The translations under genes and the position numbers were made by a program. Below the pieces are notes generated by a model, which saw nothing but the letters and a program-made list of their open reading frames with translations, was not told the DNA's origin and did no database searches. Below, in pieces: positions 1 to 56,954 of a stretch of 56,954 nt of DNA. Source of the stretch: Chrysiogenes arsenatis DSM 11915 (GTDB lineage: Bacteria; Chrysiogenota; Chrysiogenetes; Chrysiogenales; Chrysiogenaceae); assembly GCF_000469585.1 (NCBI RefSeq), contig NZ_AWNK01000010.1:98530-155483 (forward strand), in the 5' to 3' direction. Numbering within the stretch: the stretch's first letter is position 1; each line of letters opens with the position of its first letter.

Positions 1-2
1 CC

Positions 3-659
3 GTCATTTTAGTTGGCGACTATCTCTATTCGAAAGCTTTTGAAGTGTTGGTCGCAGATGGCGATCCCCGCATTCAGCGGACACTTTCCAAGGTCACAAC
101 TTTGATGAGTGAAGGCGAAGTGTTTCAGTTAGTCAAATCGTTTGATTTTGGCATCTCGCTTGAGGATTACTTCAATATTATCGAGCACAAGACCGCCATT
201 CTGATTGCGGCTTGCGCGCAATGCGGTGGCTATACGGGCAACGCGGATGAAGCAACGGCGCAGGCGCTCTGGGATTACGGCTACAATCTTGGTATGGCTT
301 TTCAGATCATCGACGATATTCTCGACTACATGGGCGACACGGGGACACTTGGCAAGAGCATTGGCACTGACCTACGTGAAGGGAAGATGACCATCCCGCT
401 CCTGAAGCTTCGCGATGCGGCAGACCACGACGAACGCACACAACTGCAGGCTATTGTTGAACGGCATGAACCGCCGACGAGTGAAGAACTGGCTTTTGTT
501 ATTCGGCTCATGGAGCAATATGATATTCGGCAGCACTCTTTAGCCGTTGGTCAGAAATTTATTGATGCGTCGCGCGAAGCAGCGGAAAAACTGAGTAACA
601 ACATGTACCGCACGGCGATGCTGTCGGTATGTGATTACGTTTTGGAACGCCAGCGCTAA
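3..659 (+). CDS. Polyprenyl diphosphate synthase, 3' part (5' end outside window)
   Basis: This is the C-terminal part of a trans-isoprenyl diphosphate synthase, which condenses isopentenyl diphosphate onto an allylic primer to make the side chain of quinones or the undecaprenyl carrier. The open frame enters at base 3 with the family motif GDYLYSKAF, so the start lies outside the window. The second aspartate-rich motif DDILD, followed by the conserved LGKSIGTDLREGK, binds Mg-diphosphate. The first aspartate-rich motif is missing only because of the window edge. Chain length (octaprenyl, heptaprenyl or other) cannot be read from this part. A menaquinone side chain would fit mqnD in this window (inference). 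Confidence 0.93.
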   Translation, partial: VILVGDYLYSKAFEVLVADGDPRIQRTLSKVTTLMSEGEVFQLVKSFDFGISLEDYFNIIEHKTAILIAACAQCGGYTGNADEATAQALWDYGYNLGMAFQIIDDILDYMGDTGTLGKSIGTDLREGKMTIPLLKLRDAADHDERTQLQAIVERHEPPTSEELAFVIRLMEQYDIRQHSLAVGQKFIDASREAAEKLSNNMYRTAMLSVCDYVLERQR

Positions 660-712
660 GTGCCTGTTGAGGCGGGTTGAACGGAAAAAACTACTCACAG
701 AAGGGGTAAAGT

Positions 713-1060
713 ATGCACACGGTAGAAAACAAAAATGACATTGCCGTCATCACCATTGGCGAAGATCTCAACAATCCGAAGTCGAATATGGCGTTCAATG
801 ATTTTATGAAAAAAGTCTACGAAGAGCACAAACCACGCAATCTTGTCTTGTCGTTTGCGAACGTTGTATTCATTGATAGTTCTGGTATTAAAGAGATAAT
901 TCTTGCTCATCGCCACCAACAAAACGTTGGCGGCGTTTTAGCGTGCGTTGATATGAGCCCGTCGTTACGTGAGCTTTTTGAAATGGTTCGGCTTGATAAG
1001 GTATTCAAGATTTTCCCTGACCGCGAATCAATGGAAAAAACGCTGTTGGGGGATCTTTGA
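713..1060 (+). CDS. STAS-domain protein (anti-sigma factor antagonist type)
   Basis: A 115-residue single-domain protein with the STAS fold pattern: an N-terminal beta hairpin ending in VITIGEDLN, then LVLSFANVVFIDSSGIKEII. The DSSG turn carries the serine that partner kinases phosphorylate in SpoIIAA/RsbV-type proteins. Length matches stand-alone antagonists. A purine-rich ribosome site (GAAGGGG) precedes the ATG. Its last base overlaps the start of maf. No anti-sigma kinase or phosphatase is next to it, so the partner is unknown; a role in sigma-factor control or envelope signalling is inference. Confidence 0.85.
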   Translation: MHTVENKNDIAVITIGEDLNNPKSNMAFNDFMKKVYEEHKPRNLVLSFANVVFIDSSGIKEIILAHRHQQNVGGVLACVDMSPSLRELFEMVRLDKVFKIFPDRESMEKTLLGDL

Positions 1061-1653
1061 GTTTTATTCTCGCATCGGCATCACCTCGGCGCTCCCAGCT
1101 CTTACAATCACTTGGCTGGGAGTTTGTCGTTCGTCCATCGCATGTTGCCGAAACAACGGAACGAACCGATCCGGCTGATATTGTAGTGGAACTCGCGGCG
1201 CGCAAAGCGCAGGCCGTTATACGGGACAGTGACAGCTGGATTCTTGGCGCGGATACAATTGTGGTACTTGACAATCGTATTCTGGAAAAGCCTGCCGACC
1301 GTACAGAAAATCGTGAAATGTTGCGTGCCCTTTCCGGTAGAACGCATACCGTGTATGGTGGTATCGCGCTGGTTTGTCCCCGCGAAAACCGCACGTGGAT
1401 AGAAACCGTTGCGACGCAGGTGACGTTTCACGATTTGAGCGATGCCATGATTGAATGGTACGTTGAGTCGGGCAGTGGTCTTGATAAGGCAGGCGGTTAT
1501 GGCATACAGGATCGCTCATCCATCTTTGTTGCTTCGATCACAGGATGTTATGACAATGTGGTTGGTTTAAGCCGTAATCGACTGTACGCTATGGCATGTC
1601 AGTCTGGCTTGTTGCGATGGATGGAACACGGGAGAGTCGGTTGCGCATTGTAG
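1057..1653 (+). CDS. maf: Maf-type nucleoside triphosphate pyrophosphatase
   Basis: Maf proteins hydrolyse dTTP/UTP or modified nucleotides to the monophosphate and act in the cytosol as house-cleaning enzymes. The start shows the signature LASASPRRSQLL; the conserved ILGADTIVVLDN (catalytic Asp) and GRTHTVYGG follow, and GGYGIQD is near the end. The full domain of about 198 residues is present. The start is a TTG overlapping the stop of the STAS gene (TTGA), with GGGGGA five bases upstream, so translation is probably coupled. The end overlaps rsmD. Confidence 0.93.
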   Translation: MSFILASASPRRSQLLQSLGWEFVVRPSHVAETTERTDPADIVVELAARKAQAVIRDSDSWILGADTIVVLDNRILEKPADRTENREMLRALSGRTHTVYGGIALVCPRENRTWIETVATQVTFHDLSDAMIEWYVESGSGLDKAGGYGIQDRSSIFVASITGCYDNVVGLSRNRLYAMACQSGLLRWMEHGRVGCAL

Positions 1654-2183
1654 GAGGAAGCCGCAAAGGGCTACAGGTTTTGTGCCCGTCGGGTGATAGC
1701 GTCCGGCCGACGACTGACTTAATGCGCGAAAGCCTGTTTAATATCTTAGGGCAGCAATTGAAAGACCTGACGTTTCTGGATCTTTTTAGCGGCACTGGCG
1801 CGGTCGCGATAGAAGCTGCCAGCCGTGGAGCACGTGTGATGGCCGTAGAAAATCATCGTCTGGCTGTGCGCTATCTCCGCAAAAACATTCAAAACAGTAC
1901 CTTACCAATCGAACTCAGCAATATGGATGCGTTAAACTTTCTACAAAGTAGTACGCAGCAATACGATATTATTTTTGCCGATCCCCCGTATGATGCCAAC
2001 TACTACCAGCCGATACTCGAAATAGTCAGTCGTCAGCGACTCCTGAGCGATATCGGTGTGCTCATTCTTGAGCACCGCACGCTTGAGGAAGTGCGCGGCA
2101 TTGCCCCGTTAACCCTCTATAAAAACCGGAAGTATGGAAACAAGATGTTTAGCTTTTTGCAAATGGAATCGGAGCTGGTATGA
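1641..2183 (+). CDS. rsmD: 16S rRNA (guanine(966)-N(2))-methyltransferase RsmD
   Basis: RsmD methylates N2 of G966 of 16S rRNA using S-adenosylmethionine. The protein has the family N-terminus RIVGGSRKG, the RPTTDLMRESLFNIL block, the SAM-binding loop DLFSGTGAVAIEAASRGA and the catalytic motif FADPPYD. I prefer the TTG at 1641, preceded by GGGAGAG and giving the canonical M-R-I-V-G-G start; ATGs at 1617 and 1596 are in frame but add residues the family lacks and have no good ribosome site. It overlaps maf upstream and coaD downstream (ATGA). The rsmD-coaD pair is a common bacterial arrangement. Confidence 0.93.
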   Translation: MRIVGGSRKGLQVLCPSGDSVRPTTDLMRESLFNILGQQLKDLTFLDLFSGTGAVAIEAASRGARVMAVENHRLAVRYLRKNIQNSTLPIELSNMDALNFLQSSTQQYDIIFADPPYDANYYQPILEIVSRQRLLSDIGVLILEHRTLEEVRGIAPLTLYKNRKYGNKMFSFLQMESELV

Positions 2184-2662
2184 CGTGTGCAGTCTACCCG
2201 GGGACATTTGATCCCATCACCATTGGACATCTGGATATCATCGAACGTGGTGCTACCATGTTTGATGAATTGATTGTTGCTGTTGCCAGCAACGATCGCA
2301 AGCACCCACGCATTTCACACGCCGATCGCATCGATTTGATCCGCGAGAGCGTTTCTCACCTGCCAAATGTAACCGTTGAAGGATTATCGAAGCTGCTCAT
2401 TGACTATCTGACCGAACGTCAGATATCTTATGTTATTCGCGGATTGCGGGCGGTGAGCGACTTTGAATACGAGTTGCAAATGGCGCTTATGAATCGGCAA
2501 ATGTACCCTGAACTTGAGACCATTTTTTTAATGCCTCGTCAGGAGTACATTTTCCTTTCTTCCAGTATGGTGCGCGAAATCGGCTACCTTGGAGGAGATT
2601 TCAGCAAGTTTGTCCCGCACAGCGTATATGATCGCATTCGTGAATTTTTGATCAAATCCTGA
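2180..2662 (+). CDS. coaD: Phosphopantetheine adenylyltransferase CoaD
   Basis: CoaD transfers AMP from ATP to 4'-phosphopantetheine, the fourth step of coenzyme A synthesis. The 160-residue protein begins AVYPGTFDPITIGHLDII with the TxGH nucleotidyltransferase motif. It keeps the VIRGLRAVSDFEYE substrate region and the SSSMVREI loop near the C-terminus that replaces the ISSTxxR motif. Length matches the family (about 160). The ATG overlaps the rsmD stop by four bases, so the two are probably translationally coupled. Confidence 0.97.
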   Translation: MTCAVYPGTFDPITIGHLDIIERGATMFDELIVAVASNDRKHPRISHADRIDLIRESVSHLPNVTVEGLSKLLIDYLTERQISYVIRGLRAVSDFEYELQMALMNRQMYPELETIFLMPRQEYIFLSSSMVREIGYLGGDFSKFVPHSVYDRIREFLIKS

Positions 2663-2674
2663 GGAGGAAGTCCC

Positions 2675-3877
2675 ATGAAAGAACGTCTTTCCGACCGCGT
2701 TAACTCGATTCAGCCCTCACCGACCATTGCCATCACAACGAAAGCCAATCAAATGAAAGCTGACGGCCTGAACGTTATTGGTTTTGGCGCTGGTGAACCC
2801 GACTTTGACACGCCTGACCACATCAAATATGCCGCTATCGCCGGCCTTGTTAAAGGGAACACGAAATACACGCCAGCCGATGGCATGGTGGCACTCAAAG
2901 ACGCCATCATTCATAAGTTCAAGCGTGATAACGGCTTGACTTTTGCCCGCAACCAAATCACCGTCAACGTGGGGGCCAAGCACACCCTGTTCAACATCTA
3001 TATGGCGCTTTTGAACCCTGGTGACGAAGTCATCATCCCTGCGCCATACTGGGTCAGCTACCCTGACATGGCGCTGATGTGCGATGCCGTACCGGTGTTC
3101 GTTGACACTCGTGAAGAAGACAACTTCAGCATGACGCCTGACATGCTCGAAAAAGCGATCACTCCGAAAACCAAATTCGTAGTGCTGAATAACCCATCAA
3201 ATCCGACTGGTGCCGGTTATAGTAAAGAGGCGCTCGAAGCTCTTGCTGCCGTTATCGTGAAGCACGACCTGATTTGCATCAGCGACGAAATCTATGAAAA
3301 GCTTACCTACGGTGATTTCAAATTCGTCTCTATCGCGTCACTTGGCGAAGAAATCCGCAAGCGGACGATTATCGTCAATGGTCTTTCCAAAGAGTGGGCC
3401 ATGACCGGCTGGCGCATTGGTTACGCGGCTGGTGATCCTGCCATCATCAGCGCGATTGGCAAAATTCAGTCGCAATCTACTACGAATCCGACCAGCTTTG
3501 CGCAGGATGGTGCGATTGCCGCGCTGCTTGGACCGCAGGAAAAAATCCAAGAATTCGTGAAGGCGTTTGATGAGCGCCGCACGTACATTGTGGAGCGCTT
3601 CAATACCATTCCAGGCCTTTCGTGCATTTATCCAAATGGAGCCTTCTACGTGTTCCCGAACATTGCGAAAATCTTCGGCAAAAAAACCGCCGAAGGCAAA
3701 GTGATTAAAGACTCTTCTGATTTTGCCGATTACCTCTTGGCAGAAGCGCTGGTTGCAATCGTTCCGGGTATCGCCTTTGGTGCCGAAGGGTTTATGCGTC
3801 TGAGCTATGCTATGTCGATGAAAGCTATCATCGAAGGGATGGATCGGATTGAGGCTGCAGTTCGCAAGCTGAGCTAA
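2675..3877 (+). CDS. aspC: Class I PLP aminotransferase, aspartate aminotransferase type
   Basis: A 400-residue fold-type I aminotransferase of the Igamma aspartate/prephenate group. Visible blocks are GFGAGEPDFDTP near the N-terminus, the LNNPSNPTG loop, ISDEIYEKL with the Asp that contacts the PLP pyridine, and NGLSKEWAMTGWRIGY with the PLP-binding lysine. It likely moves amino groups between aspartate and 2-oxoglutarate; some members also use prephenate, which cannot be excluded. A strong ribosome site (GAGGAGG) precedes the ATG 12 bases after coaD. An intrinsic terminator follows, so it probably ends the first operon of the window. Confidence 0.9.
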   Translation: MKERLSDRVNSIQPSPTIAITTKANQMKADGLNVIGFGAGEPDFDTPDHIKYAAIAGLVKGNTKYTPADGMVALKDAIIHKFKRDNGLTFARNQITVNVGAKHTLFNIYMALLNPGDEVIIPAPYWVSYPDMALMCDAVPVFVDTREEDNFSMTPDMLEKAITPKTKFVVLNNPSNPTGAGYSKEALEALAAVIVKHDLICISDEIYEKLTYGDFKFVSIASLGEEIRKRTIIVNGLSKEWAMTGWRIGYAAGDPAIISAIGKIQSQSTTNPTSFAQDGAIAALLGPQEKIQEFVKAFDERRTYIVERFNTIPGLSCIYPNGAFYVFPNIAKIFGKKTAEGKVIKDSSDFADYLLAEALVAIVPGIAFGAEGFMRLSYAMSMKAIIEGMDRIEAAVRKLS

Positions 3878-3898
3878 TGTTCCTAATTCGCCGCAGAT

Positions 3899-5091
<1,193 letters not shown>

Positions 5092-5103
5092 TTATAAATA
5101 AAT

Positions 5104-5136
5104 AACTTGCCGTCGTGCTCAAAAGTTGGGCAAGTT
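5104..5136 (+). other. Inverted repeat downstream of tgt
   Basis: Arms AACTTGCC and GGCAAGTT form an eight base-pair stem with a 17-base loop, 12 bases after the tgt stop. There is no clear T-run after it, so it may be a weak terminator, a Rho-pause or mRNA-end structure, or an operator. The role is not decided by sequence. Confidence 0.35.
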
Positions 5137-5159
5137 AAGTCAGCAGGCTACAGTGGTGG

Positions 5160-5202
5160 GTTTCCACAGCGAAATCCACAGGAATTCACAGAGTTATCAA
5201 CA
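5160..5202 (+). promoter_or_regulatory. Four DnaA-box-like 9-mers in phase
   Basis: Four same-strand words resemble the DnaA box TTATNCACA: GTTTCCACA (5160), AAATCCACA (5172), GAATTCACA (5182) and TTATCAACA (5194). They match at 7, 7, 7 and 8 of 9 positions and begin 12, 10 and 12 bases apart, about one helical turn each. AT-rich runs flank them (about 5088-5108 and 5201-5216). They lie between tgt and yajC. This may be a DnaA-bound control site or part of an origin; nothing else here proves either. Confidence 0.4.
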
Positions 5203-5234
5203 TTTTTGTTAAAAACCCGTACAAGGAGTTATGT

Positions 5235-5513
5235 ATGAATCAGTTGTCGGCCATTCTTCCCTTAGTCCTCATGTTCGCTATTTTTTACTTCCTGATTATC
5301 CGCCCGCAGCAGAAGCAAGCCAAGGCGCATAAGTTAATGATCGAAAACCTGCAAGTCGGTGACGAAATTGTCAGCGCCGGTGGTTTTTTCGGGCACGTGA
5401 CTCGCGTGGAGAGCGATGCCATCCACGTCAAGCTCGGTCAGAATATGGAAGTAAAACTTCGTCGTGCGAATGTTTCGGAAGTGGTCAAAAAAGCCACTCA
5501 CGTGGCGGAGTAG
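5235..5513 (+). CDS. yajC: Preprotein translocase subunit YajC
   Basis: A 92-residue inner-membrane protein of the SecDF-YajC subcomplex that supports Sec-dependent export. It has one N-terminal membrane segment (AILPLVLMFAIFYFLIIRP) followed by the conserved RPQQKQ and a small cytosolic domain with GDEIVSAGGFFG. AAGGAG precedes the ATG. The order yajC-secD-secF is the classic operon, and the gene stands 12 bases before secD. Confidence 0.96.
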   Translation: MNQLSAILPLVLMFAIFYFLIIRPQQKQAKAHKLMIENLQVGDEIVSAGGFFGHVTRVESDAIHVKLGQNMEVKLRRANVSEVVKKATHVAE

Positions 5514-5524
5514 TTCGGTAGAGT

Positions 5525-7072
5525 ATGAAAACCACCCTGATAAGTAAGATTATCCTGATTCTGGCAGTGGTCGGGCTTGCGTTGTATTCGGCGCTTCCTC
5601 TTTCTGAGCGGATCAACCTCGGGCTCGACTTGCAGGGTGGTATGCACCTTGCGTTGGAAGTTGATACCGAAAAAGCCCTCGAAGGGAAGCTCGACGTAAT
5701 CGTCAATGCCTTCCGTGCGGACTTGAATAATGCCAAATTGGTTGTCGGGGCGGTTGAACGTTCTGGCAATCAGGTCAGTGTTGCTTTGCCCTATGCGCAA
5801 GAAAAAGAGTCTGTTCGTAAATATTTTGAGCGCCATTACGATGCCCTTGAAGTGGTACGTGAAGAAAGCAACCTGCTGGTTTTCGCCTATCCGGATGTTG
5901 AAGCTGAGCGATTAAAAACGCTTGCTGTTTCGCAGGCTTTGGAAACCATCCGTAATCGTATTGACCAATTCGGCGTAGCGGAACCGACTATTCAGAAGCA
6001 GGGAGCCAACCGGATCATTGTCGAACTCCCTGGCGTGAAAGATCCTGACCGCGCGACGGAGCTGATTGGTCGTACGGCGGTGTTAGAATTTAAAATGGTG
6101 AATGAATCCGTGTCGCCGCAGGATGCCGCGGCCGGCTTTTTGCCGGACGACATGATGCTTGCCTATCAGCGTGTGCTGGATCCAGAAACGGGACAAGAGG
6201 TGGGGCGCACTCCGTATGTTTTGACCAAAGTCACACCACTCTCCGGCAACCGCTTGGTTGATGCCGAAGTCCGCATTAACAGCGAACGAGGCGATCCGTA
6301 TGTCGGGATTAAATTTGATCCTGAAGGGGCGCGTATTTTTGCCGACCTCACGGCGCGCAATGTTGGCAACCGCATGGCGATTGTCCTCGATGGGAACGTC
6401 TATTCGGCTCCAGTGATTAACGAACGGATCGGTGGCGGTGAGGCCTCTATCAGTGGCCGTTTTACGATGGAAGATGCGCGCGACCTCGCGATTGTGCTCC
6501 GTTCTGGGAGCCTGCCCGCGCCCGTTGAAATCATTGAAAACCGGACAGTTGGGCCAACTCTCGGCCAAGATTCGATTGACAAAGGGGTACGCGCCGGACT
6601 GAGTGGCCTTGTTCTCGTACTCCTCTTTATGATTTTCTACTATCGCCTTTCGGGTGTGATTGCCAACCTTGCACTGATCGTGAACGTCATTATTCTGCTG
6701 GGAATGTTGGCTTATTTTGGGGCGACGTTAACCTTGCCAGGGATTGCGGGAATTATCCTGACAATCGGTATGGCCGTTGATGCAAACGTTCTGATTTTTG
6801 AACGGATTCGCGAGGAGCTTCGCAAAGGGGCGACGCCGCGTAATGCGATTCAGGCTGGCTATGACAAAGTTTTTAGTACGATTTTTGATTCGAACATCAC
6901 CACGCTGATTGCGGCGATGGTGCTGTTCCAATTTGGTTCTGGTCCAGTCAAGGGGTTTGCTATTACGCTGAGCATCGGTCTTCTCGCCAGTATGTTTACG
7001 GCGATTGTCTGTACACGAGTTGTGTATGAGGTCGCTTTGGCGTATCGCCCGATCAAGAAACTCAGTGTGTAG
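5525..7072 (+). CDS. secD: Protein translocase subunit SecD
   Basis: SecD works with SecF in the inner membrane, using the proton gradient to pull secreted proteins out on the far side. The 515-residue protein has an N-terminal membrane helix, then the GLDLQGGMHL motif that opens the first periplasmic domain. The P1 domain contains RNRIDQFGVAEP, and the C-terminal six-helix RND-type region contains GMAVDANVLIFERIREEL (motif D4 with the key Asp). Size is as expected for non-enteric SecD. It lies between yajC and secF in one operon. Confidence 0.97.
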   Translation: MKTTLISKIILILAVVGLALYSALPLSERINLGLDLQGGMHLALEVDTEKALEGKLDVIVNAFRADLNNAKLVVGAVERSGNQVSVALPYAQEKESVRKYFERHYDALEVVREESNLLVFAYPDVEAERLKTLAVSQALETIRNRIDQFGVAEPTIQKQGANRIIVELPGVKDPDRATELIGRTAVLEFKMVNESVSPQDAAAGFLPDDMMLAYQRVLDPETGQEVGRTPYVLTKVTPLSGNRLVDAEVRINSERGDPYVGIKFDPEGARIFADLTARNVGNRMAIVLDGNVYSAPVINERIGGGEASISGRFTMEDARDLAIVLRSGSLPAPVEIIENRTVGPTLGQDSIDKGVRAGLSGLVLVLLFMIFYYRLSGVIANLALIVNVIILLGMLAYFGATLTLPGIAGIILTIGMAVDANVLIFERIREELRKGATPRNAIQAGYDKVFSTIFDSNITTLIAAMVLFQFGSGPVKGFAITLSIGLLASMFTAIVCTRVVYEVALAYRPIKKLSV

Positions 7073-7081
7073 GGGGATAGA

Positions 7082-8023
7082 GTGAAGAAATTTGAATTTG
7101 CTACTATTCCATTTATGGGGATGCGCTGGATTGCCGTGAGTGTTGCTGTGCTGCTGGTGCTCTGTTCGTTGGTGCTGCTTGCGACACGCGGGCTGAATTA
7201 CGGTATTGATTTTACTGGTGGATCTTTGGTGCAATTGCAATTCAAAGAGCCAACGCCGATTGAAGATATTCGTGCGAACTTGTCCCAAGAAGGATTTGGC
7301 GATAGCGAAATTCAGGAATATGGTTCGCCACGTGACATTCTGGTTCGTGCGCCACAGTTTGACGAAAAGAATGCCAATGCGGTGACCAATGCGATTAAGA
7401 GTCGCATCGAAAGTGCCTATGGTGACAAGGTTGAAGTGTTACGCATCGAAACCGTAGGGCCGAAAATCGGTGGCGAGCTCCGTCAGCAAGCGCTTTACGC
7501 TGTTCTTTATTCATTAGTCGCAATTGTTTGCTATATTTGGTGGCGCTTTGAATTAAAGTTTGGTTTGGCAGCGATCATTGCGCTGGTGCACGACGTGATT
7601 ATCACGATGGGGATGTTTAGTCTGACGGGAATACAGTTTTCGCTCGCCGCGCTGGCGGCAGTGTTGACCGTCGTAGGCTATTCACTGAACGATACGATTG
7701 TTATCTTTGACCGTATTCGAGAAAATCTGGTTGTCAATGAGGGCGAGGAGAAGAAACCTATTATAACGATTCTCAATGAATCGATCACGCAGACATTGTC
7801 GCGGACGATTATTACAGGTGGTACCACCTTGTTTGTGGTGTTGACTCTGTTCTTCTTTGGTGGTGAAGTCCTGAGTGGTTTTGCATTTGCGCTGATCATT
7901 GGGGTTATTATCGGAACGTTTTCTTCGATCTTTATTGCCACCGTGCTGCTGGTCTATTGGCAACCAGCTTACGATGAGCCGCATCTGAAAAAGCTGAACG
8001 AAAAGCCAGAGGAAGTCGTATGA
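7082..8023 (+). CDS. secF: Protein translocase subunit SecF
   Basis: Partner of SecD in the inner membrane. The 313-residue protein has a first membrane helix, the periplasmic-domain motif GLNYGIDFTGG, and the C-terminal segment with VGYSLNDTIVIFDRIREN, the SecF version of the D4 motif. The start is GTG with GGGGGA just upstream, nine bases after secD. The stop overlaps the next gene's ATG, extending the operon into a transporter gene. Confidence 0.97.
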   Translation: MKKFEFATIPFMGMRWIAVSVAVLLVLCSLVLLATRGLNYGIDFTGGSLVQLQFKEPTPIEDIRANLSQEGFGDSEIQEYGSPRDILVRAPQFDEKNANAVTNAIKSRIESAYGDKVEVLRIETVGPKIGGELRQQALYAVLYSLVAIVCYIWWRFELKFGLAAIIALVHDVIITMGMFSLTGIQFSLAALAAVLTVVGYSLNDTIVIFDRIRENLVVNEGEEKKPIITILNESITQTLSRTIITGGTTLFVVLTLFFFGGEVLSGFAFALIIGVIIGTFSSIFIATVLLVYWQPAYDEPHLKKLNEKPEEVV

Positions 8024-8826
8024 CGATCGACCCAGGATATCTCGCGATATTCCTGGGAGTTGGCCTTACAACCGGTTTTTTGGCGGCTCTGCTTGGGATT
8101 GGTGGCGGGGTGATTTATGTCCCCGTCATCATTTACCTGTTACCGATCGCTGACGGAATGGCGGGTACGGGGACGGCGGAGTATATGAAAACAGGGATTA
8201 CGACTTCTTTGGTGGTCGTTTTCTTTGCCGCAATTTCAAGCTCTTTTGCCAACCTTCGGGCGCGCAATGTTCATTTTCCATTGCTGCGCCGTGCGCTTGT
8301 TGCGGGAACTGTTGGTGCACTCGCGGGAGCTTTTTTTGGAGCACTTGCGCCAGCGTTGCTGCTGAAAAAGCTTTTTGGCGCATTTCAGCTCTACATCGGC
8401 ACACGACTGTTGCAGTCAGCAAAACGGCAGGATCATGCGGCGGGGAATGAAGACCTTGCTTGGAAGAAAGTACTTCCCATAGGGACGTTTAACGGATTTA
8501 TCACCTCTACATTCGGCATTGGTGGCGGCCTTTTCAGCGTACCGGCGTTTAACTATTACTGTCGTGTCCCATTGGTAAAGTGCATCGGAACGTCGAGTAA
8601 TCTGATATTGGTGAATGCGTTATTTGGCATTATGGGATATCTATTTAGTATCTTGATTACTGCGGAAAGTTATATCCGCTGGGATATCGCGGCGGTTATA
8701 GCAGTTGGGAGCATGCTCAGCGCGCCACTGGGCATAAAAGTGCTTCCGAAAATTCAGCCGACGTTGTTTAAGCGGGGATTTGCACTGCTGGTGCTCGTTT
8801 CGGCGGCTAATCTACTGTTGCGGTGA
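8020..8826 (+). CDS. TauE/SafE-family membrane transporter
   Basis: A 268-residue integral membrane protein of the TauE/SafE (DUF81) family, linked in known members to export of sulfite, sulfoacetate or other organic anions. The two halves carry the internal-repeat motifs GIGGGVIYVPVI (about residues 26-37) and GIGGGLFSVPAF, typical of the family. About eight membrane segments can be seen. The ATG overlaps the secF stop (ATGA). The substrate cannot be inferred from the neighbours, which are secDF and a CBS protein. Confidence 0.88.
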   Translation: MTIDPGYLAIFLGVGLTTGFLAALLGIGGGVIYVPVIIYLLPIADGMAGTGTAEYMKTGITTSLVVVFFAAISSSFANLRARNVHFPLLRRALVAGTVGALAGAFFGALAPALLLKKLFGAFQLYIGTRLLQSAKRQDHAAGNEDLAWKKVLPIGTFNGFITSTFGIGGGLFSVPAFNYYCRVPLVKCIGTSSNLILVNALFGIMGYLFSILITAESYIRWDIAAVIAVGSMLSAPLGIKVLPKIQPTLFKRGFALLVLVSAANLLLR

Positions 8827-8864
8827 TATTTGCAAATTTGAGAGACGAGAGTAAGGAGGCATGT

Positions 8865-9332
8865 ATGGCTCTGGCAAAAGACATTATGACAACGAATCCG
8901 ATTGTGGTTAGCGACACTCTTTCGATTCAGGATGCGGCGCGTTTGTTGCTGGAAAAGAATATTTCCGGCGCTCCGGTTGTTGACGATACGGGGAAAATGG
9001 TTGGCATTATCACAAAAAAAGATATTGTTGATACGGTTCGGGAAATGAAACTGCCGCGCTTGATTAACATTTTTGATGCGATCATCTACCTCGAAAGTGC
9101 CGAAGAGTATAATCATGAACTCAATAAAATGGCGGCAGTATGCGTCAGCGATGCCATGACAAAAAAAGTCATCACGGTTTCGCCTGATATGGAACTGCCC
9201 CGTTTAGCCTCGCTCCTTTCGGAGCATCACATTAACATGGTTCCCGTCACGCACGGCGAAGGAAAATTGCTGGGGATTGTCAGCACGACCGATGTTCTGA
9301 AAGCAGTCGCATATGGAAGTAATCAGTCGTAG
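8865..9332 (+). CDS. Two-CBS-domain protein
   Basis: A 155-residue protein made of a pair of CBS motifs: AKDIMTTNPIVVSDTLSIQDAARLL with APVVDDTGKMVGIITKKDIV, then SDAMTKKVITVSPDMEL with VPVTHGEGKLLGIVSTTDVL. Such pairs bind adenosine nucleotides and act as energy or ligand sensors. The ATG at 8865 is chosen for the strong AAGGAGG six bases upstream and the canonical M-A-L-A-K-D-I-M start. It overlaps tsaE by 20 bases. The target it regulates is unknown. Confidence 0.9.
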   Translation: MALAKDIMTTNPIVVSDTLSIQDAARLLLEKNISGAPVVDDTGKMVGIITKKDIVDTVREMKLPRLINIFDAIIYLESAEEYNHELNKMAAVCVSDAMTKKVITVSPDMELPRLASLLSEHHINMVPVTHGEGKLLGIVSTTDVLKAVAYGSNQS

Positions 9333-9753
9333 TCCGGAAGAAACCGCTGCTTTTGCCGCGCAACTGGCAAACCGTTTGCGCCCTCCGGTGTTACTGTTGC
9401 TGGAGGGTGACCTTGGTGCCGGAAAGACCACCTTTGCCAAAGGGTTTGCGGCGGCACTTGGTATCGACGCACGGAACGTGACTTCGCCTACCTACACGCT
9501 CATGAACGAGTATGTTGGGGAAAATGGCCGCTTGTGTCACTGTGACTTATACCGTTTGCAAAGCGCCGACGATTTTTATGCGACCGGAATCGAAGAAAGT
9601 TTTGCCGGAGCCTATACGCTGGTCGAATGGCCAGATCGGCTCCCACATGAAATTACCGATGAAATTCAAACGTTGCGGCTGGAATTTGCCGTAAATCCGC
9701 ATTCAGATGAGCGGTGTATAACGCTCAGCGAACCTTTTCAGGTGGAGCGGTGA
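9313..9753 (+). CDS. tsaE: tRNA threonylcarbamoyladenosine synthesis ATPase TsaE
   Basis: TsaE is the ATPase that drives the TsaBD complex in making the t6A37 modification of tRNAs reading ANN codons. The 146-residue protein has the Walker A loop EGDLGAGKTTFAKG, the switch-like TSPTYTLMNEY, and the HCDLYRL motif, all diagnostic. It overlaps the preceding CBS gene by 20 bases. The next gene's GTG starts right after its stop. A TsaC-type gene lies at 35.9-36.5 kb; tsaB and tsaD are not in the window. Confidence 0.96.
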   Translation: MEVISRSPEETAAFAAQLANRLRPPVLLLLEGDLGAGKTTFAKGFAAALGIDARNVTSPTYTLMNEYVGENGRLCHCDLYRLQSADDFYATGIEESFAGAYTLVEWPDRLPHEITDEIQTLRLEFAVNPHSDERCITLSEPFQVER

Positions 9754-10992
9754 GTGATAAAAGGGCTTTTTCAATTAAAAGGTGGGGCTGGCGATCGCGA
9801 TATTCAGCTGGTCAAAGCCAACATTCCACTCCTCAAAAAAGTGGCAGAGGCGAAAGAATCACTGGATGTGTTTCTGGGGGATATCCTTGCCTATAAAGCC
9901 TTCGGCAAACTGGGCAAAGAGGCTCCATTGCGCAGCTCGGCTGCAGATAGCGTTAACGAAGAAAATCTGACGCTCGATATCGATTACGTCTACCCCAAAA
10001 CTCCGGTCTATAAAAGTAATAAAGTCGTTGTTCTGTTTGAGTTTGAAGGGAAAATGTATCTCTTTGAATCGACAATAGCGCATGTTGATCGTGCGGCAGA
10101 ATCCATTACGCTGGATCTCCCTGTCAAAATTGAACTCAACGAAAAGCGCACGGCTTTTCGTGTTAATACTTCCCGTTACAATATCAAAGTAAGCTTGAAG
10201 AATATTACCCAGACAGAAAAAGGGCAGTCCGAAGGGAAGATTGCTACTGTTGAGTATGTTGGCAAGGCATTCGACCTTTCCGATAGAGGGTTACTCTTTA
10301 TGGCGCTTGTCCCAATGACGGTTGCTGTCAATGATATTGTGCATATTCAGTTTAGTCTGCCACCTCGCGCAAATCTTGTTGGTGGCGCAGTCGATACGCT
10401 TGGCCGTGTGGCACACGTCCGCAGCCTCAATCGCTTTTGCGGTATCGAATTGCTTTCCGCCGAGCAGACGGCAAAAACACCGTTTGCCAAAGCGTATCCT
10501 TATTCTTTGTCGGGCGAAAATCGCACGGCACTGGGGCGCTTCTGTCGCGCGGTGAACATTGAAAATCTTCAGAAGGAAAAGTTTCTTGACCTCGGGGAAA
10601 AGAATATCGAAGAAGAGGAAAAGGTAGATATCATTATTCTTGGTGATCGCAAAAACCGTTATTATAACAACGATGTGTTTGACCGTGCGTTCCAGAAACA
10701 CTTTTTAGCTGGCGAGTCAAAGATCATTGAATACCTGCGCACGCACCACGAAAGCGCTGTTGTGTACGATAACACTGCCGATAAAGACGAAGCTGGCATT
10801 GAGATGAGTTGGAACGATCTCGTAAAAACGCTCCGTTCTTCAAAAATGATGAACCGGATTTATATCCTTGATAACAGTGAAATTGATGAGCTGAAAAAGG
10901 CCAAACTCAAAGCCTTCCGCGTTTTTTATTGTCACACGTCAAGCATGCGCCATCCGAGCGATTTCATTTCCCTCCTTAACGGTCGTGGATAA
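9754..10992 (+). CDS. PilZ-domain protein with N-terminal YcgR-like and C-terminal receiver-like regions
   Basis: A 412-residue soluble protein. Residues about 65-130 look like the flagellar-brake (YcgR-N) beta domain. Residues about 130-235 fit PilZ: KRTAFRVN supplies the arginine-containing lead motif, DLSDRG the D-x-S-x-x-G box, and a GRVAHVRSLNRFCGIEL strand follows. PilZ domains bind c-di-GMP; the arginine box here is not the perfect RxxxR, so binding is likely but unproven. The C-terminal third (VDIIILGDR to the end) has the strand-helix rhythm of a receiver domain, without a clear phospho-aspartate pocket. It starts with GTG immediately after the tsaE stop. An HD-GYP gene at 27.3 kb shows c-di-GMP is used in this cell. 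Confidence 0.7.
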   Translation: MIKGLFQLKGGAGDRDIQLVKANIPLLKKVAEAKESLDVFLGDILAYKAFGKLGKEAPLRSSAADSVNEENLTLDIDYVYPKTPVYKSNKVVVLFEFEGKMYLFESTIAHVDRAAESITLDLPVKIELNEKRTAFRVNTSRYNIKVSLKNITQTEKGQSEGKIATVEYVGKAFDLSDRGLLFMALVPMTVAVNDIVHIQFSLPPRANLVGGAVDTLGRVAHVRSLNRFCGIELLSAEQTAKTPFAKAYPYSLSGENRTALGRFCRAVNIENLQKEKFLDLGEKNIEEEEKVDIIILGDRKNRYYNNDVFDRAFQKHFLAGESKIIEYLRTHHESAVVYDNTADKDEAGIEMSWNDLVKTLRSSKMMNRIYILDNSEIDELKKAKLKAFRVFYCHTSSMRHPSDFISLLNGRG

Positions 10993-10998
10993 CTCCCC

Positions 10999-11883
10999 GT
11001 GTCACTCTATGAATATCCTCCCTACGAACAAAAAGTTATTCGTGAACTCAAACTCTGGCACGTTGCGGGCAGTGAATCGGCATTGCTTGATGTGCTGCAC
11101 CGTATTGGCACTCCGGTGCGGGCAGCACTGCGCCACGTGTCGCCTGCTACGCGTTCGCTAGGTGATCAGATTGGCGTAGCTGTCATGCGAGGATTTCAGG
11201 AATGGAGCAATCAGCCATTTGAGTTTGATGCGCTCTATCCGCCGCTGCACGCGTTGGGATATACGGCGGACGGCATCCATGATATTGCGCTGACGCTGAC
11301 GCTGGAACAGTGCGATCGGTTGGCGGTAGAATGCACACACGAGCACCTTGGGTATGCTACCCTGTCTGGTAGTGCCGGAGGGATGATGGGATTACCTGGT
11401 ATTGTTGCCGATGCCGTGGCGTTTTTGGCGATCAACTACCGGATGTTGCGCCTCATGGCGGCGTGCTATGGGTTTGATCCGCGCGATGAGCGGGTCGCGA
11501 CGCTGTTGCTCGGCATTATGGCGCTTGGTGGAAAAAATGATGTCAATGATGCCGAAAACACCTCGCCAGCGTTCGATGCGATGGCATCAAAAGTAGGCTG
11601 TTATTTTTTAGTCAAGCAACTTGCCATGGGGCTCAATCGGAGTGGTGGCGCGCTCAGCGCACAACTTCTCAGCCGCTTTGCGGGGCGTTTTGCCGGAGTG
11701 ATCAGTTCTAAAGTGGCCGATGGTGCCTTGGGCAAAGCGCTCCCACTGGTTTCGATAGCGATTGGTGGCGCTGTCGGGTACACTTTTACCGAGCATAATT
11801 TTGTGCATGGAACGAATTTGCTGCGGGAGCAATATTTGGAGCGCAAATACGGCTTTGATATGCTGTGGCAACAATCGAAATAA
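10999..11883 (+). CDS. EcsC-family protein
   Basis: A 294-residue protein with the EcsC pattern: an N-terminal YEQKVIRELKLWH helix, then hydrophobic segments including LPGIVADAVAFLAINYRML and a glycine-rich hydrophobic stretch SIAIGGAVGYTFTEHNF near the end. EcsC was named from a Bacillus locus with an ABC transporter affecting secretion, but its biochemical role is not known. It starts with GTG six bases after the PilZ gene, so the two are likely co-transcribed. Membrane association is inferred from the hydrophobic segments. Confidence 0.82.
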   Translation: MSLYEYPPYEQKVIRELKLWHVAGSESALLDVLHRIGTPVRAALRHVSPATRSLGDQIGVAVMRGFQEWSNQPFEFDALYPPLHALGYTADGIHDIALTLTLEQCDRLAVECTHEHLGYATLSGSAGGMMGLPGIVADAVAFLAINYRMLRLMAACYGFDPRDERVATLLLGIMALGGKNDVNDAENTSPAFDAMASKVGCYFLVKQLAMGLNRSGGALSAQLLSRFAGRFAGVISSKVADGALGKALPLVSIAIGGAVGYTFTEHNFVHGTNLLREQYLERKYGFDMLWQQSK

Positions 11884-11893
11884 GGAGATGGCT

Positions 11894-12772
11894 ATGCAGG
11901 TTGCAATCATTGGAGGCACAGGATTTGTCGGAAGCCACGTGACCCGTGCGGTGCTGGATGCAGGGCATACCGTTTCGTTGCTGGTTCGTTCGACTGGCAC
12001 CAAAGTGCCCGCCGGAGTCACTTCGTTTGTTGGCGATATCAGTGACACCGATTCGCTTGCTCGCCTCTGTCAAGGGGCCGATGCCGTAATCTATCTCGTG
12101 GGCATTATTCGTGAGTTCCCGCCAGTAGTGACGTATAAGACGTCGCATGTGTACGGGGTGATCAACACTATCAGCGCCATGAAGCGGTGTGGTGTGACAC
12201 GCTTGTTGCATATGTCGGCACTCGGCTCAGAGTTTGAAAGCCCAAGCGGATATTTACGCACGAAGTACGATGCCGAAATTATTGTGCGTCAGAGCAGCCT
12301 TACGGAAACTATTTTCAAACCCAGCGTGATTTTTGGCCCAGGTGACGGCTTTATCAACCTTCTGCGCAGGCTCACCAAGTTGCCTATCGTTCCCATGATT
12401 GGCGATGGACATTATCCTCTCCAGCCCGTCAGTGTCTATGATATTGCGGCTGGATTCGCGGCGGCGCTCACCACTCCGGCGATGGAAGGGAAGTGTTACG
12501 AGATTGGCGGGCCGACGGTGTATGCGTACCGCGACTTGCTGGATACCGTTGCCCGCTTACAGGGGAAAGGGGTGCCACTGAAAGTTCCGCAACCAATCGC
12601 GCTGATGCGTTTATTGGCGACACTGTTCGGCAAATTTGCCTTTTTTCCGCTGACGACGGATCAGTTGTATATGCTACAAAAAGGATCACAAACCGTTGAT
12701 ATGCGGATGTTTGAAGACGCGGGCATTGCTCCGCAGTCGCTGGAAAGTCGCTTTGCGACCGATTATACATAG
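11894..12772 (+). CDS. NAD(P)-binding atypical short-chain dehydrogenase (NDUFA9/complex-I-assembly like)
   Basis: A 292-residue Rossmann protein opening with VAIIGGTGFVGSHVTRAVL, the atypical-SDR dinucleotide motif. It continues with GDISDTDSLARLCQGADAVIYLVGI, then RLLHMSALG, in which the usual YxxxK pair is partly kept as YLRTKYDAE. The overall pattern matches the group that includes NDUFA9 and its bacterial relatives. The ATG at 11894 is favoured because TAAGGAG sits at proper spacing; an ATG six bases upstream is too close. It may bind NADPH structurally rather than act as an enzyme (family knowledge). The substrate is unknown. Confidence 0.83.
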   Translation: MQVAIIGGTGFVGSHVTRAVLDAGHTVSLLVRSTGTKVPAGVTSFVGDISDTDSLARLCQGADAVIYLVGIIREFPPVVTYKTSHVYGVINTISAMKRCGVTRLLHMSALGSEFESPSGYLRTKYDAEIIVRQSSLTETIFKPSVIFGPGDGFINLLRRLTKLPIVPMIGDGHYPLQPVSVYDIAAGFAAALTTPAMEGKCYEIGGPTVYAYRDLLDTVARLQGKGVPLKVPQPIALMRLLATLFGKFAFFPLTTDQLYMLQKGSQTVDMRMFEDAGIAPQSLESRFATDYT

Positions 12773-12784
12773 GAGCTACTACCC

Positions 12785-13099
12785 ATGGAAAATACTCATC
12801 GACCATTAAAGTTGGTAACGACTATCGTGCGGGTGGAGCTGAGTGAAGCTGTGATTGCGGCCATAGGGGAAATTGGTGTCGATGGCTGGTCGGCTACTCG
12901 TGGGCGTGGCACCAGTCAGCGGAGTTACGCCGAGTTCTTCGGTATGCGCATTGAGCCGATGAAAGAAATTATTTACACAATTGTTACGGCAGACCTAGCG
13001 CTTGATGTGGTTGCCGCCGTGCGTATTGCCGCAGCGCTTGATGTTCCAGGGAACGGGGTATGTTTTGTGACGGACATTGAACACGCAGTTGGCGTATAG
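12785..13099 (+). CDS. P-II-like signalling protein
   Basis: A 104-residue protein of the P-II (GlnB-like) ferredoxin-like fold: KLVTTIVRVELSEAVIAAIGEIGVDG, then a glycine/arginine T-loop start (TRGRGTSQRS), then KEIIYTIVTADLALDVVAAV. The uridylylated tyrosine environment of GlnB/GlnK is not conserved and the C-terminus is short, so it is a P-II relative rather than GlnB itself. AGGAGCT precedes the ATG. It converges tail to tail with a CPA-type antiporter eight bases away, and several P-II-like proteins bind and control membrane transporters, so the antiporter is a candidate partner (inference). Confidence 0.75.
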   Translation: MENTHRPLKLVTTIVRVELSEAVIAAIGEIGVDGWSATRGRGTSQRSYAEFFGMRIEPMKEIIYTIVTADLALDVVAAVRIAAALDVPGNGVCFVTDIEHAVGV

Positions 13100-13107
13100 G
13101 GTTTAAT

Positions 13108-14727
13108 CTATGCGTCTTCTTTGGGGTTGTGTTTGCGCCGGAAAAACCGATTACGACGCTTCTTGGGGGGAGTTTTCTCTTCAGGATGGTCTGGCAGTTC
13201 GCAATATCCTCTTTCCGCATCAGCTACCACGTCTTTGCGGTGTTTGGTGAGCACCCGTTTGAGTCGGGCAATGTTTTCTTTGGGAACAAGGATGAAGAGC
13301 AGGTCATTGCTTTGGATGACGGTGTGTCCGGTCGGTGTGGTGATGTTGTCTTCGCGGATAATGGCATTGATCAGCGTCCCTTTCGGGAGAAGCAGATCGC
13401 GAATTTGTTTACCGACGATGTCATCATCTTCGTTCACGATGTACTCAATAATATCGGCATTGGCGGTGCCGAGTGAGAGAAGCTCGATAGTGTGTTTCTG
13501 TTGTTTTTTGCCTGGCGATTCAAACCCGAGCCATTTCGCGAGCGGTGATATGGTCGCGCCTTGAACAAGTGTTGAAGTGAGAACAATAAAGAAGACTACG
13601 TTAAAGAAACTCTGGCTGTGTTCGACTCCAGCCAACATTGGATAGGTCGCGAGAATAATTGGTACCGCACCCTTCAGACCTGACCATGAAAGGAAGGTAA
13701 ATTCCTTAAAGTTAAAATGAAACGGGATAAGACTAATATATACCCCAATTGGGCGGGCGACGAGCGTGAGGACAACCGAGAGTAGTAAACCGACTACCAA
13801 AAACTCTTCAAACATCTCTTGTGGTGCAACCATCAGACCCAGCATGATAAACATGAGGATCTGCATCATCCAAGCAAGCCCTTCGTTAAAGCGGAAAATG
13901 GCGTGACGGTAGGGGACGTCGGAGTTGCCGATGACCAAAGCGAGAATGTAGACCGCCAGAAAGCCGCTGGCATTTATGAGCGCGCTGGCACTAAAGACGA
14001 AAAAGGCAAATCCCAATCCCAAAACGGGATAGAGTCCACCTGAGTCCAGGCGAATACGGTTGAGTACCCAGACGGCGAAGCGTCCAAACGCGTATCCTGC
14101 TATCCCACCAACTCCCATTTGCCAGAAAAATTGTGGTATCAGGCTGAGCAGTTCGGCCTTTTCCGACAGGATCAGCTGGATAAATCCCAGCGTGAGGAAG
14201 ACGGCCATGGGATCGTTGGTACCCGATTCTGCTTCCAACGTGCGCGCGAGATTTTCCTGAATGTTTTTGCCACTCAACACCGAAAACACGGCAGCGGCGT
14301 CGGTGGAACCGACGATGGAGCCGAGCAAAAGCGCTTCAAGCCAGCCGATAGGCAGAATCAGCTTGGCCGCGATACCAACAATACCTGCGGTCACTACTAC
14401 GCCGACCGTAGCTAGACTGAGCGCCGGTGCCATAACTTTACGCACGGCATCCCATTTGGTCTGCATACCGCCGTCGAAGAGAATGATAACAAGAGCAACC
14501 GTCCCAAAAAGCTGGGCAAGGAATGGGTCGGAGAAATTGATAAGCTTAAGACCGTCACTTCCCGCGATCATCCCAAAGCCGATAAACAGTACCAGCGCAG
14601 GTACACCGTAGCGGGTGGCAAAGCGTGTCGCAATGACGCTGATAATGGCGAGCAGAGCAAACAGCACCAGATAGTAGTTAGTATGAAAAATTTCTGGAAT
14701 ACCTGTGGAAAAAAGTATTTCGAGCAT
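13108..14727 (-). CDS. CPA-family K+(Na+)/H+ antiporter with C-terminal TrkA-C (RCK_C) domain
   Basis: A 539-residue membrane antiporter resembling NhaP2/CvrA. About twelve membrane segments run through the first 380 residues; GSIVGSTDAAAVFSVL and LEAESGTNDPMAVFLT contain the Asp-Asp type ion site. The cytosolic tail (roughly 400-500) is an RCK_C domain (GKQIRDLLLPKGTLINAII, with VIQSNDLLFILVP), followed by a very basic end. It likely exchanges K+ or Na+ for protons with ligand control through the tail. The start at 14727 gives the family N-terminus and has GAGAGGG upstream; an upstream in-frame ATG adds 40 unconserved residues. Confidence 0.9.
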   Translation of the reverse strand: MLEILFSTGIPEIFHTNYYLVLFALLAIISVIATRFATRYGVPALVLFIGFGMIAGSDGLKLINFSDPFLAQLFGTVALVIILFDGGMQTKWDAVRKVMAPALSLATVGVVVTAGIVGIAAKLILPIGWLEALLLGSIVGSTDAAAVFSVLSGKNIQENLARTLEAESGTNDPMAVFLTLGFIQLILSEKAELLSLIPQFFWQMGVGGIAGYAFGRFAVWVLNRIRLDSGGLYPVLGLGFAFFVFSASALINASGFLAVYILALVIGNSDVPYRHAIFRFNEGLAWMMQILMFIMLGLMVAPQEMFEEFLVVGLLLSVVLTLVARPIGVYISLIPFHFNFKEFTFLSWSGLKGAVPIILATYPMLAGVEHSQSFFNVVFFIVLTSTLVQGATISPLAKWLGFESPGKKQQKHTIELLSLGTANADIIEYIVNEDDDIVGKQIRDLLLPKGTLINAIIREDNITTPTGHTVIQSNDLLFILVPKENIARLKRVLTKHRKDVVADAERGYCELPDHPEEKTPPKKRRNRFFRRKHNPKEDA

Positions 14728-14943
14728 GGATGTTGCCCTCTCAGCGTTCTCTAACGTGGTACAAACGCCATCCGTTGCGTTTTTATGTGGCAATGATGGC
14801 GCCAGAATGTACCATAAGGAAAAGACGCATGGGATATTTTTATGCATTTATCTTGAATTTTCTCTCTTTGAAAACAGCTTGCAACCTTCGGTGGAAAGTA
14901 TAGGATGCGCGCCAGCCATTGGTATCAATGGTGAGATACGGTG

Positions 14944-15927
14944 ATGCTTGAGGTTTGTATGTTGCTGGCTCTGGCTTCAATTATTATTGGTTTAGCATTG
15001 TTAGTGTGGAGTGCGGACAAGTTTGTGGTTGGTTCGGCGGCAGCAGCGCGGTATTTTGGGATTTCCCCGTTGGTCATTGGTATGGTGATTGTGGGCTTTG
15101 GAACGTCAGCACCGGAAATGGTGGTTTCGGCCTTGGCGGCTTTTCAAGGGAATCCAGGGATTGCGTTGGGGAATGCTTTTGGCTCGAATATAACCAATAT
15201 CGCGTTGATTCTCGGCATCACTGCGCTTATCAGTCCGATTGCGGTGCATTCGCAAGTATTGCGTAAAGAGTTGCCTCTCCTTACTGGGATAACATTTTTC
15301 GCTGTTTACCTCTTGTTTGATCTTGAGATTACCCGTATTGACGCGCTCTTACTGCTCGGTGTTTTTGCGCTCATAATGGTGTGGACGTTCCGGCAGGGAG
15401 CGCAAAGTAGTAGTGATGCGCTCAATCAGGAAATGTCGGAAGCGCTGCAGGAAAATCGCCTTTCATTGAAGGCGTCAGTGGTATGGATGATTATTGGACT
15501 GGTTGTGCTCATTCTTAGCTCCCGTTTGCTTGTCTGGGGAGCTGTCACCATTGCACGTGACTTGGGTGTGAGCGATCTGATCATCGGCTTGACTATCATT
15601 GCTGTTGGCACTTCGTTGCCAGAATTGGCATCTTCCGTGATTGCTGCCCGCAAAGGGGAGCACGATATTGCGTTGGGCAATATTATCGGTTCCAACATTT
15701 TCAACACCCTCGCCGTGGTGGGTATCGCTGGTGTGATTCAACCGATGGCGGTTGATGCCGAGATCCTGCATCGCGATTTGCCGGTGATGGTAGGATTAAC
15801 ACTGGCATTGTTTGTGATTGGCTTTGGCTGGAAGCGTGCTGGTCGAATCAATCGGCTTGAAGGGAGCATGCTGCTGGCATGTTATCTTGGATATACGGTG
15901 TATCTGGTGACAAGTGTTCTTGGGTAA
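14944..15927 (+). CDS. CaCA-family Ca2+/Na+ (or H+) antiporter, YrbG-like
   Basis: A 327-residue inner-membrane cation antiporter with the two inverted alpha-repeats of the family: GFGTSAPEMVVSALAA in the first half and AVGTSLPELASSVIAA in the second; the Glu of each repeat binds the cation. GNAFGSNITNIALILG and GNIIGSNIFNTLAVVG are the matching second parts of the repeats. GGTGAG precedes the start; a GTG lies directly before the chosen ATG. It is divergent from the K+/H+ antiporter, and the 216 bases between them must hold both promoters, although no clear consensus stands out. Confidence 0.93.
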   Translation: MLEVCMLLALASIIIGLALLVWSADKFVVGSAAAARYFGISPLVIGMVIVGFGTSAPEMVVSALAAFQGNPGIALGNAFGSNITNIALILGITALISPIAVHSQVLRKELPLLTGITFFAVYLLFDLEITRIDALLLLGVFALIMVWTFRQGAQSSSDALNQEMSEALQENRLSLKASVVWMIIGLVVLILSSRLLVWGAVTIARDLGVSDLIIGLTIIAVGTSLPELASSVIAARKGEHDIALGNIIGSNIFNTLAVVGIAGVIQPMAVDAEILHRDLPVMVGLTLALFVIGFGWKRAGRINRLEGSMLLACYLGYTVYLVTSVLG

Positions 15928-15980
15928 TGATGTACTGAAAAGTACTGTTTGTCGCTTGTACTGCCGAGGGAGGATGGCGC

Positions 15981-16301
15981 ATGTCGTGGTTCATTTTGGT
16001 TGTCGCGGGGCTGCTTGAGGTCGTTTGGGCTGTAGGGTTGAAATACACGGAAGGATTTACGCGCCTTTGGCCATCGCTGTGGACATTATTCGCACTTGTG
16101 GCAAGTTTCGTTTTACTTGGGATTGCGATGAAGTCGCTCCCAGTTGGAACCGCTTATAGCGTGTGGGTTGGCATCGGAGCCGCAGGAACGGTCGTTCTCG
16201 GTATCTACCTGTTTGGTGAACCGATAAATACCCTACGGCTTGTCAGTGTTGGTTTGATTCTGTTAGGGGTTGCTGGGCTTAAACTGGCTACTCCATCATA
16301 A
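15981..16301 (+). CDS. gdx: Guanidinium exporter Gdx (SugE), SMR family
   Basis: A 106-residue four-helix small multidrug resistance protein. The first helix reads [20 protein letters not shown], with the essential Glu in LLEVVW, and the next segment is [12 protein letters not shown]; both are typical of the Gdx/SugE subtype rather than Emr[20 protein letters not shown] is the matching helix 3. Gdx dimers exchange guanidinium for two protons. GAGGGAGG precedes the ATG. I saw no convincing guanidine riboswitch in the 53 bases upstream, only a short GTAC repeat, so its control is unclear. Confidence 0.95.
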
Positions 16302-16381
16302 AATGAAATAGACTAGCGCAGATAGACAACCACGAAGAAGCGTGTTAGATACTTCCATCCCACTGGCAAGGAATGGTTTGT

Positions 16382-17473
16382 ATGGGTATTGCGGACAAGC
16401 GTCGTGAACAGATATTCGATACCGTTTCAAAAACCCGCTTCCCGATCATTATTCTGATCATGCTCTGCACGATTGGGACGCTGGGGTTTATGTTCATTGA
16501 AGATGCCCCGCCTTTTGATTCTCTGTATATGACCATCATTACGATTGCGACGGTTGGCTATGGCGAGGTTATCGACCTTTCCGATAGCGGCAGAGCCTTT
16601 GCGGCATTTCTGATAATTTCTGGTGCGGTCACGTATATCTATGCCATTACGCTGTTAATATCTCTGGTGTTCAATAACAATCTCATCGGCAACATTAAAG
16701 AGTTACGATTGGAGCGGTACGTGACAAAGCATTTAAAGGATCATTTTATTCTTGTCGGTTTTACAAAGACGAGTCGTGAAGTGGCGCGGAGCTTCCTGAA
16801 TCGGGAAATCCCGTTTGTCGTGATCGAAGCCAATGAAGAGTTGGTGAAAATGGCGAATGCCTTTGGCTGCCCGCTGGTGTTGCATCTGGACCGCTTTTCG
16901 GTTGATTCGCTGCATCGTGCCAATATCGAAAAATGTCGGGGCGTGATTGTGGCGCTGGAGTCGGACGAAGAAAACATTTCGGTTACCGCCTCGGTGCGTG
17001 TTGTTGAGGAAGAACTTGGTCGTGAACTGATGGTCATTAGTACGGCGTTGCAAAGCAATGCGATCGCCAAGCTGCGCGCGGTGGGGGCAGACTATGTGTT
17101 ATCACCCGCCAGTCTTATCGGAAAAAAAATCGCTGCCTTGGCGACCAATCCACCGGCCTCGGGACATACCAGCGGCTTGCTGGAATCAATTGTCGTTGGT
17201 GATCACCCGATGTACGAATCGCGTGAGGTGAAAGTTGATGAGCGTTCCCCTTTCTGGGGCAAGTCGCTCAAAGATTTACAGCTCAGGAATAAATTCGGCG
17301 TGACGGTGATCGCGGGGGTTCGCTCGGATGGCGAGCTCGATATGCTTCCGTATGGCGATTATATTTTCGATCGCACTGGATCTTTGGTCATTATGGGGCC
17401 GCGCGAAGCGATGCACGATTTTCTTTCCTTCTATCATGAAGGGCAGACGTGCGAACTCACTCAGGAGGCATAG
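16382..17473 (+). CDS. Two-helix K+ channel with RCK (TrkA-N and TrkA-C) domains
   Basis: A 363-residue potassium channel subunit of the MthK/Kch type. The first membrane helix is about residues 22-40, the selectivity filter is in TIATVGYGEV, and the second helix includes YIYAITLLISLVF. The cytosolic part begins HFILVGFTKTSREVARSF, an RCK Rossmann unit whose glycine loop is atypical (GFTKTS), and ends with a TrkA-C domain (FWGKSLKDLQL, GSLVIMGP). The ATG at 16382 has AAGGA nine bases upstream; the ATG at 16373 almost touches that site. The next gene follows after two bases. Confidence 0.9.
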   Translation: MGIADKRREQIFDTVSKTRFPIIILIMLCTIGTLGFMFIEDAPPFDSLYMTIITIATVGYGEVIDLSDSGRAFAAFLIISGAVTYIYAITLLISLVFNNNLIGNIKELRLERYVTKHLKDHFILVGFTKTSREVARSFLNREIPFVVIEANEELVKMANAFGCPLVLHLDRFSVDSLHRANIEKCRGVIVALESDEENISVTASVRVVEEELGRELMVISTALQSNAIAKLRAVGADYVLSPASLIGKKIAALATNPPASGHTSGLLESIVVGDHPMYESREVKVDERSPFWGKSLKDLQLRNKFGVTVIAGVRSDGELDMLPYGDYIFDRTGSLVIMGPREAMHDFLSFYHEGQTCELTQEA

Positions 17474-17475
17474 GG

Positions 17476-17835
17476 ATGGAATGGAACAAGGTTTTTTCGG
17501 TTTTCTTTATTCTAATGGCACTTACAACGCTGGTTGGGTATATCGTTGATCAGGATGTGTATGCGTTAGTCATTGGTATTTCCATGAATCTGGTGGCAAC
17601 GACGATCAAGCTTGGCTCGCGCACGACATTGGGGAACGAGCTTTTGGCTGCATCACTGGTGGCCGACTTGCATTTGCTGCCAGCCGCCATGATCCATTTT
17701 CTTGCTCCAGAACGCGAAATGCTCGCGATTGCGATGGTGATGGGAGCGGTGGTTGCCAATGTTATCAGTGTGATTTTGGTGATCTGCGAAACCGTACTGG
17801 ATACAGTAAAACAACAGAAAAAAACCTACTGGTAA
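17476..17835 (+). CDS. Small membrane protein next to K+ channel (DUF6394-like)
   Basis: A 119-residue protein with three or four hydrophobic segments: FSVFFILMALTTLVGYIVD, YALVIGISMNLVATTIKLG, LLAASLVADLHLLPAAMI and a final AMVMGAVVANVISVILVI. It resembles a family of uncharacterised membrane proteins often found beside potassium-channel genes; the name DUF6394 is from memory and should be checked. AGGAGG lies eight bases before the ATG, inside the end of the channel gene, so the two are co-translated. A role as a channel accessory subunit is inference. Confidence 0.65.
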   Translation: MEWNKVFSVFFILMALTTLVGYIVDQDVYALVIGISMNLVATTIKLGSRTTLGNELLAASLVADLHLLPAAMIHFLAPEREMLAIAMVMGAVVANVISVILVICETVLDTVKQQKKTYW

Positions 17836-17945
17836 GTTACCGCAAGAACGAAGAGCCTCCTATCGTGCTGGTTTTTTCGTGAATTTTGGTGCATGACGTG
17901 GTATTCAATCAGCCGAAGAACTTTTTGATAAATATAGGTGATCCC

Positions 17946-18908
17946 ATGAAACTTGGCGTACTACTGCTCAATATGGGTGGTCCCGATTCGATTGAGTCGG
18001 TATTGCCATTTCTGCAAAATCTTTTCAATGACCCACGCATTCTTGGGATAAAAAATGGTGTACTTCGCCGCACGTTGGCGAGTTACATTATTTCTAAGCG
18101 AATCGCGGGGTCGATTGCAAATTATGAGAAAATTGGTGGGAAGAGTCCGATTTTAGAACATACTCAAGCGCTTGCCGTCACCTTGGAAGAGATCTTGCGC
18201 GCGAATGGCTGTGACGCGCTGGTGCGACCCGCTATGCGGTATACGCCGCCGCGCACCCCAGAAGTTGTTGCTGAACTGGTAGCGGCGGGCTGTGAGCATA
18301 TCGTTGCGGTGAGTTTGTATCCGCAGGAATCAATGACGACCACTGGTAGCTCTATTGATGATGACTTCATGAGCGCGATGGTAGCCTATCCTGAGGTTTC
18401 GACCAGCACAGTGCGCCATTATCCTGACTATCCGGGCTATATCGCCGCTTTACAGCAACGGATTGACGAGGCGGTTGCCCCGCTTCCCGAAAAGCCGTTC
18501 TTCCTCTTTTCGGCGCACTCGCTGCCACGAAAGATCATTGATCGCGGCGATCCCTACCTCGCGCATATCCATCGGACAGTAAGTGCCGTGATGGCACTGT
18601 ATCCGAACACATCGCACGAATTGGTATTTCAAAGTAAAGCGACGCGCGGCAAGTGGTTAGAGCCAGATATTGCGAAGGTGCTGCCGCAACTTATTGCTGG
18701 AGGGATGAAGCATATTTTGGTCATTCCCATCAGTTTTGTTTCTGACCACATTGAAACACTGTACGAACTTGATATGGAATATCGTGAAATTGCGGAACAG
18801 CATGACGTTGCCACGTATACTGTTATGCCGGGGCTGAATGGGAGCGAGTTGTTTGCTCAGGCGTTAGCGGAGATGATTCAGAAGGAGCTTTTGCATGACC
18901 GGGAATAA
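17946..18908 (+). CDS. hemH: Ferrochelatase HemH
   Basis: HemH inserts Fe2+ into protoporphyrin IX (or coproporphyrin III in other lineages). The 320-residue protein starts KLGVLLLNMGGPDSIESV, keeps the metal-binding histidine in FSAHSLP and the second site in SDHIETLYELDMEY. There is no extra C-terminal ferredoxin or membrane segment. The ATG at 17946 gives the family start and has AGGTGA upstream. It overlaps hemG by 14 bases. Pairing with an oxygen-dependent protoporphyrinogen oxidase suggests the last two haem steps are co-expressed. Confidence 0.96.
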   Translation: MKLGVLLLNMGGPDSIESVLPFLQNLFNDPRILGIKNGVLRRTLASYIISKRIAGSIANYEKIGGKSPILEHTQALAVTLEEILRANGCDALVRPAMRYTPPRTPEVVAELVAAGCEHIVAVSLYPQESMTTTGSSIDDDFMSAMVAYPEVSTSTVRHYPDYPGYIAALQQRIDEAVAPLPEKPFFLFSAHSLPRKIIDRGDPYLAHIHRTVSAVMALYPNTSHELVFQSKATRGKWLEPDIAKVLPQLIAGGMKHILVIPISFVSDHIETLYELDMEYREIAEQHDVATYTVMPGLNGSELFAQALAEMIQKELLHDRE

Positions 18909-20274
18909 AATAGCGATTATCGGCGGAGGGTTGAGCGGACTTTGTTGTGCGTGGTATTTGAGCCGCAACCCTGAACGTCAATTGACGGTGTATGAATCAG
19001 CTCCCGAAGTCGGCGGTAAAATCCAGACTTTTCGCAATGGTGAATTTACCGTGGAATCTGGGCCAAATGGCTTTTTGGACAGCCGCAAAGAGATCCTGCA
19101 ATTGGCGCATGAAATTGGTTTGGGCGAGCGGATTCTCCCCTCAAACAGCGCCAGTGCCCGTCGCTTTATCTGCTCAGAAGGGAAACTACGCGAAATTTTC
19201 GCGAACCCGATCAAGTTTATGACCAGTCCGCTTCTGAGTTGGCCAGCGAAGTTTCGTCTGGCGTTAGAACATTTTGCCAAACCACCACAGGGCGAAGACG
19301 AAACGCTAGAAACCTTTGGGACGCGCAAACTTGGCCGTCAAGCGTTTGAACGCTTGATAGATCCAATGGCCAGTGGCATCTATGCCGGCAATCCGGCTAC
19401 GATGAGTGTCCGTTCCTGTTTTCCGAAAATCTACGAGATGGAGCGGAAGTACGGTTCACTCACTAAAGCATTGTTTTCCATCAAAAAAGAGCGGCGTCAA
19501 CAAGGAGCGGCTGGTGGTGGCCCTGCTGGTCCGGCGGGTGTATTGACATCGTTTGTTGGCGGAATGAAGGATATGGCCGATGCGCTGCGCGATGGATCAC
19601 GCGCGGAGTGGAAAACGAATGTGCCAATTCAGAAAGTTGAAAAAACCGCCGATGGCCGCTATTGCCTTACCCACGCCAATGGACAGGAACTCTACGATGC
19701 CGTCGTGATTGCGACGCCAGCATGGGATGCGGCGGATATAGTCGAACAGCTCGATCATGAAATGGCAGCGCACTTGCGCAACATTCTCCCTTCGCCTATC
19801 CATGTCGTTGCCGTGGCATTTAATGAGCATGAAGTGAACGCCGATACGAATGGCTTTGGTTTCTTGGTGCCCGGCACAGAGAATCGCAAATTGCTCGGAT
19901 CGCTGTGGACGAGCGCGATCTTTCAACATCGTGCTCCCAAAGGGATTTTTATGACGCGCTGTATGGTTGGTGGAGCGCGCCAAGCCCACCTTGCCGAGCT
20001 GGATGATGAGGCGTTAGTCGCACTCGTTCGCCAGGAGTTGCAAGAGATTATGGGGATCGACGCCCATCCGGTTTTCACAAAAGTCTTCCGCTGGCAAAAA
20101 GGGATTCCACAATATACTCTTGGGCACCATCAGGTGGTTTCGTGGCTGGAAGAGCGCTGCCGCACCCAGCATCCCGGCTTGCTCTTAACGGGGAATTCGT
20201 ACCGTGGCATTTCACTGAACGACTGCGTTGTCGATGCCGCTCGCGTGGCGTCAGCCATTGAGGCGACGACATAA
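18895..20274 (+). CDS. hemG: Protoporphyrinogen oxidase, HemY/PPOX type
   Basis: A 459-residue FAD enzyme that oxidises protoporphyrinogen IX to protoporphyrin IX using oxygen. It opens with the dinucleotide-binding motif IAIIGGGLSGLCCAWYLSR, then GGKIQTFRNGEFTVESGPNGF, and ends with LLLTGNSYRGISLNDCVVDA, which closes the FAD site. It is the flavoprotein amine-oxidase-fold type (HemY/HemG of eukaryotes), not the small flavodoxin HemG of E. coli. Its start lies inside hemH and its stop overlaps the likely start of xseA. Confidence 0.93.
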   Translation: MTGNKIAIIGGGLSGLCCAWYLSRNPERQLTVYESAPEVGGKIQTFRNGEFTVESGPNGFLDSRKEILQLAHEIGLGERILPSNSASARRFICSEGKLREIFANPIKFMTSPLLSWPAKFRLALEHFAKPPQGEDETLETFGTRKLGRQAFERLIDPMASGIYAGNPATMSVRSCFPKIYEMERKYGSLTKALFSIKKERRQQGAAGGGPAGPAGVLTSFVGGMKDMADALRDGSRAEWKTNVPIQKVEKTADGRYCLTHANGQELYDAVVIATPAWDAADIVEQLDHEMAAHLRNILPSPIHVVAVAFNEHEVNADTNGFGFLVPGTENRKLLGSLWTSAIFQHRAPKGIFMTRCMVGGARQAHLAELDDEALVALVRQELQEIMGIDAHPVFTKVFRWQKGIPQYTLGHHQVVSWLEERCRTQHPGLLLTGNSYRGISLNDCVVDAARVASAIEATT

Positions 20275-21641
20275 GCGAAACGCACAGCGTTGCTTCCCTG
20301 CTGCTCAAGGTGCGTTTCGGGTTGCGGCGGGAATACGGCACGCTCAGCGTTCGGGGTGAAGTGTTCAGTGTGAGTCGCGCCCCTTCGGGTCACACCTACT
20401 TAACCCTGAAAGAGGGCGACGAAACGCTGAATGTTGCGTTTTTCAAGAATCGCAATTTTGGCGATCAGACGTTTAAGCGTGGCGATATGGTGGCCTGCTC
20501 TGGTGCGCTGGATGTGTACAACAGTGGCTTGCAGTTAATTGCTACAGCGATTGAGCCAATTGGTGATGGTGCTTTGTATGAAGAGTTTTTGCAGTTAAAA
20601 GCAGAGCTTGCCAATATTGGATATTTTGATACACTCAAGAAAAAAACGATTCCGCCTTTCGTGGAATCTATCGCACTGATTACCAGCGAATCGGGCGCGG
20701 CACTACAGGATATCCTGTCGACCGCGTCCGATGTTTTACATGTGCTCACGTGTACCATTTATCATACTTCGGTTCAGGGAAGTGGCGCGGCCATGGAGAT
20801 TGCTCGTGCTATAAGTAGTGCTTCCCGCTCTGGAGTACAGGTGATTGCCGTCAGCCGTGGTGGTGGTTCGTTGAGTGACCTGCATCCGTTTAACAGCCGT
20901 ATCGTCGCCGAAGCGATTTTTCGTTCTTCCGTCCCCGTCATTTCTGCCGTGGGACACGAAACCGATGTCACCATTGCTGACTTAGTTGCCGACCAGCGAC
21001 TGGAAACTCCTACGGCGTTAGGCCACTTTTTGGCAACCCCGTATCGGCGTGCACGTGAGCAGTTACAGCAGGGTCGCCAGCGTTTAGAGCGGGCGATACA
21101 GAGCAAAGTGGCTCATGGAACGCAGCTGATTCAGCGTCGAGAAGAGGTGCTTCGGCACCGTTTAGAGCAGCGCCTCGCGAATGCAACGCTCCGCGCCAGC
21201 CAGTGTGGTCGCCGGATTGAAAGTATCGCCATGCACCAGTCGCGGCAACGCGAACAACACCTCGCTCACCTGCGGAGTCGCATTCTACCGCTTGACCCGG
21301 AAAGTACCATCGACCGGTATGTGTTTCGGATTGAGGGGATCGCCGCACGACTCGAGCGCGCGGCATTGTGGCAGTGGCAGCAACGGGCAAGTCGATTGGA
21401 GCGGTTGCGGACAACCATTACGCACCTTTCGCCACAGCGGACGTTAGAACGTGGATACGCGGTTTTACGAACCCCAGATCACAAGATCGTTCGCAGCGTG
21501 CAGCAGGCAACACCGGGGCAGGATTTAGAAGTGCTTTTTGCCGATGGAACCGTATCTATAACTATTAAGCAGAATAATAATGAGGTTAGACATGAACAGA
21601 ATTCCCATGACAAAAAAAGGTCTCGAAAAACTCAAAAATGA
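20271..21641 (+). CDS. xseA: Exodeoxyribonuclease VII large subunit, probable ATA start
   Basis: XseA is the catalytic subunit of exonuclease VII, which degrades single-stranded DNA. The protein shows the OB-fold start (GTLSVRGEVFSVSRA), the catalytic core with GGGSLSDLHPFNSRIVAEAI and SAVGHETDVTIADLVAD, a long coiled coil and the end LERGYAVLR. The first ATG/GTG/TTG-type codon (GTG, 20310) would delete the conserved first helix (ETHSVASLLLKV). The frame is open only back to 20262, and ATA at 20271 has GAGG seven bases upstream and overlaps the hemG stop as ATAA. Starting there gives 456 residues, the same as E. coli XseA. No xseB is seen next to it. It overlaps greA by 50 bases. Confidence 0.9.
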   Translation: MSETHSVASLLLKVRFGLRREYGTLSVRGEVFSVSRAPSGHTYLTLKEGDETLNVAFFKNRNFGDQTFKRGDMVACSGALDVYNSGLQLIATAIEPIGDGALYEEFLQLKAELANIGYFDTLKKKTIPPFVESIALITSESGAALQDILSTASDVLHVLTCTIYHTSVQGSGAAMEIARAISSASRSGVQVIAVSRGGGSLSDLHPFNSRIVAEAIFRSSVPVISAVGHETDVTIADLVADQRLETPTALGHFLATPYRRAREQLQQGRQRLERAIQSKVAHGTQLIQRREEVLRHRLEQRLANATLRASQCGRRIESIAMHQSRQREQHLAHLRSRILPLDPESTIDRYVFRIEGIAARLERAALWQWQQRASRLERLRTTITHLSPQRTLERGYAVLRTPDHKIVRSVQQATPGQDLEVLFADGTVSITIKQNNNEVRHEQNSHDKKRSRKTQK

Positions 21642-22065
21642 GTTGGATCACTACAAAGCGGTGGAACGCCCCCGCGTCAAAGAAGAAGTGGCTGTGGCAC
21701 GTGCGCATGGTGACTTAAAAGAAAATGCTGAATACCACGCGGCACGCGATAAACAGTCGTTTGTGGAAGGGCGCATCGAAGAGTTAGAAGACAAAATTGG
21801 CCGTGCCGAAGTGATAGACTCCAGCAAACTCGGCAACGACAAAGTTGTTTTTGGCGCGACCGTATCTTTGCTCAATTTGGAAACGGACGAAGAAATCCGG
21901 TACACCATCGTTGGTGACGATGAAGCGGACTACAAGAATAATATGCTTGCCGTCACCAGCCCCATTGCTCAGAGCCTTATAGGCAAGCGAGTTGGCGATG
22001 AAGCAGTTGTCCATGCCCCGAAAGGGAACGTGGAGTATGAAATTTTAGCGATTACTATCGAGTAG
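21592..22065 (+). CDS. greA: Transcription elongation factor GreA
   Basis: GreA rescues backtracked RNA polymerase by stimulating cleavage of the transcript. The 157-residue protein has the N-terminal coiled coil (MTKKGLEKLKNELDH, then HGDLKENAEYHAARDKQ, with the acidic tip residues) and the C-terminal FKBP-like domain (VTSPIAQSLIGKRVGDEA). The ATG at 21592 follows GAGGTT and yields the usual M-N-R-I-P start. It begins inside xseA in another frame. Confidence 0.97.
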   Translation: MNRIPMTKKGLEKLKNELDHYKAVERPRVKEEVAVARAHGDLKENAEYHAARDKQSFVEGRIEELEDKIGRAEVIDSSKLGNDKVVFGATVSLLNLETDEEIRYTIVGDDEADYKNNMLAVTSPIAQSLIGKRVGDEAVVHAPKGNVEYEILAITIE

Positions 22066-22080
22066 TACGAAGGGGGGTAT

Positions 22081-23445
22081 ATGCAAGACGCATTGACGTA
22101 TCTGGCAACCAATCGGGAACGATTTCTCGAAGAGCTCCATCAGTTCCTTGCTATCCCCTCTGTTTCCAGCGACCCGGCGCATGTCGCTGATATGGTGCGC
22201 TGCGCAGAGTTTGCCGCCGAACTCCTGCGTCAGGCGGGCATCAACGATGCCGCCGTGCTGCCGACGGCAGGTCATCCCGTGGTGGTTGGGAGCTGGCGCG
22301 GTGTACCCGATGCGCCGACTGTCATGATCTATGGCCATTACGACGTGCAACCTGCCGACCCCTATGAACTGTGGCACAGCGATCCGTTTGCGCCATTCGT
22401 GGACGGCGAGTATATCATCGCGCGTGGTGCGACCGACAATAAAGGTCAGCTCTTTATGCACATCAAGGTGATTGAAGCCTTGCTGGCGACTACCGGAACC
22501 TTGCCTGTCAACGTCGTGTTTCTCCTGGAAGGGGAAGAAGAAGTTTCGAGCACCAATTTACCAGCATTTCTCCAAGAACATCAGGAAGCGCTGCGCGCCG
22601 ATCTGGTGGTTATTTCTGACAGCGGCATGTATGCCAAAGGGCAGCCGACCATTACGACTGGGCTGCGCGGGTTGTGCTACCTCGAAGTCATTGTGCAGGG
22701 GCCGAACCGCGATTTGCACTCTGGCATTTACGGCGGTGCAGTCGCCAATCCCGCCGAAATCCTTTGCCGTCTGATTGCTCAGGCCAAAGATGCGGATGGA
22801 CGGATACTGATTCCCGGCATCTATGATGACGTGGCGGAACTCAGCTACGCCGAGCGGCGCGACCTCGCACGTGTGCCGTTTGATGAAATGGAATATAAAG
22901 CCGATCTCGACGTCGCCGAACTTTGGGGCGAAGCGGGCTATACGCCACCGGAGCGCACCGGCATTCGCCCGACATTTGAAGTGAACGGTATCTGGGGCGG
23001 GTTTACTGGCGTAGGTGCCAAAACCGTGCTTCCTGCCGTGGCGACCGCCAAAGTGTCGTGCCGCCTCGTTCCCGACCAGCAGCCAGAAAAAATCGCGCAG
23101 TGCGTCGAAGCGTTTTTCCGTGCGCAGGCACCGCAAGCCGTAACGATTACAGTGGTGCACCATTCCGGTGGTTATCCGGTTGTGACACCGAACGACCTGC
23201 CTGCGCTGACGCACGCTCGCCGCGCCCTGACGGAAGCCTTCGGTAAAGAACCGTATCTGGTACGTGAAGGGGGATCGGTTCCGATTGTCGCCGATTTTCG
23301 CACTATCCTTGGGATGGAAAGCCTCTTGATTGGCTTTTGCTTGCCGGAAGCACGCATCCATTCGCCGAACGAATCGTTCCACCTGCCAACAGCGTGGACG
23401 GGCATGGAAGCGCTGGTACGACTGTATCAGTACATGGGGGAGTAG
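22081..23445 (+). CDS. M20-family metallopeptidase (dipeptidase type)
   Basis: A 454-residue zinc peptidase of the M20 family, closest in pattern to the CNDP/carnosinase-like dipeptidases. Zinc and catalytic motifs are MIYGHYDVQPADP, RGATDNKGQ and LEGEEEVSS, and the lid domain carries the HSGIYGG motif. The end keeps FCLPEARIHSPNES with the last metal-binding His. It acts in the cytosol; no signal peptide is seen. AAGGGGGG precedes the ATG, 15 bases after greA. The exact substrate is unknown. Confidence 0.9.
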   Translation: MQDALTYLATNRERFLEELHQFLAIPSVSSDPAHVADMVRCAEFAAELLRQAGINDAAVLPTAGHPVVVGSWRGVPDAPTVMIYGHYDVQPADPYELWHSDPFAPFVDGEYIIARGATDNKGQLFMHIKVIEALLATTGTLPVNVVFLLEGEEEVSSTNLPAFLQEHQEALRADLVVISDSGMYAKGQPTITTGLRGLCYLEVIVQGPNRDLHSGIYGGAVANPAEILCRLIAQAKDADGRILIPGIYDDVAELSYAERRDLARVPFDEMEYKADLDVAELWGEAGYTPPERTGIRPTFEVNGIWGGFTGVGAKTVLPAVATAKVSCRLVPDQQPEKIAQCVEAFFRAQAPQAVTITVVHHSGGYPVVTPNDLPALTHARRALTEAFGKEPYLVREGGSVPIVADFRTILGMESLLIGFCLPEARIHSPNESFHLPTAWTGMEALVRLYQYMGE

Positions 23446-23482
23446 ATCGCGAACGTTTTGGCGGAGAAAAAGGAAGGTTGCC

Positions 23483-24325
23483 ATGCACCCATCAGCACTT
23501 ATCCACGAAATCGAGTCATTCATTCGGCATCATCCGCTCAACCGTTTGCCAGACAGCGATAGCCCATGCGTGGAAACGCCGCTGGTCGGTTTTGCTGCCG
23601 CGAATGACCCTCTTTTTACCGAGTACAAGCAAGTGATTGGCGCTTTTCATCTCACGCCACAAGAATGTGTGGCTTCTGTGGGAGCGACGTGGCAAGCACA
23701 AACTGTGATGAGTTGGATTCTTCCGGCATCGAAAGCTGTGCGTTTGGCCAATCGTGCGGCAACAGAGTATCCCGCGCAGTATTGGGCTTATATGCGCAAT
23801 TACGGCGAAGAAATGAATGGCGCACTGCGTCAGCACGTCGTAGCTTTTTTACAGCAGCATGGCGCTCAGGCGCTGGCACCGCAGCGGTTGGCCGCTTGGA
23901 AACAGTACAATGATACTCCGGTGGGGATTGCCTCCAGCTGGTCGGAACGTCACGCCGCACATGCGGCCGGACTTGGGACGTTTTCCATCAACGATGCTTT
24001 GATCACCGCCAAAGGGATCGCGCATCGCTGTGGCAGTGTCGTGACAGACCTCCCTTTCCCCATTTCCCCACGCCCATATCAAACTCACACGGAGTATTGC
24101 CTCTATGCCACGCAGGGGACGTGCTTGGCGTGTGCACAAAGATGCCCTGTCGCTGCCATCGGGCCGCACGGGCATGACAAAGTGAAATGCAGTCAATATG
24201 TCTATGGAACGGTTCCCGCTGCCGTTGCCGAAAAATATCAGGTCGCGCAAACGGGCTGCGGTTTATGTCAGACAAAAGTGCCGTGTGAAGCGCAGGTGCC
24301 GAAACCTGTTCAGGGCAAAGGGTAA
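23483..24325 (+). CDS. 4Fe-4S protein related to epoxyqueuosine reductase QueG
   Basis: A 280-residue protein with a C-terminal two-cluster ferredoxin region: CLACAQRCPVAAI gives CxxCxxxCP and GCGLCQTKVPCE gives a second set. The middle (ASSWSERHAAHAAGLGTFS) matches the QueG-like pattern, but the N-terminal part is divergent and the cobalamin site cannot be confirmed. AGGAAGG precedes the ATG. The cell also has queH, the non-homologous epoxyqueuosine reductase, so this protein probably does another job. It ends one base from the end of the convergent ilvA. Confidence 0.75.
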   Translation: MHPSALIHEIESFIRHHPLNRLPDSDSPCVETPLVGFAAANDPLFTEYKQVIGAFHLTPQECVASVGATWQAQTVMSWILPASKAVRLANRAATEYPAQYWAYMRNYGEEMNGALRQHVVAFLQQHGAQALAPQRLAAWKQYNDTPVGIASSWSERHAAHAAGLGTFSINDALITAKGIAHRCGSVVTDLPFPISPRPYQTHTEYCLYATQGTCLACAQRCPVAAIGPHGHDKVKCSQYVYGTVPAAVAEKYQVAQTGCGLCQTKVPCEAQVPKPVQGKG

Positions 24326-24326
24326 C

Positions 24327-25568
24327 CTACTCCCGCGTTGCCGGATGGTACACGCGATATCCTTGTCCGCGCAGAGCGGCGTAGATGGCTTCGATATGGT
24401 CATGTCCACGTGTTTCCAGCGTGAATTCCACAGCAGAGTCCAGTACGCGTAGCGAGTCGATGGAATAGGAATGGTCGTGCAGCGCTTGCACAATGCTGGC
24501 TCCCATTTCGCGGAGCACGCCGGTGACGCGGTGTAGTTCGCCGACACGATTTGGCAGGGCAACGATGATTTTCGTCTGGCGACCGGTTTTGGTGAGGCCA
24601 AGGTTGATAATCCGCGAAAGCAGGGTGACGTCGATATTGCCGCCACTGATGATCACCGCGGTGTTGGTTCCGCAGGGGATTTTCCCGCTGATGACGGCAG
24701 CGAGCGCCGCAACTCCCGCCCCTTCCACAACCATTTTTTCGATTTCGAGCATGTTCAAAATGGCTTTGGCAACTTCGTCGTCGTTCACGGTGAACATGTC
24801 GTCAAGGTACATGCCGAGCAAATAGTGGGTGAGATCGCCGGGAGTTTTGACGGCAATACCGTCGGCAATGGTTCCTTCCGACGCGATTTCGACGCGGTTT
24901 CCTTCTTTGAATGAGTGGTACATGGCGGGGGCATGCGCGCTTTGCACGCCGTAGATTTTGATGTGCGGAGCTGTTTCGCGTACCGCGATGCCGATGCCGG
25001 AAGCGAGCCCGCCGCCGCCAACGGGGATGACGACGGTGTCGATGTCGGGATTCGTGGCAAGAATCTCCAGCCCGATGGTCCCTTGTCCCGCAATGACACT
25101 CAGGTCATCAAAGGGATGGACGAAAGTGAGGTTCCGCTCGTCGCCGATGGTGGTCGCTTTCTGGTAGGCATCGTCGTAGCCGCCGCCATGCAGAATCACT
25201 TCGGCACCGTGGTAACGGACGTTGGAAACTTTGATGAGTGGTGTGTGTTCCGGCATAACAATGGTACACGGCAGGCCGAGCCGCTGGCAGTGGTAGGCGA
25301 CGCCTTGGGCGTGATTGCCGGCGCTGGCGGCGATGATGCCGCGTTGCCGCTGGGCATCGTCAAGGGTTAGTATTTTGTTCAGCGCGCCCCGCTCTTTGAA
25401 GGCGCCAGTGTATTGCAGGTTTTCCAGTTTTAAGAAAACATTGGTGTGCGCCATGTGGGAAAAGGTTTTTGAGTGGAGCAGTGGCGTATTGATGATTTCG
25501 CCGCAGAGTCGTTTCTGCGCCTCGTGTACTAGGTCAAGGCGTGAAGGTTTTTGTGGTGTTTGTGTCAT
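24327..25568 (-). CDS. ilvA: Threonine ammonia-lyase (threonine dehydratase) with C-terminal ACT domain
   Basis: A 413-residue PLP enzyme that deaminates threonine to 2-oxobutyrate, feeding isoleucine synthesis or threonine breakdown. The PLP lysine lies in YTGAFKERGALN, the phosphate-binding loop in VGGGGLASG, and SAGNHAQGVAYH is the substrate loop. A single ACT domain (about residues 325-410: VALPNRVGELHRVTGVLREM) replaces the twin ACT region of E. coli IlvA, which suggests the short regulated form. The downstream gene cinA is not related in function, and the order in the operon is cinA then this gene. Confidence 0.92.
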   Translation of the reverse strand: MTQTPQKPSRLDLVHEAQKRLCGEIINTPLLHSKTFSHMAHTNVFLKLENLQYTGAFKERGALNKILTLDDAQRQRGIIAASAGNHAQGVAYHCQRLGLPCTIVMPEHTPLIKVSNVRYHGAEVILHGGGYDDAYQKATTIGDERNLTFVHPFDDLSVIAGQGTIGLEILATNPDIDTVVIPVGGGGLASGIGIAVRETAPHIKIYGVQSAHAPAMYHSFKEGNRVEIASEGTIADGIAVKTPGDLTHYLLGMYLDDMFTVNDDEVAKAILNMLEIEKMVVEGAGVAALAAVISGKIPCGTNTAVIISGGNIDVTLLSRIINLGLTKTGRQTKIIVALPNRVGELHRVTGVLREMGASIVQALHDHSYSIDSLRVLDSAVEFTLETRGHDHIEAIYAALRGQGYRVYHPATRE

Positions 25569-25577
25569 GCTGTCTGG

Positions 25578-26813
25578 CTACTTTTCCAAGGCATCGTAAA
25601 GTTCAAACAGTGCCGCTTGTGTGGCACGGCGACGGATAAGCTCGCGATTGCCCCGCAAAAGAACGTGTTTGACGCGCACGCCGCTTGGCGTGGCAATACC
25701 GATATAGACAGTTCCGACAGGTTTTTCTGCGCTACCGCCACTTGGCCCAGCGATCCCAGTTGTTGATACGCCGTAGTCGGCATTGGCCAGCCGTTGGATC
25801 GACTCCGCCATCGCTGCCGCCGTTTCGGCACTCACGGCACCGTAGGTTTCAAGGGTGTGTTGTGGGACACCAAGCAGTCGCTGTTTGGCTTCATTGGAAT
25901 AAAACACCGCACCATACGGGAAAATGGCAGAAGCGCCTGGAACAGAAATGATGGCATCCGCGAGCTTGCCACCGCTGCATGATTCGGCCAGCGCCACCTG
26001 TTTTCCAGAGCGGATGAGGCGTTGAACAATCGTTTCGTTCAGATCAAGATTACTGCTCGAAAAAAGGTTCTCGCTAGGGAAAAGCGGAAGGATTTCGCCG
26101 ACAACGGTTTGTCCAATTTCAGTGGCATCACCTTGTGAGAAGTCAGAACGGCTGACAATGCGTATTCGGACAATACCGTCATTGGGGAGGAGCCCAATCG
26201 TGTGGCGCGTTCCTTCCATCAGGTGGGGAATTTTATCCATGATGTCAGACTCGGGTATGCCGTAGTAGGAGAGGATTGTCGTGGCAATGTACGAGCTATC
26301 TTCTGGTAAATGCTCGCGGAAAAAGCGATCGGCAATGGCTTGCATTTCAACGGGAACGCCGGGCATGCAAAGGAAACAGCACTCGTTGATGGTGAAGTAA
26401 AATCCATCGGCTGCGCCGACGTCGTTGGGGACGATGGTGGCTCCCTGCGGGAAAAAAGTCATGAGCTTATGCGCTTCTTTGACGGCACGGTTGCGACTCG
26501 CCATCAGCGCTTCAAGGCGGTCGAGTGAGGCAAAGTCTTGCTGCAGTTCAACGCCGAGCGCCCACGCCACCCCTTCACGAGTTTTGTCGTCTGAGGTTGG
26601 GCCAAGACCGCCAGTCACCATGACCAAATGGTGATCCTGAGCGAGTTCGCGAAAAGCATTGGCAATGACGGTAATATCGTCACCGACGACCAAATGGCGC
26701 GTGACACTGTAGCCGTGGCTTTCAAGAAGTTCTGAGAGGTATTTTGCATTTCCATTCAGGACGTAGCCGCCCAGAAGTTCATTGCCGATGGCGAAAACGG
26801 CGGCATGTTTCAT
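25578..26813 (-). CDS. cinA: CinA-family protein (molybdopterin-binding-like plus nicotinamide-nucleotide amidase)
   Basis: A 411-residue two-domain protein. The N-terminal MoCF-like domain has AIGNELLGGYVLNGN and MVTGGLGPTSDDKTREGVA, the COG1058 ADP-ribose pyrophosphatase type. The C-terminal domain has ALAESCSGGKLADAI and GIAGPSGGSAEKPVGTVYI, the PncC amidase that deamidates nicotinamide mononucleotide for NAD recycling. A linker joins them at about residue 250. Some members act in competence. It lies just downstream of pgpA in a four-gene minus-strand run. Confidence 0.94.
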   Translation of the reverse strand: MKHAAVFAIGNELLGGYVLNGNAKYLSELLESHGYSVTRHLVVGDDITVIANAFRELAQDHHLVMVTGGLGPTSDDKTREGVAWALGVELQQDFASLDRLEALMASRNRAVKEAHKLMTFFPQGATIVPNDVGAADGFYFTINECCFLCMPGVPVEMQAIADRFFREHLPEDSSYIATTILSYYGIPESDIMDKIPHLMEGTRHTIGLLPNDGIVRIRIVSRSDFSQGDATEIGQTVVGEILPLFPSENLFSSSNLDLNETIVQRLIRSGKQVALAESCSGGKLADAIISVPGASAIFPYGAVFYSNEAKQRLLGVPQHTLETYGAVSAETAAAMAESIQRLANADYGVSTTGIAGPSGGSAEKPVGTVYIGIATPSGVRVKHVLLRGNRELIRRRATQAALFELYDALEK

Positions 26814-26828
26814 AATCAGCCTCTACCT

Positions 26829-27281
26829 TTAATACGTTAGGAAAAATGAAAGTAAAAAAAGTACGCCTGCCGCATAGATGCCGGCGACGATATCATCGGC
26901 CATAATGCCGAAAGCGCCGGGGAGCGCCTCGGCACGATTCACGGGCCAGGGTTTGAGGATATCAAAAAAGCGAAAAGCCAGAAATGCCAGTATCAGGACG
27001 AGCGCACTTGGCGGCCACCACATCCCAGCAACGTAGACGCCAGCAATTTCGTCGATTACGACTTGTTTTGGGTCTTCGTTGTTGTAATATTCAATCCCCT
27101 TTTGTGACAAGAAAACACCGACCAGAATGAGGAAAAGTGCCAGTGCAAGCTTGGCGGAGAGTAGCCACGAGCCGGTGAACCATAAAAGGGCAACGCCCGG
27201 AAGTGTTCCCCATGTGCCAGGTGCAAAGGGCATTTTGCCGGTATAGCCGCCCGTGGCAAGCATGTCCCACAGTGGTTTCAT
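26829..27281 (-). CDS. pgpA: Phosphatidylglycerophosphatase A
   Basis: PgpA dephosphorylates phosphatidylglycerol phosphate in the inner membrane to make phosphatidylglycerol. The 150-residue protein carries GKMPFAPGTWGTLPG, VIDEIAGVYVAGM with the catalytic acidic residues, and FRFFDILKPWPVNRAE. Four hydrophobic segments can be seen. Its start overlaps the stop of the upstream HD-GYP gene, so it is translationally coupled. The pgpA-cinA order is widely conserved. Confidence 0.95.
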   Translation of the reverse strand: MKPLWDMLATGGYTGKMPFAPGTWGTLPGVALLWFTGSWLLSAKLALALFLILVGVFLSQKGIEYYNNEDPKQVVIDEIAGVYVAGMWWPPSALVLILAFLAFRFFDILKPWPVNRAEALPGAFGIMADDIVAGIYAAGVLFLLSFFLTY

Positions 27282-28453
27282 GCCTCGGGTGCCGTTTCTT
27301 TCGTGAAGATATCGCTGAATTTATCGCGGATGGCGACTATTTCTTCGAGACGATCAAAGAAAACATCAGTCAGATGTGGGTCAAAATGTTGGCCGCGCTC
27401 TTCGCGGAAGAGATTTAAAATTCTATCGAGCGGCCAAGCGGATTTATAGCAGCGATCACTTCCAAGGGCATCAAAGACATCGGCAATAGCGGTGATGCGT
27501 CCGTAGATATGGATTTCCTCACCCTTGGTGCCGTGTGGATAGCCACGCCCATTGTATTTTTCATGGTGTTCGCCAGCAACAATCGCGGCAGCTCGCAGTA
27601 TCGGTCGGCGTGAGTTTTTCAGCATTTCGTAGCCGAGGCTGGCATGGGTTTTCATGATTTCAAACTCTTCTTCGGTGAGTTTGCCCGGCTTTTTCAGCAC
27701 GGCATCGGGAATACCGATTTTGCCAATATCGTGCATGGGCGAGGCGAGACAGAGTATTTCCACTTCGCGATCCGGCAACCCGATTCCTTGGGCGAGCACG
27801 CGCGAGTACTCCGCAACCCGTTTAACGTGGTTGCCAGTTTCCTTCGAACGGCTTTCGCCGACTTCAGACATGGTAAATATAATTTCTCTTTGAGTGTCTT
27901 CAATTTCTTGGTAGAGGATGGCCGACTCCAGTGCCTTCCCAGAATACGAGGCTGCTAGCGCAATATATTCAAGATCTTTCGGGCTGAAGGCAGCGGCTTC
28001 GGTCATTTTGTTGATCGCCTGATATGCCCCGATAACTTCGCCATCGTTATTGTGAATCGGCAGCGCGAGAATGTTGCGGGTGCGATAGCCAGTTTTGCGG
28101 TCAACTTCCTGGTTAAAACGGGGGTCGGCATAGGCATCGTTCAGGATAATTGGTTCGCGATCAGTAATTGCGTGACCCACAATGCCAGCAGTAGCGGGGA
28201 TGCGTATGGGAGGGATGCCGTGCGCGACTTTTGTCCACAACTCACCTTTGGCATCATCAAGCAGCCACAGCGTACAACGGTCAGCGACCACCAGCTGTCG
28301 GCCAAGGTCGGCCATCAGGACAAGCAGATTATCGACCTGCTTTTCATTCGAAATTTTGGCGACATACTCGAAAATAAGCTTGAGCATCTCATCGGGAGTG
28401 AGTTCACGACGAAACGTGCCGGTGGAATCAAATTCATCGTAATAGTCGTGCAT
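27278..28453 (-). CDS. GAF and HD-GYP domain protein (probable c-di-GMP phosphodiesterase)
   Basis: A 391-residue cytosolic signalling protein. Residues about 30-185 form a GAF sensor (LWTKVAHG, GHAITDREPIILNDAYAD, NILALPIHNNDGEVIGAYQ). Residues about 200-375 form an HD-GYP domain with the metal-binding MHDIGKIGIPDAVLKKPG, GEHHEKYNGRGYPHG (the GYP motif) and ITAIADVFDAL. The family degrades c-di-GMP to GMP. All key residues look intact. It is the first gene of a minus-strand run with pgpA and cinA. The ligand of the GAF domain is unknown. Confidence 0.92.
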   Translation of the reverse strand: MHDYYDEFDSTGTFRRELTPDEMLKLIFEYVAKISNEKQVDNLLVLMADLGRQLVVADRCTLWLLDDAKGELWTKVAHGIPPIRIPATAGIVGHAITDREPIILNDAYADPRFNQEVDRKTGYRTRNILALPIHNNDGEVIGAYQAINKMTEAAAFSPKDLEYIALAASYSGKALESAILYQEIEDTQREIIFTMSEVGESRSKETGNHVKRVAEYSRVLAQGIGLPDREVEILCLASPMHDIGKIGIPDAVLKKPGKLTEEEFEIMKTHASLGYEMLKNSRRPILRAAAIVAGEHHEKYNGRGYPHGTKGEEIHIYGRITAIADVFDALGSDRCYKSAWPLDRILNLFREERGQHFDPHLTDVFFDRLEEIVAIRDKFSDIFTKETAPEA

Positions 28454-28822
28454 GACGCAACCCCCTTATCTACACCCGAAAAAAAGCGGTTTGTGATTCG
28501 CAAAATGATGCCAATTTTCGTTGCCTCATCCGGAATAGTCAAGTGAAAAGGGTGCACGCTTTGACGGAAAGTATACTATTTAGTTGCTAGATGTTTCAAT
28601 GAATCCATTGCGCTCGTAGAACCATGTGCAATCGACATCCATTCTGCGCTTATCGTGTATGCAGTTTCCGGTATAGCTTATGAAGACTACACGCTATCCA
28701 GTTGCAGTTTTAATTATCTTGAAAACTTCAGGGCTATCAAATACAAGAGGGCGTGCGGGATTGTACCGTTCTGTATAATAGTTTGTTATGCCTGAGAAGA
28801 AAAAATTACCCTGTGGAGTTAT
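28454..28822. other. Non-coding left flank of the accessory island
   Basis: This 369-base gap holds the upstream region of the HD-GYP gene (-), a degenerate minus-strand frame described separately, and the leader of the large Avs-like gene. A perfect TATAAT sits at 28774-28779, about 45 bases before the ATG at 28823, but no good -35 element is seen at the right spacing. GGAG lies seven bases before that ATG. Base composition turns AT-rich from about 28.7 kb. Confidence 0.5.
28580..28797 (-). pseudogene. Degenerate reading frame, possible gene remnant
   Basis: One minus-strand frame of about 72 codons is open except for a single TAG, and ends at a TAA at 28580-28582. The part after the stop reads DKRRMDVDCTWFYERNGF, which resembles the WFYERNGF element near the end of GNAT acetyltransferases. 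The part before it contains RYNPARPLVFDSPEVF, which I do not recognise. There is no start codon with a ribosome site. It looks like a decayed gene, but chance cannot be excluded. Confidence 0.3.
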
Positions 28823-31800
28823 ATGGCATTGAGATGGCAGGATATCAAATCATTCAATAACTCTCAGAATAATGCTTTTGAGGAGTTGGTCTGCCAATTA
28901 GCACGAGAAGAGTCTATTGAAGGTAGAAAAGAATTTTATCGTGTAGCGGCTCCTGATGGAGGGGTGGAAGCTTATTGTGTATTAGAAAATGGTGATGAGT
29001 ATGGTTGGCAAGCAAAATATTTTTCTTCAATGGGTACTTCCCAATGGAATCAGGTAGAAGATTCCTTTAAAACAGCACTAAGTACACACCCAAGTCTCAA
29101 AAAATATTTCATTTGTATTCCATTAGATAGACAAGATCCAAGACGAGAGCAGCAAACTTGGTTTATGGATCGATGGAATGAAAAAACAAAAGCATGGGCA
29201 GATTACGTCAAATCACAAGGCGGAGATATTATCTTTGAATACTGGGGTAGTTCTGAACTAATTTATCGACTCTCACAAGAAAAACACGCTGGTAGAAAAT
29301 TATTTTGGTTCTCTCAAGATGATTTTTCAGACAGTTGGTTCAAAAGCCAGGTTAATACAAGCATTGAGAATCTAGGTAAACGATATACACCTGAGCTTAA
29401 CATTGAGTTAGAGATTGCAAAGTATTTTGATGCAATTTCTAAAAATGATATCTACCGAGAAGCTGTTAAACACAAATTTCATGAATTGATACTAAGTATA
29501 AACAAAGCAGTAAGTAGTTTAAGTAGCTTGGGAGTTGATAATGAAATCAAAGAAATAAAGCAGTCCATATCGGATATTGAGTATCAATTCGCGCTGTCTC
29601 AGAATAAAGAGTTGTCTTTAATTGATATTAATTCATTGGAAAGAAGTATAGATACTATAAAGAGGTCTTTAGCAAATTGCGACGATCAAACAAATAAAAA
29701 TGAAGAAAAAAAGGAGTCCCGTGACTACATAAAACACCACATCAATGAAGCATGGGGAGCTATATATGACTTCATTAACTTTATCCACAGCCCAATATTA
29801 AAGCTATTGAATAATCCTTTTGCTCTTCTTTCTGGCACGGCGGGGATCGGTAAATCGCATTTGTTGGCTGATATTGCTTTAAACAGAATCAATTCCAACA
29901 AATCCTGCATTCTGCTTTTAGGTCAGCATTTCACATCTGAAGAGCCTCCATGGACACAAATCCTAAGAAGTTTACTCCGGCTTGATTGTAATGAAAAACA
30001 ACTTCTGGGCGCGCTAAATGCCAAAGCTGAAGCACAAGGAGAAAGGCTGCTATTTATCATAGATGCGATTAATGAAGGAAGGGGTAAATATTTTTGGCGT
30101 GACCATATTAATGGGTTTGTATCTGCTTTCAAAAACTATCCATGGATAGGGCTGATTCTGAGTATTCGCTCTTCCTACAAAGAGTTATTGATACCAAAAG
30201 AAATTCTCACTAACGAGAAAATGACCATATTGAGGCATAATGGGTTTGAAAGCATTGAATATCAAGCATCCAGTTTTTTCTTTTCCCAATATGGTATCGA
30301 GCAGCCAAGCGTACCATTACTTAACCCTGAGTTTAGTAATCCGCTATTTCTTAAATTATTTTGTGAAGGATTAAACCGATCCAATTTAATAAAAATCCCT
30401 AAAGGATATGGTGGAATCAGCAGCGTCATTGAGTTTTTTATTAATAGCATTAATGAAAAACTATCCCATCCAAATTATTTTGATTTTCCGTCCACGCAAA
30501 ACCTTATCAAAAAGGTCATTCATAAAATCATTGCATATAAACTTGAACAAAGTTTAGACCATATCAATTACGAGAATGCCTTCGAGATTGCAGACAATAC
30601 ATTGTCAAAATATAGTAGTAAACGCCGCTTTCTTGACGCACTTATTTCTGAAGGTGTTCTTTCAAAAAACTTATTCTGGAAAGGAAAGAACGAGTATGAA
30701 GAAGGTGTTTACTTGGCGTATGAACGATTTGATGATCATCTTACCGTGTCGTATCTGCTCGATAAATACTCGGAAGACGACCTGCAATCACTCTTTAAGG
30801 TAGGTGGTGGACTCTATCACTATGTTGAAAAATCATCCGCCAGCCAGGGAATTGTGGAAGCCTTTGCTATTCAAATACCAGAAAGAACTGGTTATGAGCT
30901 GTATGAATTGATTGATGATGAGCGTAAAGACAATCTAAATATTATTAACTCATTTATATATAGTCTGATTTGGAGAGACCCAGGAACCATAAAAGATAAG
31001 ACAATTACATATGTCAATGAGCATGTTTTGCGTTATGTAGAATCTTTTGACCAATTCTTCCAGATGGTTTATTCCGTCGCATTAGATCCAGAACACTTTT
31101 ACAATGCAGACAGGTTGCATAAGTATTTAATGCAGTTTTCATTACCTGACAGAGATAGTGTTTGGACAACCTATCTTCATAATCAAGATAGCCGTGAAAC
31201 CTCAATGTTTAGGCTTATTGACTGGGGCGTGCTTGATGAGGACAAATCGTATTTATCAGATAAGTCACGCTTATTAGCAGCTAAAGCATTGGCATGGATT
31301 TTTACAAGTACAAATATTTCCTTTAGAGATTCAGCTACAAAGGCTCTTATCGTCTTACTCGAAAATAATATAAAAACAATAACTAGCCTTTTGTCAGAAT
31401 TTGAAAAAGTTAATGATCCATATGTCTATGAACGCATCTTTGCTGCAGCATATGGGGCAGTTTTGCGCTCAGACGAACTTGGCGATATTGATACACTGTC
31501 TCAGTATATTGTAAAAACCATTTTTAGGGCTGAAAAAGTATATGTGAATGTATTGGTGAGGGATTATGCAAGAAACATTGTTGAGTTTGGAATCTACAAA
31601 GAACGGTTTTCGCTTGATGATATTTCAATAGTTCGTCCACCATATAAGAGTTCATTCCCTACGACCTTTCCAGCTAATGAGGAAATCGACGCTTATCGAT
31701 ACGACTATAACTCCAAAGAATTCAAAGATTATTATTGGGGACAAAATTCAATATTAAGTTCAATGGTCACTGAATATGGCCGTGGGATGTGTAGTTACGG

Positions 31801-33016
31801 AGATTTTGGTCGCTACACATTTCAAAGTGCTTTACATGCTTGGGGTGACTTCGACCCAAATGATTTAAGCAATTATGCTTGTAAACTAATTTTTGAAGAA
31901 TATGGATATGATGTTGAGAAGCACGGAAAATTTGACAGGCGTGCGAGTAGTGGTGACCGACATAGAAATAAAACAGAAAGGATCGGAAAAAAATACCAAT
32001 GGATTGCTCTATATGAGGTTTTAGCACGTATTTCTGATAATCATAAGATGATCGATGAATCAACACGCTGGGGTGATGACAAACAATATGTATGGTTCCA
32101 AGGCCCTTGGAATCCGTTTGTAAGAAATATTGATCCAACCGTAATAATTCGTCCTTTAGAAGATGCATGCAGTCCTATAACGGTTAAGCATAAATATAGT
32201 GATTGGAACTATAAGAACGAAGAGTGGTTAGTCCGCGACAGTGATTTACTCAATCCAGAAGATATAATTCCATTAACTGATTCAAAGTCTCATGAATGGA
32301 TGGTTTTAGAGAATCATCTTTCGTGGGAAGAGCCTGTGCCCATAGGCCAAGATAAATACAACTATCCTCGAAAACATCTTTGGTATCAGATAAGAAGCTA
32401 CTTTGTAAAAGAAGAGGATGAGGCAGAATTGCTTGCTTATTTGAATGCTCAACATTTCATGGGACGCTGGTTCCCTGAAAGCTATGATCGTTATCAGGTA
32501 TTTAGTCGTGAATATTATTGGTCACCAGCTTACCAATATTTTGATAAGCCATATTACGGTGGTTATGGCTGGGAAGAGGTTCTTGACGAAAATAGAGATA
32601 ATGTGATTGCGCATGTTTTGCCTACAGCAGAAAGGCATATCTGGGAATCGGGTGCGGATTATGAAAACCAACCATCGTATCTATCACCTCGAAGGTTAAT
32701 GTTTTTAGAAATGAATTTGCAGTATTCAAATAATATTGGCGAATGGTTGAATGAAACTGGCGAAGTGACTGTGTTGGATCTATCCGTCATAGACGGTGGG
32801 TCTTCAAACTTGATTGTTAAGAAAGACGCTTTACAGAGATTTTTAAAGGAAAATAAGTTGTCAGTATTTTGGACTTGCCTAGGTGAAAAGAATATTTATG
32901 GAGCATCATTTAGTGGAATACATTTTTCGCAATGGCTTGAACTTTCTGGGGTCTATACTTTAAAAAATGGTCATATAAAAGGCGAAATTAGACCTGTAAT
33001 TAAAGATATTCAGTAG
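28823..33016 (+). CDS. Avs-like antiviral STAND NTPase with N-terminal nuclease-like domain
   Basis: A 1397-residue single-gene system. Residues about 15-75 look like a Mrr/PD-(D/E)xK nuclease core: AFEELVCQL, then APDGGVEAY (Asp45), then YGWQAKYF (Gln63-Ala-Lys65). A coiled or linker region (about 200-300) leads to a P-loop ATPase: SGTAGIGKS (Walker A, 337-345) and LLFIIDAINE (Walker B, Asp414). The remaining 850 residues have no recognised domain and would be the sensor part. This effector-STAND-sensor layout is that of Avs (AVAST) phage-sensing proteins; the subtype is not assigned. The gene is visibly more AT-rich than its neighbours, and degenerate frames flank it, which points to transfer. 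GGAG precedes the ATG. Confidence 0.72.
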   Translation: MALRWQDIKSFNNSQNNAFEELVCQLAREESIEGRKEFYRVAAPDGGVEAYCVLENGDEYGWQAKYFSSMGTSQWNQVEDSFKTALSTHPSLKKYFICIPLDRQDPRREQQTWFMDRWNEKTKAWADYVKSQGGDIIFEYWGSSELIYRLSQEKHAGRKLFWFSQDDFSDSWFKSQVNTSIENLGKRYTPELNIELEIAKYFDAISKNDIYREAVKHKFHELILSINKAVSSLSSLGVDNEIKEIKQSISDIEYQFALSQNKELSLIDINSLERSIDTIKRSLANCDDQTNKNEEKKESRDYIKHHINEAWGAIYDFINFIHSPILKLLNNPFALLSGTAGIGKSHLLADIALNRINSNKSCILLLGQHFTSEEPPWTQILRSLLRLDCNEKQLLGALNAKAEAQGERLLFIIDAINEGRGKYFWRDHINGFVSAFKNYPWIGLILSIRSSYKELLIPKEILTNEKMTILRHNGFESIEYQASSFFFSQYGIEQPSVPLLNPEFSNPLFLKLFCEGLNRSNLIKIPKGYGGISSVIEFFINSINEKLSHPNYFDFPSTQNLIKKVIHKIIAYKLEQSLDHINYENAFEIADNTLSKYSSKRRFLDALISEGVLSKNLFWKGKNEYEEGVYLAYERFDDHLTVSYLLDKYSEDDLQSLFKVGGGLYHYVEKSSASQGIVEAFAIQIPERTGYELYELIDDERKDNLNIINSFIYSLIWRDPGTIKDKTITYVNEHVLRYVESFDQFFQMVYSVALDPEHFYNADRLHKYLMQFSLPDRDSVWTTYLHNQDSRETSMFRLIDWGVLDEDKSYLSDKSRLLAAKALAWIFTSTNISFRDSATKALIVLLENNIKTITSLLSEFEKVNDPYVYERIFAAAYGAVLRSDELGDIDTLSQYIVKTIFRAEKVYVNVLVRDYARNIVEFGIYKERFSLDDISIVRPPYKSSFPTTFPANEEIDAYRYDYNSKEFKDYYWGQNSILSSMVTEYGRGMCSYGDFGRYTFQSALHAWGDFDPNDLSNYACKLIFEEYGYDVEKHGKFDRRASSGDRHRNKTERIGKKYQWIALYEVLARISDNHKMIDESTRWGDDKQYVWFQGPWNPFVRNIDPTVIIRPLEDACSPITVKHKYSDWNYKNEEWLVRDSDLLNPEDIIPLTDSKSHEWMVLENHLSWEEPVPIGQDKYNYPRKHLWYQIRSYFVKEEDEAELLAYLNAQHFMGRWFPESYDRYQVFSREYYWSPAYQYFDKPYYGGYGWEEVLDENRDNVIAHVLPTAERHIWESGADYENQPSYLSPRRLMFLEMNLQYSNNIGEWLNETGEVTVLDLSVIDGGSSNLIVKKDALQRFLKENKLSVFWTCLGEKNIYGASFSGIHFSQWLELSGVYTLKNGHIKGEIRPVIKDIQ

Positions 33017-33085
33017 GATTTATTGTTATAGGGTGCATGGATAATATTCACTTGACAAAATTAAGTCCCGTTTGGTTCTTCAGCG

Positions 33086-33250
33086 TTATTTTTTCCGGTT
33101 ATCGTAAGCGCTATAGCCATACTTCATGGAGTTTGTAATGATATGTTGAGTAATCGGGTAGGTATCCTCACCACCGACCAGATATCTTTGGTCTGCGAAT
33201 GCGTCGCCTGCAGGCGGTACATAGCCTATGCGAATGTTGACAAAGTTGAG
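33086..33250 (-). pseudogene. C-terminal gene remnant without a start
   Basis: A minus-strand frame of 55 codons runs from just after a TGA (33251-33253) to a TAA at 33086-33088, with no usable start. It reads like real protein, for example RIGYVPPAGDAFADQRY and VGGEDTYPITQHIITNSM, but I do not recognise the family. It lies directly after the Avs-like gene and overlaps the beginning of the zeta-like gene on the other strand. It is best explained as the 3' scrap of a gene cut by insertion or deletion. Confidence 0.35.
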
Positions 33251-33779
33251 TCACATGCTTGAAAGACCTGAAAAGAAGATTGTGATAATTGCTGGTCCGA
33301 ATGGGGCGGGGAAGACGAGTTTTGCTCGGGAATTTCTTCCAAATGAAGCGGATTGTCCTATTTTTGTGAATGCGGATTTGATCGCGGCGGGTTTATCCCC
33401 GTTTGCGCCGGAGCGGGTGGCGGTGACGGCAGGTCGCCTGATGTTTAAAAGGATCACTAGCCTTGTCAACTCGGGTGAGAGTTTTGCTTTTGAGACGACT
33501 CTGGCAGGACGAGGCTACGCAAAATTGATCCCGCAGTGGAGAGCGCAAGGCTATCGGGTAAAACTGATTTTTCTGAAGCTCGCCAGCGTAGAGCTTGCCA
33601 TTGAGCGAGTCGCCACCCGTGTCGCACAAGGTGGGCATGTAATTCCGGATCCTGTCATTCGGCGTCGCTTTGTTGCCGGTTGGCAGTATTTTGATAATCT
33701 CTATCGTCCCTTGTTGGATTGCTGGCAGGTGTATGACAACTCGGGCGAGGAGCCAATTCTCTTGGAGGAAAAACTATGA
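33228..33779 (+). CDS. Zeta-like toxin / P-loop kinase
   Basis: A 183-residue P-loop protein: IVIIAGPNGAGKTSFAREFL is the Walker A region, FVNADLIAAGLSPF the substrate-binding Asp region, and FAFETTLAGRGY the Walker-B-like strand. A basic helix (PDPVIRRRF) supplies the lid arginines. The pattern fits the zeta-toxin-like family, whose studied members phosphorylate UDP-N-acetylglucosamine or related nucleotide sugars; the substrate here is not known. The true start may be the ATG at 33255, since the first residues are not conserved. The stop overlaps the ATG of a small downstream gene (ATGA), as in toxin-antitoxin pairs. Confidence 0.78.
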   Translation: MRMLTKLSHMLERPEKKIVIIAGPNGAGKTSFAREFLPNEADCPIFVNADLIAAGLSPFAPERVAVTAGRLMFKRITSLVNSGESFAFETTLAGRGYAKLIPQWRAQGYRVKLIFLKLASVELAIERVATRVAQGGHVIPDPVIRRRFVAGWQYFDNLYRPLLDCWQVYDNSGEEPILLEEKL

Positions 33780-33958
33780 AAACAGATAAACGTAAAGGAG
33801 CAGATAGCGATTTGGCGCAAAGCGCAGCGGCTTTACGTAGGGCGGCTCAGCAAGCGCGCCGCGATGCCGAGCGCACCCGCACTCCACTTGTGACCTATGC
33901 TAATGGGATGGTTGTCAAACGGATGGTGGTAAGAGAAGGTGACGAGAAGAATTCATAG
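33776..33958 (+). CDS. Small basic protein, probable antitoxin partner of the zeta-like gene
   Basis: A 60-residue protein whose ATG overlaps the stop of the zeta-like gene by four bases, with GGAGG at 33764-33768, seven bases before the ATG. It has a helical, alanine/arginine-rich middle (SAAALRRAAQQARRDAERT) and a short strand-like end (VTYANGMVVKRMVV). No domain is recognised. Close coupling and size suggest an antitoxin, but the toxin-first order differs from the classic epsilon-zeta and PezAT order, so the role is inferred from position only. Confidence 0.6.
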   Translation: MKTDKRKGADSDLAQSAAALRRAAQQARRDAERTRTPLVTYANGMVVKRMVVREGDEKNS

Positions 33959-33985
33959 GGATATTTGAAAAGCTAGAAACGAAGT

Positions 33986-34006
33986 TTTGCGATAGCGCAA
34001 ATTTTA
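33986..34006 (+). terminator. Short hairpin between convergent genes
   Basis: Arms TTTGCG and CGCAAA with the loop ATAG are followed by TTTTAT, 27 bases after the small partner gene and one base before the end of the convergent acyltransferase gene. It may end transcription of the toxin pair. The stem is only six base pairs. Confidence 0.4.
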
Positions 34007-34642
34007 TCAGCGCAGGTGGGCATCGGCTTTTTGTGTTGCACGATTCAGCGCCGTTTCAAGGGCTTGGCAGAGTTGTGTTTCGTCTTCGGTTTCGCTGGGA
34101 TAGAGTGGTGGTTCGACGACAAAATAAAGGGTGGCAAATGGGTATGGGAGGAGAAACGAATCCCAGCTTGCAAAGCGCTTTCCACGTGAAACACCGTAAC
34201 TGATGGGAAGAATTGGTGTGCCAGTTGAGCGCGCGGCAGCGGCGGCACCGGGTTTAACGTGATGAACGGGTCCCCGGGGGCCATCAGGTGTGATGGCAAT
34301 GTCGGCTCCTTCGCGCAATTTGCGGATCATCAGGCGAAGAACCGATGCGGCGCCATGGCTTGATGATCCGCGAATGCTCTGGTGGCCGAAGTACTCGATA
34401 ACACGTGCGATCAGCTCTCCATCGCGATGGTTGCTGATAACGGCAAACACGTTGCCTCGGCGGTACAAAAACAGCGCCCCTAAAAGTCGCCCGTGCCACG
34501 AGGCAAGGGTGAAAGGGTGCGTTTCCTGTTCCAGCGCGTCAAGGTATTCAACCCCTTCATAACGCTTGGAGCAGGTGAGTAGGCAGATTTTTAAATAGGC
34601 CTGCAAAAGTAGTGGAACGAGAACCTGAGTCAGTCGTTTCAT
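34007..34642 (-). CDS. Lysophospholipid acyltransferase-family protein (DUF374)
   Basis: A 211-residue membrane-associated acyltransferase-like protein. It has LASWHGRLLGALF in place of the usual HxxxxD block, then AVISNHRDGELIARVIEYFG and IAITPDGPRGPVHHVKPGA, both hallmarks of DUF374. A first hydrophobic helix (VLVPLLLQAYLKICLL) anchors it. A role in lipid A or phospholipid acylation is likely but the substrate is unknown. It is the last gene of the minus-strand run that starts at mreB, five bases after the FlgC-like gene. Confidence 0.85.
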   Translation of the reverse strand: MKRLTQVLVPLLLQAYLKICLLTCSKRYEGVEYLDALEQETHPFTLASWHGRLLGALFLYRRGNVFAVISNHRDGELIARVIEYFGHQSIRGSSSHGAASVLRLMIRKLREGADIAITPDGPRGPVHHVKPGAAAAARSTGTPILPISYGVSRGKRFASWDSFLLPYPFATLYFVVEPPLYPSETEDETQLCQALETALNRATQKADAHLR

Positions 34643-34646
34643 GCCA

Positions 34647-35036
34647 TCAGGAAACGACGTCGAGAAGCGTCCCCACCATCGCGTTCTGGGTTGTCATTAC
34701 GCTGGTGTTGGTTTTCATTGCGTACCCGAAGATGTTGTTTTGCACCAACTCTTTTGCCAGATCCACATTTGACGTTTCACGATATCCGGTTAGGTTCATG
34801 GCTTCTGAACTAAAACTTACTTTGTCTTCTGGAATGCCAGTGGGGCGCAGAGAACCCGGCGAAGTGTCGCGTTCGACACCCGTGAGTTGTGTTCCTCCAC
34901 GAGGGCCTTCCGTTGCGTTTACGCGCTGCGATTTATACCCATCCGTATTGACGTTCGCCAGATTATTGGCGGTCGCGGAGTGTTGCACGCCGATGTTACG
35001 CAAAGCGGAAGCGGTGTTAAAAAATGCGTCTATCAT
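34647..35036 (-). CDS. FlgC-like flagellar basal-body rod protein
   Basis: A 129-residue protein with the N-terminal rod motif TANNLANVNTDGYKSQRV and the C-terminal helix SNVDLAKELVQNNIFGYAMK, the two parts that pack together in flagellar axial proteins. Length fits FlgC (about 130-150); the SNVDLAKE element is also typical of FlgF and FlgG. No other flagellar gene is in the window, so it is an orphan copy set between bamD and an acyltransferase. It may be a true rod part encoded apart or a paralogue with another job. Confidence 0.82.
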   Translation of the reverse strand: MIDAFFNTASALRNIGVQHSATANNLANVNTDGYKSQRVNATEGPRGGTQLTGVERDTSPGSLRPTGIPEDKVSFSSEAMNLTGYRETSNVDLAKELVQNNIFGYAMKTNTSVMTTQNAMVGTLLDVVS

Positions 35037-35074
35037 GACAAATCTCCTACCGTTTGGGGAACCCGTTCATCTTG

Positions 35075-35773
35075 TTACCACGTATCGGAAATTTTCCCTT
35101 TTTCCTGCAGTACTTCAATGCGATTTTTTATTGTTTGGATTTTCGTATTGTGCGCGAGTTCGGGATAGGCGTCAAGGGCGGCGTTGAGTCTTTTTTGTGC
35201 GGGCAGGGTGCGATTGGTGCGTAGGTAGAAATCAAGCACATAGATTTCGTGGTTGGTAATGACTTCTAATGCTTCACGCTGGAGCTGTAGAACGTTTTCT
35301 TTGCGCGTGGAATACGAATAGTTTTCAAGGAACATGAAGGTTGCCGAGTAGGCTTTGCGCGCCTGTGTAATGTCAAGGTCAACCCGTTCGGACTGTTTGA
35401 GGAGCGAAATGATCAAGTGTTCGATCGCTTGATCGGCTCTGGGGTGATCGGGATAGCGTCCAAGGAACTGTTCGTATTCGAGCGAGGCTTCCAACCAGTT
35501 CTTTTCGAGTTCGTAGCTGCGCGCAATTTCAAGTAACGCTCCGGCGACAACCATTGGGTCGGTGGCGCTATTCGAGAGTGAACGCAATGTTGTGCGGGCA
35601 TCTTCATATTTGCCGCGCTCCATCAGGCTGCGAGCTTGCTGGCTTTCTGAGCTGGCATCAATCAGGGTGTCGTCTTGTGGGCCGAAATTAAAGATACTAA
35701 GAACGTCGGAGAAACTAAATCCGCAGCCACTCAGGCTGAGTGCAAGAAAAAGGGTCAGTATACTGTGTTTCAT
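35075..35773 (-). CDS. bamD: Outer-membrane assembly lipoprotein BamD
   Basis: BamD is the essential lipoprotein of the BAM complex that inserts beta-barrel proteins in the outer membrane. The 232-residue protein has a signal peptide ending in the lipobox LSLSGC (Cys17), then TPR units: ESQQARSLMERGKYEDARTTL, ASLEYEQFLGRYPDHPRADQA, and a C-terminal repeat. AAGGTGG precedes the ATG. It is somewhat shorter and more divergent than E. coli BamD, so it could also be a YfiO-like paralogue, but the layout fits. It marks the cell as diderm. Confidence 0.83.
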   Translation of the reverse strand: MKHSILTLFLALSLSGCGFSFSDVLSIFNFGPQDDTLIDASSESQQARSLMERGKYEDARTTLRSLSNSATDPMVVAGALLEIARSYELEKNWLEASLEYEQFLGRYPDHPRADQAIEHLIISLLKQSERVDLDITQARKAYSATFMFLENYSYSTRKENVLQLQREALEVITNHEIYVLDFYLRTNRTLPAQKRLNAALDAYPELAHNTKIQTIKNRIEVLQEKGKISDTW

Positions 35774-35867
35774 GTTCCACCTTGTTCAGGATTTTGCGGG
35801 GCATTGTAAGGGAGCAATGTTGGTTTGTAAACGGCTGATGCAGTATGGCTGGTTTTTCAGCCAACGC

Positions 35868-36473
35868 TTACAGATCGACTTCGCCCAGCCCCTGACGGAT
35901 CACTTCCACTTCGCCATTTTCAAACAGCAATACGGTGGTTTGTCCTTCTTCTATGTAGCCGCCGTCGATCAGTGCATCGAGCTGTCCATCGAATTCCTGA
36001 TAGATATGCCACGGGTCGCCTGTCGGCTCACCGTCAATTTTGGCCGTGGTCGAAATGATTGGTCGGCCAAGTGTCTGTACGAGCGCGTGGCAAATGGGAT
36101 TATCTGGGATGCGAATGCCGCACCGTTTCCGTTTGGGATTTTGCACGGCTTTCGGTGTGAGTTTGGTGGCATCGAGTAAAAAAGTATACGGGCCAGGGGT
36201 CAGGCGGCGAATAATGCGGTAGCTGGCATTATCGATAACCGCATATTCCGACGCGTCTGAAAGCGAGCTGCAGACAAATGTCAGCGGTTTTGTGTCGTGC
36301 AGCTGTTTAATGCGTCGTACTTTGGCGATAGCCTCTTTGTTCATGATGTCGCAACCAATACCGTAGGCGCTGTCGGTGGGGTAGGCGATGATGCCGCCGG
36401 ATTTGAGTATTTCGACGACTTCATTGATATAGCGCTGATCGACGTTGTGGGGGTGAATAGAAAATGTTTTCAC
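35868..36473 (-). CDS. Sua5/YciO/YrdC-family protein (threonylcarbamoyl-AMP synthase type)
   Basis: A 201-residue protein with the KSGGIIAYPTDSAYGIGCD start and RRIKQLHDTKPLTFVC, which form the ATP/threonine cleft, and SVSTTA-type residues seen as GRPIISTTAKIDGEP. This matches the short YciO/TsaC group. TsaC makes threonylcarbamoyl-adenylate for t6A37 with TsaE, whose gene is at 9.3 kb. YciO members act poorly in that step, so the exact enzyme is not certain. It stands 27 bases after the sigma-factor gene. Confidence 0.88.
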   Translation of the reverse strand: MKTFSIHPHNVDQRYINEVVEILKSGGIIAYPTDSAYGIGCDIMNKEAIAKVRRIKQLHDTKPLTFVCSSLSDASEYAVIDNASYRIIRRLTPGPYTFLLDATKLTPKAVQNPKRKRCGIRIPDNPICHALVQTLGRPIISTTAKIDGEPTGDPWHIYQEFDGQLDALIDGGYIEEGQTTVLLFENGEVEVIRQGLGEVDL

Positions 36474-36500
36474 GCCAATGGCTCCTTGTCTGGGAATGTA

Positions 36501-37451
36501 TTATTGTTGGAGATATTCTTCGAGGTGACGTTTTTTCGCGCGTCGGCGTAGCGTTGTCAATGCCCTTTCTTCCAGTTGCCGCACTCGCTCTTTTGAGAGG
36601 TGTAAAATCTGCCCGATCTCATCAAGTGTTTTGGGAACCCCTTCGGTAATTCCAAACCGGAGGTCGATCACGTGTGCATCACGCTCGTCGAGCCCTTTGA
36701 GGATATCGTGGATTTCTTGGGCGATCATGTGGCGTGAATAGCACTCTTCGGTTAATTGTTCTGGTGGGGCTTCAAGGTGATCTTTCAGAAAATAATCATC
36801 GCTATCGCCCACAGGGCTTTCAAGGCTCAGGTAGGTTCGAGTGGCGCGAAGGATATCTTCAATATGTGAAGTGTCCAAACCGTATTCGTCCTGCAGCTCT
36901 TTTTCGGTTGGTTCACGCCCGTTGTCGCGCAGGAAATCCCGTTTGGCATGATTGATTTTCGACGCCATGCGTGCTTGTTTACTTGGAAGTTTAACGGTGT
37001 TGTTGTTGGCAATAATGGCTTGAATAATCGCCTGCTTGATCCACCACACGGCGTAGGTGATAAAGCGGGTGCCACGTTCGGGGTCAAAGCGTTTGGTGGC
37101 TTCGATGAGCCCAACATTCCCTTCGTTAATGAGGTCGAGCAGGTTCATGTCGATATCGCGATATTTCATAGCGACTTTCACGACAAAGCGTAAATTTGAT
37201 TCGACCAGACGGTGAAATGCTTTTTGGTCACCGGCCGCAATCTGGCGCGCCAGCGACTTTTCTTCGTCAGCGGTTAGGAGGTTTATCCGGCTGATTTTAC
37301 GCAGATATTCTTTGAGGCTATCAACCGATGGGTTGGCGGCGCGATACACTTCCTCGCCAACGTCGCGGGTTGTGCTCTCTTCGTCGCTTGCCTCTGCGGC
37401 AACCTCTTCTTCGTTGACGTGGGTGTCGTCGCTTTGCTCGTTGCCGCTCAT
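36501..37451 (-). CDS. Group 2 RpoD/RpoS-like sigma factor
   Basis: A 316-residue sigma-70 family protein. Region 1.2 (VDSLKEYLRKISRINLLT), region 2 (DLINEGNVGLIEATKRFDPE, then ITYAVWWIKQAI for -10 recognition), region 3 and region 4 (TLDEIGQILHLSKERVRQLE for -35 recognition) are all present. The long region 1.1 and non-conserved insert of primary sigma factors are missing, so it is probably an alternative RpoS/SigB-like factor. The acidic N-terminus is rich in Glu and Asp. Its start overlaps the upstream methyltransferase gene (ATGA). No regulator of it is nearby. Confidence 0.9.
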   Translation of the reverse strand: MSGNEQSDDTHVNEEEVAAEASDEESTTRDVGEEVYRAANPSVDSLKEYLRKISRINLLTADEEKSLARQIAAGDQKAFHRLVESNLRFVVKVAMKYRDIDMNLLDLINEGNVGLIEATKRFDPERGTRFITYAVWWIKQAIIQAIIANNNTVKLPSKQARMASKINHAKRDFLRDNGREPTEKELQDEYGLDTSHIEDILRATRTYLSLESPVGDSDDYFLKDHLEAPPEQLTEECYSRHMIAQEIHDILKGLDERDAHVIDLRFGITEGVPKTLDEIGQILHLSKERVRQLEERALTTLRRRAKKRHLEEYLQQ

Positions 37452-38128
37452 AGCTCTCTCCTTCGCGCGAGTATCATGCCATCACCAATAGGCAGCAGTG
37501 TGGTGGTATAGGCTGCGTGATGCGTCAAAAATTGAGTGAATTCTGCAATTTCGCTCACCCCTTGATGGTAGCGGGTGGGCAATTCGGCTTTTTCTTTCGC
37601 TACCATGCCGCGAAACAGCATGTTATCAAAAACGATAACGGCGTGTGGTGTGCACGGGAGCACGTGAAAGTAGCGCGGGTAGTCCCGTTTGATGGCATCA
37701 ATGAACACAAAATCAAAAGGGTCGCCATTCAGTGTCGCGATCACATCCAAAGCTTTTCCGCAGCGCAAATCGAGTTTTTCACTGTGCGGTGTGCCATGCA
37801 AAAGGGTTTGCGCCAGCGCAAATCGCTGCGGATTGCTTTCGATGCTGAGTAGGGTTTCCAGCGAACTGCCCGCCCCTTGCAACATGGCATAGGTGGAATA
37901 GCCTGCGCCAGTTCCAATCTCAAGTATTCTTTTCGGACGTAATGCGGCTGTCATAAAGGTTAAAAATCGTGCTACGTCGGGACGAACTGAAGGGACGCCA
38001 GCGATTTGCGCCTGTTTGATGAAGTGCGCTTCGCTCTGGTTGACGGTTGTTTTCCAGAGCGTTTCCATATAGGCATCAACATGGGGCAGAAGGATTTCGT
38101 CGTGTCGTTCAAGTGGGTAGGTCTGCAT
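37448..38128 (-). CDS. Class I SAM-dependent O-methyltransferase (COMT-like family 3)
   Basis: A 226-residue methyltransferase with the SAM loop ILEIGTGAGYSTYAML, the acidic strand LLSIESNPQRFALAQTLL, and the metal-binding core FDFVFIDAIKRDYPRYFHV, then VIVFDNMLFRGMV. This is the cation-dependent catechol-type family. The physiological acceptor is unknown. It overlaps the preceding RNA methyltransferase gene by 20 bases and the sigma gene by four. Confidence 0.92.
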   Translation of the reverse strand: MQTYPLERHDEILLPHVDAYMETLWKTTVNQSEAHFIKQAQIAGVPSVRPDVARFLTFMTAALRPKRILEIGTGAGYSTYAMLQGAGSSLETLLSIESNPQRFALAQTLLHGTPHSEKLDLRCGKALDVIATLNGDPFDFVFIDAIKRDYPRYFHVLPCTPHAVIVFDNMLFRGMVAKEKAELPTRYHQGVSEIAEFTQFLTHHAAYTTTLLPIGDGMILARRREL

Positions 38129-38807
38129 GGGGCCATTGCCGTTCGAGTTCGTACAGTGCTATCGAAGTGGCCATAGCGGCGTTCAGGCTTTCGACTTTTG
38201 GTGCCATGGGGATGCGGCCGGTAAAATCAGCATTCTGTTTCAGGATTGGTTTGACGCCCGTCCCTTCGTTGCCGATAATCAGCCCGATTTTTCCGTCCAA
38301 CTTGAGCGATGCTAGTGGTTTGCCACCCATATCAAGGCAAAGAATCCAAAAGCCGGCGGCTTTGGCCTGCTCGACAAAGCGGGTGAGGTTGGCGACCCGT
38401 GCCAGTGGAACGTGGTGAATCATCCCCGCGCTGGCTTTGGCAACCACGTCAGAAAGAGGGGCGGTCTCGTGTTCGCTCATCACTACGGCGGCACCAAAGG
38501 CGGCGGCACTGCGAATCAGAGCACCAAGATTGCCGGGATCTTGCACGCGGTCGACAATGACTAAACGACTTGCCTGCTTTAAGATGTCTGCCGGATGCAT
38601 TTGAGGAATTTCGGCGATAAAGGCACCGACTCCTTGATGATTATCACCAAACAGCTCGTCAATTTTTACTCGTGGTAACACTTTACAAGGAACATTGATG
38701 GCTTTACAGGCGGCAGTCAACTCTTCAACATTGCGTGAGCAGAATACCTTTTCGACGCTTGATTCGCGTAAAGCGGCCATCACATTATTCAACCCTTTGA
38801 TCTTCAT
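38109..38807 (-). CDS. TrmH/SpoU-family RNA 2'-O-methyltransferase (RlmB-like)
   Basis: A 232-residue SPOUT methyltransferase. The N-terminal part is the substrate-binding domain (KIKGLNNVMAALRESSVEKV). The knot domain has VQDPGNLGALIRSAAAFGA, then LIIGNEGTGVKPILK, then IPMAPKVESLNAAMATSIAL, the three motifs of the family. It likely methylates a ribose in 23S rRNA (G2251 type) or tRNA; the exact site is not decided. The ATG at 38807 overlaps the mqnD stop and has GGGTGA upstream. Confidence 0.92.
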   Translation of the reverse strand: MKIKGLNNVMAALRESSVEKVFCSRNVEELTAACKAINVPCKVLPRVKIDELFGDNHQGVGAFIAEIPQMHPADILKQASRLVIVDRVQDPGNLGALIRSAAAFGAAVVMSEHETAPLSDVVAKASAGMIHHVPLARVANLTRFVEQAKAAGFWILCLDMGGKPLASLKLDGKIGLIIGNEGTGVKPILKQNADFTGRIPMAPKVESLNAAMATSIALYELERQWPHADLPT

Positions 38808-39631
38808 TGTGTCACCCATATTTCGTCAGTCGTTGTTGTCGTGTTGCTGGCATGTTCTTGGCCGAGAAAGTGGCGAATCGCTTTTTCGCCATCTTCACCG
38901 ATATCAAAAGAGAAGTCGTTGACGTAGAGTTGGATGTGACTTAGCATCACATGATCGTCGAGTTCTTGTGCATGTTGGCGGCAAAACGCCAGCGTTTCGC
39001 CCATGGTGCGTGTGGCGGTGATGATGCTCTGGCGAATATCGTTCTGCAGTGTTACCGCCAGCGCATGACCTAAGCTGCGGCGCATCACAATGCCGCCAAG
39101 TGGGATGGGAGCGCCCGTGGTTGTTTCCCACCACGTGCCAAGGTCGGCAATACGGTGGAGTTTCTGCTGTTCATACGTAAAACGACTTTCGTGGATCAAG
39201 ATGCCGAAATCGGCTTCACCGTTGATGAGAGCGGGCATGATAGTTTTGAAAGGGCGATATTCGATACTCGTATCGATGGTACTGTAGGCGGAAAACAACT
39301 TTTGGGCGGTTGTCCGTGCGCCGGGCGAAAGGACGCGCGCGCCAGCAAAGAGTTGACGCGGCTGCGTGCTGACCAGTAGTGGGCCAACACCGTATCCGAG
39401 TGCGCCACCGCTGCGTAAGAGCACGTAGCGGTCGAGCAGGGAATCGAGTAACGCGTACGACACTTTTACGATATCAAATTTTCCCGCGCAGGCGAGTTCG
39501 TTCAGCGTTTCAATGTCGTGGTACTCCACTTCCAGATCATAGCCTCGCTCTTCGAGGCCATGAATCAGGTGGTGGAAGATATACGTGTCATTCGGGCATG
39601 GGCTAATGCCCAGCAACAGGGTTGGTTTCAT
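38804..39631 (-). CDS. mqnD: 1,4-dihydroxy-6-naphthoate synthase MqnD
   Basis: MqnD converts cyclic dehypoxanthinyl futalosine to 1,4-dihydroxy-6-naphthoate in the futalosine route to menaquinone. The 275-residue protein has the periplasmic-binding-like fold with LGISPCPNDTYIFHHLI, then KVSYALLDSLLDRYVLLRSGGALGYG, then PLGGIVMRR with the catalytic region. Its first residues fit the family from the ATG at 39631, after the mreB stop. It indicates respiration with menaquinone. The start has only a weak ribosome site. Confidence 0.93.
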   Translation of the reverse strand: MKPTLLLGISPCPNDTYIFHHLIHGLEERGYDLEVEYHDIETLNELACAGKFDIVKVSYALLDSLLDRYVLLRSGGALGYGVGPLLVSTQPRQLFAGARVLSPGARTTAQKLFSAYSTIDTSIEYRPFKTIMPALINGEADFGILIHESRFTYEQQKLHRIADLGTWWETTTGAPIPLGGIVMRRSLGHALAVTLQNDIRQSIITATRTMGETLAFCRQHAQELDDHVMLSHIQLYVNDFSFDIGEDGEKAIRHFLGQEHASNTTTTTDEIWVTQ

Positions 39632-39645
39632 GGTGTGGGTAACGG

Positions 39646-40731
<1,086 letters not shown>

Positions 40732-40767
40732 TTACCCTATTTGGCAATTATTAAACCTGTGAATGAT

Positions 40768-41328
40768 CTATCTTTGAGAATAAATGCATCCGCAATACGT
40801 TTGCCGATAGAAATTGTTTTCACGTGAGATGACCAAAGAGCGTTGAAATCCCCCTTCTTTTTTGAAGTTTGCTTGGTAAAAAGGAATTGTAAATTGTTCG
40901 CCGAGTGCTGTGCCAAGAGCATTGATACGCGTCGCATCTTTGTGTGGCGAAATAGAAAGCACCGTACTAAAGCTATCATACCCATGCTCAGCAGCATAAC
41001 GCGCTGTTTCTTCAAGGCGTAGCGCGTAGCATTGCGTGCAGCGTTCCCCTTTTTCGGGTTCATGTTCCAGTCCGGCCACGCGTTGAAACCACTGGGTGGG
41101 ATTGTACGGCGGGACGATAAGTGGAATGTTGATAGTGTCACGACACCATCGTTCAAGTTCGCCAAGTCGCTTGGTGTATTCGGCTGCTGGGTGGATGTTG
41201 GGGTTAGCGTAGTAAAGGGTGATAGATACCTGCTCTTTCAGTCGTTCTATCACCGTGCCGGAGCACGGTGCACAGCAGGAGTGGAGCAGCATTCGTCCCT
41301 TGGGCGGTGGTAGCGCGGTTGATTTCAT
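40768..41328 (-). CDS. queH: Epoxyqueuosine reductase QueH
   Basis: QueH (DUF208) reduces epoxyqueuosine to queuosine in tRNA with an Fe-S centre and is unrelated to QueG. The 186-residue protein has LLHSCCAPCS at the N-terminus, ITLYYANPNIHP and YTKRLGELERWC in the middle, GERCTQCYALRLEETA, and a last pair in TYCGCIYS. All cysteines expected for the family are present. The ATG overlaps the mtnA stop. tgt is at 4 kb. Confidence 0.95.
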   Translation of the reverse strand: MKSTALPPPKGRMLLHSCCAPCSGTVIERLKEQVSITLYYANPNIHPAAEYTKRLGELERWCRDTINIPLIVPPYNPTQWFQRVAGLEHEPEKGERCTQCYALRLEETARYAAEHGYDSFSTVLSISPHKDATRINALGTALGEQFTIPFYQANFKKEGGFQRSLVISRENNFYRQTYCGCIYSQR

Positions 41329-42377
41329 AATGACTGATTGAGGTGTTCCCGCAGGCTTTCGTCAAAAGGGGCTTTTGCAATCCCATGTTGCGTGATTATG
41401 CCGCTGATATAACGCGCTGGTGTGACGTCAAAGGAAGGATTGAAAACCGCCACGTTGTGCGGTGCGATTTGGACACCACCGCAGTGTGTCACTTCGCGTG
41501 GGTCACGCTCTTCGATGACGATATCGGACTCATCGGCCGCCTGAGGGTCGATGGTCGAAACGGGCGCGGCAACGTAAAAAGGGATGTTATTTTCGCGAGC
41601 GAGCACGGCGACGGTGTAGGTTCCAATTTTGTTGGCGGTGTCGCCATTCATGGCGATGCGATCAGCACCAACAACAATGGCCTGTACTTTTCTCTGACGC
41701 ATAACGACGCCTGCCATGTTATCGCAAATCAGTGTGACGGGGATGTTGTCTTCCATCAATTCAAAGGCGCTGAGGCGAGCTCCTTGAAGGAAAGGGCGCG
41801 TTTCATCAGTAAAAACATGAATCCGTTTGCCCTGCTCAACTGCTGCACGAATAACGCCTAGTGCGGTTCCATAGCCTGCTGTTGCCAGTGCGCCAGCATT
41901 GCAGTGCGTCAGTACGCCGCCATGATCCGGCAGCAGGGCGGCTCCATGCGCGCCAATGCGACGGTTGATGGCAATGTCCTCTTGATGGAGTTGACACGCG
42001 TGTTGCCAGAGCGCGTTCGCAACGGTTGCGGTGTTCGTTGCGGTTGGTATGAGCGCATTGCATGCCTTTTCCATTGCTTCCAGCGCCCAAAAAAGATTGA
42101 CGGCGGTCGGGCGGGTGGCGGCCAGCGTAGTACGGACGGATTGCATGTGGTTGGCCAAGGTTTCAAGTGGGTGGCTGGTGACTTCGTGCGCGCCCAGTGC
42201 GTAGCCGTAGGCTGCACTGACACCGATAGCTGGAGCGCCGCGCACGACCATGGTACGGATGGCATCGGCGACATCATTGTGTGTGCGGCACGCGATATAT
42301 TCGACCTTGAGTGGGAGAATGCGTTGATCGAGAAGTTGTAAAACAAAAGGGGCAGTAGTTACGATTGCGTCAGCCAT
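41325..42377 (-). CDS. mtnA: S-methyl-5-thioribose-1-phosphate isomerase
   Basis: MtnA isomerises methylthioribose-1-phosphate to methylthioribulose-1-phosphate in methionine salvage. The 350-residue protein has MVVRGAPAIGVSAAYGYALG, the catalytic cysteine region LTHCNAGALATAGYGTA, the Asp of VVGADRIAMNGDTANKIGTY, and an end with PFYVAAPVSTID. No other methionine-salvage genes are close, which is common when the enzyme serves salvage of methylthioadenosine by other routes. Confidence 0.96.
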   Translation of the reverse strand: MADAIVTTAPFVLQLLDQRILPLKVEYIACRTHNDVADAIRTMVVRGAPAIGVSAAYGYALGAHEVTSHPLETLANHMQSVRTTLAATRPTAVNLFWALEAMEKACNALIPTATNTATVANALWQHACQLHQEDIAINRRIGAHGAALLPDHGGVLTHCNAGALATAGYGTALGVIRAAVEQGKRIHVFTDETRPFLQGARLSAFELMEDNIPVTLICDNMAGVVMRQRKVQAIVVGADRIAMNGDTANKIGTYTVAVLARENNIPFYVAAPVSTIDPQAADESDIVIEERDPREVTHCGGVQIAPHNVAVFNPSFDVTPARYISGIITQHGIAKAPFDESLREHLNQSL

Positions 42378-42649
42378 GGGAAATATTCCTTTTTCTGGTT
42401 TGCGGTTATCCCCGTAATGCGGAGAGTTTTTTGTCGCCCGAGCTCACCGCGCAGAATGGTGATGCTCGATCGTGGGATGCGCAAAAGTGCCGCAAAGTAG
42501 GCGATCACCTGCTCGTTGGCTTTGCCATCAACGGGCGGCGCGGTGATTTTTAGTTTTACAAAACCCGCTTCATGCACAAGTTGTTCTTTGCGGGAGCGTG
42601 GTATAACCCGCAAGTCAAAGGTGACTTCTTCGTATTCATCCTTTGCCAT
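42359..42649 (-). CDS. YggU-family protein (DUF167)
   Basis: A 96-residue small protein of the YggU/DUF167 family: LRVIPRSRKEQLVHE, then KLKITAPPVDGKANEQVIAY with the PVDGKANE hallmark, then ILRGELGRQKTLRI. Function is unknown. The ATG at 42649 follows AAGGTGG; longer readings add residues the family lacks. It overlaps both divIVA and mtnA, in the conserved yggS-proC-yggT-divIVA-yggU order. Confidence 0.92.
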   Translation of the reverse strand: MAKDEYEEVTFDLRVIPRSRKEQLVHEAGFVKLKITAPPVDGKANEQVIAYFAALLRIPRSSITILRGELGRQKTLRITGITANQKKEYFPWLTQS

Positions 42650-43409
42650 CGCCACCTTCGCGCAAGGAACGGAGAAAGCGGTCGAGTTCTTCTTCGGAAT
42701 ACTCGCCATCATCACTTTGTTTTTCTACTTTTTTGCGATAGAGCGAAAATTCAGCATCGCTATCATTTGATTTCGGTGCGTTCGGTTGAGCCGTGTTGGC
42801 TGGCTGGGCATGAGCTTTATCGATTTTTGCGAGAACATCAGCAGCCTGATCCGCGACAGTTTTTTTGGCGCTCGCTTTGTTTTTTTGTGTGGCAGTGTTG
42901 GTTTTTGGGGCAGATGGGGGGATGGGATCCACCAGCGCAAAACGGGTTTCGTCATCAACACGTTCTTCCGTCTGGCTTTTTGCTACAAGCCGTTGGTATT
43001 TCCCTTCCATTTGTTCGGTAAAGACAATACCAGAGTTAAAGACAAACTTTATCTCTTTGAGCGCAGCGCTATAGCGATCCATCATCTCTTGCAAGCCCTG
43101 CTCTAAAAATGCACGCCGCTCCGCTATGTTGGCTTCAATTTCGGCGCGTTGTTGATTGGTTTCGGCCATCATTTCATCACGATGCTTTTCTGCTTCCTGG
43201 CGGGCGCTGTCAGCAAAAAGTTGTGCTTGGTACAGCGTGGCGTGTAGCATTTCTTCTTTGCCGGAAATCTGGTCGAGTCGGCTTTGTGCTGTGTCAGCAC
43301 GCTCTTTGTGCGCCTCAATTTCGCTGAGCAGGTTCGCAATGTACGCATCGACCTGCTCTTTGTCGTACCCTCGAAATCCGGTATCAAAGCGTTGGGTCTC
43401 TTCTCCCAT
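42636..43409 (-). CDS. DivIVA-family coiled-coil protein
   Basis: A 257-residue DivIVA-type protein. The N-terminal membrane-binding motif reads FDTGFRGYDKEQVDAYI, followed by a long coiled coil (about residues 25-130) and a low-complexity Ala/Lys/Pro tail with an acidic end (EEELDRFLRSLREGG). DivIVA proteins bind curved membrane at poles or septa and recruit partners. In diderms their role is less known. The gene lies between yggT and yggU, the usual neighbourhood. Confidence 0.9.
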   Translation of the reverse strand: MGEETQRFDTGFRGYDKEQVDAYIANLLSEIEAHKERADTAQSRLDQISGKEEMLHATLYQAQLFADSARQEAEKHRDEMMAETNQQRAEIEANIAERRAFLEQGLQEMMDRYSAALKEIKFVFNSGIVFTEQMEGKYQRLVAKSQTEERVDDETRFALVDPIPPSAPKTNTATQKNKASAKKTVADQAADVLAKIDKAHAQPANTAQPNAPKSNDSDAEFSLYRKKVEKQSDDGEYSEEELDRFLRSLREGGDGKG

Positions 43410-43433
43410 TTTTTACTCCTCCCTCACTGCCTG

Positions 43434-43721
43434 TCAAAAACCACGGAACAAATTTGCTAAAAGCCGCTGGAGAAACTGAATCGCTATAAAAACCACGATA
43501 GGCGAAAAATCAATCCCCGAAATAGGTGGGATGATCCGGCGAAACGGAGCCAGTACTGGCTCCGTAATGCGATAGATAAACTGGACGATAGGATTGCTGG
43601 GATCAGGGCTAATCCACGACATGAACATGCGAGCGATGAGTACCCATGTGTAGAGGTTAAGCAGAAACATCAGCGTGCCAAAGAGTGCACCAATAAAGCT
43701 TCCCGCGACAGTATGACCCAT
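43434..43721 (-). CDS. YggT-family membrane protein
   Basis: A 95-residue protein with two hydrophobic segments, LFLLNLYTWVLIARMFMSWI and a C-terminal ISGIDFSPIVVFIAIQFLQ, joined by the conserved PILAPFRRIIPP-type loop (PVLAPFRRIIPPISG). The family sits in the membrane and is linked to cell division or osmotic response in some bacteria. It lies directly after proC. Confidence 0.93.
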   Translation of the reverse strand: MGHTVAGSFIGALFGTLMFLLNLYTWVLIARMFMSWISPDPSNPIVQFIYRITEPVLAPFRRIIPPISGIDFSPIVVFIAIQFLQRLLANLFRGF

Positions 43722-43724
43722 TTC

Positions 43725-44528
43725 TCAGCTCCTCCCGAGTTCTTTTGATCGTGCGCACGCCGTTTCCGCCGCCGCAATAAAGGCCGAACGGACGCCCGCT
43801 GCTTCCAGTGCGGCAAGGCCGGCAATCGTTGTCCCTCCCGGGCTGGTGACTTTTTCGCGGAGCAGTGCAGGGTGTTCGCCAGTTTCAAGAATCATTTTGC
43901 CTGTTCCATACACGGTTTGCGCAGCGAGTGTTTGTGCCAGTTGACGTGGGAGGCCAAGCTTGACACCCGCGTCGGAAAGGGCTTCTACTACAAGGCAGAG
44001 GTATCCAGGGCCGCTGCCAGAAAGAGCCGTAACGGCGTCAAGCTGTGATTCTTCAACTTCAAAAACGAGGCCAACGGCATGCAGTAGTTGTGTGACAGCG
44101 GTGCGATCGGCTGCTGTCGCAAGGGTGTTCGTGCTAAAACACGAGACACCCGCCTGCACGAGTGCCGGAGTGTTGGGCATAACGCGGACAATTCTGGCCA
44201 GCGGGAGCGCATGTGTGAGTGTGCTGAGGCTGACGCCAGCAGCGATAGAAACAATCAGACTGTTTTCGCGGCACTCCTCAGGCAACTGACGGGCAACATC
44301 GATGATTTGCCCTGGCTTCACGCAGAGGATAACGACCTGACTTGGCGCTATCTTGCTTGCCGATACAGCGGTTTCTATGCCCTGAAAACGCGCGCTCACA
44401 CTTTGAAGTCGCTCTTTGTTGGTATCGCAGCAGAGTATTTCAGCAGGCGTCGCAGTGCCAGACGTTATTAGCCCTGTGATTATTGCTTCAGCCATGTTAC
44501 CAGTGCCGATAAAAGCGTATTTGAACAT
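43725..44528 (-). CDS. proC: Pyrroline-5-carboxylate reductase
   Basis: ProC reduces pyrroline-5-carboxylate to proline with NAD(P)H. The 267-residue protein has the Rossmann loop FIGTGNMAEAIITGLI, then VILCVKPGQI, VRVMPNTPALVQAGVS, and TALSGSGPGYLCLVVEALSD with the catalytic region, then VTSPGGTTIAGL. The size matches the family. It lies 17 bases after yggS, the classic yggS-proC pair. Confidence 0.97.
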   Translation of the reverse strand: MFKYAFIGTGNMAEAIITGLITSGTATPAEILCCDTNKERLQSVSARFQGIETAVSASKIAPSQVVILCVKPGQIIDVARQLPEECRENSLIVSIAAGVSLSTLTHALPLARIVRVMPNTPALVQAGVSCFSTNTLATAADRTAVTQLLHAVGLVFEVEESQLDAVTALSGSGPGYLCLVVEALSDAGVKLGLPRQLAQTLAAQTVYGTGKMILETGEHPALLREKVTSPGGTTIAGLAALEAAGVRSAFIAAAETACARSKELGRS

Positions 44529-44545
44529 AGAGTCTTTTCTCCTTT

Positions 44546-45217
44546 TTATCGTGCTCCAAAAAGAGCAGAACCAATCCGTACCATCGTCGCTCCGTGAGCG
44601 ATAGCGGCTTTAAAGTCGTCGCTCATCCCCATAGAAAGAGTCGTTCCGGCAAGTAGCCCTTGCGTGTGCCATTCCCGTGCCATCGAACTCAGTAACGCAA
44701 AGGCGCGATCACTTTCCCAGGCTTGTGGTGGAATGCACATCAACCCTGCGGTATGGATATGGGGCATGGTGCTTTGAATCTCGCAAAGCAGTTGTGGCGC
44801 ATCGGCGGGTGAAATTCCCCCTTTTTGGGGTTCATCGCCGAGGTTTATCTCAACAAGGCAAGGTTGGATAACGTTGCGCTTGGTTGCCTGTTTTTCGATC
44901 TCCTGCGCCAGCGAAAGGCGGTCAAGCGTATGAATCAGGGCAACGTTGCCAATCAGGTATTTTACTTTATTACGCTGCAGTTGACCAATAAAGTGCCAGC
45001 GAATATCGGATGGCAGTGCGGGTATTTTATCAAGTAATTCTTGTACGCGATTTTCGCCGAAGTCACGACATCCGGCATCGTAAACCAGCTGAATATCAGC
45101 CGTAGGAAAAGTTTTTGAGACCGCAATCAGCGTAGGTATTTGTGGCGCTTCACTATGCTGTGCGGCCTGAGCGAGCGCTTGAAGTAAGGCATGGTAGCGT
45201 TCTTTCAGGGCATACAT
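44546..45217 (-). CDS. YggS-family PLP homeostasis protein
   Basis: A 223-residue PLP-binding alanine-racemase-barrel protein without known enzyme activity that buffers pyridoxal phosphate. It has TLIAVSKTFPTADI with the PLP lysine, DFGENRVQELLDKI, WHFIGQLQRNKVKYL, and the late phosphate-binding SMGMSDDFKAAIAHGATMVRIG. The ATG at 45217 is chosen because the longer reading overlaps pgeF with unconserved residues; even so it overlaps pgeF by 13 bases. Confidence 0.94.
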   Translation of the reverse strand: MYALKERYHALLQALAQAAQHSEAPQIPTLIAVSKTFPTADIQLVYDAGCRDFGENRVQELLDKIPALPSDIRWHFIGQLQRNKVKYLIGNVALIHTLDRLSLAQEIEKQATKRNVIQPCLVEINLGDEPQKGGISPADAPQLLCEIQSTMPHIHTAGLMCIPPQAWESDRAFALLSSMAREWHTQGLLAGTTLSMGMSDDFKAAIAHGATMVRIGSALFGAR

Positions 45218-45993
45218 ACCAGCGACAGGTTCCTTCCGGTTTGTGGCGAACGTCGATACGAAAAATACCCCGCATCGTGCCGAGTACAGTGCCCTACTGT
45301 TGCAATATGGTGTGTTTGCAACGAGCAAGCGCGCAATTGTAGACTGGTAAGCGCCCAGAGATCAAGCGAATAAACGCCGTTATGAAGATGGATAATGGCG
45401 TCATAGCCTTTTTCTCGAAATTGATCAGCCACGTCGGCGCCGACTTCAAAACATGTGGTACAGATCGAAGCGCCAATAAGTGCACGACTGGTGTGAGGCG
45501 AAAGTTCCGGTAATGCTGCGCGCATTTGTGCAAGAGTTTGCCCAACGATATTTGCCAATGCGCCGCGCCAACCAGCATGAATAGCCGCAACGGCACAGAC
45601 AGTGTTTGCGTCATCACGCATTTCCAGCAGTATAGGGACGCAATCGGCGGTCAAGATGCCGACTGCCATGCCAGATGTTCTTGTCCACAGCGCGTCGGCT
45701 TCTGGTGCTTCGCTTGGGGTGACCTCGGCGATTTCTTGACAGTCGCATCCATGGACTTGGCGCGGAATGGCGAGTTGGGTGTAGCCTACAGCTCGTTTGA
45801 GTGCGGCATAATTTGCATCAACGGCTTTGGGATCATCTTCCACGCGATAAGAGAAGTTCCCCTGCGCAAACGCTCCTTGGCTTGCGCCATGGGTTGCTTG
45901 TGTCAGCGCGTGGCTCGTTGACGGCGAGAAGAGCGGGCTTGTGAGGTAGGCCAATCCATCGTGCTGGTGTTGAAGAAATGGTTTGCTCTGCAT
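45205..45993 (-). CDS. pgeF: PgeF/YfiH-family laccase-domain protein
   Basis: A 262-residue protein of the DUF152 family. It has PRQVHGCDCQEI, then GILTADCVPILLEM, and IHAGWRGALANIVGQTL, which supply the His-Cys-His metal site. Members cleave purine nucleosides by phosphorolysis, and PgeF edits cell-wall precursors in E. coli (removes L-Ser misincorporation). Which applies here is unknown. Its start overlaps the nitroreductase stop (TGATG). Confidence 0.94.
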   Translation of the reverse strand: MQSKPFLQHQHDGLAYLTSPLFSPSTSHALTQATHGASQGAFAQGNFSYRVEDDPKAVDANYAALKRAVGYTQLAIPRQVHGCDCQEIAEVTPSEAPEADALWTRTSGMAVGILTADCVPILLEMRDDANTVCAVAAIHAGWRGALANIVGQTLAQMRAALPELSPHTSRALIGASICTTCFEVGADVADQFREKGYDAIIHLHNGVYSLDLWALTSLQLRACSLQTHHIATVGHCTRHDAGYFSYRRSPQTGRNLSLVCMP

Positions 45994-46619
45994 CAGTGAA
46001 GGTAGGTAACGATATCGTCGAGTAAAAGGCGGTGGCGTGCGGGCTGCCCCTTGGAGCGATAGCCAAACGGGAGTAGCATTGCGATGGTGTAATCATCATC
46101 TGTGTTGATTTCGAGCGCGTTTTCTACCAGTTGCGGATGAAACCCGCCGATAGCGCACGAATCGATACCAATCGCAGCCGCAGCGTTCATCATATTGGCG
46201 GCTGCAATATGGCACTGTGCAATGCTCCATTCTTTGGCATTGGTAGCTGCTATGTAATTGCGGTACATGTTTTTAACGGCAGTATACGCCTCCTGAGGCA
46301 GCCCCCAGCGAGCAAACATATCAGAGACATACGCGCCATCAGCATCAAGAAACTTTCCCGTTTTAGCCAGAATAGCAACGAGCTCGGCGCATTCGCCAAT
46401 CTGGCGTTGGCCATAGCAGGCTGCCATCAGCTCTTGACGCTTAGAAGGGCTTTTGACGACGATAAACTGCCATGGCTCAAGACCAAAAGAGGAAGGGGCC
46501 AGTCGGCCCGCTTCCAAAATGTAGCGAAGATCATCGGGAAGGATTTCGTGATCTGCTTCGAAAGATTTACAGGAATGGCGCACGGCTAGCGCCTGTGTAA
46601 ACGCCTCCCGAGGGGTCAT
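45993..46619 (-). CDS. Nitroreductase-family FMN oxidoreductase
   Basis: A 208-residue FMN protein with the start [10 protein letters not shown], the middle [21 protein letters not shown] and a C-terminal [10 protein letters not shown]. It resembles the NfsB/YdgI group that reduces nitro compounds or quinones with NAD(P)H. The natural substrate is unknown. Its ATG overlaps the stop of the cyclophilin gene and its stop overlaps pgeF. Confidence 0.93.
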
Positions 46620-47134
46620 TGTTTTTTCCCGTCGACATTTGCTTCTGGAGCTTGAACGCGACGAATGCTCAAGATTTGCACGGCTTCACGTGGTACATCT
46701 TGGTGACCGCCTTTATTGCCGGTTTTGACGTTGGCAATGGCGTCTACCACTTCCATACCGCTGCTGACTTTGCCGAATACGGCGTAACCGAAATCGCGCG
46801 AACCGTGATCAAGGAAGGAGTTGTCGCTGAGGTTGATGAAAAATTGTGATGTTGCACTGTTGACGTTCATGGTACGAGCCATTGCGAGCGTACCACGCTC
46901 ATTTTTCAGACCGTTGTCGGCTTCGTTTTTGATTGGCTCACGGGTTGCGCGTGGTGTCATGCTCGCATCCATTCCGCCACCCTGAATCATAAACCCGTTA
47001 ATCACGCGGTGAAAAATAAGCCCATCGTAATGTCCATCGTCAGCGTACTGCAGAAAATTGGCCACCGTGACCGGCGCTTGGTCTTCAAATAACTCAACCG
47101 TAATGTCACCGTGATTCGTAGCGATAATAACCAT
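46616..47134 (-). CDS. Cyclophilin-type peptidyl-prolyl cis-trans isomerase
   Basis: A 172-residue cyclophilin. It has the [20 protein letters not shown] start, [17 protein letters not shown] with the catalytic Arg and Phe, and [15 protein letters not shown] with the conserved QFFI. It is likely cytosolic: the chosen ATG at 47134 follows AAGGAG and leaves no signal peptide, whereas a longer reading from 47173 would add a hydrophobic start. It heads the minus-strand run from 47.1 to 40.8 kb. Confidence 0.94.
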
Positions 47135-47368
47135 GAATAAAAAACTCCTTAGAAAAATTGCAAAATGTTTCATTGTTGATACCCTATTTCTTTGGCAGTA
47201 AATGTGAAAAAGAATACCATCCGTTGCGCTGCGCGTATAGGGGGAAATGTACTTGTTTTTGAGGGTCGTTGATAGAATATTTCGCAGTTAGCCATGTTAC
47301 TCGACTTCGTGTTATGTTTTGGTAATTCGATACAGATACCATGGTGAAAACAGAGAAGGAGTCGCACA

Positions 47369-49573
47369 ATGACTGATGACGTAGCGCCACTGAAAGAAAC
47401 ATTGAGCCATCTCCTCGCCCAGCATGCGTCGCCTCTTTCGTTAAAACAAATTCGTACCCTACTGGGGTGTAATAAATCGCAATTTTGGAGTGTCGAGCGG
47501 GTGCTCATCGCAATGGTGCAGCAGGGCGAAGTGGTGCGTGCTTCGCACGATACGTATGCATTGCAGCAAACGACCCCGCTGGGAATTGTCAGTGTCAGTG
47601 GCGGCGGCGCGGTTTTTGTCCGTAGCGAAGCGGGCGAGGAGTATCGTGCCGAACCCGCCGACGAACTGGGTCTGATGTCGGGCGATACCGTGCGCTACTG
47701 GATTCTTCCAAGCGGCAAGGCGCACATCAAAGCGGTCGTTGAAAGGGCGTTTCATACGATAGCCGGAACCGTCGTTGCCGAGCGCAACCGCTTTTGGCTC
47801 CGTGCGGCGCGCAAAGGGGTTCCCAATATCCATCTGGCGGTCGAAGAACTGGCCGGAGCCGTGGAAGGTGATGGGGTTGTTGCCAAAATTACCCGCTATC
47901 CCGAATTCCGTAAAATGGCTGAAGGCTCCGTGCTGGAAATTCTTGGAAAAGCCAATGATGCCACCGTCGAGCGGATGTTGGTGCTCGAAGCGTACGGCTT
48001 ACGGCGCAGTTTTCCCGATGATGTCATGGCGGAGGCGCATGCCATCTCGACGGAAGTTCACCAGACACTTGGCCGCGAAGATTTTCGCCATCTGCTCACG
48101 TGCACCATTGATGGTGAAACGGCGCGCGACTTTGACGATGCTATTTCGCTCGAAACGATTCAAGGCGGTTTCCGTCTTGGTGTCCATATTGCCGATGTTG
48201 CCCACTATGTTCCGGCCGATTCGGCACTCGACCGCGAAGCGTTTGCCCGTGGCACGTCCGTTTATTTTCCGGCCTATTGCATTCCGATGCTGCCGGAGCA
48301 GCTTTCCAACGGGATATGCTCACTGAATCCCGGTGAAGATCGCTATGCGATGAGTTGTTTGATGGATATTTCCCCCGACGGCATCGTGCTGGATGCGCGG
48401 ATTACCCCTTCGATTATTCACAGTGATCGGCGCTTTACCTACACGGCGGTTCAGGAAATACTGGACGGTGCCGCGAGTGACCTTGATTTCGGCACGGTGT
48501 TGCCGCGCATGGCGACGTTAGCGAAGAATCTGCGTAAGCGCCGTTTCCAGCAGGGAAGTATTGATTTTGATAAACCGGAAATGGAAATTATCGTCAACGA
48601 CCATGGTGCGCCAATTGATATCCGTCCTGCGGTGCGTCTTTTTGCCCATAAAATGATCGAAGAATTTATGCTGGCCGCCAATGTGTGCGTGGCGCGTCAC
48701 CTCCATTTTCACGGCTATCCCGGCATTTACCGCGTACATGAAGAACCCGACAAAGCAAAACTGACGCAGTTTGCAGCACTGATTGGTCGTTTTGGCTATA
48801 AGTTGAAGGGGAAGGAATTCCACTCACACGAACTCAACCGCCTGATGGAGTCTAGCTCGAGTCGCCCCGAAGGCTTTATTATTTCGACACTACTGCTGCG
48901 CAGCATGAAGCGCGCGCTCTACAGCGCCGAGCCAGCGTTGCACTACGGCCTCGCGTTTTCCCACTACTGCCATTTTACCAGTCCGATCCGTCGTTATCCC
49001 GACTTAATGGTGCACCGCATTTTGTGGGCGACCTTCCAAACCTCAAAGCAAGAACAACGGCTGGCCAAAATCGCCGAACAAACCGAGGCTATCGCGCGTC
49101 AATCCAGCGCTCTGGAACGACAGGCGCAGGAAGCAAGCTATCGCATGGACGCCATCAAAAGCGTGCAGTTTCTCCGCCCGTTTGTTGGCGAAGAGTTTGA
49201 TGGCATTATTTCCGGCATCACCGGCTTTGGCTTTTTTGTACAACTGAAAAAATATTTTATCGAAGGGTTGGTGCATATTTCGCGCCTCGATGACGATCAT
49301 TACACCTTTGACGAAGAGCGTCACGAGCTGGTGGGCGACCGTCGCAAAAAACGGTATTGCCTTGGGCAGGGTGTGCGGGTGCAATTGGTGCGCGCCAATG
49401 TCGAAGAAGTGCAGCTCGATTTTGATCTGATTTCGGCGCAGCGAGTGCAAACAACAGAACCCGAATTTCCATCGCGAAAACCGAAACGGGTAAAGAAACT
49501 GCCGATACCAAAAACAAAATCCAAAAAAGGGGCGCAAGGGAAAGGGAAGCCAAAGCCGAAACCGAAGTCGTAG
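47369..49573 (+). CDS. rnr: Ribonuclease R
   Basis: RNase R is a 3'-5' exoribonuclease that degrades structured RNA. The 734-residue protein has an N-terminal winged-helix part, cold-shock domains, the RNB catalytic centre RDFDDAISLE (Asp254, Asp256, Asp257), the SPIRRYPDLMVHR motif, then an S1 domain (FVGEEFDGIISGITGFGFFV). A lysine/proline-rich tail (KPKRVKKLPIPKTKSKKGA and more) ends it, as in other RNase R proteins. GAGAAGGAG precedes the ATG. It is divergent from the cyclophilin gene. Confidence 0.96.
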   Translation: MTDDVAPLKETLSHLLAQHASPLSLKQIRTLLGCNKSQFWSVERVLIAMVQQGEVVRASHDTYALQQTTPLGIVSVSGGGAVFVRSEAGEEYRAEPADELGLMSGDTVRYWILPSGKAHIKAVVERAFHTIAGTVVAERNRFWLRAARKGVPNIHLAVEELAGAVEGDGVVAKITRYPEFRKMAEGSVLEILGKANDATVERMLVLEAYGLRRSFPDDVMAEAHAISTEVHQTLGREDFRHLLTCTIDGETARDFDDAISLETIQGGFRLGVHIADVAHYVPADSALDREAFARGTSVYFPAYCIPMLPEQLSNGICSLNPGEDRYAMSCLMDISPDGIVLDARITPSIIHSDRRFTYTAVQEILDGAASDLDFGTVLPRMATLAKNLRKRRFQQGSIDFDKPEMEIIVNDHGAPIDIRPAVRLFAHKMIEEFMLAANVCVARHLHFHGYPGIYRVHEEPDKAKLTQFAALIGRFGYKLKGKEFHSHELNRLMESSSSRPEGFIISTLLLRSMKRALYSAEPALHYGLAFSHYCHFTSPIRRYPDLMVHRILWATFQTSKQEQRLAKIAEQTEAIARQSSALERQAQEASYRMDAIKSVQFLRPFVGEEFDGIISGITGFGFFVQLKKYFIEGLVHISRLDDDHYTFDEERHELVGDRRKKRYCLGQGVRVQLVRANVEEVQLDFDLISAQRVQTTEPEFPSRKPKRVKKLPIPKTKSKKGAQGKGKPKPKPKS

Positions 49574-50038
49574 CTGGAAGTGTAGGAGCTATTGATGTGG
49601 CATATTCATCCATTGTCCGCTCTTATGACCGCTTGTATTGTCGTGCATAGTGCAGTTTAGCAATGACTTAACGTGAGCTTGAGCCGAACCATGTCCGGAT
49701 AAATGTCCGCTTACATGATGATCCGCATTCCCATACGTAATCCGCTGAGGAGAGATTCATGAGCACACTTGTCGATACCAGATGGGCGATGCAGCCCAAT
49801 GTCCGTTATATGGCGATCAATCAGGCAAAAACCTGGGATTACCTTTTCCGTCTGGTGGAGGATGGAGAGTTTCGATTGCCGGTTCGGCGTATGTGCCACC
49901 TGCGCCAGAGCGGCTTGATGAAAAATGGCAGGAGCTTGAGCAGCTTGTGGAAAAGAGGATAATCAAAAACTTTACGATGAATTTAGCTGGTGACGCGTAG
50001 TTTGGATCGGTGGATGCGCCGACGCTTTGTTGGGCGAG
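49574..50038. other. Sparse region between rnr and cydC
   Basis: This 465-base gap ends rnr without a clear hairpin terminator. It contains a good ribosome site (GAGGAGAG) before an ATG at 49759 and a frame-shifted Fic-like fragment, described separately. No RNA gene, promoter consensus or repeat array was seen. Confidence 0.45.
49759..50000 (+). pseudogene. Frameshifted fragment resembling a Fic-family protein N-terminus
   Basis: An ATG with GAGGAGAG seven to ten bases upstream opens a 67-codon frame (RYMAINQAKTWDYLFRLVED). A change of frame near 49880 would join it to AYVPPAPERLDEKWQELEQL, which resembles the YVPPPPE segment before the Fic domain of Fic/DOC proteins. The catalytic HxFxxGNGR motif is absent from the window here. 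It is most likely a decayed gene; the assignment rests on one short motif. Confidence 0.35.
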
Positions 50039-51688
50039 TTACGCCATTTTTACCACCGCATCAGCGCGGAGTAGATCGTCTTGATCGTGGGTAATCAGCA
50101 GGACGGTTTGGCCGTCGATATTGTCCCATACGGTTTGCATAAATTCGGCACGGGTGAGTGGATCAAGCCCTTCGGTTGGTTCATCTAAGATAATAATCGG
50201 TGGGCGTTTCAGGAGTGTGCGCGCCAGCACCAGTCGCCGCCCTTGTCCACCGGAAAGGGTCGCACCGCTTTCGCCGACCCACGTTTCGAGCCCGTGTGGC
50301 AAGGTGCGAACAAATGCTGCGAGTTTCGCGCGCTCCAGCGCTTGCCACAGTTCGTCGTCGTTGGCGTCCGGTTTGCCGAGCAGGAGATTGTCGCGGATGG
50401 TAGCACCGAAAAGGTCACTTTTTTGCGAAACAACACCGATGAGGGTGCGCAGTGTCGCTTCGTCAAAGTGGCGTACATCAATCCCGTCGATGGCGATTTC
50501 TCCTTGCTGCGGGTCGTACAAGCGGGCAAGTAGATGGGTGAGCGTTGATTTTCCAATGCCGGAACGTCCGGCAATAGCGACGGTTTTCCCTTGATCTATG
50601 CGGAGTGAAAAATCCTGCACGATCGGTTTTGATGGGTCATAACCAAATGTTACATTTTGGAAAACAACATCATATCGATTGGGTAGGGCAATTGATTGTT
50701 CGGGAAACGTAACGGCGGGTGTCGCGCAAACTATTTCATTCAGCCGAGTTGCGGCATTAACGGTTTTTCCGAGTGATTGCCATGCGAGTGGTAGCCCCAT
50801 AACGGCTTCGAAGGCGGCGAGTGACCCGAAGGCTATCAGCGCGATGTGCGCACCGTCAAAGACTCCGGCTTGGCTGAGGGGAATGGCTATTATGAGCAGG
50901 ATGACGACGGCGAATCCAGCGAGACAGGTGTTGGTGGCACTGCCAAAGGCACTGGCGTAGGCAAATTTTCGCTGCCCTTGCAGGAGTTGCGCGGCATATG
51001 CTGCAATTCGCTTTTGGTGTTTTCTGTAAGCACCATACGCGAGCAGATCAGCCATCCCTTGAATATCTTCGACTAAAGCGGTACGCAGTTGATTTGATGC
51101 TACTAAGGTCTCCGTTCCGGCACGGCTGCCGAAGCGTGACGCGATAAACGGTACAAGCACGCCTGCGGCAACGTAGAAAAGCCAAAACGCGACGGCGAGC
51201 GGTGGCGCCAGCCACCACAGAAAGAGGCCGACGAAACTACCAACGCCTAGCGCCACTATACTTGGCGAAAGGAGGCGGATGAAAAGGTTGTCGAGCGTGT
51301 CGATATCGCCAACGATCCGCCCGAGTAGGTCACCACTGCGGCTGCGAGCGAGCCTGGCGGGAGTAAGTGGTTCGATGCGGTCATAAAACCAGACACGCAG
51401 TGATGCGAGCAGCCGGAATGTCGCTTCGTGCGCCAGCACCCGTTCGGCGTAGCGTCCACCGGTGCGAACGATGGCAAAGCCGCGCACTCCGGCGCTGGGG
51501 GTGAAAAAGTTGAAGGTGTGCGCGGTCGCGGCACTCATTCCGGCAAAAGCTGCCGCGCTCAGAAACCAGCCGGAAAGTGCCAGCAGGCCAATGCTGGCCA
51601 TGGTCGCCGCAAGGCTGAAAAAGAGTCCCCAGAATATCCACAGGCGACTGGGCCAGAAAAGTCGCAGGAACGGAACAAGCTCATTCAT
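50039..51688 (-). CDS. cydC: CydC-type ABC exporter subunit (thiol reductant export)
   Basis: CydDC exports cysteine and glutathione to the periplasm and is needed to assemble cytochrome bd oxidase. The 549-residue protein has six membrane helices in the first 300 residues with the CydC-type start SIGLLALSGWFLSAAAFAGM and GRYAERVLAHEATFRLL. The ATPase has Walker A GRSGIGKSTLTH, the signature LSGGQGRRLVLART and Walker B IIILDEPTEGLD. Start at 51688 gives the family N-terminus. No cydD, cydA or cydB lies beside it. It overlaps the cation transporter gene by eight bases. Confidence 0.9.
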   Translation of the reverse strand: MNELVPFLRLFWPSRLWIFWGLFFSLAATMASIGLLALSGWFLSAAAFAGMSAATAHTFNFFTPSAGVRGFAIVRTGGRYAERVLAHEATFRLLASLRVWFYDRIEPLTPARLARSRSGDLLGRIVGDIDTLDNLFIRLLSPSIVALGVGSFVGLFLWWLAPPLAVAFWLFYVAAGVLVPFIASRFGSRAGTETLVASNQLRTALVEDIQGMADLLAYGAYRKHQKRIAAYAAQLLQGQRKFAYASAFGSATNTCLAGFAVVILLIIAIPLSQAGVFDGAHIALIAFGSLAAFEAVMGLPLAWQSLGKTVNAATRLNEIVCATPAVTFPEQSIALPNRYDVVFQNVTFGYDPSKPIVQDFSLRIDQGKTVAIAGRSGIGKSTLTHLLARLYDPQQGEIAIDGIDVRHFDEATLRTLIGVVSQKSDLFGATIRDNLLLGKPDANDDELWQALERAKLAAFVRTLPHGLETWVGESGATLSGGQGRRLVLARTLLKRPPIIILDEPTEGLDPLTRAEFMQTVWDNIDGQTVLLITHDQDDLLRADAVVKMA

Positions 51689-52646
51689 GCCGCGCTCTTC
51701 GTTCTTGTTTATGCCCGAGCAGGTTGCACACGTGTTCGTTGGCATCGCAGTAGTTATTGGAACACGGGTCGATGTGGATAACCACGTCGGCATTTGGGAC
51801 ACCATTTTTGATGCGCGCTTCTACTTTGTCGGCAATGCGGTGTGCCTGTTCAATGGTAAAAAAGCGGCAGACGGTAATATGCAAATCCATGACGTTGATC
51901 GATCCGCTTTTGCGGGTGCGTAAATCATGAAAATCGATCAGAGCCTTTTCGTCGTTAATAATGGCTTCGATTTCCTGTTGTAGCTCATCGGGCAGAGCCG
52001 TTTCCGTCAATTCCTGAAAAACCCGCCACAGCATCATAACCGCTTCTTTCATAATGTAGACGGCTACAACCAGCGAAATCACGGGGTCGATCCACGGAAT
52101 GGGCAGGAAATACATGATCACGAGCGCCACAAAAACGCCGCCGTTCGACCAGACATCGGTGGAGTAGTGCAGCGCATCGGTTTTCAGGGCAATGGAGTCG
52201 GTTTTGAGCGCCACACGGTTTAAATAGCGGCTGAGGAAAAAGGATATGATAGTGCTGAGTGCCATAACCGCTATGCCGAACTCCAGATGTTCCATAACAA
52301 ACTCGCCACTGATAAGTCGGGCAATTGCTTCTTTGCCGATAATGATGCCGATGGCAAAAATAATCGCTGACTGAATCAACGCGGCCATTGTTTCGAATTT
52401 TCCATGTCCGTAAGGGTGTCTGGCGTCGGCGGGCTCTGCCGCAAAACGGATTCCAATGTAGTTGATGGCACTCATCAGAATATCCATCACGGAATCTATC
52501 GCCATGGCTATTACGGCAATGGAGTTGACGGAAAACCCCGTCACCATTTTTAAGAGTGCCAGCAGCGTCGCCACGGTTATGCTGAGGCGCGAGGCGCGGA
52601 GTTTGGTGGAACTATCAGTGCTGGATGTGTCGATGCGCGGGGCCAT
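51681..52646 (-). CDS. Cation diffusion facilitator transporter
   Basis: A 321-residue CDF antiporter that moves Zn2+, Fe2+, Mn2+ or similar ions out of the cytosol. It has MAIDSVMDILMSAINYIGIR with the Asp of the first metal site, HPYGHGKFETMAAL, and the site-A partner in ALKTDALHYSTDVWSNGGVF (HxxxD). The cytosolic C-terminal domain (LHITVCRFFTIEQAHRIADK) follows. The ATG at 52646 has AGGAGC upstream. Metal choice is not decided. It shares an operon with cydC. Confidence 0.94.
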   Translation of the reverse strand: MAPRIDTSSTDSSTKLRASRLSITVATLLALLKMVTGFSVNSIAVIAMAIDSVMDILMSAINYIGIRFAAEPADARHPYGHGKFETMAALIQSAIIFAIGIIIGKEAIARLISGEFVMEHLEFGIAVMALSTIISFFLSRYLNRVALKTDSIALKTDALHYSTDVWSNGGVFVALVIMYFLPIPWIDPVISLVVAVYIMKEAVMMLWRVFQELTETALPDELQQEIEAIINDEKALIDFHDLRTRKSGSINVMDLHITVCRFFTIEQAHRIADKVEARIKNGVPNADVVIHIDPCSNNYCDANEHVCNLLGHKQERRARHE

Positions 52647-52780
52647 GAGTGCTCCTGAGTCTTGCGCGCAGGTCGGAAAAAGAAGCGCGCTTTTCTTGTG
52701 ATTTTTGGTACAGTATAGTGATTGGAAGCATACCATACCACCCATATAGGAACATCGATTTTCTCTACAGGAGGTGCCCC

Positions 52781-53917
52781 ATGATTGTTGGAATATTGCG
52801 TGAAATAAAAACGGCAGAAAGTCGTGTCAGCATGACTCCCGCTGGAGTCGAAGCGATGGTTGCACATGGTCATGAGGTGTTGGTCGAGCAACATGCAGGA
52901 CGTGCCAGCGGTTTTGACGATCAGGCCTATTGTGACGCGGGTGCGCGGGTACTCACATCATCTGCCGAAATATACCGTCATGCTGAACTGGTGATGCATG
53001 TCAAAGAGCCGCAACCATCTGAATACGAACTGATCCGTAAGGGTCAAGTGGTGTTTACCTATTTTCACTTTGCTGCTTCAGAAGCACTGACCCGCGCCAT
53101 GATTGCCAACCGTTCGGTTGCCATTGCCTATGAAACCATTACCGACGTCCACGGTACACTGCCGCTCCTGACGCCAATGAGCGAAATTGCCGGTCGCATG
53201 GCGACGCAGCAGGCAGCGCATTATCTGGAACGCTCATCAGGTGGGCGCGGAATTTTGCTGGGCGGCGTCCCCGGCGTGGCACCAGCCACCGTGGTCATTC
53301 TCGGTGCTGGCGTGGTAGGAACCAATGCCGCGCAGATGGCGTGCGGTTTGGGGGCGCGGGTGGTGTTGCTGGATACGTCGCTGGCGCGATTGCGTCATCT
53401 GGCGGAAGTAATGCCGAAAAACTGTACCCTTTTGCTGGCCACAGCGGAAAATATCCGTCAACTCCTTCCTGAAGCCGACGCCGTTATCGGCGCGGTGCTC
53501 ATCGAAGGGGGCAAGGCACCGATGCTTATTCGTCGCAGCCAATTGGCGCTGATGAAGCGGGGCGCACTCTTAATTGATGTGGCAATTGATCAGGGGGGAT
53601 GTTTTGAAACCTCACGCATGACCACTCATCAGGAGCCAGTCTACGATGTTGACGGAATACTGCACTACTGCGTGGCGAATATGCCGGGAGCGGTGCCGCT
53701 GACATCAACGATCGCGCTGACCAATGCCACCCTCCCGTATGCATTGGCCTTGGCCGATCATGGATGGGCGCACCGAGCGAAAAGCGATGCTGGCATGCGC
53801 AACGGAGTCAATATTGCGTGGGGAGCGGTGACACACCAAGCCGTGGCCGAAGCGTTTGGCCTGCCATTTACACCGGTGGAAGCGGTCGTCAATACGCTGC
53901 TCCCTTCGGGCGGGTAG
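52781..53917 (+). CDS. ald: Alanine dehydrogenase
   Basis: Ald interconverts alanine and pyruvate with NAD and ammonia. The 378-residue protein starts MIVGILREIKTAESRVSMTP, then MHVKEPQPSEYELIRKGQVV with the substrate lysine region, and VVILGAGVVGTNAAQMACGL, the NAD-binding loop, then IDVAIDQGGCFETS. AGGAGG stands eight bases before the ATG. The gene is divergent from the cation transporter. It is the last housekeeping gene before the integron. Confidence 0.96.
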   Translation: MIVGILREIKTAESRVSMTPAGVEAMVAHGHEVLVEQHAGRASGFDDQAYCDAGARVLTSSAEIYRHAELVMHVKEPQPSEYELIRKGQVVFTYFHFAASEALTRAMIANRSVAIAYETITDVHGTLPLLTPMSEIAGRMATQQAAHYLERSSGGRGILLGGVPGVAPATVVILGAGVVGTNAAQMACGLGARVVLLDTSLARLRHLAEVMPKNCTLLLATAENIRQLLPEADAVIGAVLIEGGKAPMLIRRSQLALMKRGALLIDVAIDQGGCFETSRMTTHQEPVYDVDGILHYCVANMPGAVPLTSTIALTNATLPYALALADHGWAHRAKSDAGMRNGVNIAWGAVTHQAVAEAFGLPFTPVEAVVNTLLPSGG

Positions 53918-54180
53918 GGTTGTGGGAAAGACAGTTAAGAGAGCTGCCCTTGGCATGACGATAAAAAATTGACAACGAGCTTATCGATAAGGTACTAACT
54001 GGCTTGTTGCGTTTCCATGGAGTTGAAGGTAAATGGATCATTGTAGTGGATATTGAATGCCACAGCATCGGCACAAGTCGGTTGGTGGCTTTATTATCCA
54101 ATGGTTTAATTTGTGAGGGGGAATGACAAGCCGGAGGGAAACTTCAGATCAAGCTGATAACGGCAAAAGACCACCAAAAC
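53918..54180 (+). other. Region between ald and the integrase remnant
   Basis: Part of the 635-base gap before the first cassette gene; the rest holds the integrase remnant, palindromes and attI described below. Here a TTGACA (53969-53974) is followed by the perfect palindrome CTTATCGATAAG (53980-53991), but the -10 element is poor. From 53965 to 54123 one frame is open without a start (ELIDKVLTGLLRFHGV and on), ending at a TGA, and it is in the same frame as the integrase remnant that follows. I do not recognise it. Confidence 0.4.
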
Positions 54181-54360
54181 TGCTGGATCAGATGCCACAC
54201 GTTCCGTCATTCTTTTGCTCCCCATTTATTGGAAAGCGGTTATGATATTCGCACGATACAGGAGCTACTTGGTCATAATGACGTCAAAACGACCATGATC
54301 TACACTCATGTATGAAACCGTGGGCCCGCAGGTGCACGCAGCCCGATGGATGGACTGTGA
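54181..54360 (+). pseudogene. Integron integrase (intI) C-terminal remnant
   Basis: The frame reads [20 protein letters not shown] and then [20 protein letters not shown], the HxxR box and catalytic C-terminal part of a tyrosine recombinase. A TGA at 54313-54315 follows, where intI has a leucine codon, and then NRGPAGARSPMDGL and a final TGA; this RGxxGxRSP tail is typical of IntI rather than XerC or XerD. The rest of the gene (about 260 residues) is missing upstream. The tyrosine nucleophile region is present (MIYTHV). It is inactive. It points toward the cassettes, not away from them as in most integrons. Confidence 0.85.
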
Positions 54361-54363
54361 ACG

Positions 54364-54391
54364 GCTTTTTATCAGGATCCTCATAAAAAGC
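54364..54391 (+). repeat. 28-base quasi-palindrome after the integrase remnant
   Basis: Arms GCTTTTTAT and ATAAAAAGC surround CAGGATCCTC, so the whole is symmetrical except for one mismatched pair. It begins four bases after the final stop of the integrase remnant. It lacks a following T-run on the plus strand. It may be a terminator-like structure or a protein-binding site. Confidence 0.6.
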
Positions 54392-54470
54392 TGCGCTACA
54401 CGGTAGGGAATATCGTAACTGTATAAAAATATGGGGATTTTAGTGTTTTATTAATAAAATCGAATGGTGT

Positions 54471-54533
54471 CTTATGCGGATAAGGACGCCTGAAACGTCA
54501 TCTTATACGGATCCGCCTAAAAACAAGTTATGT
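54471..54533 (+). other. attI-like insertion site with two direct repeats
   Basis: The core site GTTATGT (54527-54533) is the point where cassette 1 was joined. It exactly matches the reverse complement of the inverse core site ACATAAC at 55334. Upstream lie two similar repeats, CTTATGCGGATAAGGACGCC (54471) and CTTATACGGATCCGCC (54502), which could be integrase-binding direct repeats such as DR1 and DR2 of known attI sites. AAGGAG for cassette 1's gene follows at 54540. Confidence 0.7.
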
Positions 54534-54552
54534 TTTACCAAGGAGAATGTGA

Positions 54553-55332
54553 TTGGATTCTAAACTGTTTGAGTTCACTGGTAGGTTGGAAAATGTGATA
54601 AGAGATTCGATCAGTGGCGTCTCTGGACATGAGTGGGACGAAGATTTTATTACCCGAAATTTACTCAGAGATCTTAGAAACGAATTATCTGGCTCACGGT
54701 TTATTGGCCGAGATAGGAAAAGCAGTATCAACTGGCAAATTTATAAGCTCAAGGGGACTTTTGAGAATAACTTTGGTGATGTTGCTTTAATTGTAAATAT
54801 TAATTATCAAGATGGAACATCGATTAATGGGGCTGCTTTTTTAGAGGCCAAAAAACGGGATTGGCGAAAGATAACTTTTGGGGCAATGAAATTGCCTCAA
54901 GCCAAGAAAATTCTAAAGAATGCGCCGCGCTCACAGTATTTACTTTATGACTATGAAGAGATAACCGGCTTCTTAAATGGCTCTTTATATTTGGAGGAGT
55001 TGAGTTACTACTACCACCATCGTGGGGGGAATGTTCCGTTCGCTCCAGTGACAAGAGCCGTTTGTGTGCCGCTTAATCTGGCAGTAGCAACTACTTCTAA
55101 GGATACTCTTCTATACCGTCACAGCGTTCCGTTTTCTCAGATGCTGTCAAACAGGTATTTCCAAGGTCTGGATTTAGAATTCGATGATACATCTAAGAAA
55201 GTAGCTACCGGGTTTTTGAAAAAGTTTGGACTTCCAAAGTTTATCGTAAAAATAGATATCGCTGAGCCAGGTTCAGATGGCGGAGATAATGACCTGCGCG
55301 TTAATCCGCAGGAATACCAGCAGATAGACTAA
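54553..55332 (+). CDS. Cassette 1: nuclease-like protein of unknown function
   Basis: A 259-residue protein from a TTG start with AAGGAG seven bases upstream; other start codons nearby run into stops. It has an N-terminal helical part (HEWDEDFITRNLLRDL), then FGDVALIVNIN (Asp76) and AAFLEAKKRDW (Glu98, Lys100), which together give the D...ExK pattern of the PD-(D/E)xK nuclease fold. No wider match is recognised. It fills cassette 1 from just after the core site to attC1. A defence role is possible, since integron cassettes often carry such genes, but this is inference. Confidence 0.7.
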   Translation: MDSKLFEFTGRLENVIRDSISGVSGHEWDEDFITRNLLRDLRNELSGSRFIGRDRKSSINWQIYKLKGTFENNFGDVALIVNINYQDGTSINGAAFLEAKKRDWRKITFGAMKLPQAKKILKNAPRSQYLLYDYEEITGFLNGSLYLEELSYYYHHRGGNVPFAPVTRAVCVPLNLAVATTSKDTLLYRHSVPFSQMLSNRYFQGLDLEFDDTSKKVATGFLKKFGLPKFIVKIDIAEPGSDGGDNDLRVNPQEYQQID

Positions 55333-55333
55333 A

Positions 55334-55403
55334 ACATAACAAAGTGCTGCTCTGGGGCAAAACTACGCTGCGCTTCGTTTTGCCCCAGAGCACAGCGTTA
55401 GGC
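55334..55403 (+). other. attC1 recombination site
   Basis: This 70-base imperfect palindrome closes cassette 1. The inverse core site ACATAAC lies at 55334-55340 and the core site GTTAGGC at 55397-55403. The inner arms GCTCTGGGGCAAAAC (55349-55363) and GTTTTGCCCCAGAGC (55377-55391) pair perfectly over 15 bases around a short loop. The size and form are typical of attC. Recombination would cut after the G of the core site. Confidence 0.9.
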
Positions 55404-55433
55404 CGTTCCCACACACTTTCCAAGGAGGTACCA

Positions 55434-55832
55434 ATGGTCTCTTTTGCTGATCCAGTAGAACAAGAAATCTGGTCCACCGTCCGTGCAATGAATGACGCCT
55501 GGACGAAGGGTAACCCCGACGACCTTTCGAAGTTCTTCCACCAAAATATGGTTGCTATCACTGCCACTGATCGCAACCGCCTAGATGGTGGGGCTGCCTG
55601 TATTGCTGGATGGAAGGGTTTCTGCACCGCCGCTCGTACCCATCGCTGGGAGGAAATCGACCCTACCATCCAGGTCTACGGCAACTCGGCAGTCGTTGCG
55701 TACTACTTCGACATGTCTTTTGAGATGGGTGGTCAAACAATCAACATGGGCGGCAGAGACATGTTTTTCTTCGTCAAGGAAGGTGAAAGGTGGTGGGCTG
55801 TCGCCGACCAGTTTTCTCCATATCCGGCCTAA
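55434..55832 (+). CDS. Cassette 2: NTF2/SnoaL-like (DUF4440-type) protein
   Basis: A 132-residue protein with the cone-shaped NTF2-like pattern: STVRAMNDAWTKGNPDDLSK with the typical helix, then FFHQNMVAI, then AVVAYYFDMSFEMGG and RDMFFFVKEGERWWAVAD, the last strands. CAAGGAGG lies well placed before the ATG. The stop TAA is inside the inverse core site of attC2, a common saving in cassettes. NTF2-like domains bind or transform small molecules; none can be named here. Base composition differs from the AT-rich third cassette. Confidence 0.82.
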   Translation: MVSFADPVEQEIWSTVRAMNDAWTKGNPDDLSKFFHQNMVAITATDRNRLDGGAACIAGWKGFCTAARTHRWEEIDPTIQVYGNSAVVAYYFDMSFEMGGQTINMGGRDMFFFVKEGERWWAVADQFSPYPA

Positions 55833-55896
55833 CCACTAGTTGCAGGGGACGCTGTGCGATAAAGCCGCGCAGCGCCCATGAACTCAAACGTTAGCG
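55827..55896 (+). other. attC2 recombination site
   Basis: A 70-base site ending cassette 2. The inverse core site GCCTAAC (55827-55833) is the exact reverse complement of the core site of attC1, and the core site GTTAGCG (55890-55896) begins cassette 3. Inner arms include AGTTGCAGGGGACGCTG and GCAGCGCCCATGAACT, which pair imperfectly with bulges, as usual for attC. Confidence 0.88.
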
Positions 55897-55918
55897 CACA
55901 AAACACAAGGGGAAACTC

Positions 55919-56902
55919 ATGAACAAAAAACTTACCTTGATTGGTGTTCTCGTTACTTCGGCTTTAATATCTGGGTGCGCCAGCTCGATAAAAAAAGAGG
56001 TTGCTGGTTATGAATACCACATTCAAGACAGCGCACAAAAGTCCAGTAGATTAGAGATGGAAATTAAAGGTATTGAACAAAAAATAGCAGCTACCAATAG
56101 CGAAATATCTGAAGCAAAACAAGCAAAAGCTAAAAAAGAACGGATGCTTCGAGAACTGTCAAACTCAAAGGATAGTTCAAAAAGGTGGCTATCCAATAAT
56201 AGGGATGTTTATGTAAATGGCCAGTGCATTACTCCAGACCATGGGAAAAAACCTGAACCATATTGTCCTTCACGCGAAAGTTCCAGAAAGCACGCCTTAG
56301 CATACTGTTCTTTATCAGTAGGTTGCGACGTTGCCATGCTAGCCGTTGGAGATGAGCTTGATACTTTTTCCAAAAGGTTTTTAGCTAGTGAGGCATGTTC
56401 AAGGTCTGTGGCCGCTCTCCAAAATAAAGGCTATCGAGCTGATCAAACAGTATTAAATGCTATAGAAGCCTTGTCAGATACAGGATGCAGAAACGATGGC
56501 GAAGGCTTTTGGGCAGGCTTGGCAGCCTTCGGAGGATGCATGATGAGTGCATCAATTAAAATAACAAAGATCAATGCTTTTAAAAACTGCGTCACAAATA
56601 ATCAAAACTCTTGCTATTCAAAATACACAGAATGGTATCAAGAGCCAAGTCAGCGAAAATCAAGTTGTTCATCGAGCGTCAATAGCATTACAGAATACGA
56701 AAGAAAAACCCCAATATACAGGCGTGAAGTGGCACAATATGGCAACACCATATCCGAACAAAACATTGAGGTTAGCCGCCTTAATACAGAGCTTACAAGA
56801 AAGCGCAGTCAGCTTTCTGAGCAAAACGAACGCAATAGAAGGTACTCCGAATTGCTTCAAGAAAAAAAGAAAACACTTGCGTACAAATTGATAGGCAAGT
56901 AA
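55919..56902 (+). CDS. Cassette 3: cysteine-rich lipoprotein with coiled coils
   Basis: A 327-residue putative lipoprotein. The signal peptide MNKKLTLIGVLVTSALISGC has a lipobox ending at Cys20. A coiled coil covers about residues 25-80 and another about 265-320. The middle is rich in cysteines (CPSRESSRKHALAYCSLSVGC, GCRNDGEGFW, FGGCMMS, NNQNSCYSKYTEWY), suggesting disulphides in the periplasm. No family is recognised. AAGGGG precedes the ATG. It looks AT-rich and is the third cassette gene. Confidence 0.8.
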   Translation: MNKKLTLIGVLVTSALISGCASSIKKEVAGYEYHIQDSAQKSSRLEMEIKGIEQKIAATNSEISEAKQAKAKKERMLRELSNSKDSSKRWLSNNRDVYVNGQCITPDHGKKPEPYCPSRESSRKHALAYCSLSVGCDVAMLAVGDELDTFSKRFLASEACSRSVAALQNKGYRADQTVLNAIEALSDTGCRNDGEGFWAGLAAFGGCMMSASIKITKINAFKNCVTNNQNSCYSKYTEWYQEPSQRKSSCSSSVNSITEYERKTPIYRREVAQYGNTISEQNIEVSRLNTELTRKRSQLSEQNERNRRYSELLQEKKKTLAYKLIGK

Positions 56903-56905
56903 GTG

Positions 56906-56954
56906 CGCTAACATACGGGTAACCTGCCAGCCAAAGCGGTAAGCCGATAGGCTT
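56906..56954 (+). other. attC3 recombination site, left part (cut by window edge)
   Basis: The inverse core site CGCTAAC (56906-56912) starts four bases after the stop of the cassette 3 gene. It is the exact reverse complement of the core site GTTAGCG at 55890. The right arm and the next core site lie outside the window, where a fourth cassette or the end of the array would follow. Confidence 0.75.

Follow-up and report, generated by a model that had tools for sequence, protein, structure and literature searches.

Anti-phage genes have reportedly been shown among integron cassettes only recently. The window analysed here, a stretch of 56,954 nucleotides from Chrysiogenes arsenatis DSM 11915 (contig NZ_AWNK01000010.1, positions 98,530 to 155,483), holds a cassette array near its end, and the first cassette raises the question of what its single gene encodes. 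The initial annotation proposed a stand-alone nuclease, possibly an undescribed phage-defence enzyme.

A cassette array with a decayed integrase

The features of the locus are listed below, with coordinates in the window unless a locus is named.

54184..54357, + strand: integron integrase relic, last 58 amino acids only, with one in-frame TGA (TIGR02249 positions 258-315 of 315, 100 bits, E 2.3e-28)
54515..54533, + strand: attI-like core, GCCTAAAAACAA followed by GTTATGT (from sequence; function suggested by position)
54540..54545, + strand: ribosome-binding site AAGGAG inside the cassette, 7 nt 5' of the TTG (from sequence)
54553..55332, + strand: predicted stand-alone PD-(D/E)xK nuclease, 259 amino acids, cassette 1 (open reading frame, homologues, invariant E30, D76, E98, K100 and Q116)
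54634..54951, + strand: predicted catalytic core, W28 to D133, with helix residue E30, G75-D76, E98-A-K100, Q116 and LLYD (invariant columns; order in low-confidence AlphaFold2 models)
55334..55403, + strand: attC of cassette 1, ACATAAC to GTTAGGC, a long imperfect hairpin (fold and sequence)
55434..55832, + strand: cassette 2, DUF4440/SnoaL-like protein (Pfam PF14534, E 2.6e-15)
55827..55896, + strand: attC of cassette 2 (fold and sequence)
55919..56902, + strand: cassette 3, coiled-coil, lipoprotein-like protein (open reading frame; weak coiled-coil Pfam matches below cut-offs)
L023:5542-6204, just past the window: cassette 4, 220 amino acids (PADLOC PD-T4-10_B, E 3.1e-37; no Pfam match)
L023:6286-7035: cassette 5, HNH_2 protein, HNH/REase-like (related to PADLOC HNH-type restriction enzymes, E 5.6e-22)

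The gene at 54553-55332 is confirmed as the first cassette of the array. It is a single open reading frame preceded by a core at 54515-54533, which we take to resemble attI core sites, and followed by an attC site (55334-55403) that starts 2 nt past the stop codon, with nothing else in the cassette. The cassette starts after the G at 54527 and, from the positions of the attI-like core and the attC, therefore spans ~54528 to 55397. The array comprises five cassettes, the fourth and fifth lying past the window end, and a transposase open reading frame, presumably of IS21 type, stands 3' of it at the contig end. Cassette 4 matches a defence model and would be the second defence-type cassette of the array; cassette 5 is possibly a third. 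Because the strict attC detector used here recovers part of the sites only (background ~0-2 per shuffled locus), arrays were also judged by eye on sequence. No Rfam model matched within the arrays at gathering thresholds, and a literature search for Chrysiogenes and integrons returned no paper. The attC of cassette 3 is cut by the window end (56906-56954; L023:5436-5531). An assembly N stands there between duplicated CGATAGGCTT, and the hairpin loop of this site is probably misassembled over a few bases.

The array is not a complete integron. The integrase is reduced to the 58-amino-acid relic with its TGA, and genome-wide nothing scored over the TIGR02249 cut-off (265 bits), other tyrosine recombinases lying far below it. 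With its own integrase a relic, cassette 1 is stranded and the array is beyond shuffling by that enzyme. The relic and the cassettes share one strand, the relic being inverted compared with a typical integron, in which intI and the cassettes diverge. Decay of the integrase also means that the argument that a first cassette is the most strongly expressed one, which had been made for a normal integron, is retained only conditionally; a scan of 54100-55450 for sigma-70-type promoters gave no match. Both observations would fit a gene that is a silent passenger in the host strain, with the integrase and possibly the promoter lost and the nuclease not made. However, the gene keeps an intact frame, start region and set of catalytic residues. 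The scan may also not cover the promoter type of this host, and weak or divergent -35/-10 elements would escape it; silence is possible but somewhat unlikely.

The open reading frame of cassette 1 is a real gene under purifying selection. Among 20,000 shuffles, none gave an open frame as long as that of the nuclease. The gene shares 65-72% nucleotide identity and 68-81% protein identity with its close homologues, with dN at 0.13-0.24 and synonymous sites saturated, while one pair of homologues gave a dN of 0.09 and a dS of 0.46. Translation begins at a TTG codon, and a Vibrio cassette (L006; 75% identical) likewise has AAGGAG, 7 nt and TTG just within its own cassette boundary. The GC content of the gene (0.41) is below that of the window (0.50).

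A predicted PD-(D/E)xK nuclease

Across 13 aligned homologues, down to ~21% identity, just 17 columns are invariant: W28, E30, T34, K65, G68, E71, G75, D76, G93, E98, A99, K100, Q116, L130, Y132, G205 and L208. The active-site residues named in the initial annotation, D76 and the E98-x-K100 pair, are thus real, being kept in 13 of 13 homologues together with E30, the Gly75-Asp76 pair and Q116, and their order is that of the PD-(D/E)xK motif, a conserved acid followed by (D/E)-x-K. Many PD-(D/E)xK enzymes are also expected to carry a helix acid and a glutamine. The invariance of Glu30 and Gln116 alongside the catalytic residues, across so divergent a family, upholds the nuclease call.

AlphaFold2 was run twice, on the full-length protein and on residues 1-145, with shallow alignments of eight sequences each. 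Both models (mean pLDDT 39.8 and 54.8) contain a helix at 30-46/47, strands at 56-65/66, 76/77-85 and 90-97, and a helix at 114-123, and this helix-strand-strand-strand-helix succession agrees with that of the PD-(D/E)xK core, though at low confidence. The placement of the catalytic residues on predicted strands is borne out in part by these low-confidence models: D76 opens the strand 76-85, but E98 lies directly after the strand 90-97. Foldseek searches of both models against the PDB gave no match at E <= 0.001. The predictions are thus too poor to speak either for or against a restriction-endonuclease fold. Because of the low model confidence and the lack of a Foldseek match the fold is not established, and the nuclease call therefore rests on the conservation pattern. 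That cassette 1 encodes a DNA endonuclease of the PD-(D/E)xK superfamily is supported by the full sequence signature, which resembles that of the superfamily in the spacing of D76 and E98-x-K100, in the helix acid E30 before and the helix glutamine Q116 after them, and in the order of secondary structure elements in the low-confidence models. No sequence match links the protein to the Pfam families described for the superfamily.

The description of the protein as undescribed stands with respect to the libraries searched. No model in Pfam, NCBIfam or PHROGs matches it, PADLOC-DB 2.0.0 holds no model for it or for three distant homologues, and the PDB sequences gave no convincing match. When 12 homologues were compared with Pfam, allowing E values as high as 10, all matches were chance ones, and a hit of the family profile to PrgA in the PDB (E 0.067) was rejected as a chance match.

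A rare family carried by mobile elements

Close homologues (68-81% identical) come from Marinomonas, two Psychrobacter, Enterobacter and a Vibrio plasmid. Distant homologues (~21-25%) occur on Providencia, Proteus and Morganella plasmids, on three viral contigs, and in three genomes, one enterobacterial, one from the Marinomonas family and one more from the order to which that family belongs. The family is rare: in most groups no more than ~1% of the genomes sampled carry it (samples overlap), and in the Marinomonas family 2 of 50 do. In the host's own phylum (51 genomes), the window gene was the sole match, with 0 of the 50 other genomes positive. A blastn search of 5,426 E. coli genomes gave no family member and tblastn of phage records no homologue, while scans of viral contigs with several queries returned the same three contigs only.

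The gene takes cassette form in four arrays, namely the window, the Vibrio plasmid and two chromosomal loci (L015 and L034) at which it is flanked by attC-type sites. The Vibrio plasmid array contains repeated ~120-bp elements and DUF3265/toxin-antitoxin cassettes. On a P4-like satellite contig (L018), Psu (2.6e-51) and the integrase flank the nuclease gene, and the psu-int site of such satellites is an anti-phage hotspot (Rousset et al. 2022, PMC9122126). This homologue thus resembles the P4-like satellite loci of that study. On a P2-like phage contig (L017), in contrast, the homologue adjoins gpS, a gene for tail completion, but lies on the other strand, unlike the gpA-gpQ hotspot described for P2-like phages (Rousset et al. 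2022, PMC9122126). A further homologue group sits on large Providencia/Proteus plasmids near umuDC and a homologue of DNA polymerase III theta.

Five homologues (L001, L003, L004, L019 and L034) adjoin genes that match PADLOC defence or candidate models, compared with a control in which 1 of 10 chromosomal window ORFs had a PADLOC match at 1e-10. In chromosomes, these neighbours are a KAP NTPase in Marinomonas (L001; PDC-S20), an AAA_13 ATPase (L003; PDC-S06), a CAP12-type TIR protein (L004; PDC-S35) and, at L034, a Ppl-like PHP-ATPase close to which a TIR-TM gene also lies (PADLOC). On the remaining contig (L019), the homologue lies within tail genes beside an FRG protein (PADLOC PDC-S15). 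No recognised defence gene was found near the homologue at L002. The possibility of a defence role raised earlier thus agrees with the context at most homologous loci, protection itself being what we infer from it.

Several neighbouring genes were recorded in passing. The FRG-domain protein (PDC-S15) at L019:3303-5419 and an adjacent 223-aa protein stand among phage tail genes, a candidate defence insertion site. A 169-aa protein 5' of the Marinomonas homologue (L001:5255-5764) has no Pfam or PADLOC match and presumably resembles ToxN/AbiQ-type endoribonucleases. The cassette-like array at L034 (G1364:C1:209000-223500), with the Ppl-like PHP-ATPase, TIR-TM and two HNH-like ORFs, looks defence-rich.

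No partner gene is common to the homologous loci, and a crude N6A/5mC motif scan together with the ORF lists revealed no DNA methyltransferase in the fetched flanks of homologues; the nuclease therefore appears to work alone. The term stand-alone is accordingly apt, given the single-ORF cassette in several arrays and flanks clear of methyltransferases in this crude scan. Type II restriction-modification was rejected in the same way, as the scan and the ORF lists showed no cognate methyltransferase beside the nuclease.

Proposed defence role and mechanism

Cassette 1 is likely to encode a single-polypeptide PD-(D/E)xK endonuclease from a rare, mobile and unnamed family, acting as a one-gene defence against phages or other mobile elements. 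A broader proposal, for which the chances appear about even, is that the family constitutes a hitherto undescribed, self-contained type of phage-defence nuclease that would discriminate foreign from host DNA without a methyltransferase or partner and that is carried by integrons, P4/P2-type elements and plasmids across phyla. The defence role is probable because the family recurs in mobile elements beside anti-phage genes, and it is also favoured by the frequency of PD-(D/E)XK domains among systems validated in E. coli: 13 of 31 additional defence systems contain them (PMC13092281). In the same study, 24 units were picked by remote homology alone, six of them PD-(D/E)XK, and one proved protective, making remote homology alone a poor predictor of defence (PMC13092281). 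Adjacency to defence genes is also expected for any cargo of mobile elements.

In the proposed mechanism, the N-terminal domain (~1-145) would cut DNA, with D76 and E98 as ligands of a divalent metal and K100 acting as a general helper, while the C-terminal part (~146-259), which includes the invariant G205 and L208, may provide recognition or oligomerisation. As no partner methyltransferase was seen, the nuclease is proposed to attack a feature of incoming DNA, such as ends, modification or replication intermediates, sparing the host chromosome. Modification-dependent restriction and the sensing of ends or intermediates are the two main options put forward for this, both being known strategies of lone nucleases (PMC12904381). 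The cassette probably moved from a gammaproteobacterial pool into an unrelated phylum by way of an integron, the integrase decaying later.

Under the first option, a sub-case of the favoured reading, the protein would be a type IV-like restriction nuclease whose C-terminal part reads a modified phage base while the N-terminal PD-(D/E)xK domain cuts nearby. The crude scan of homologue flanks, with no methyltransferase signature, suits such an enzyme, as does a gene that travels alone between phyla, independently of host methylation. However, Pfam shows no modified-base-reading domain, and conservation is poor in the C-terminal part, which is also short; this version is unlikely, if plausible.

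The second option would be a Shedu-like nuclease, quiet in healthy cells and triggered by phage ends or intermediates to nick or degrade phage DNA or all DNA, in an end-sensing or abortive response. Single-protein PD-(D/E)xK defence nucleases are known as a kind from Shedu (PMC12409362), and the present gene, predicted to have the same role, resembles Shedu (SduA, PF14082) as a single-gene anti-phage nuclease of this superfamily on mobile islands. It also combines a PD-(D/E)xK domain with a variable partner region in one protein, and type I Shedu binds DNA ends (PMC12904381). In contrast, its catalytic motifs fall at residues 30-133 of 259, in the N-terminal part, whereas type I Shedu has a regulatory N-terminus and a C-terminal nuclease (PMC12409362). 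Membership of Shedu itself is rejected on sequence, as none of 12 homologues matched PF14082 (SduA_C), even with E values as high as 10, and hhalign profile-profile comparison gave a probability of 0 against three SduA proteins, a weak test. A Shedu-like mode of action is likewise unlikely, if plausible.

A nuclease of mobile elements that serves repair, recombination, homing or element maintenance, not defence, is doubtful. It is favoured by the Providencia/Proteus plasmid group near umuDC and the DNA polymerase III theta homologue, and resolvases and repair nucleases are also found among PD-(D/E)xK enzymes. Nevertheless, the carriers are unrelated (integron cassettes, a P4 satellite, a P2-like phage, plasmids and chromosomal islands) and share no common partner, and the carrier sites are in many cases ones for accessory cargo or defence. 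That the gene is an addiction or toxin-type cassette stabilising the array is very improbable. Arrays commonly hold toxin-antitoxin pairs, the homologue-bearing Vibrio array among them, but the gene is a lone ORF with no conserved small partner at any locus and an attC 2 nt past its stop codon in an otherwise empty cassette.

Significance and comparison with described cassettes

If the favoured reading, a one-gene defence nuclease, is true, it would add to the integron anti-phage cassettes a nuclease family without a model in the searched libraries, which would therefore have been overlooked by annotation. It would also link integrons, phage satellites, P2-like phages and plasmids as vehicles of one defence gene, and the gene is small enough to be tested directly; it would also open to experiment the way in which a lone nuclease spares its host genome. 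Darracq et al. 2025 and Kieffer et al. 2025 are said to have reported cassettes for phage defence in sedentary and in mobile integrons. Compared by description only, the present cassette resembles theirs in being a small defence candidate of one gene that travels in cassette form, but differs in that its array lies in another phylum and its integrase is dead.
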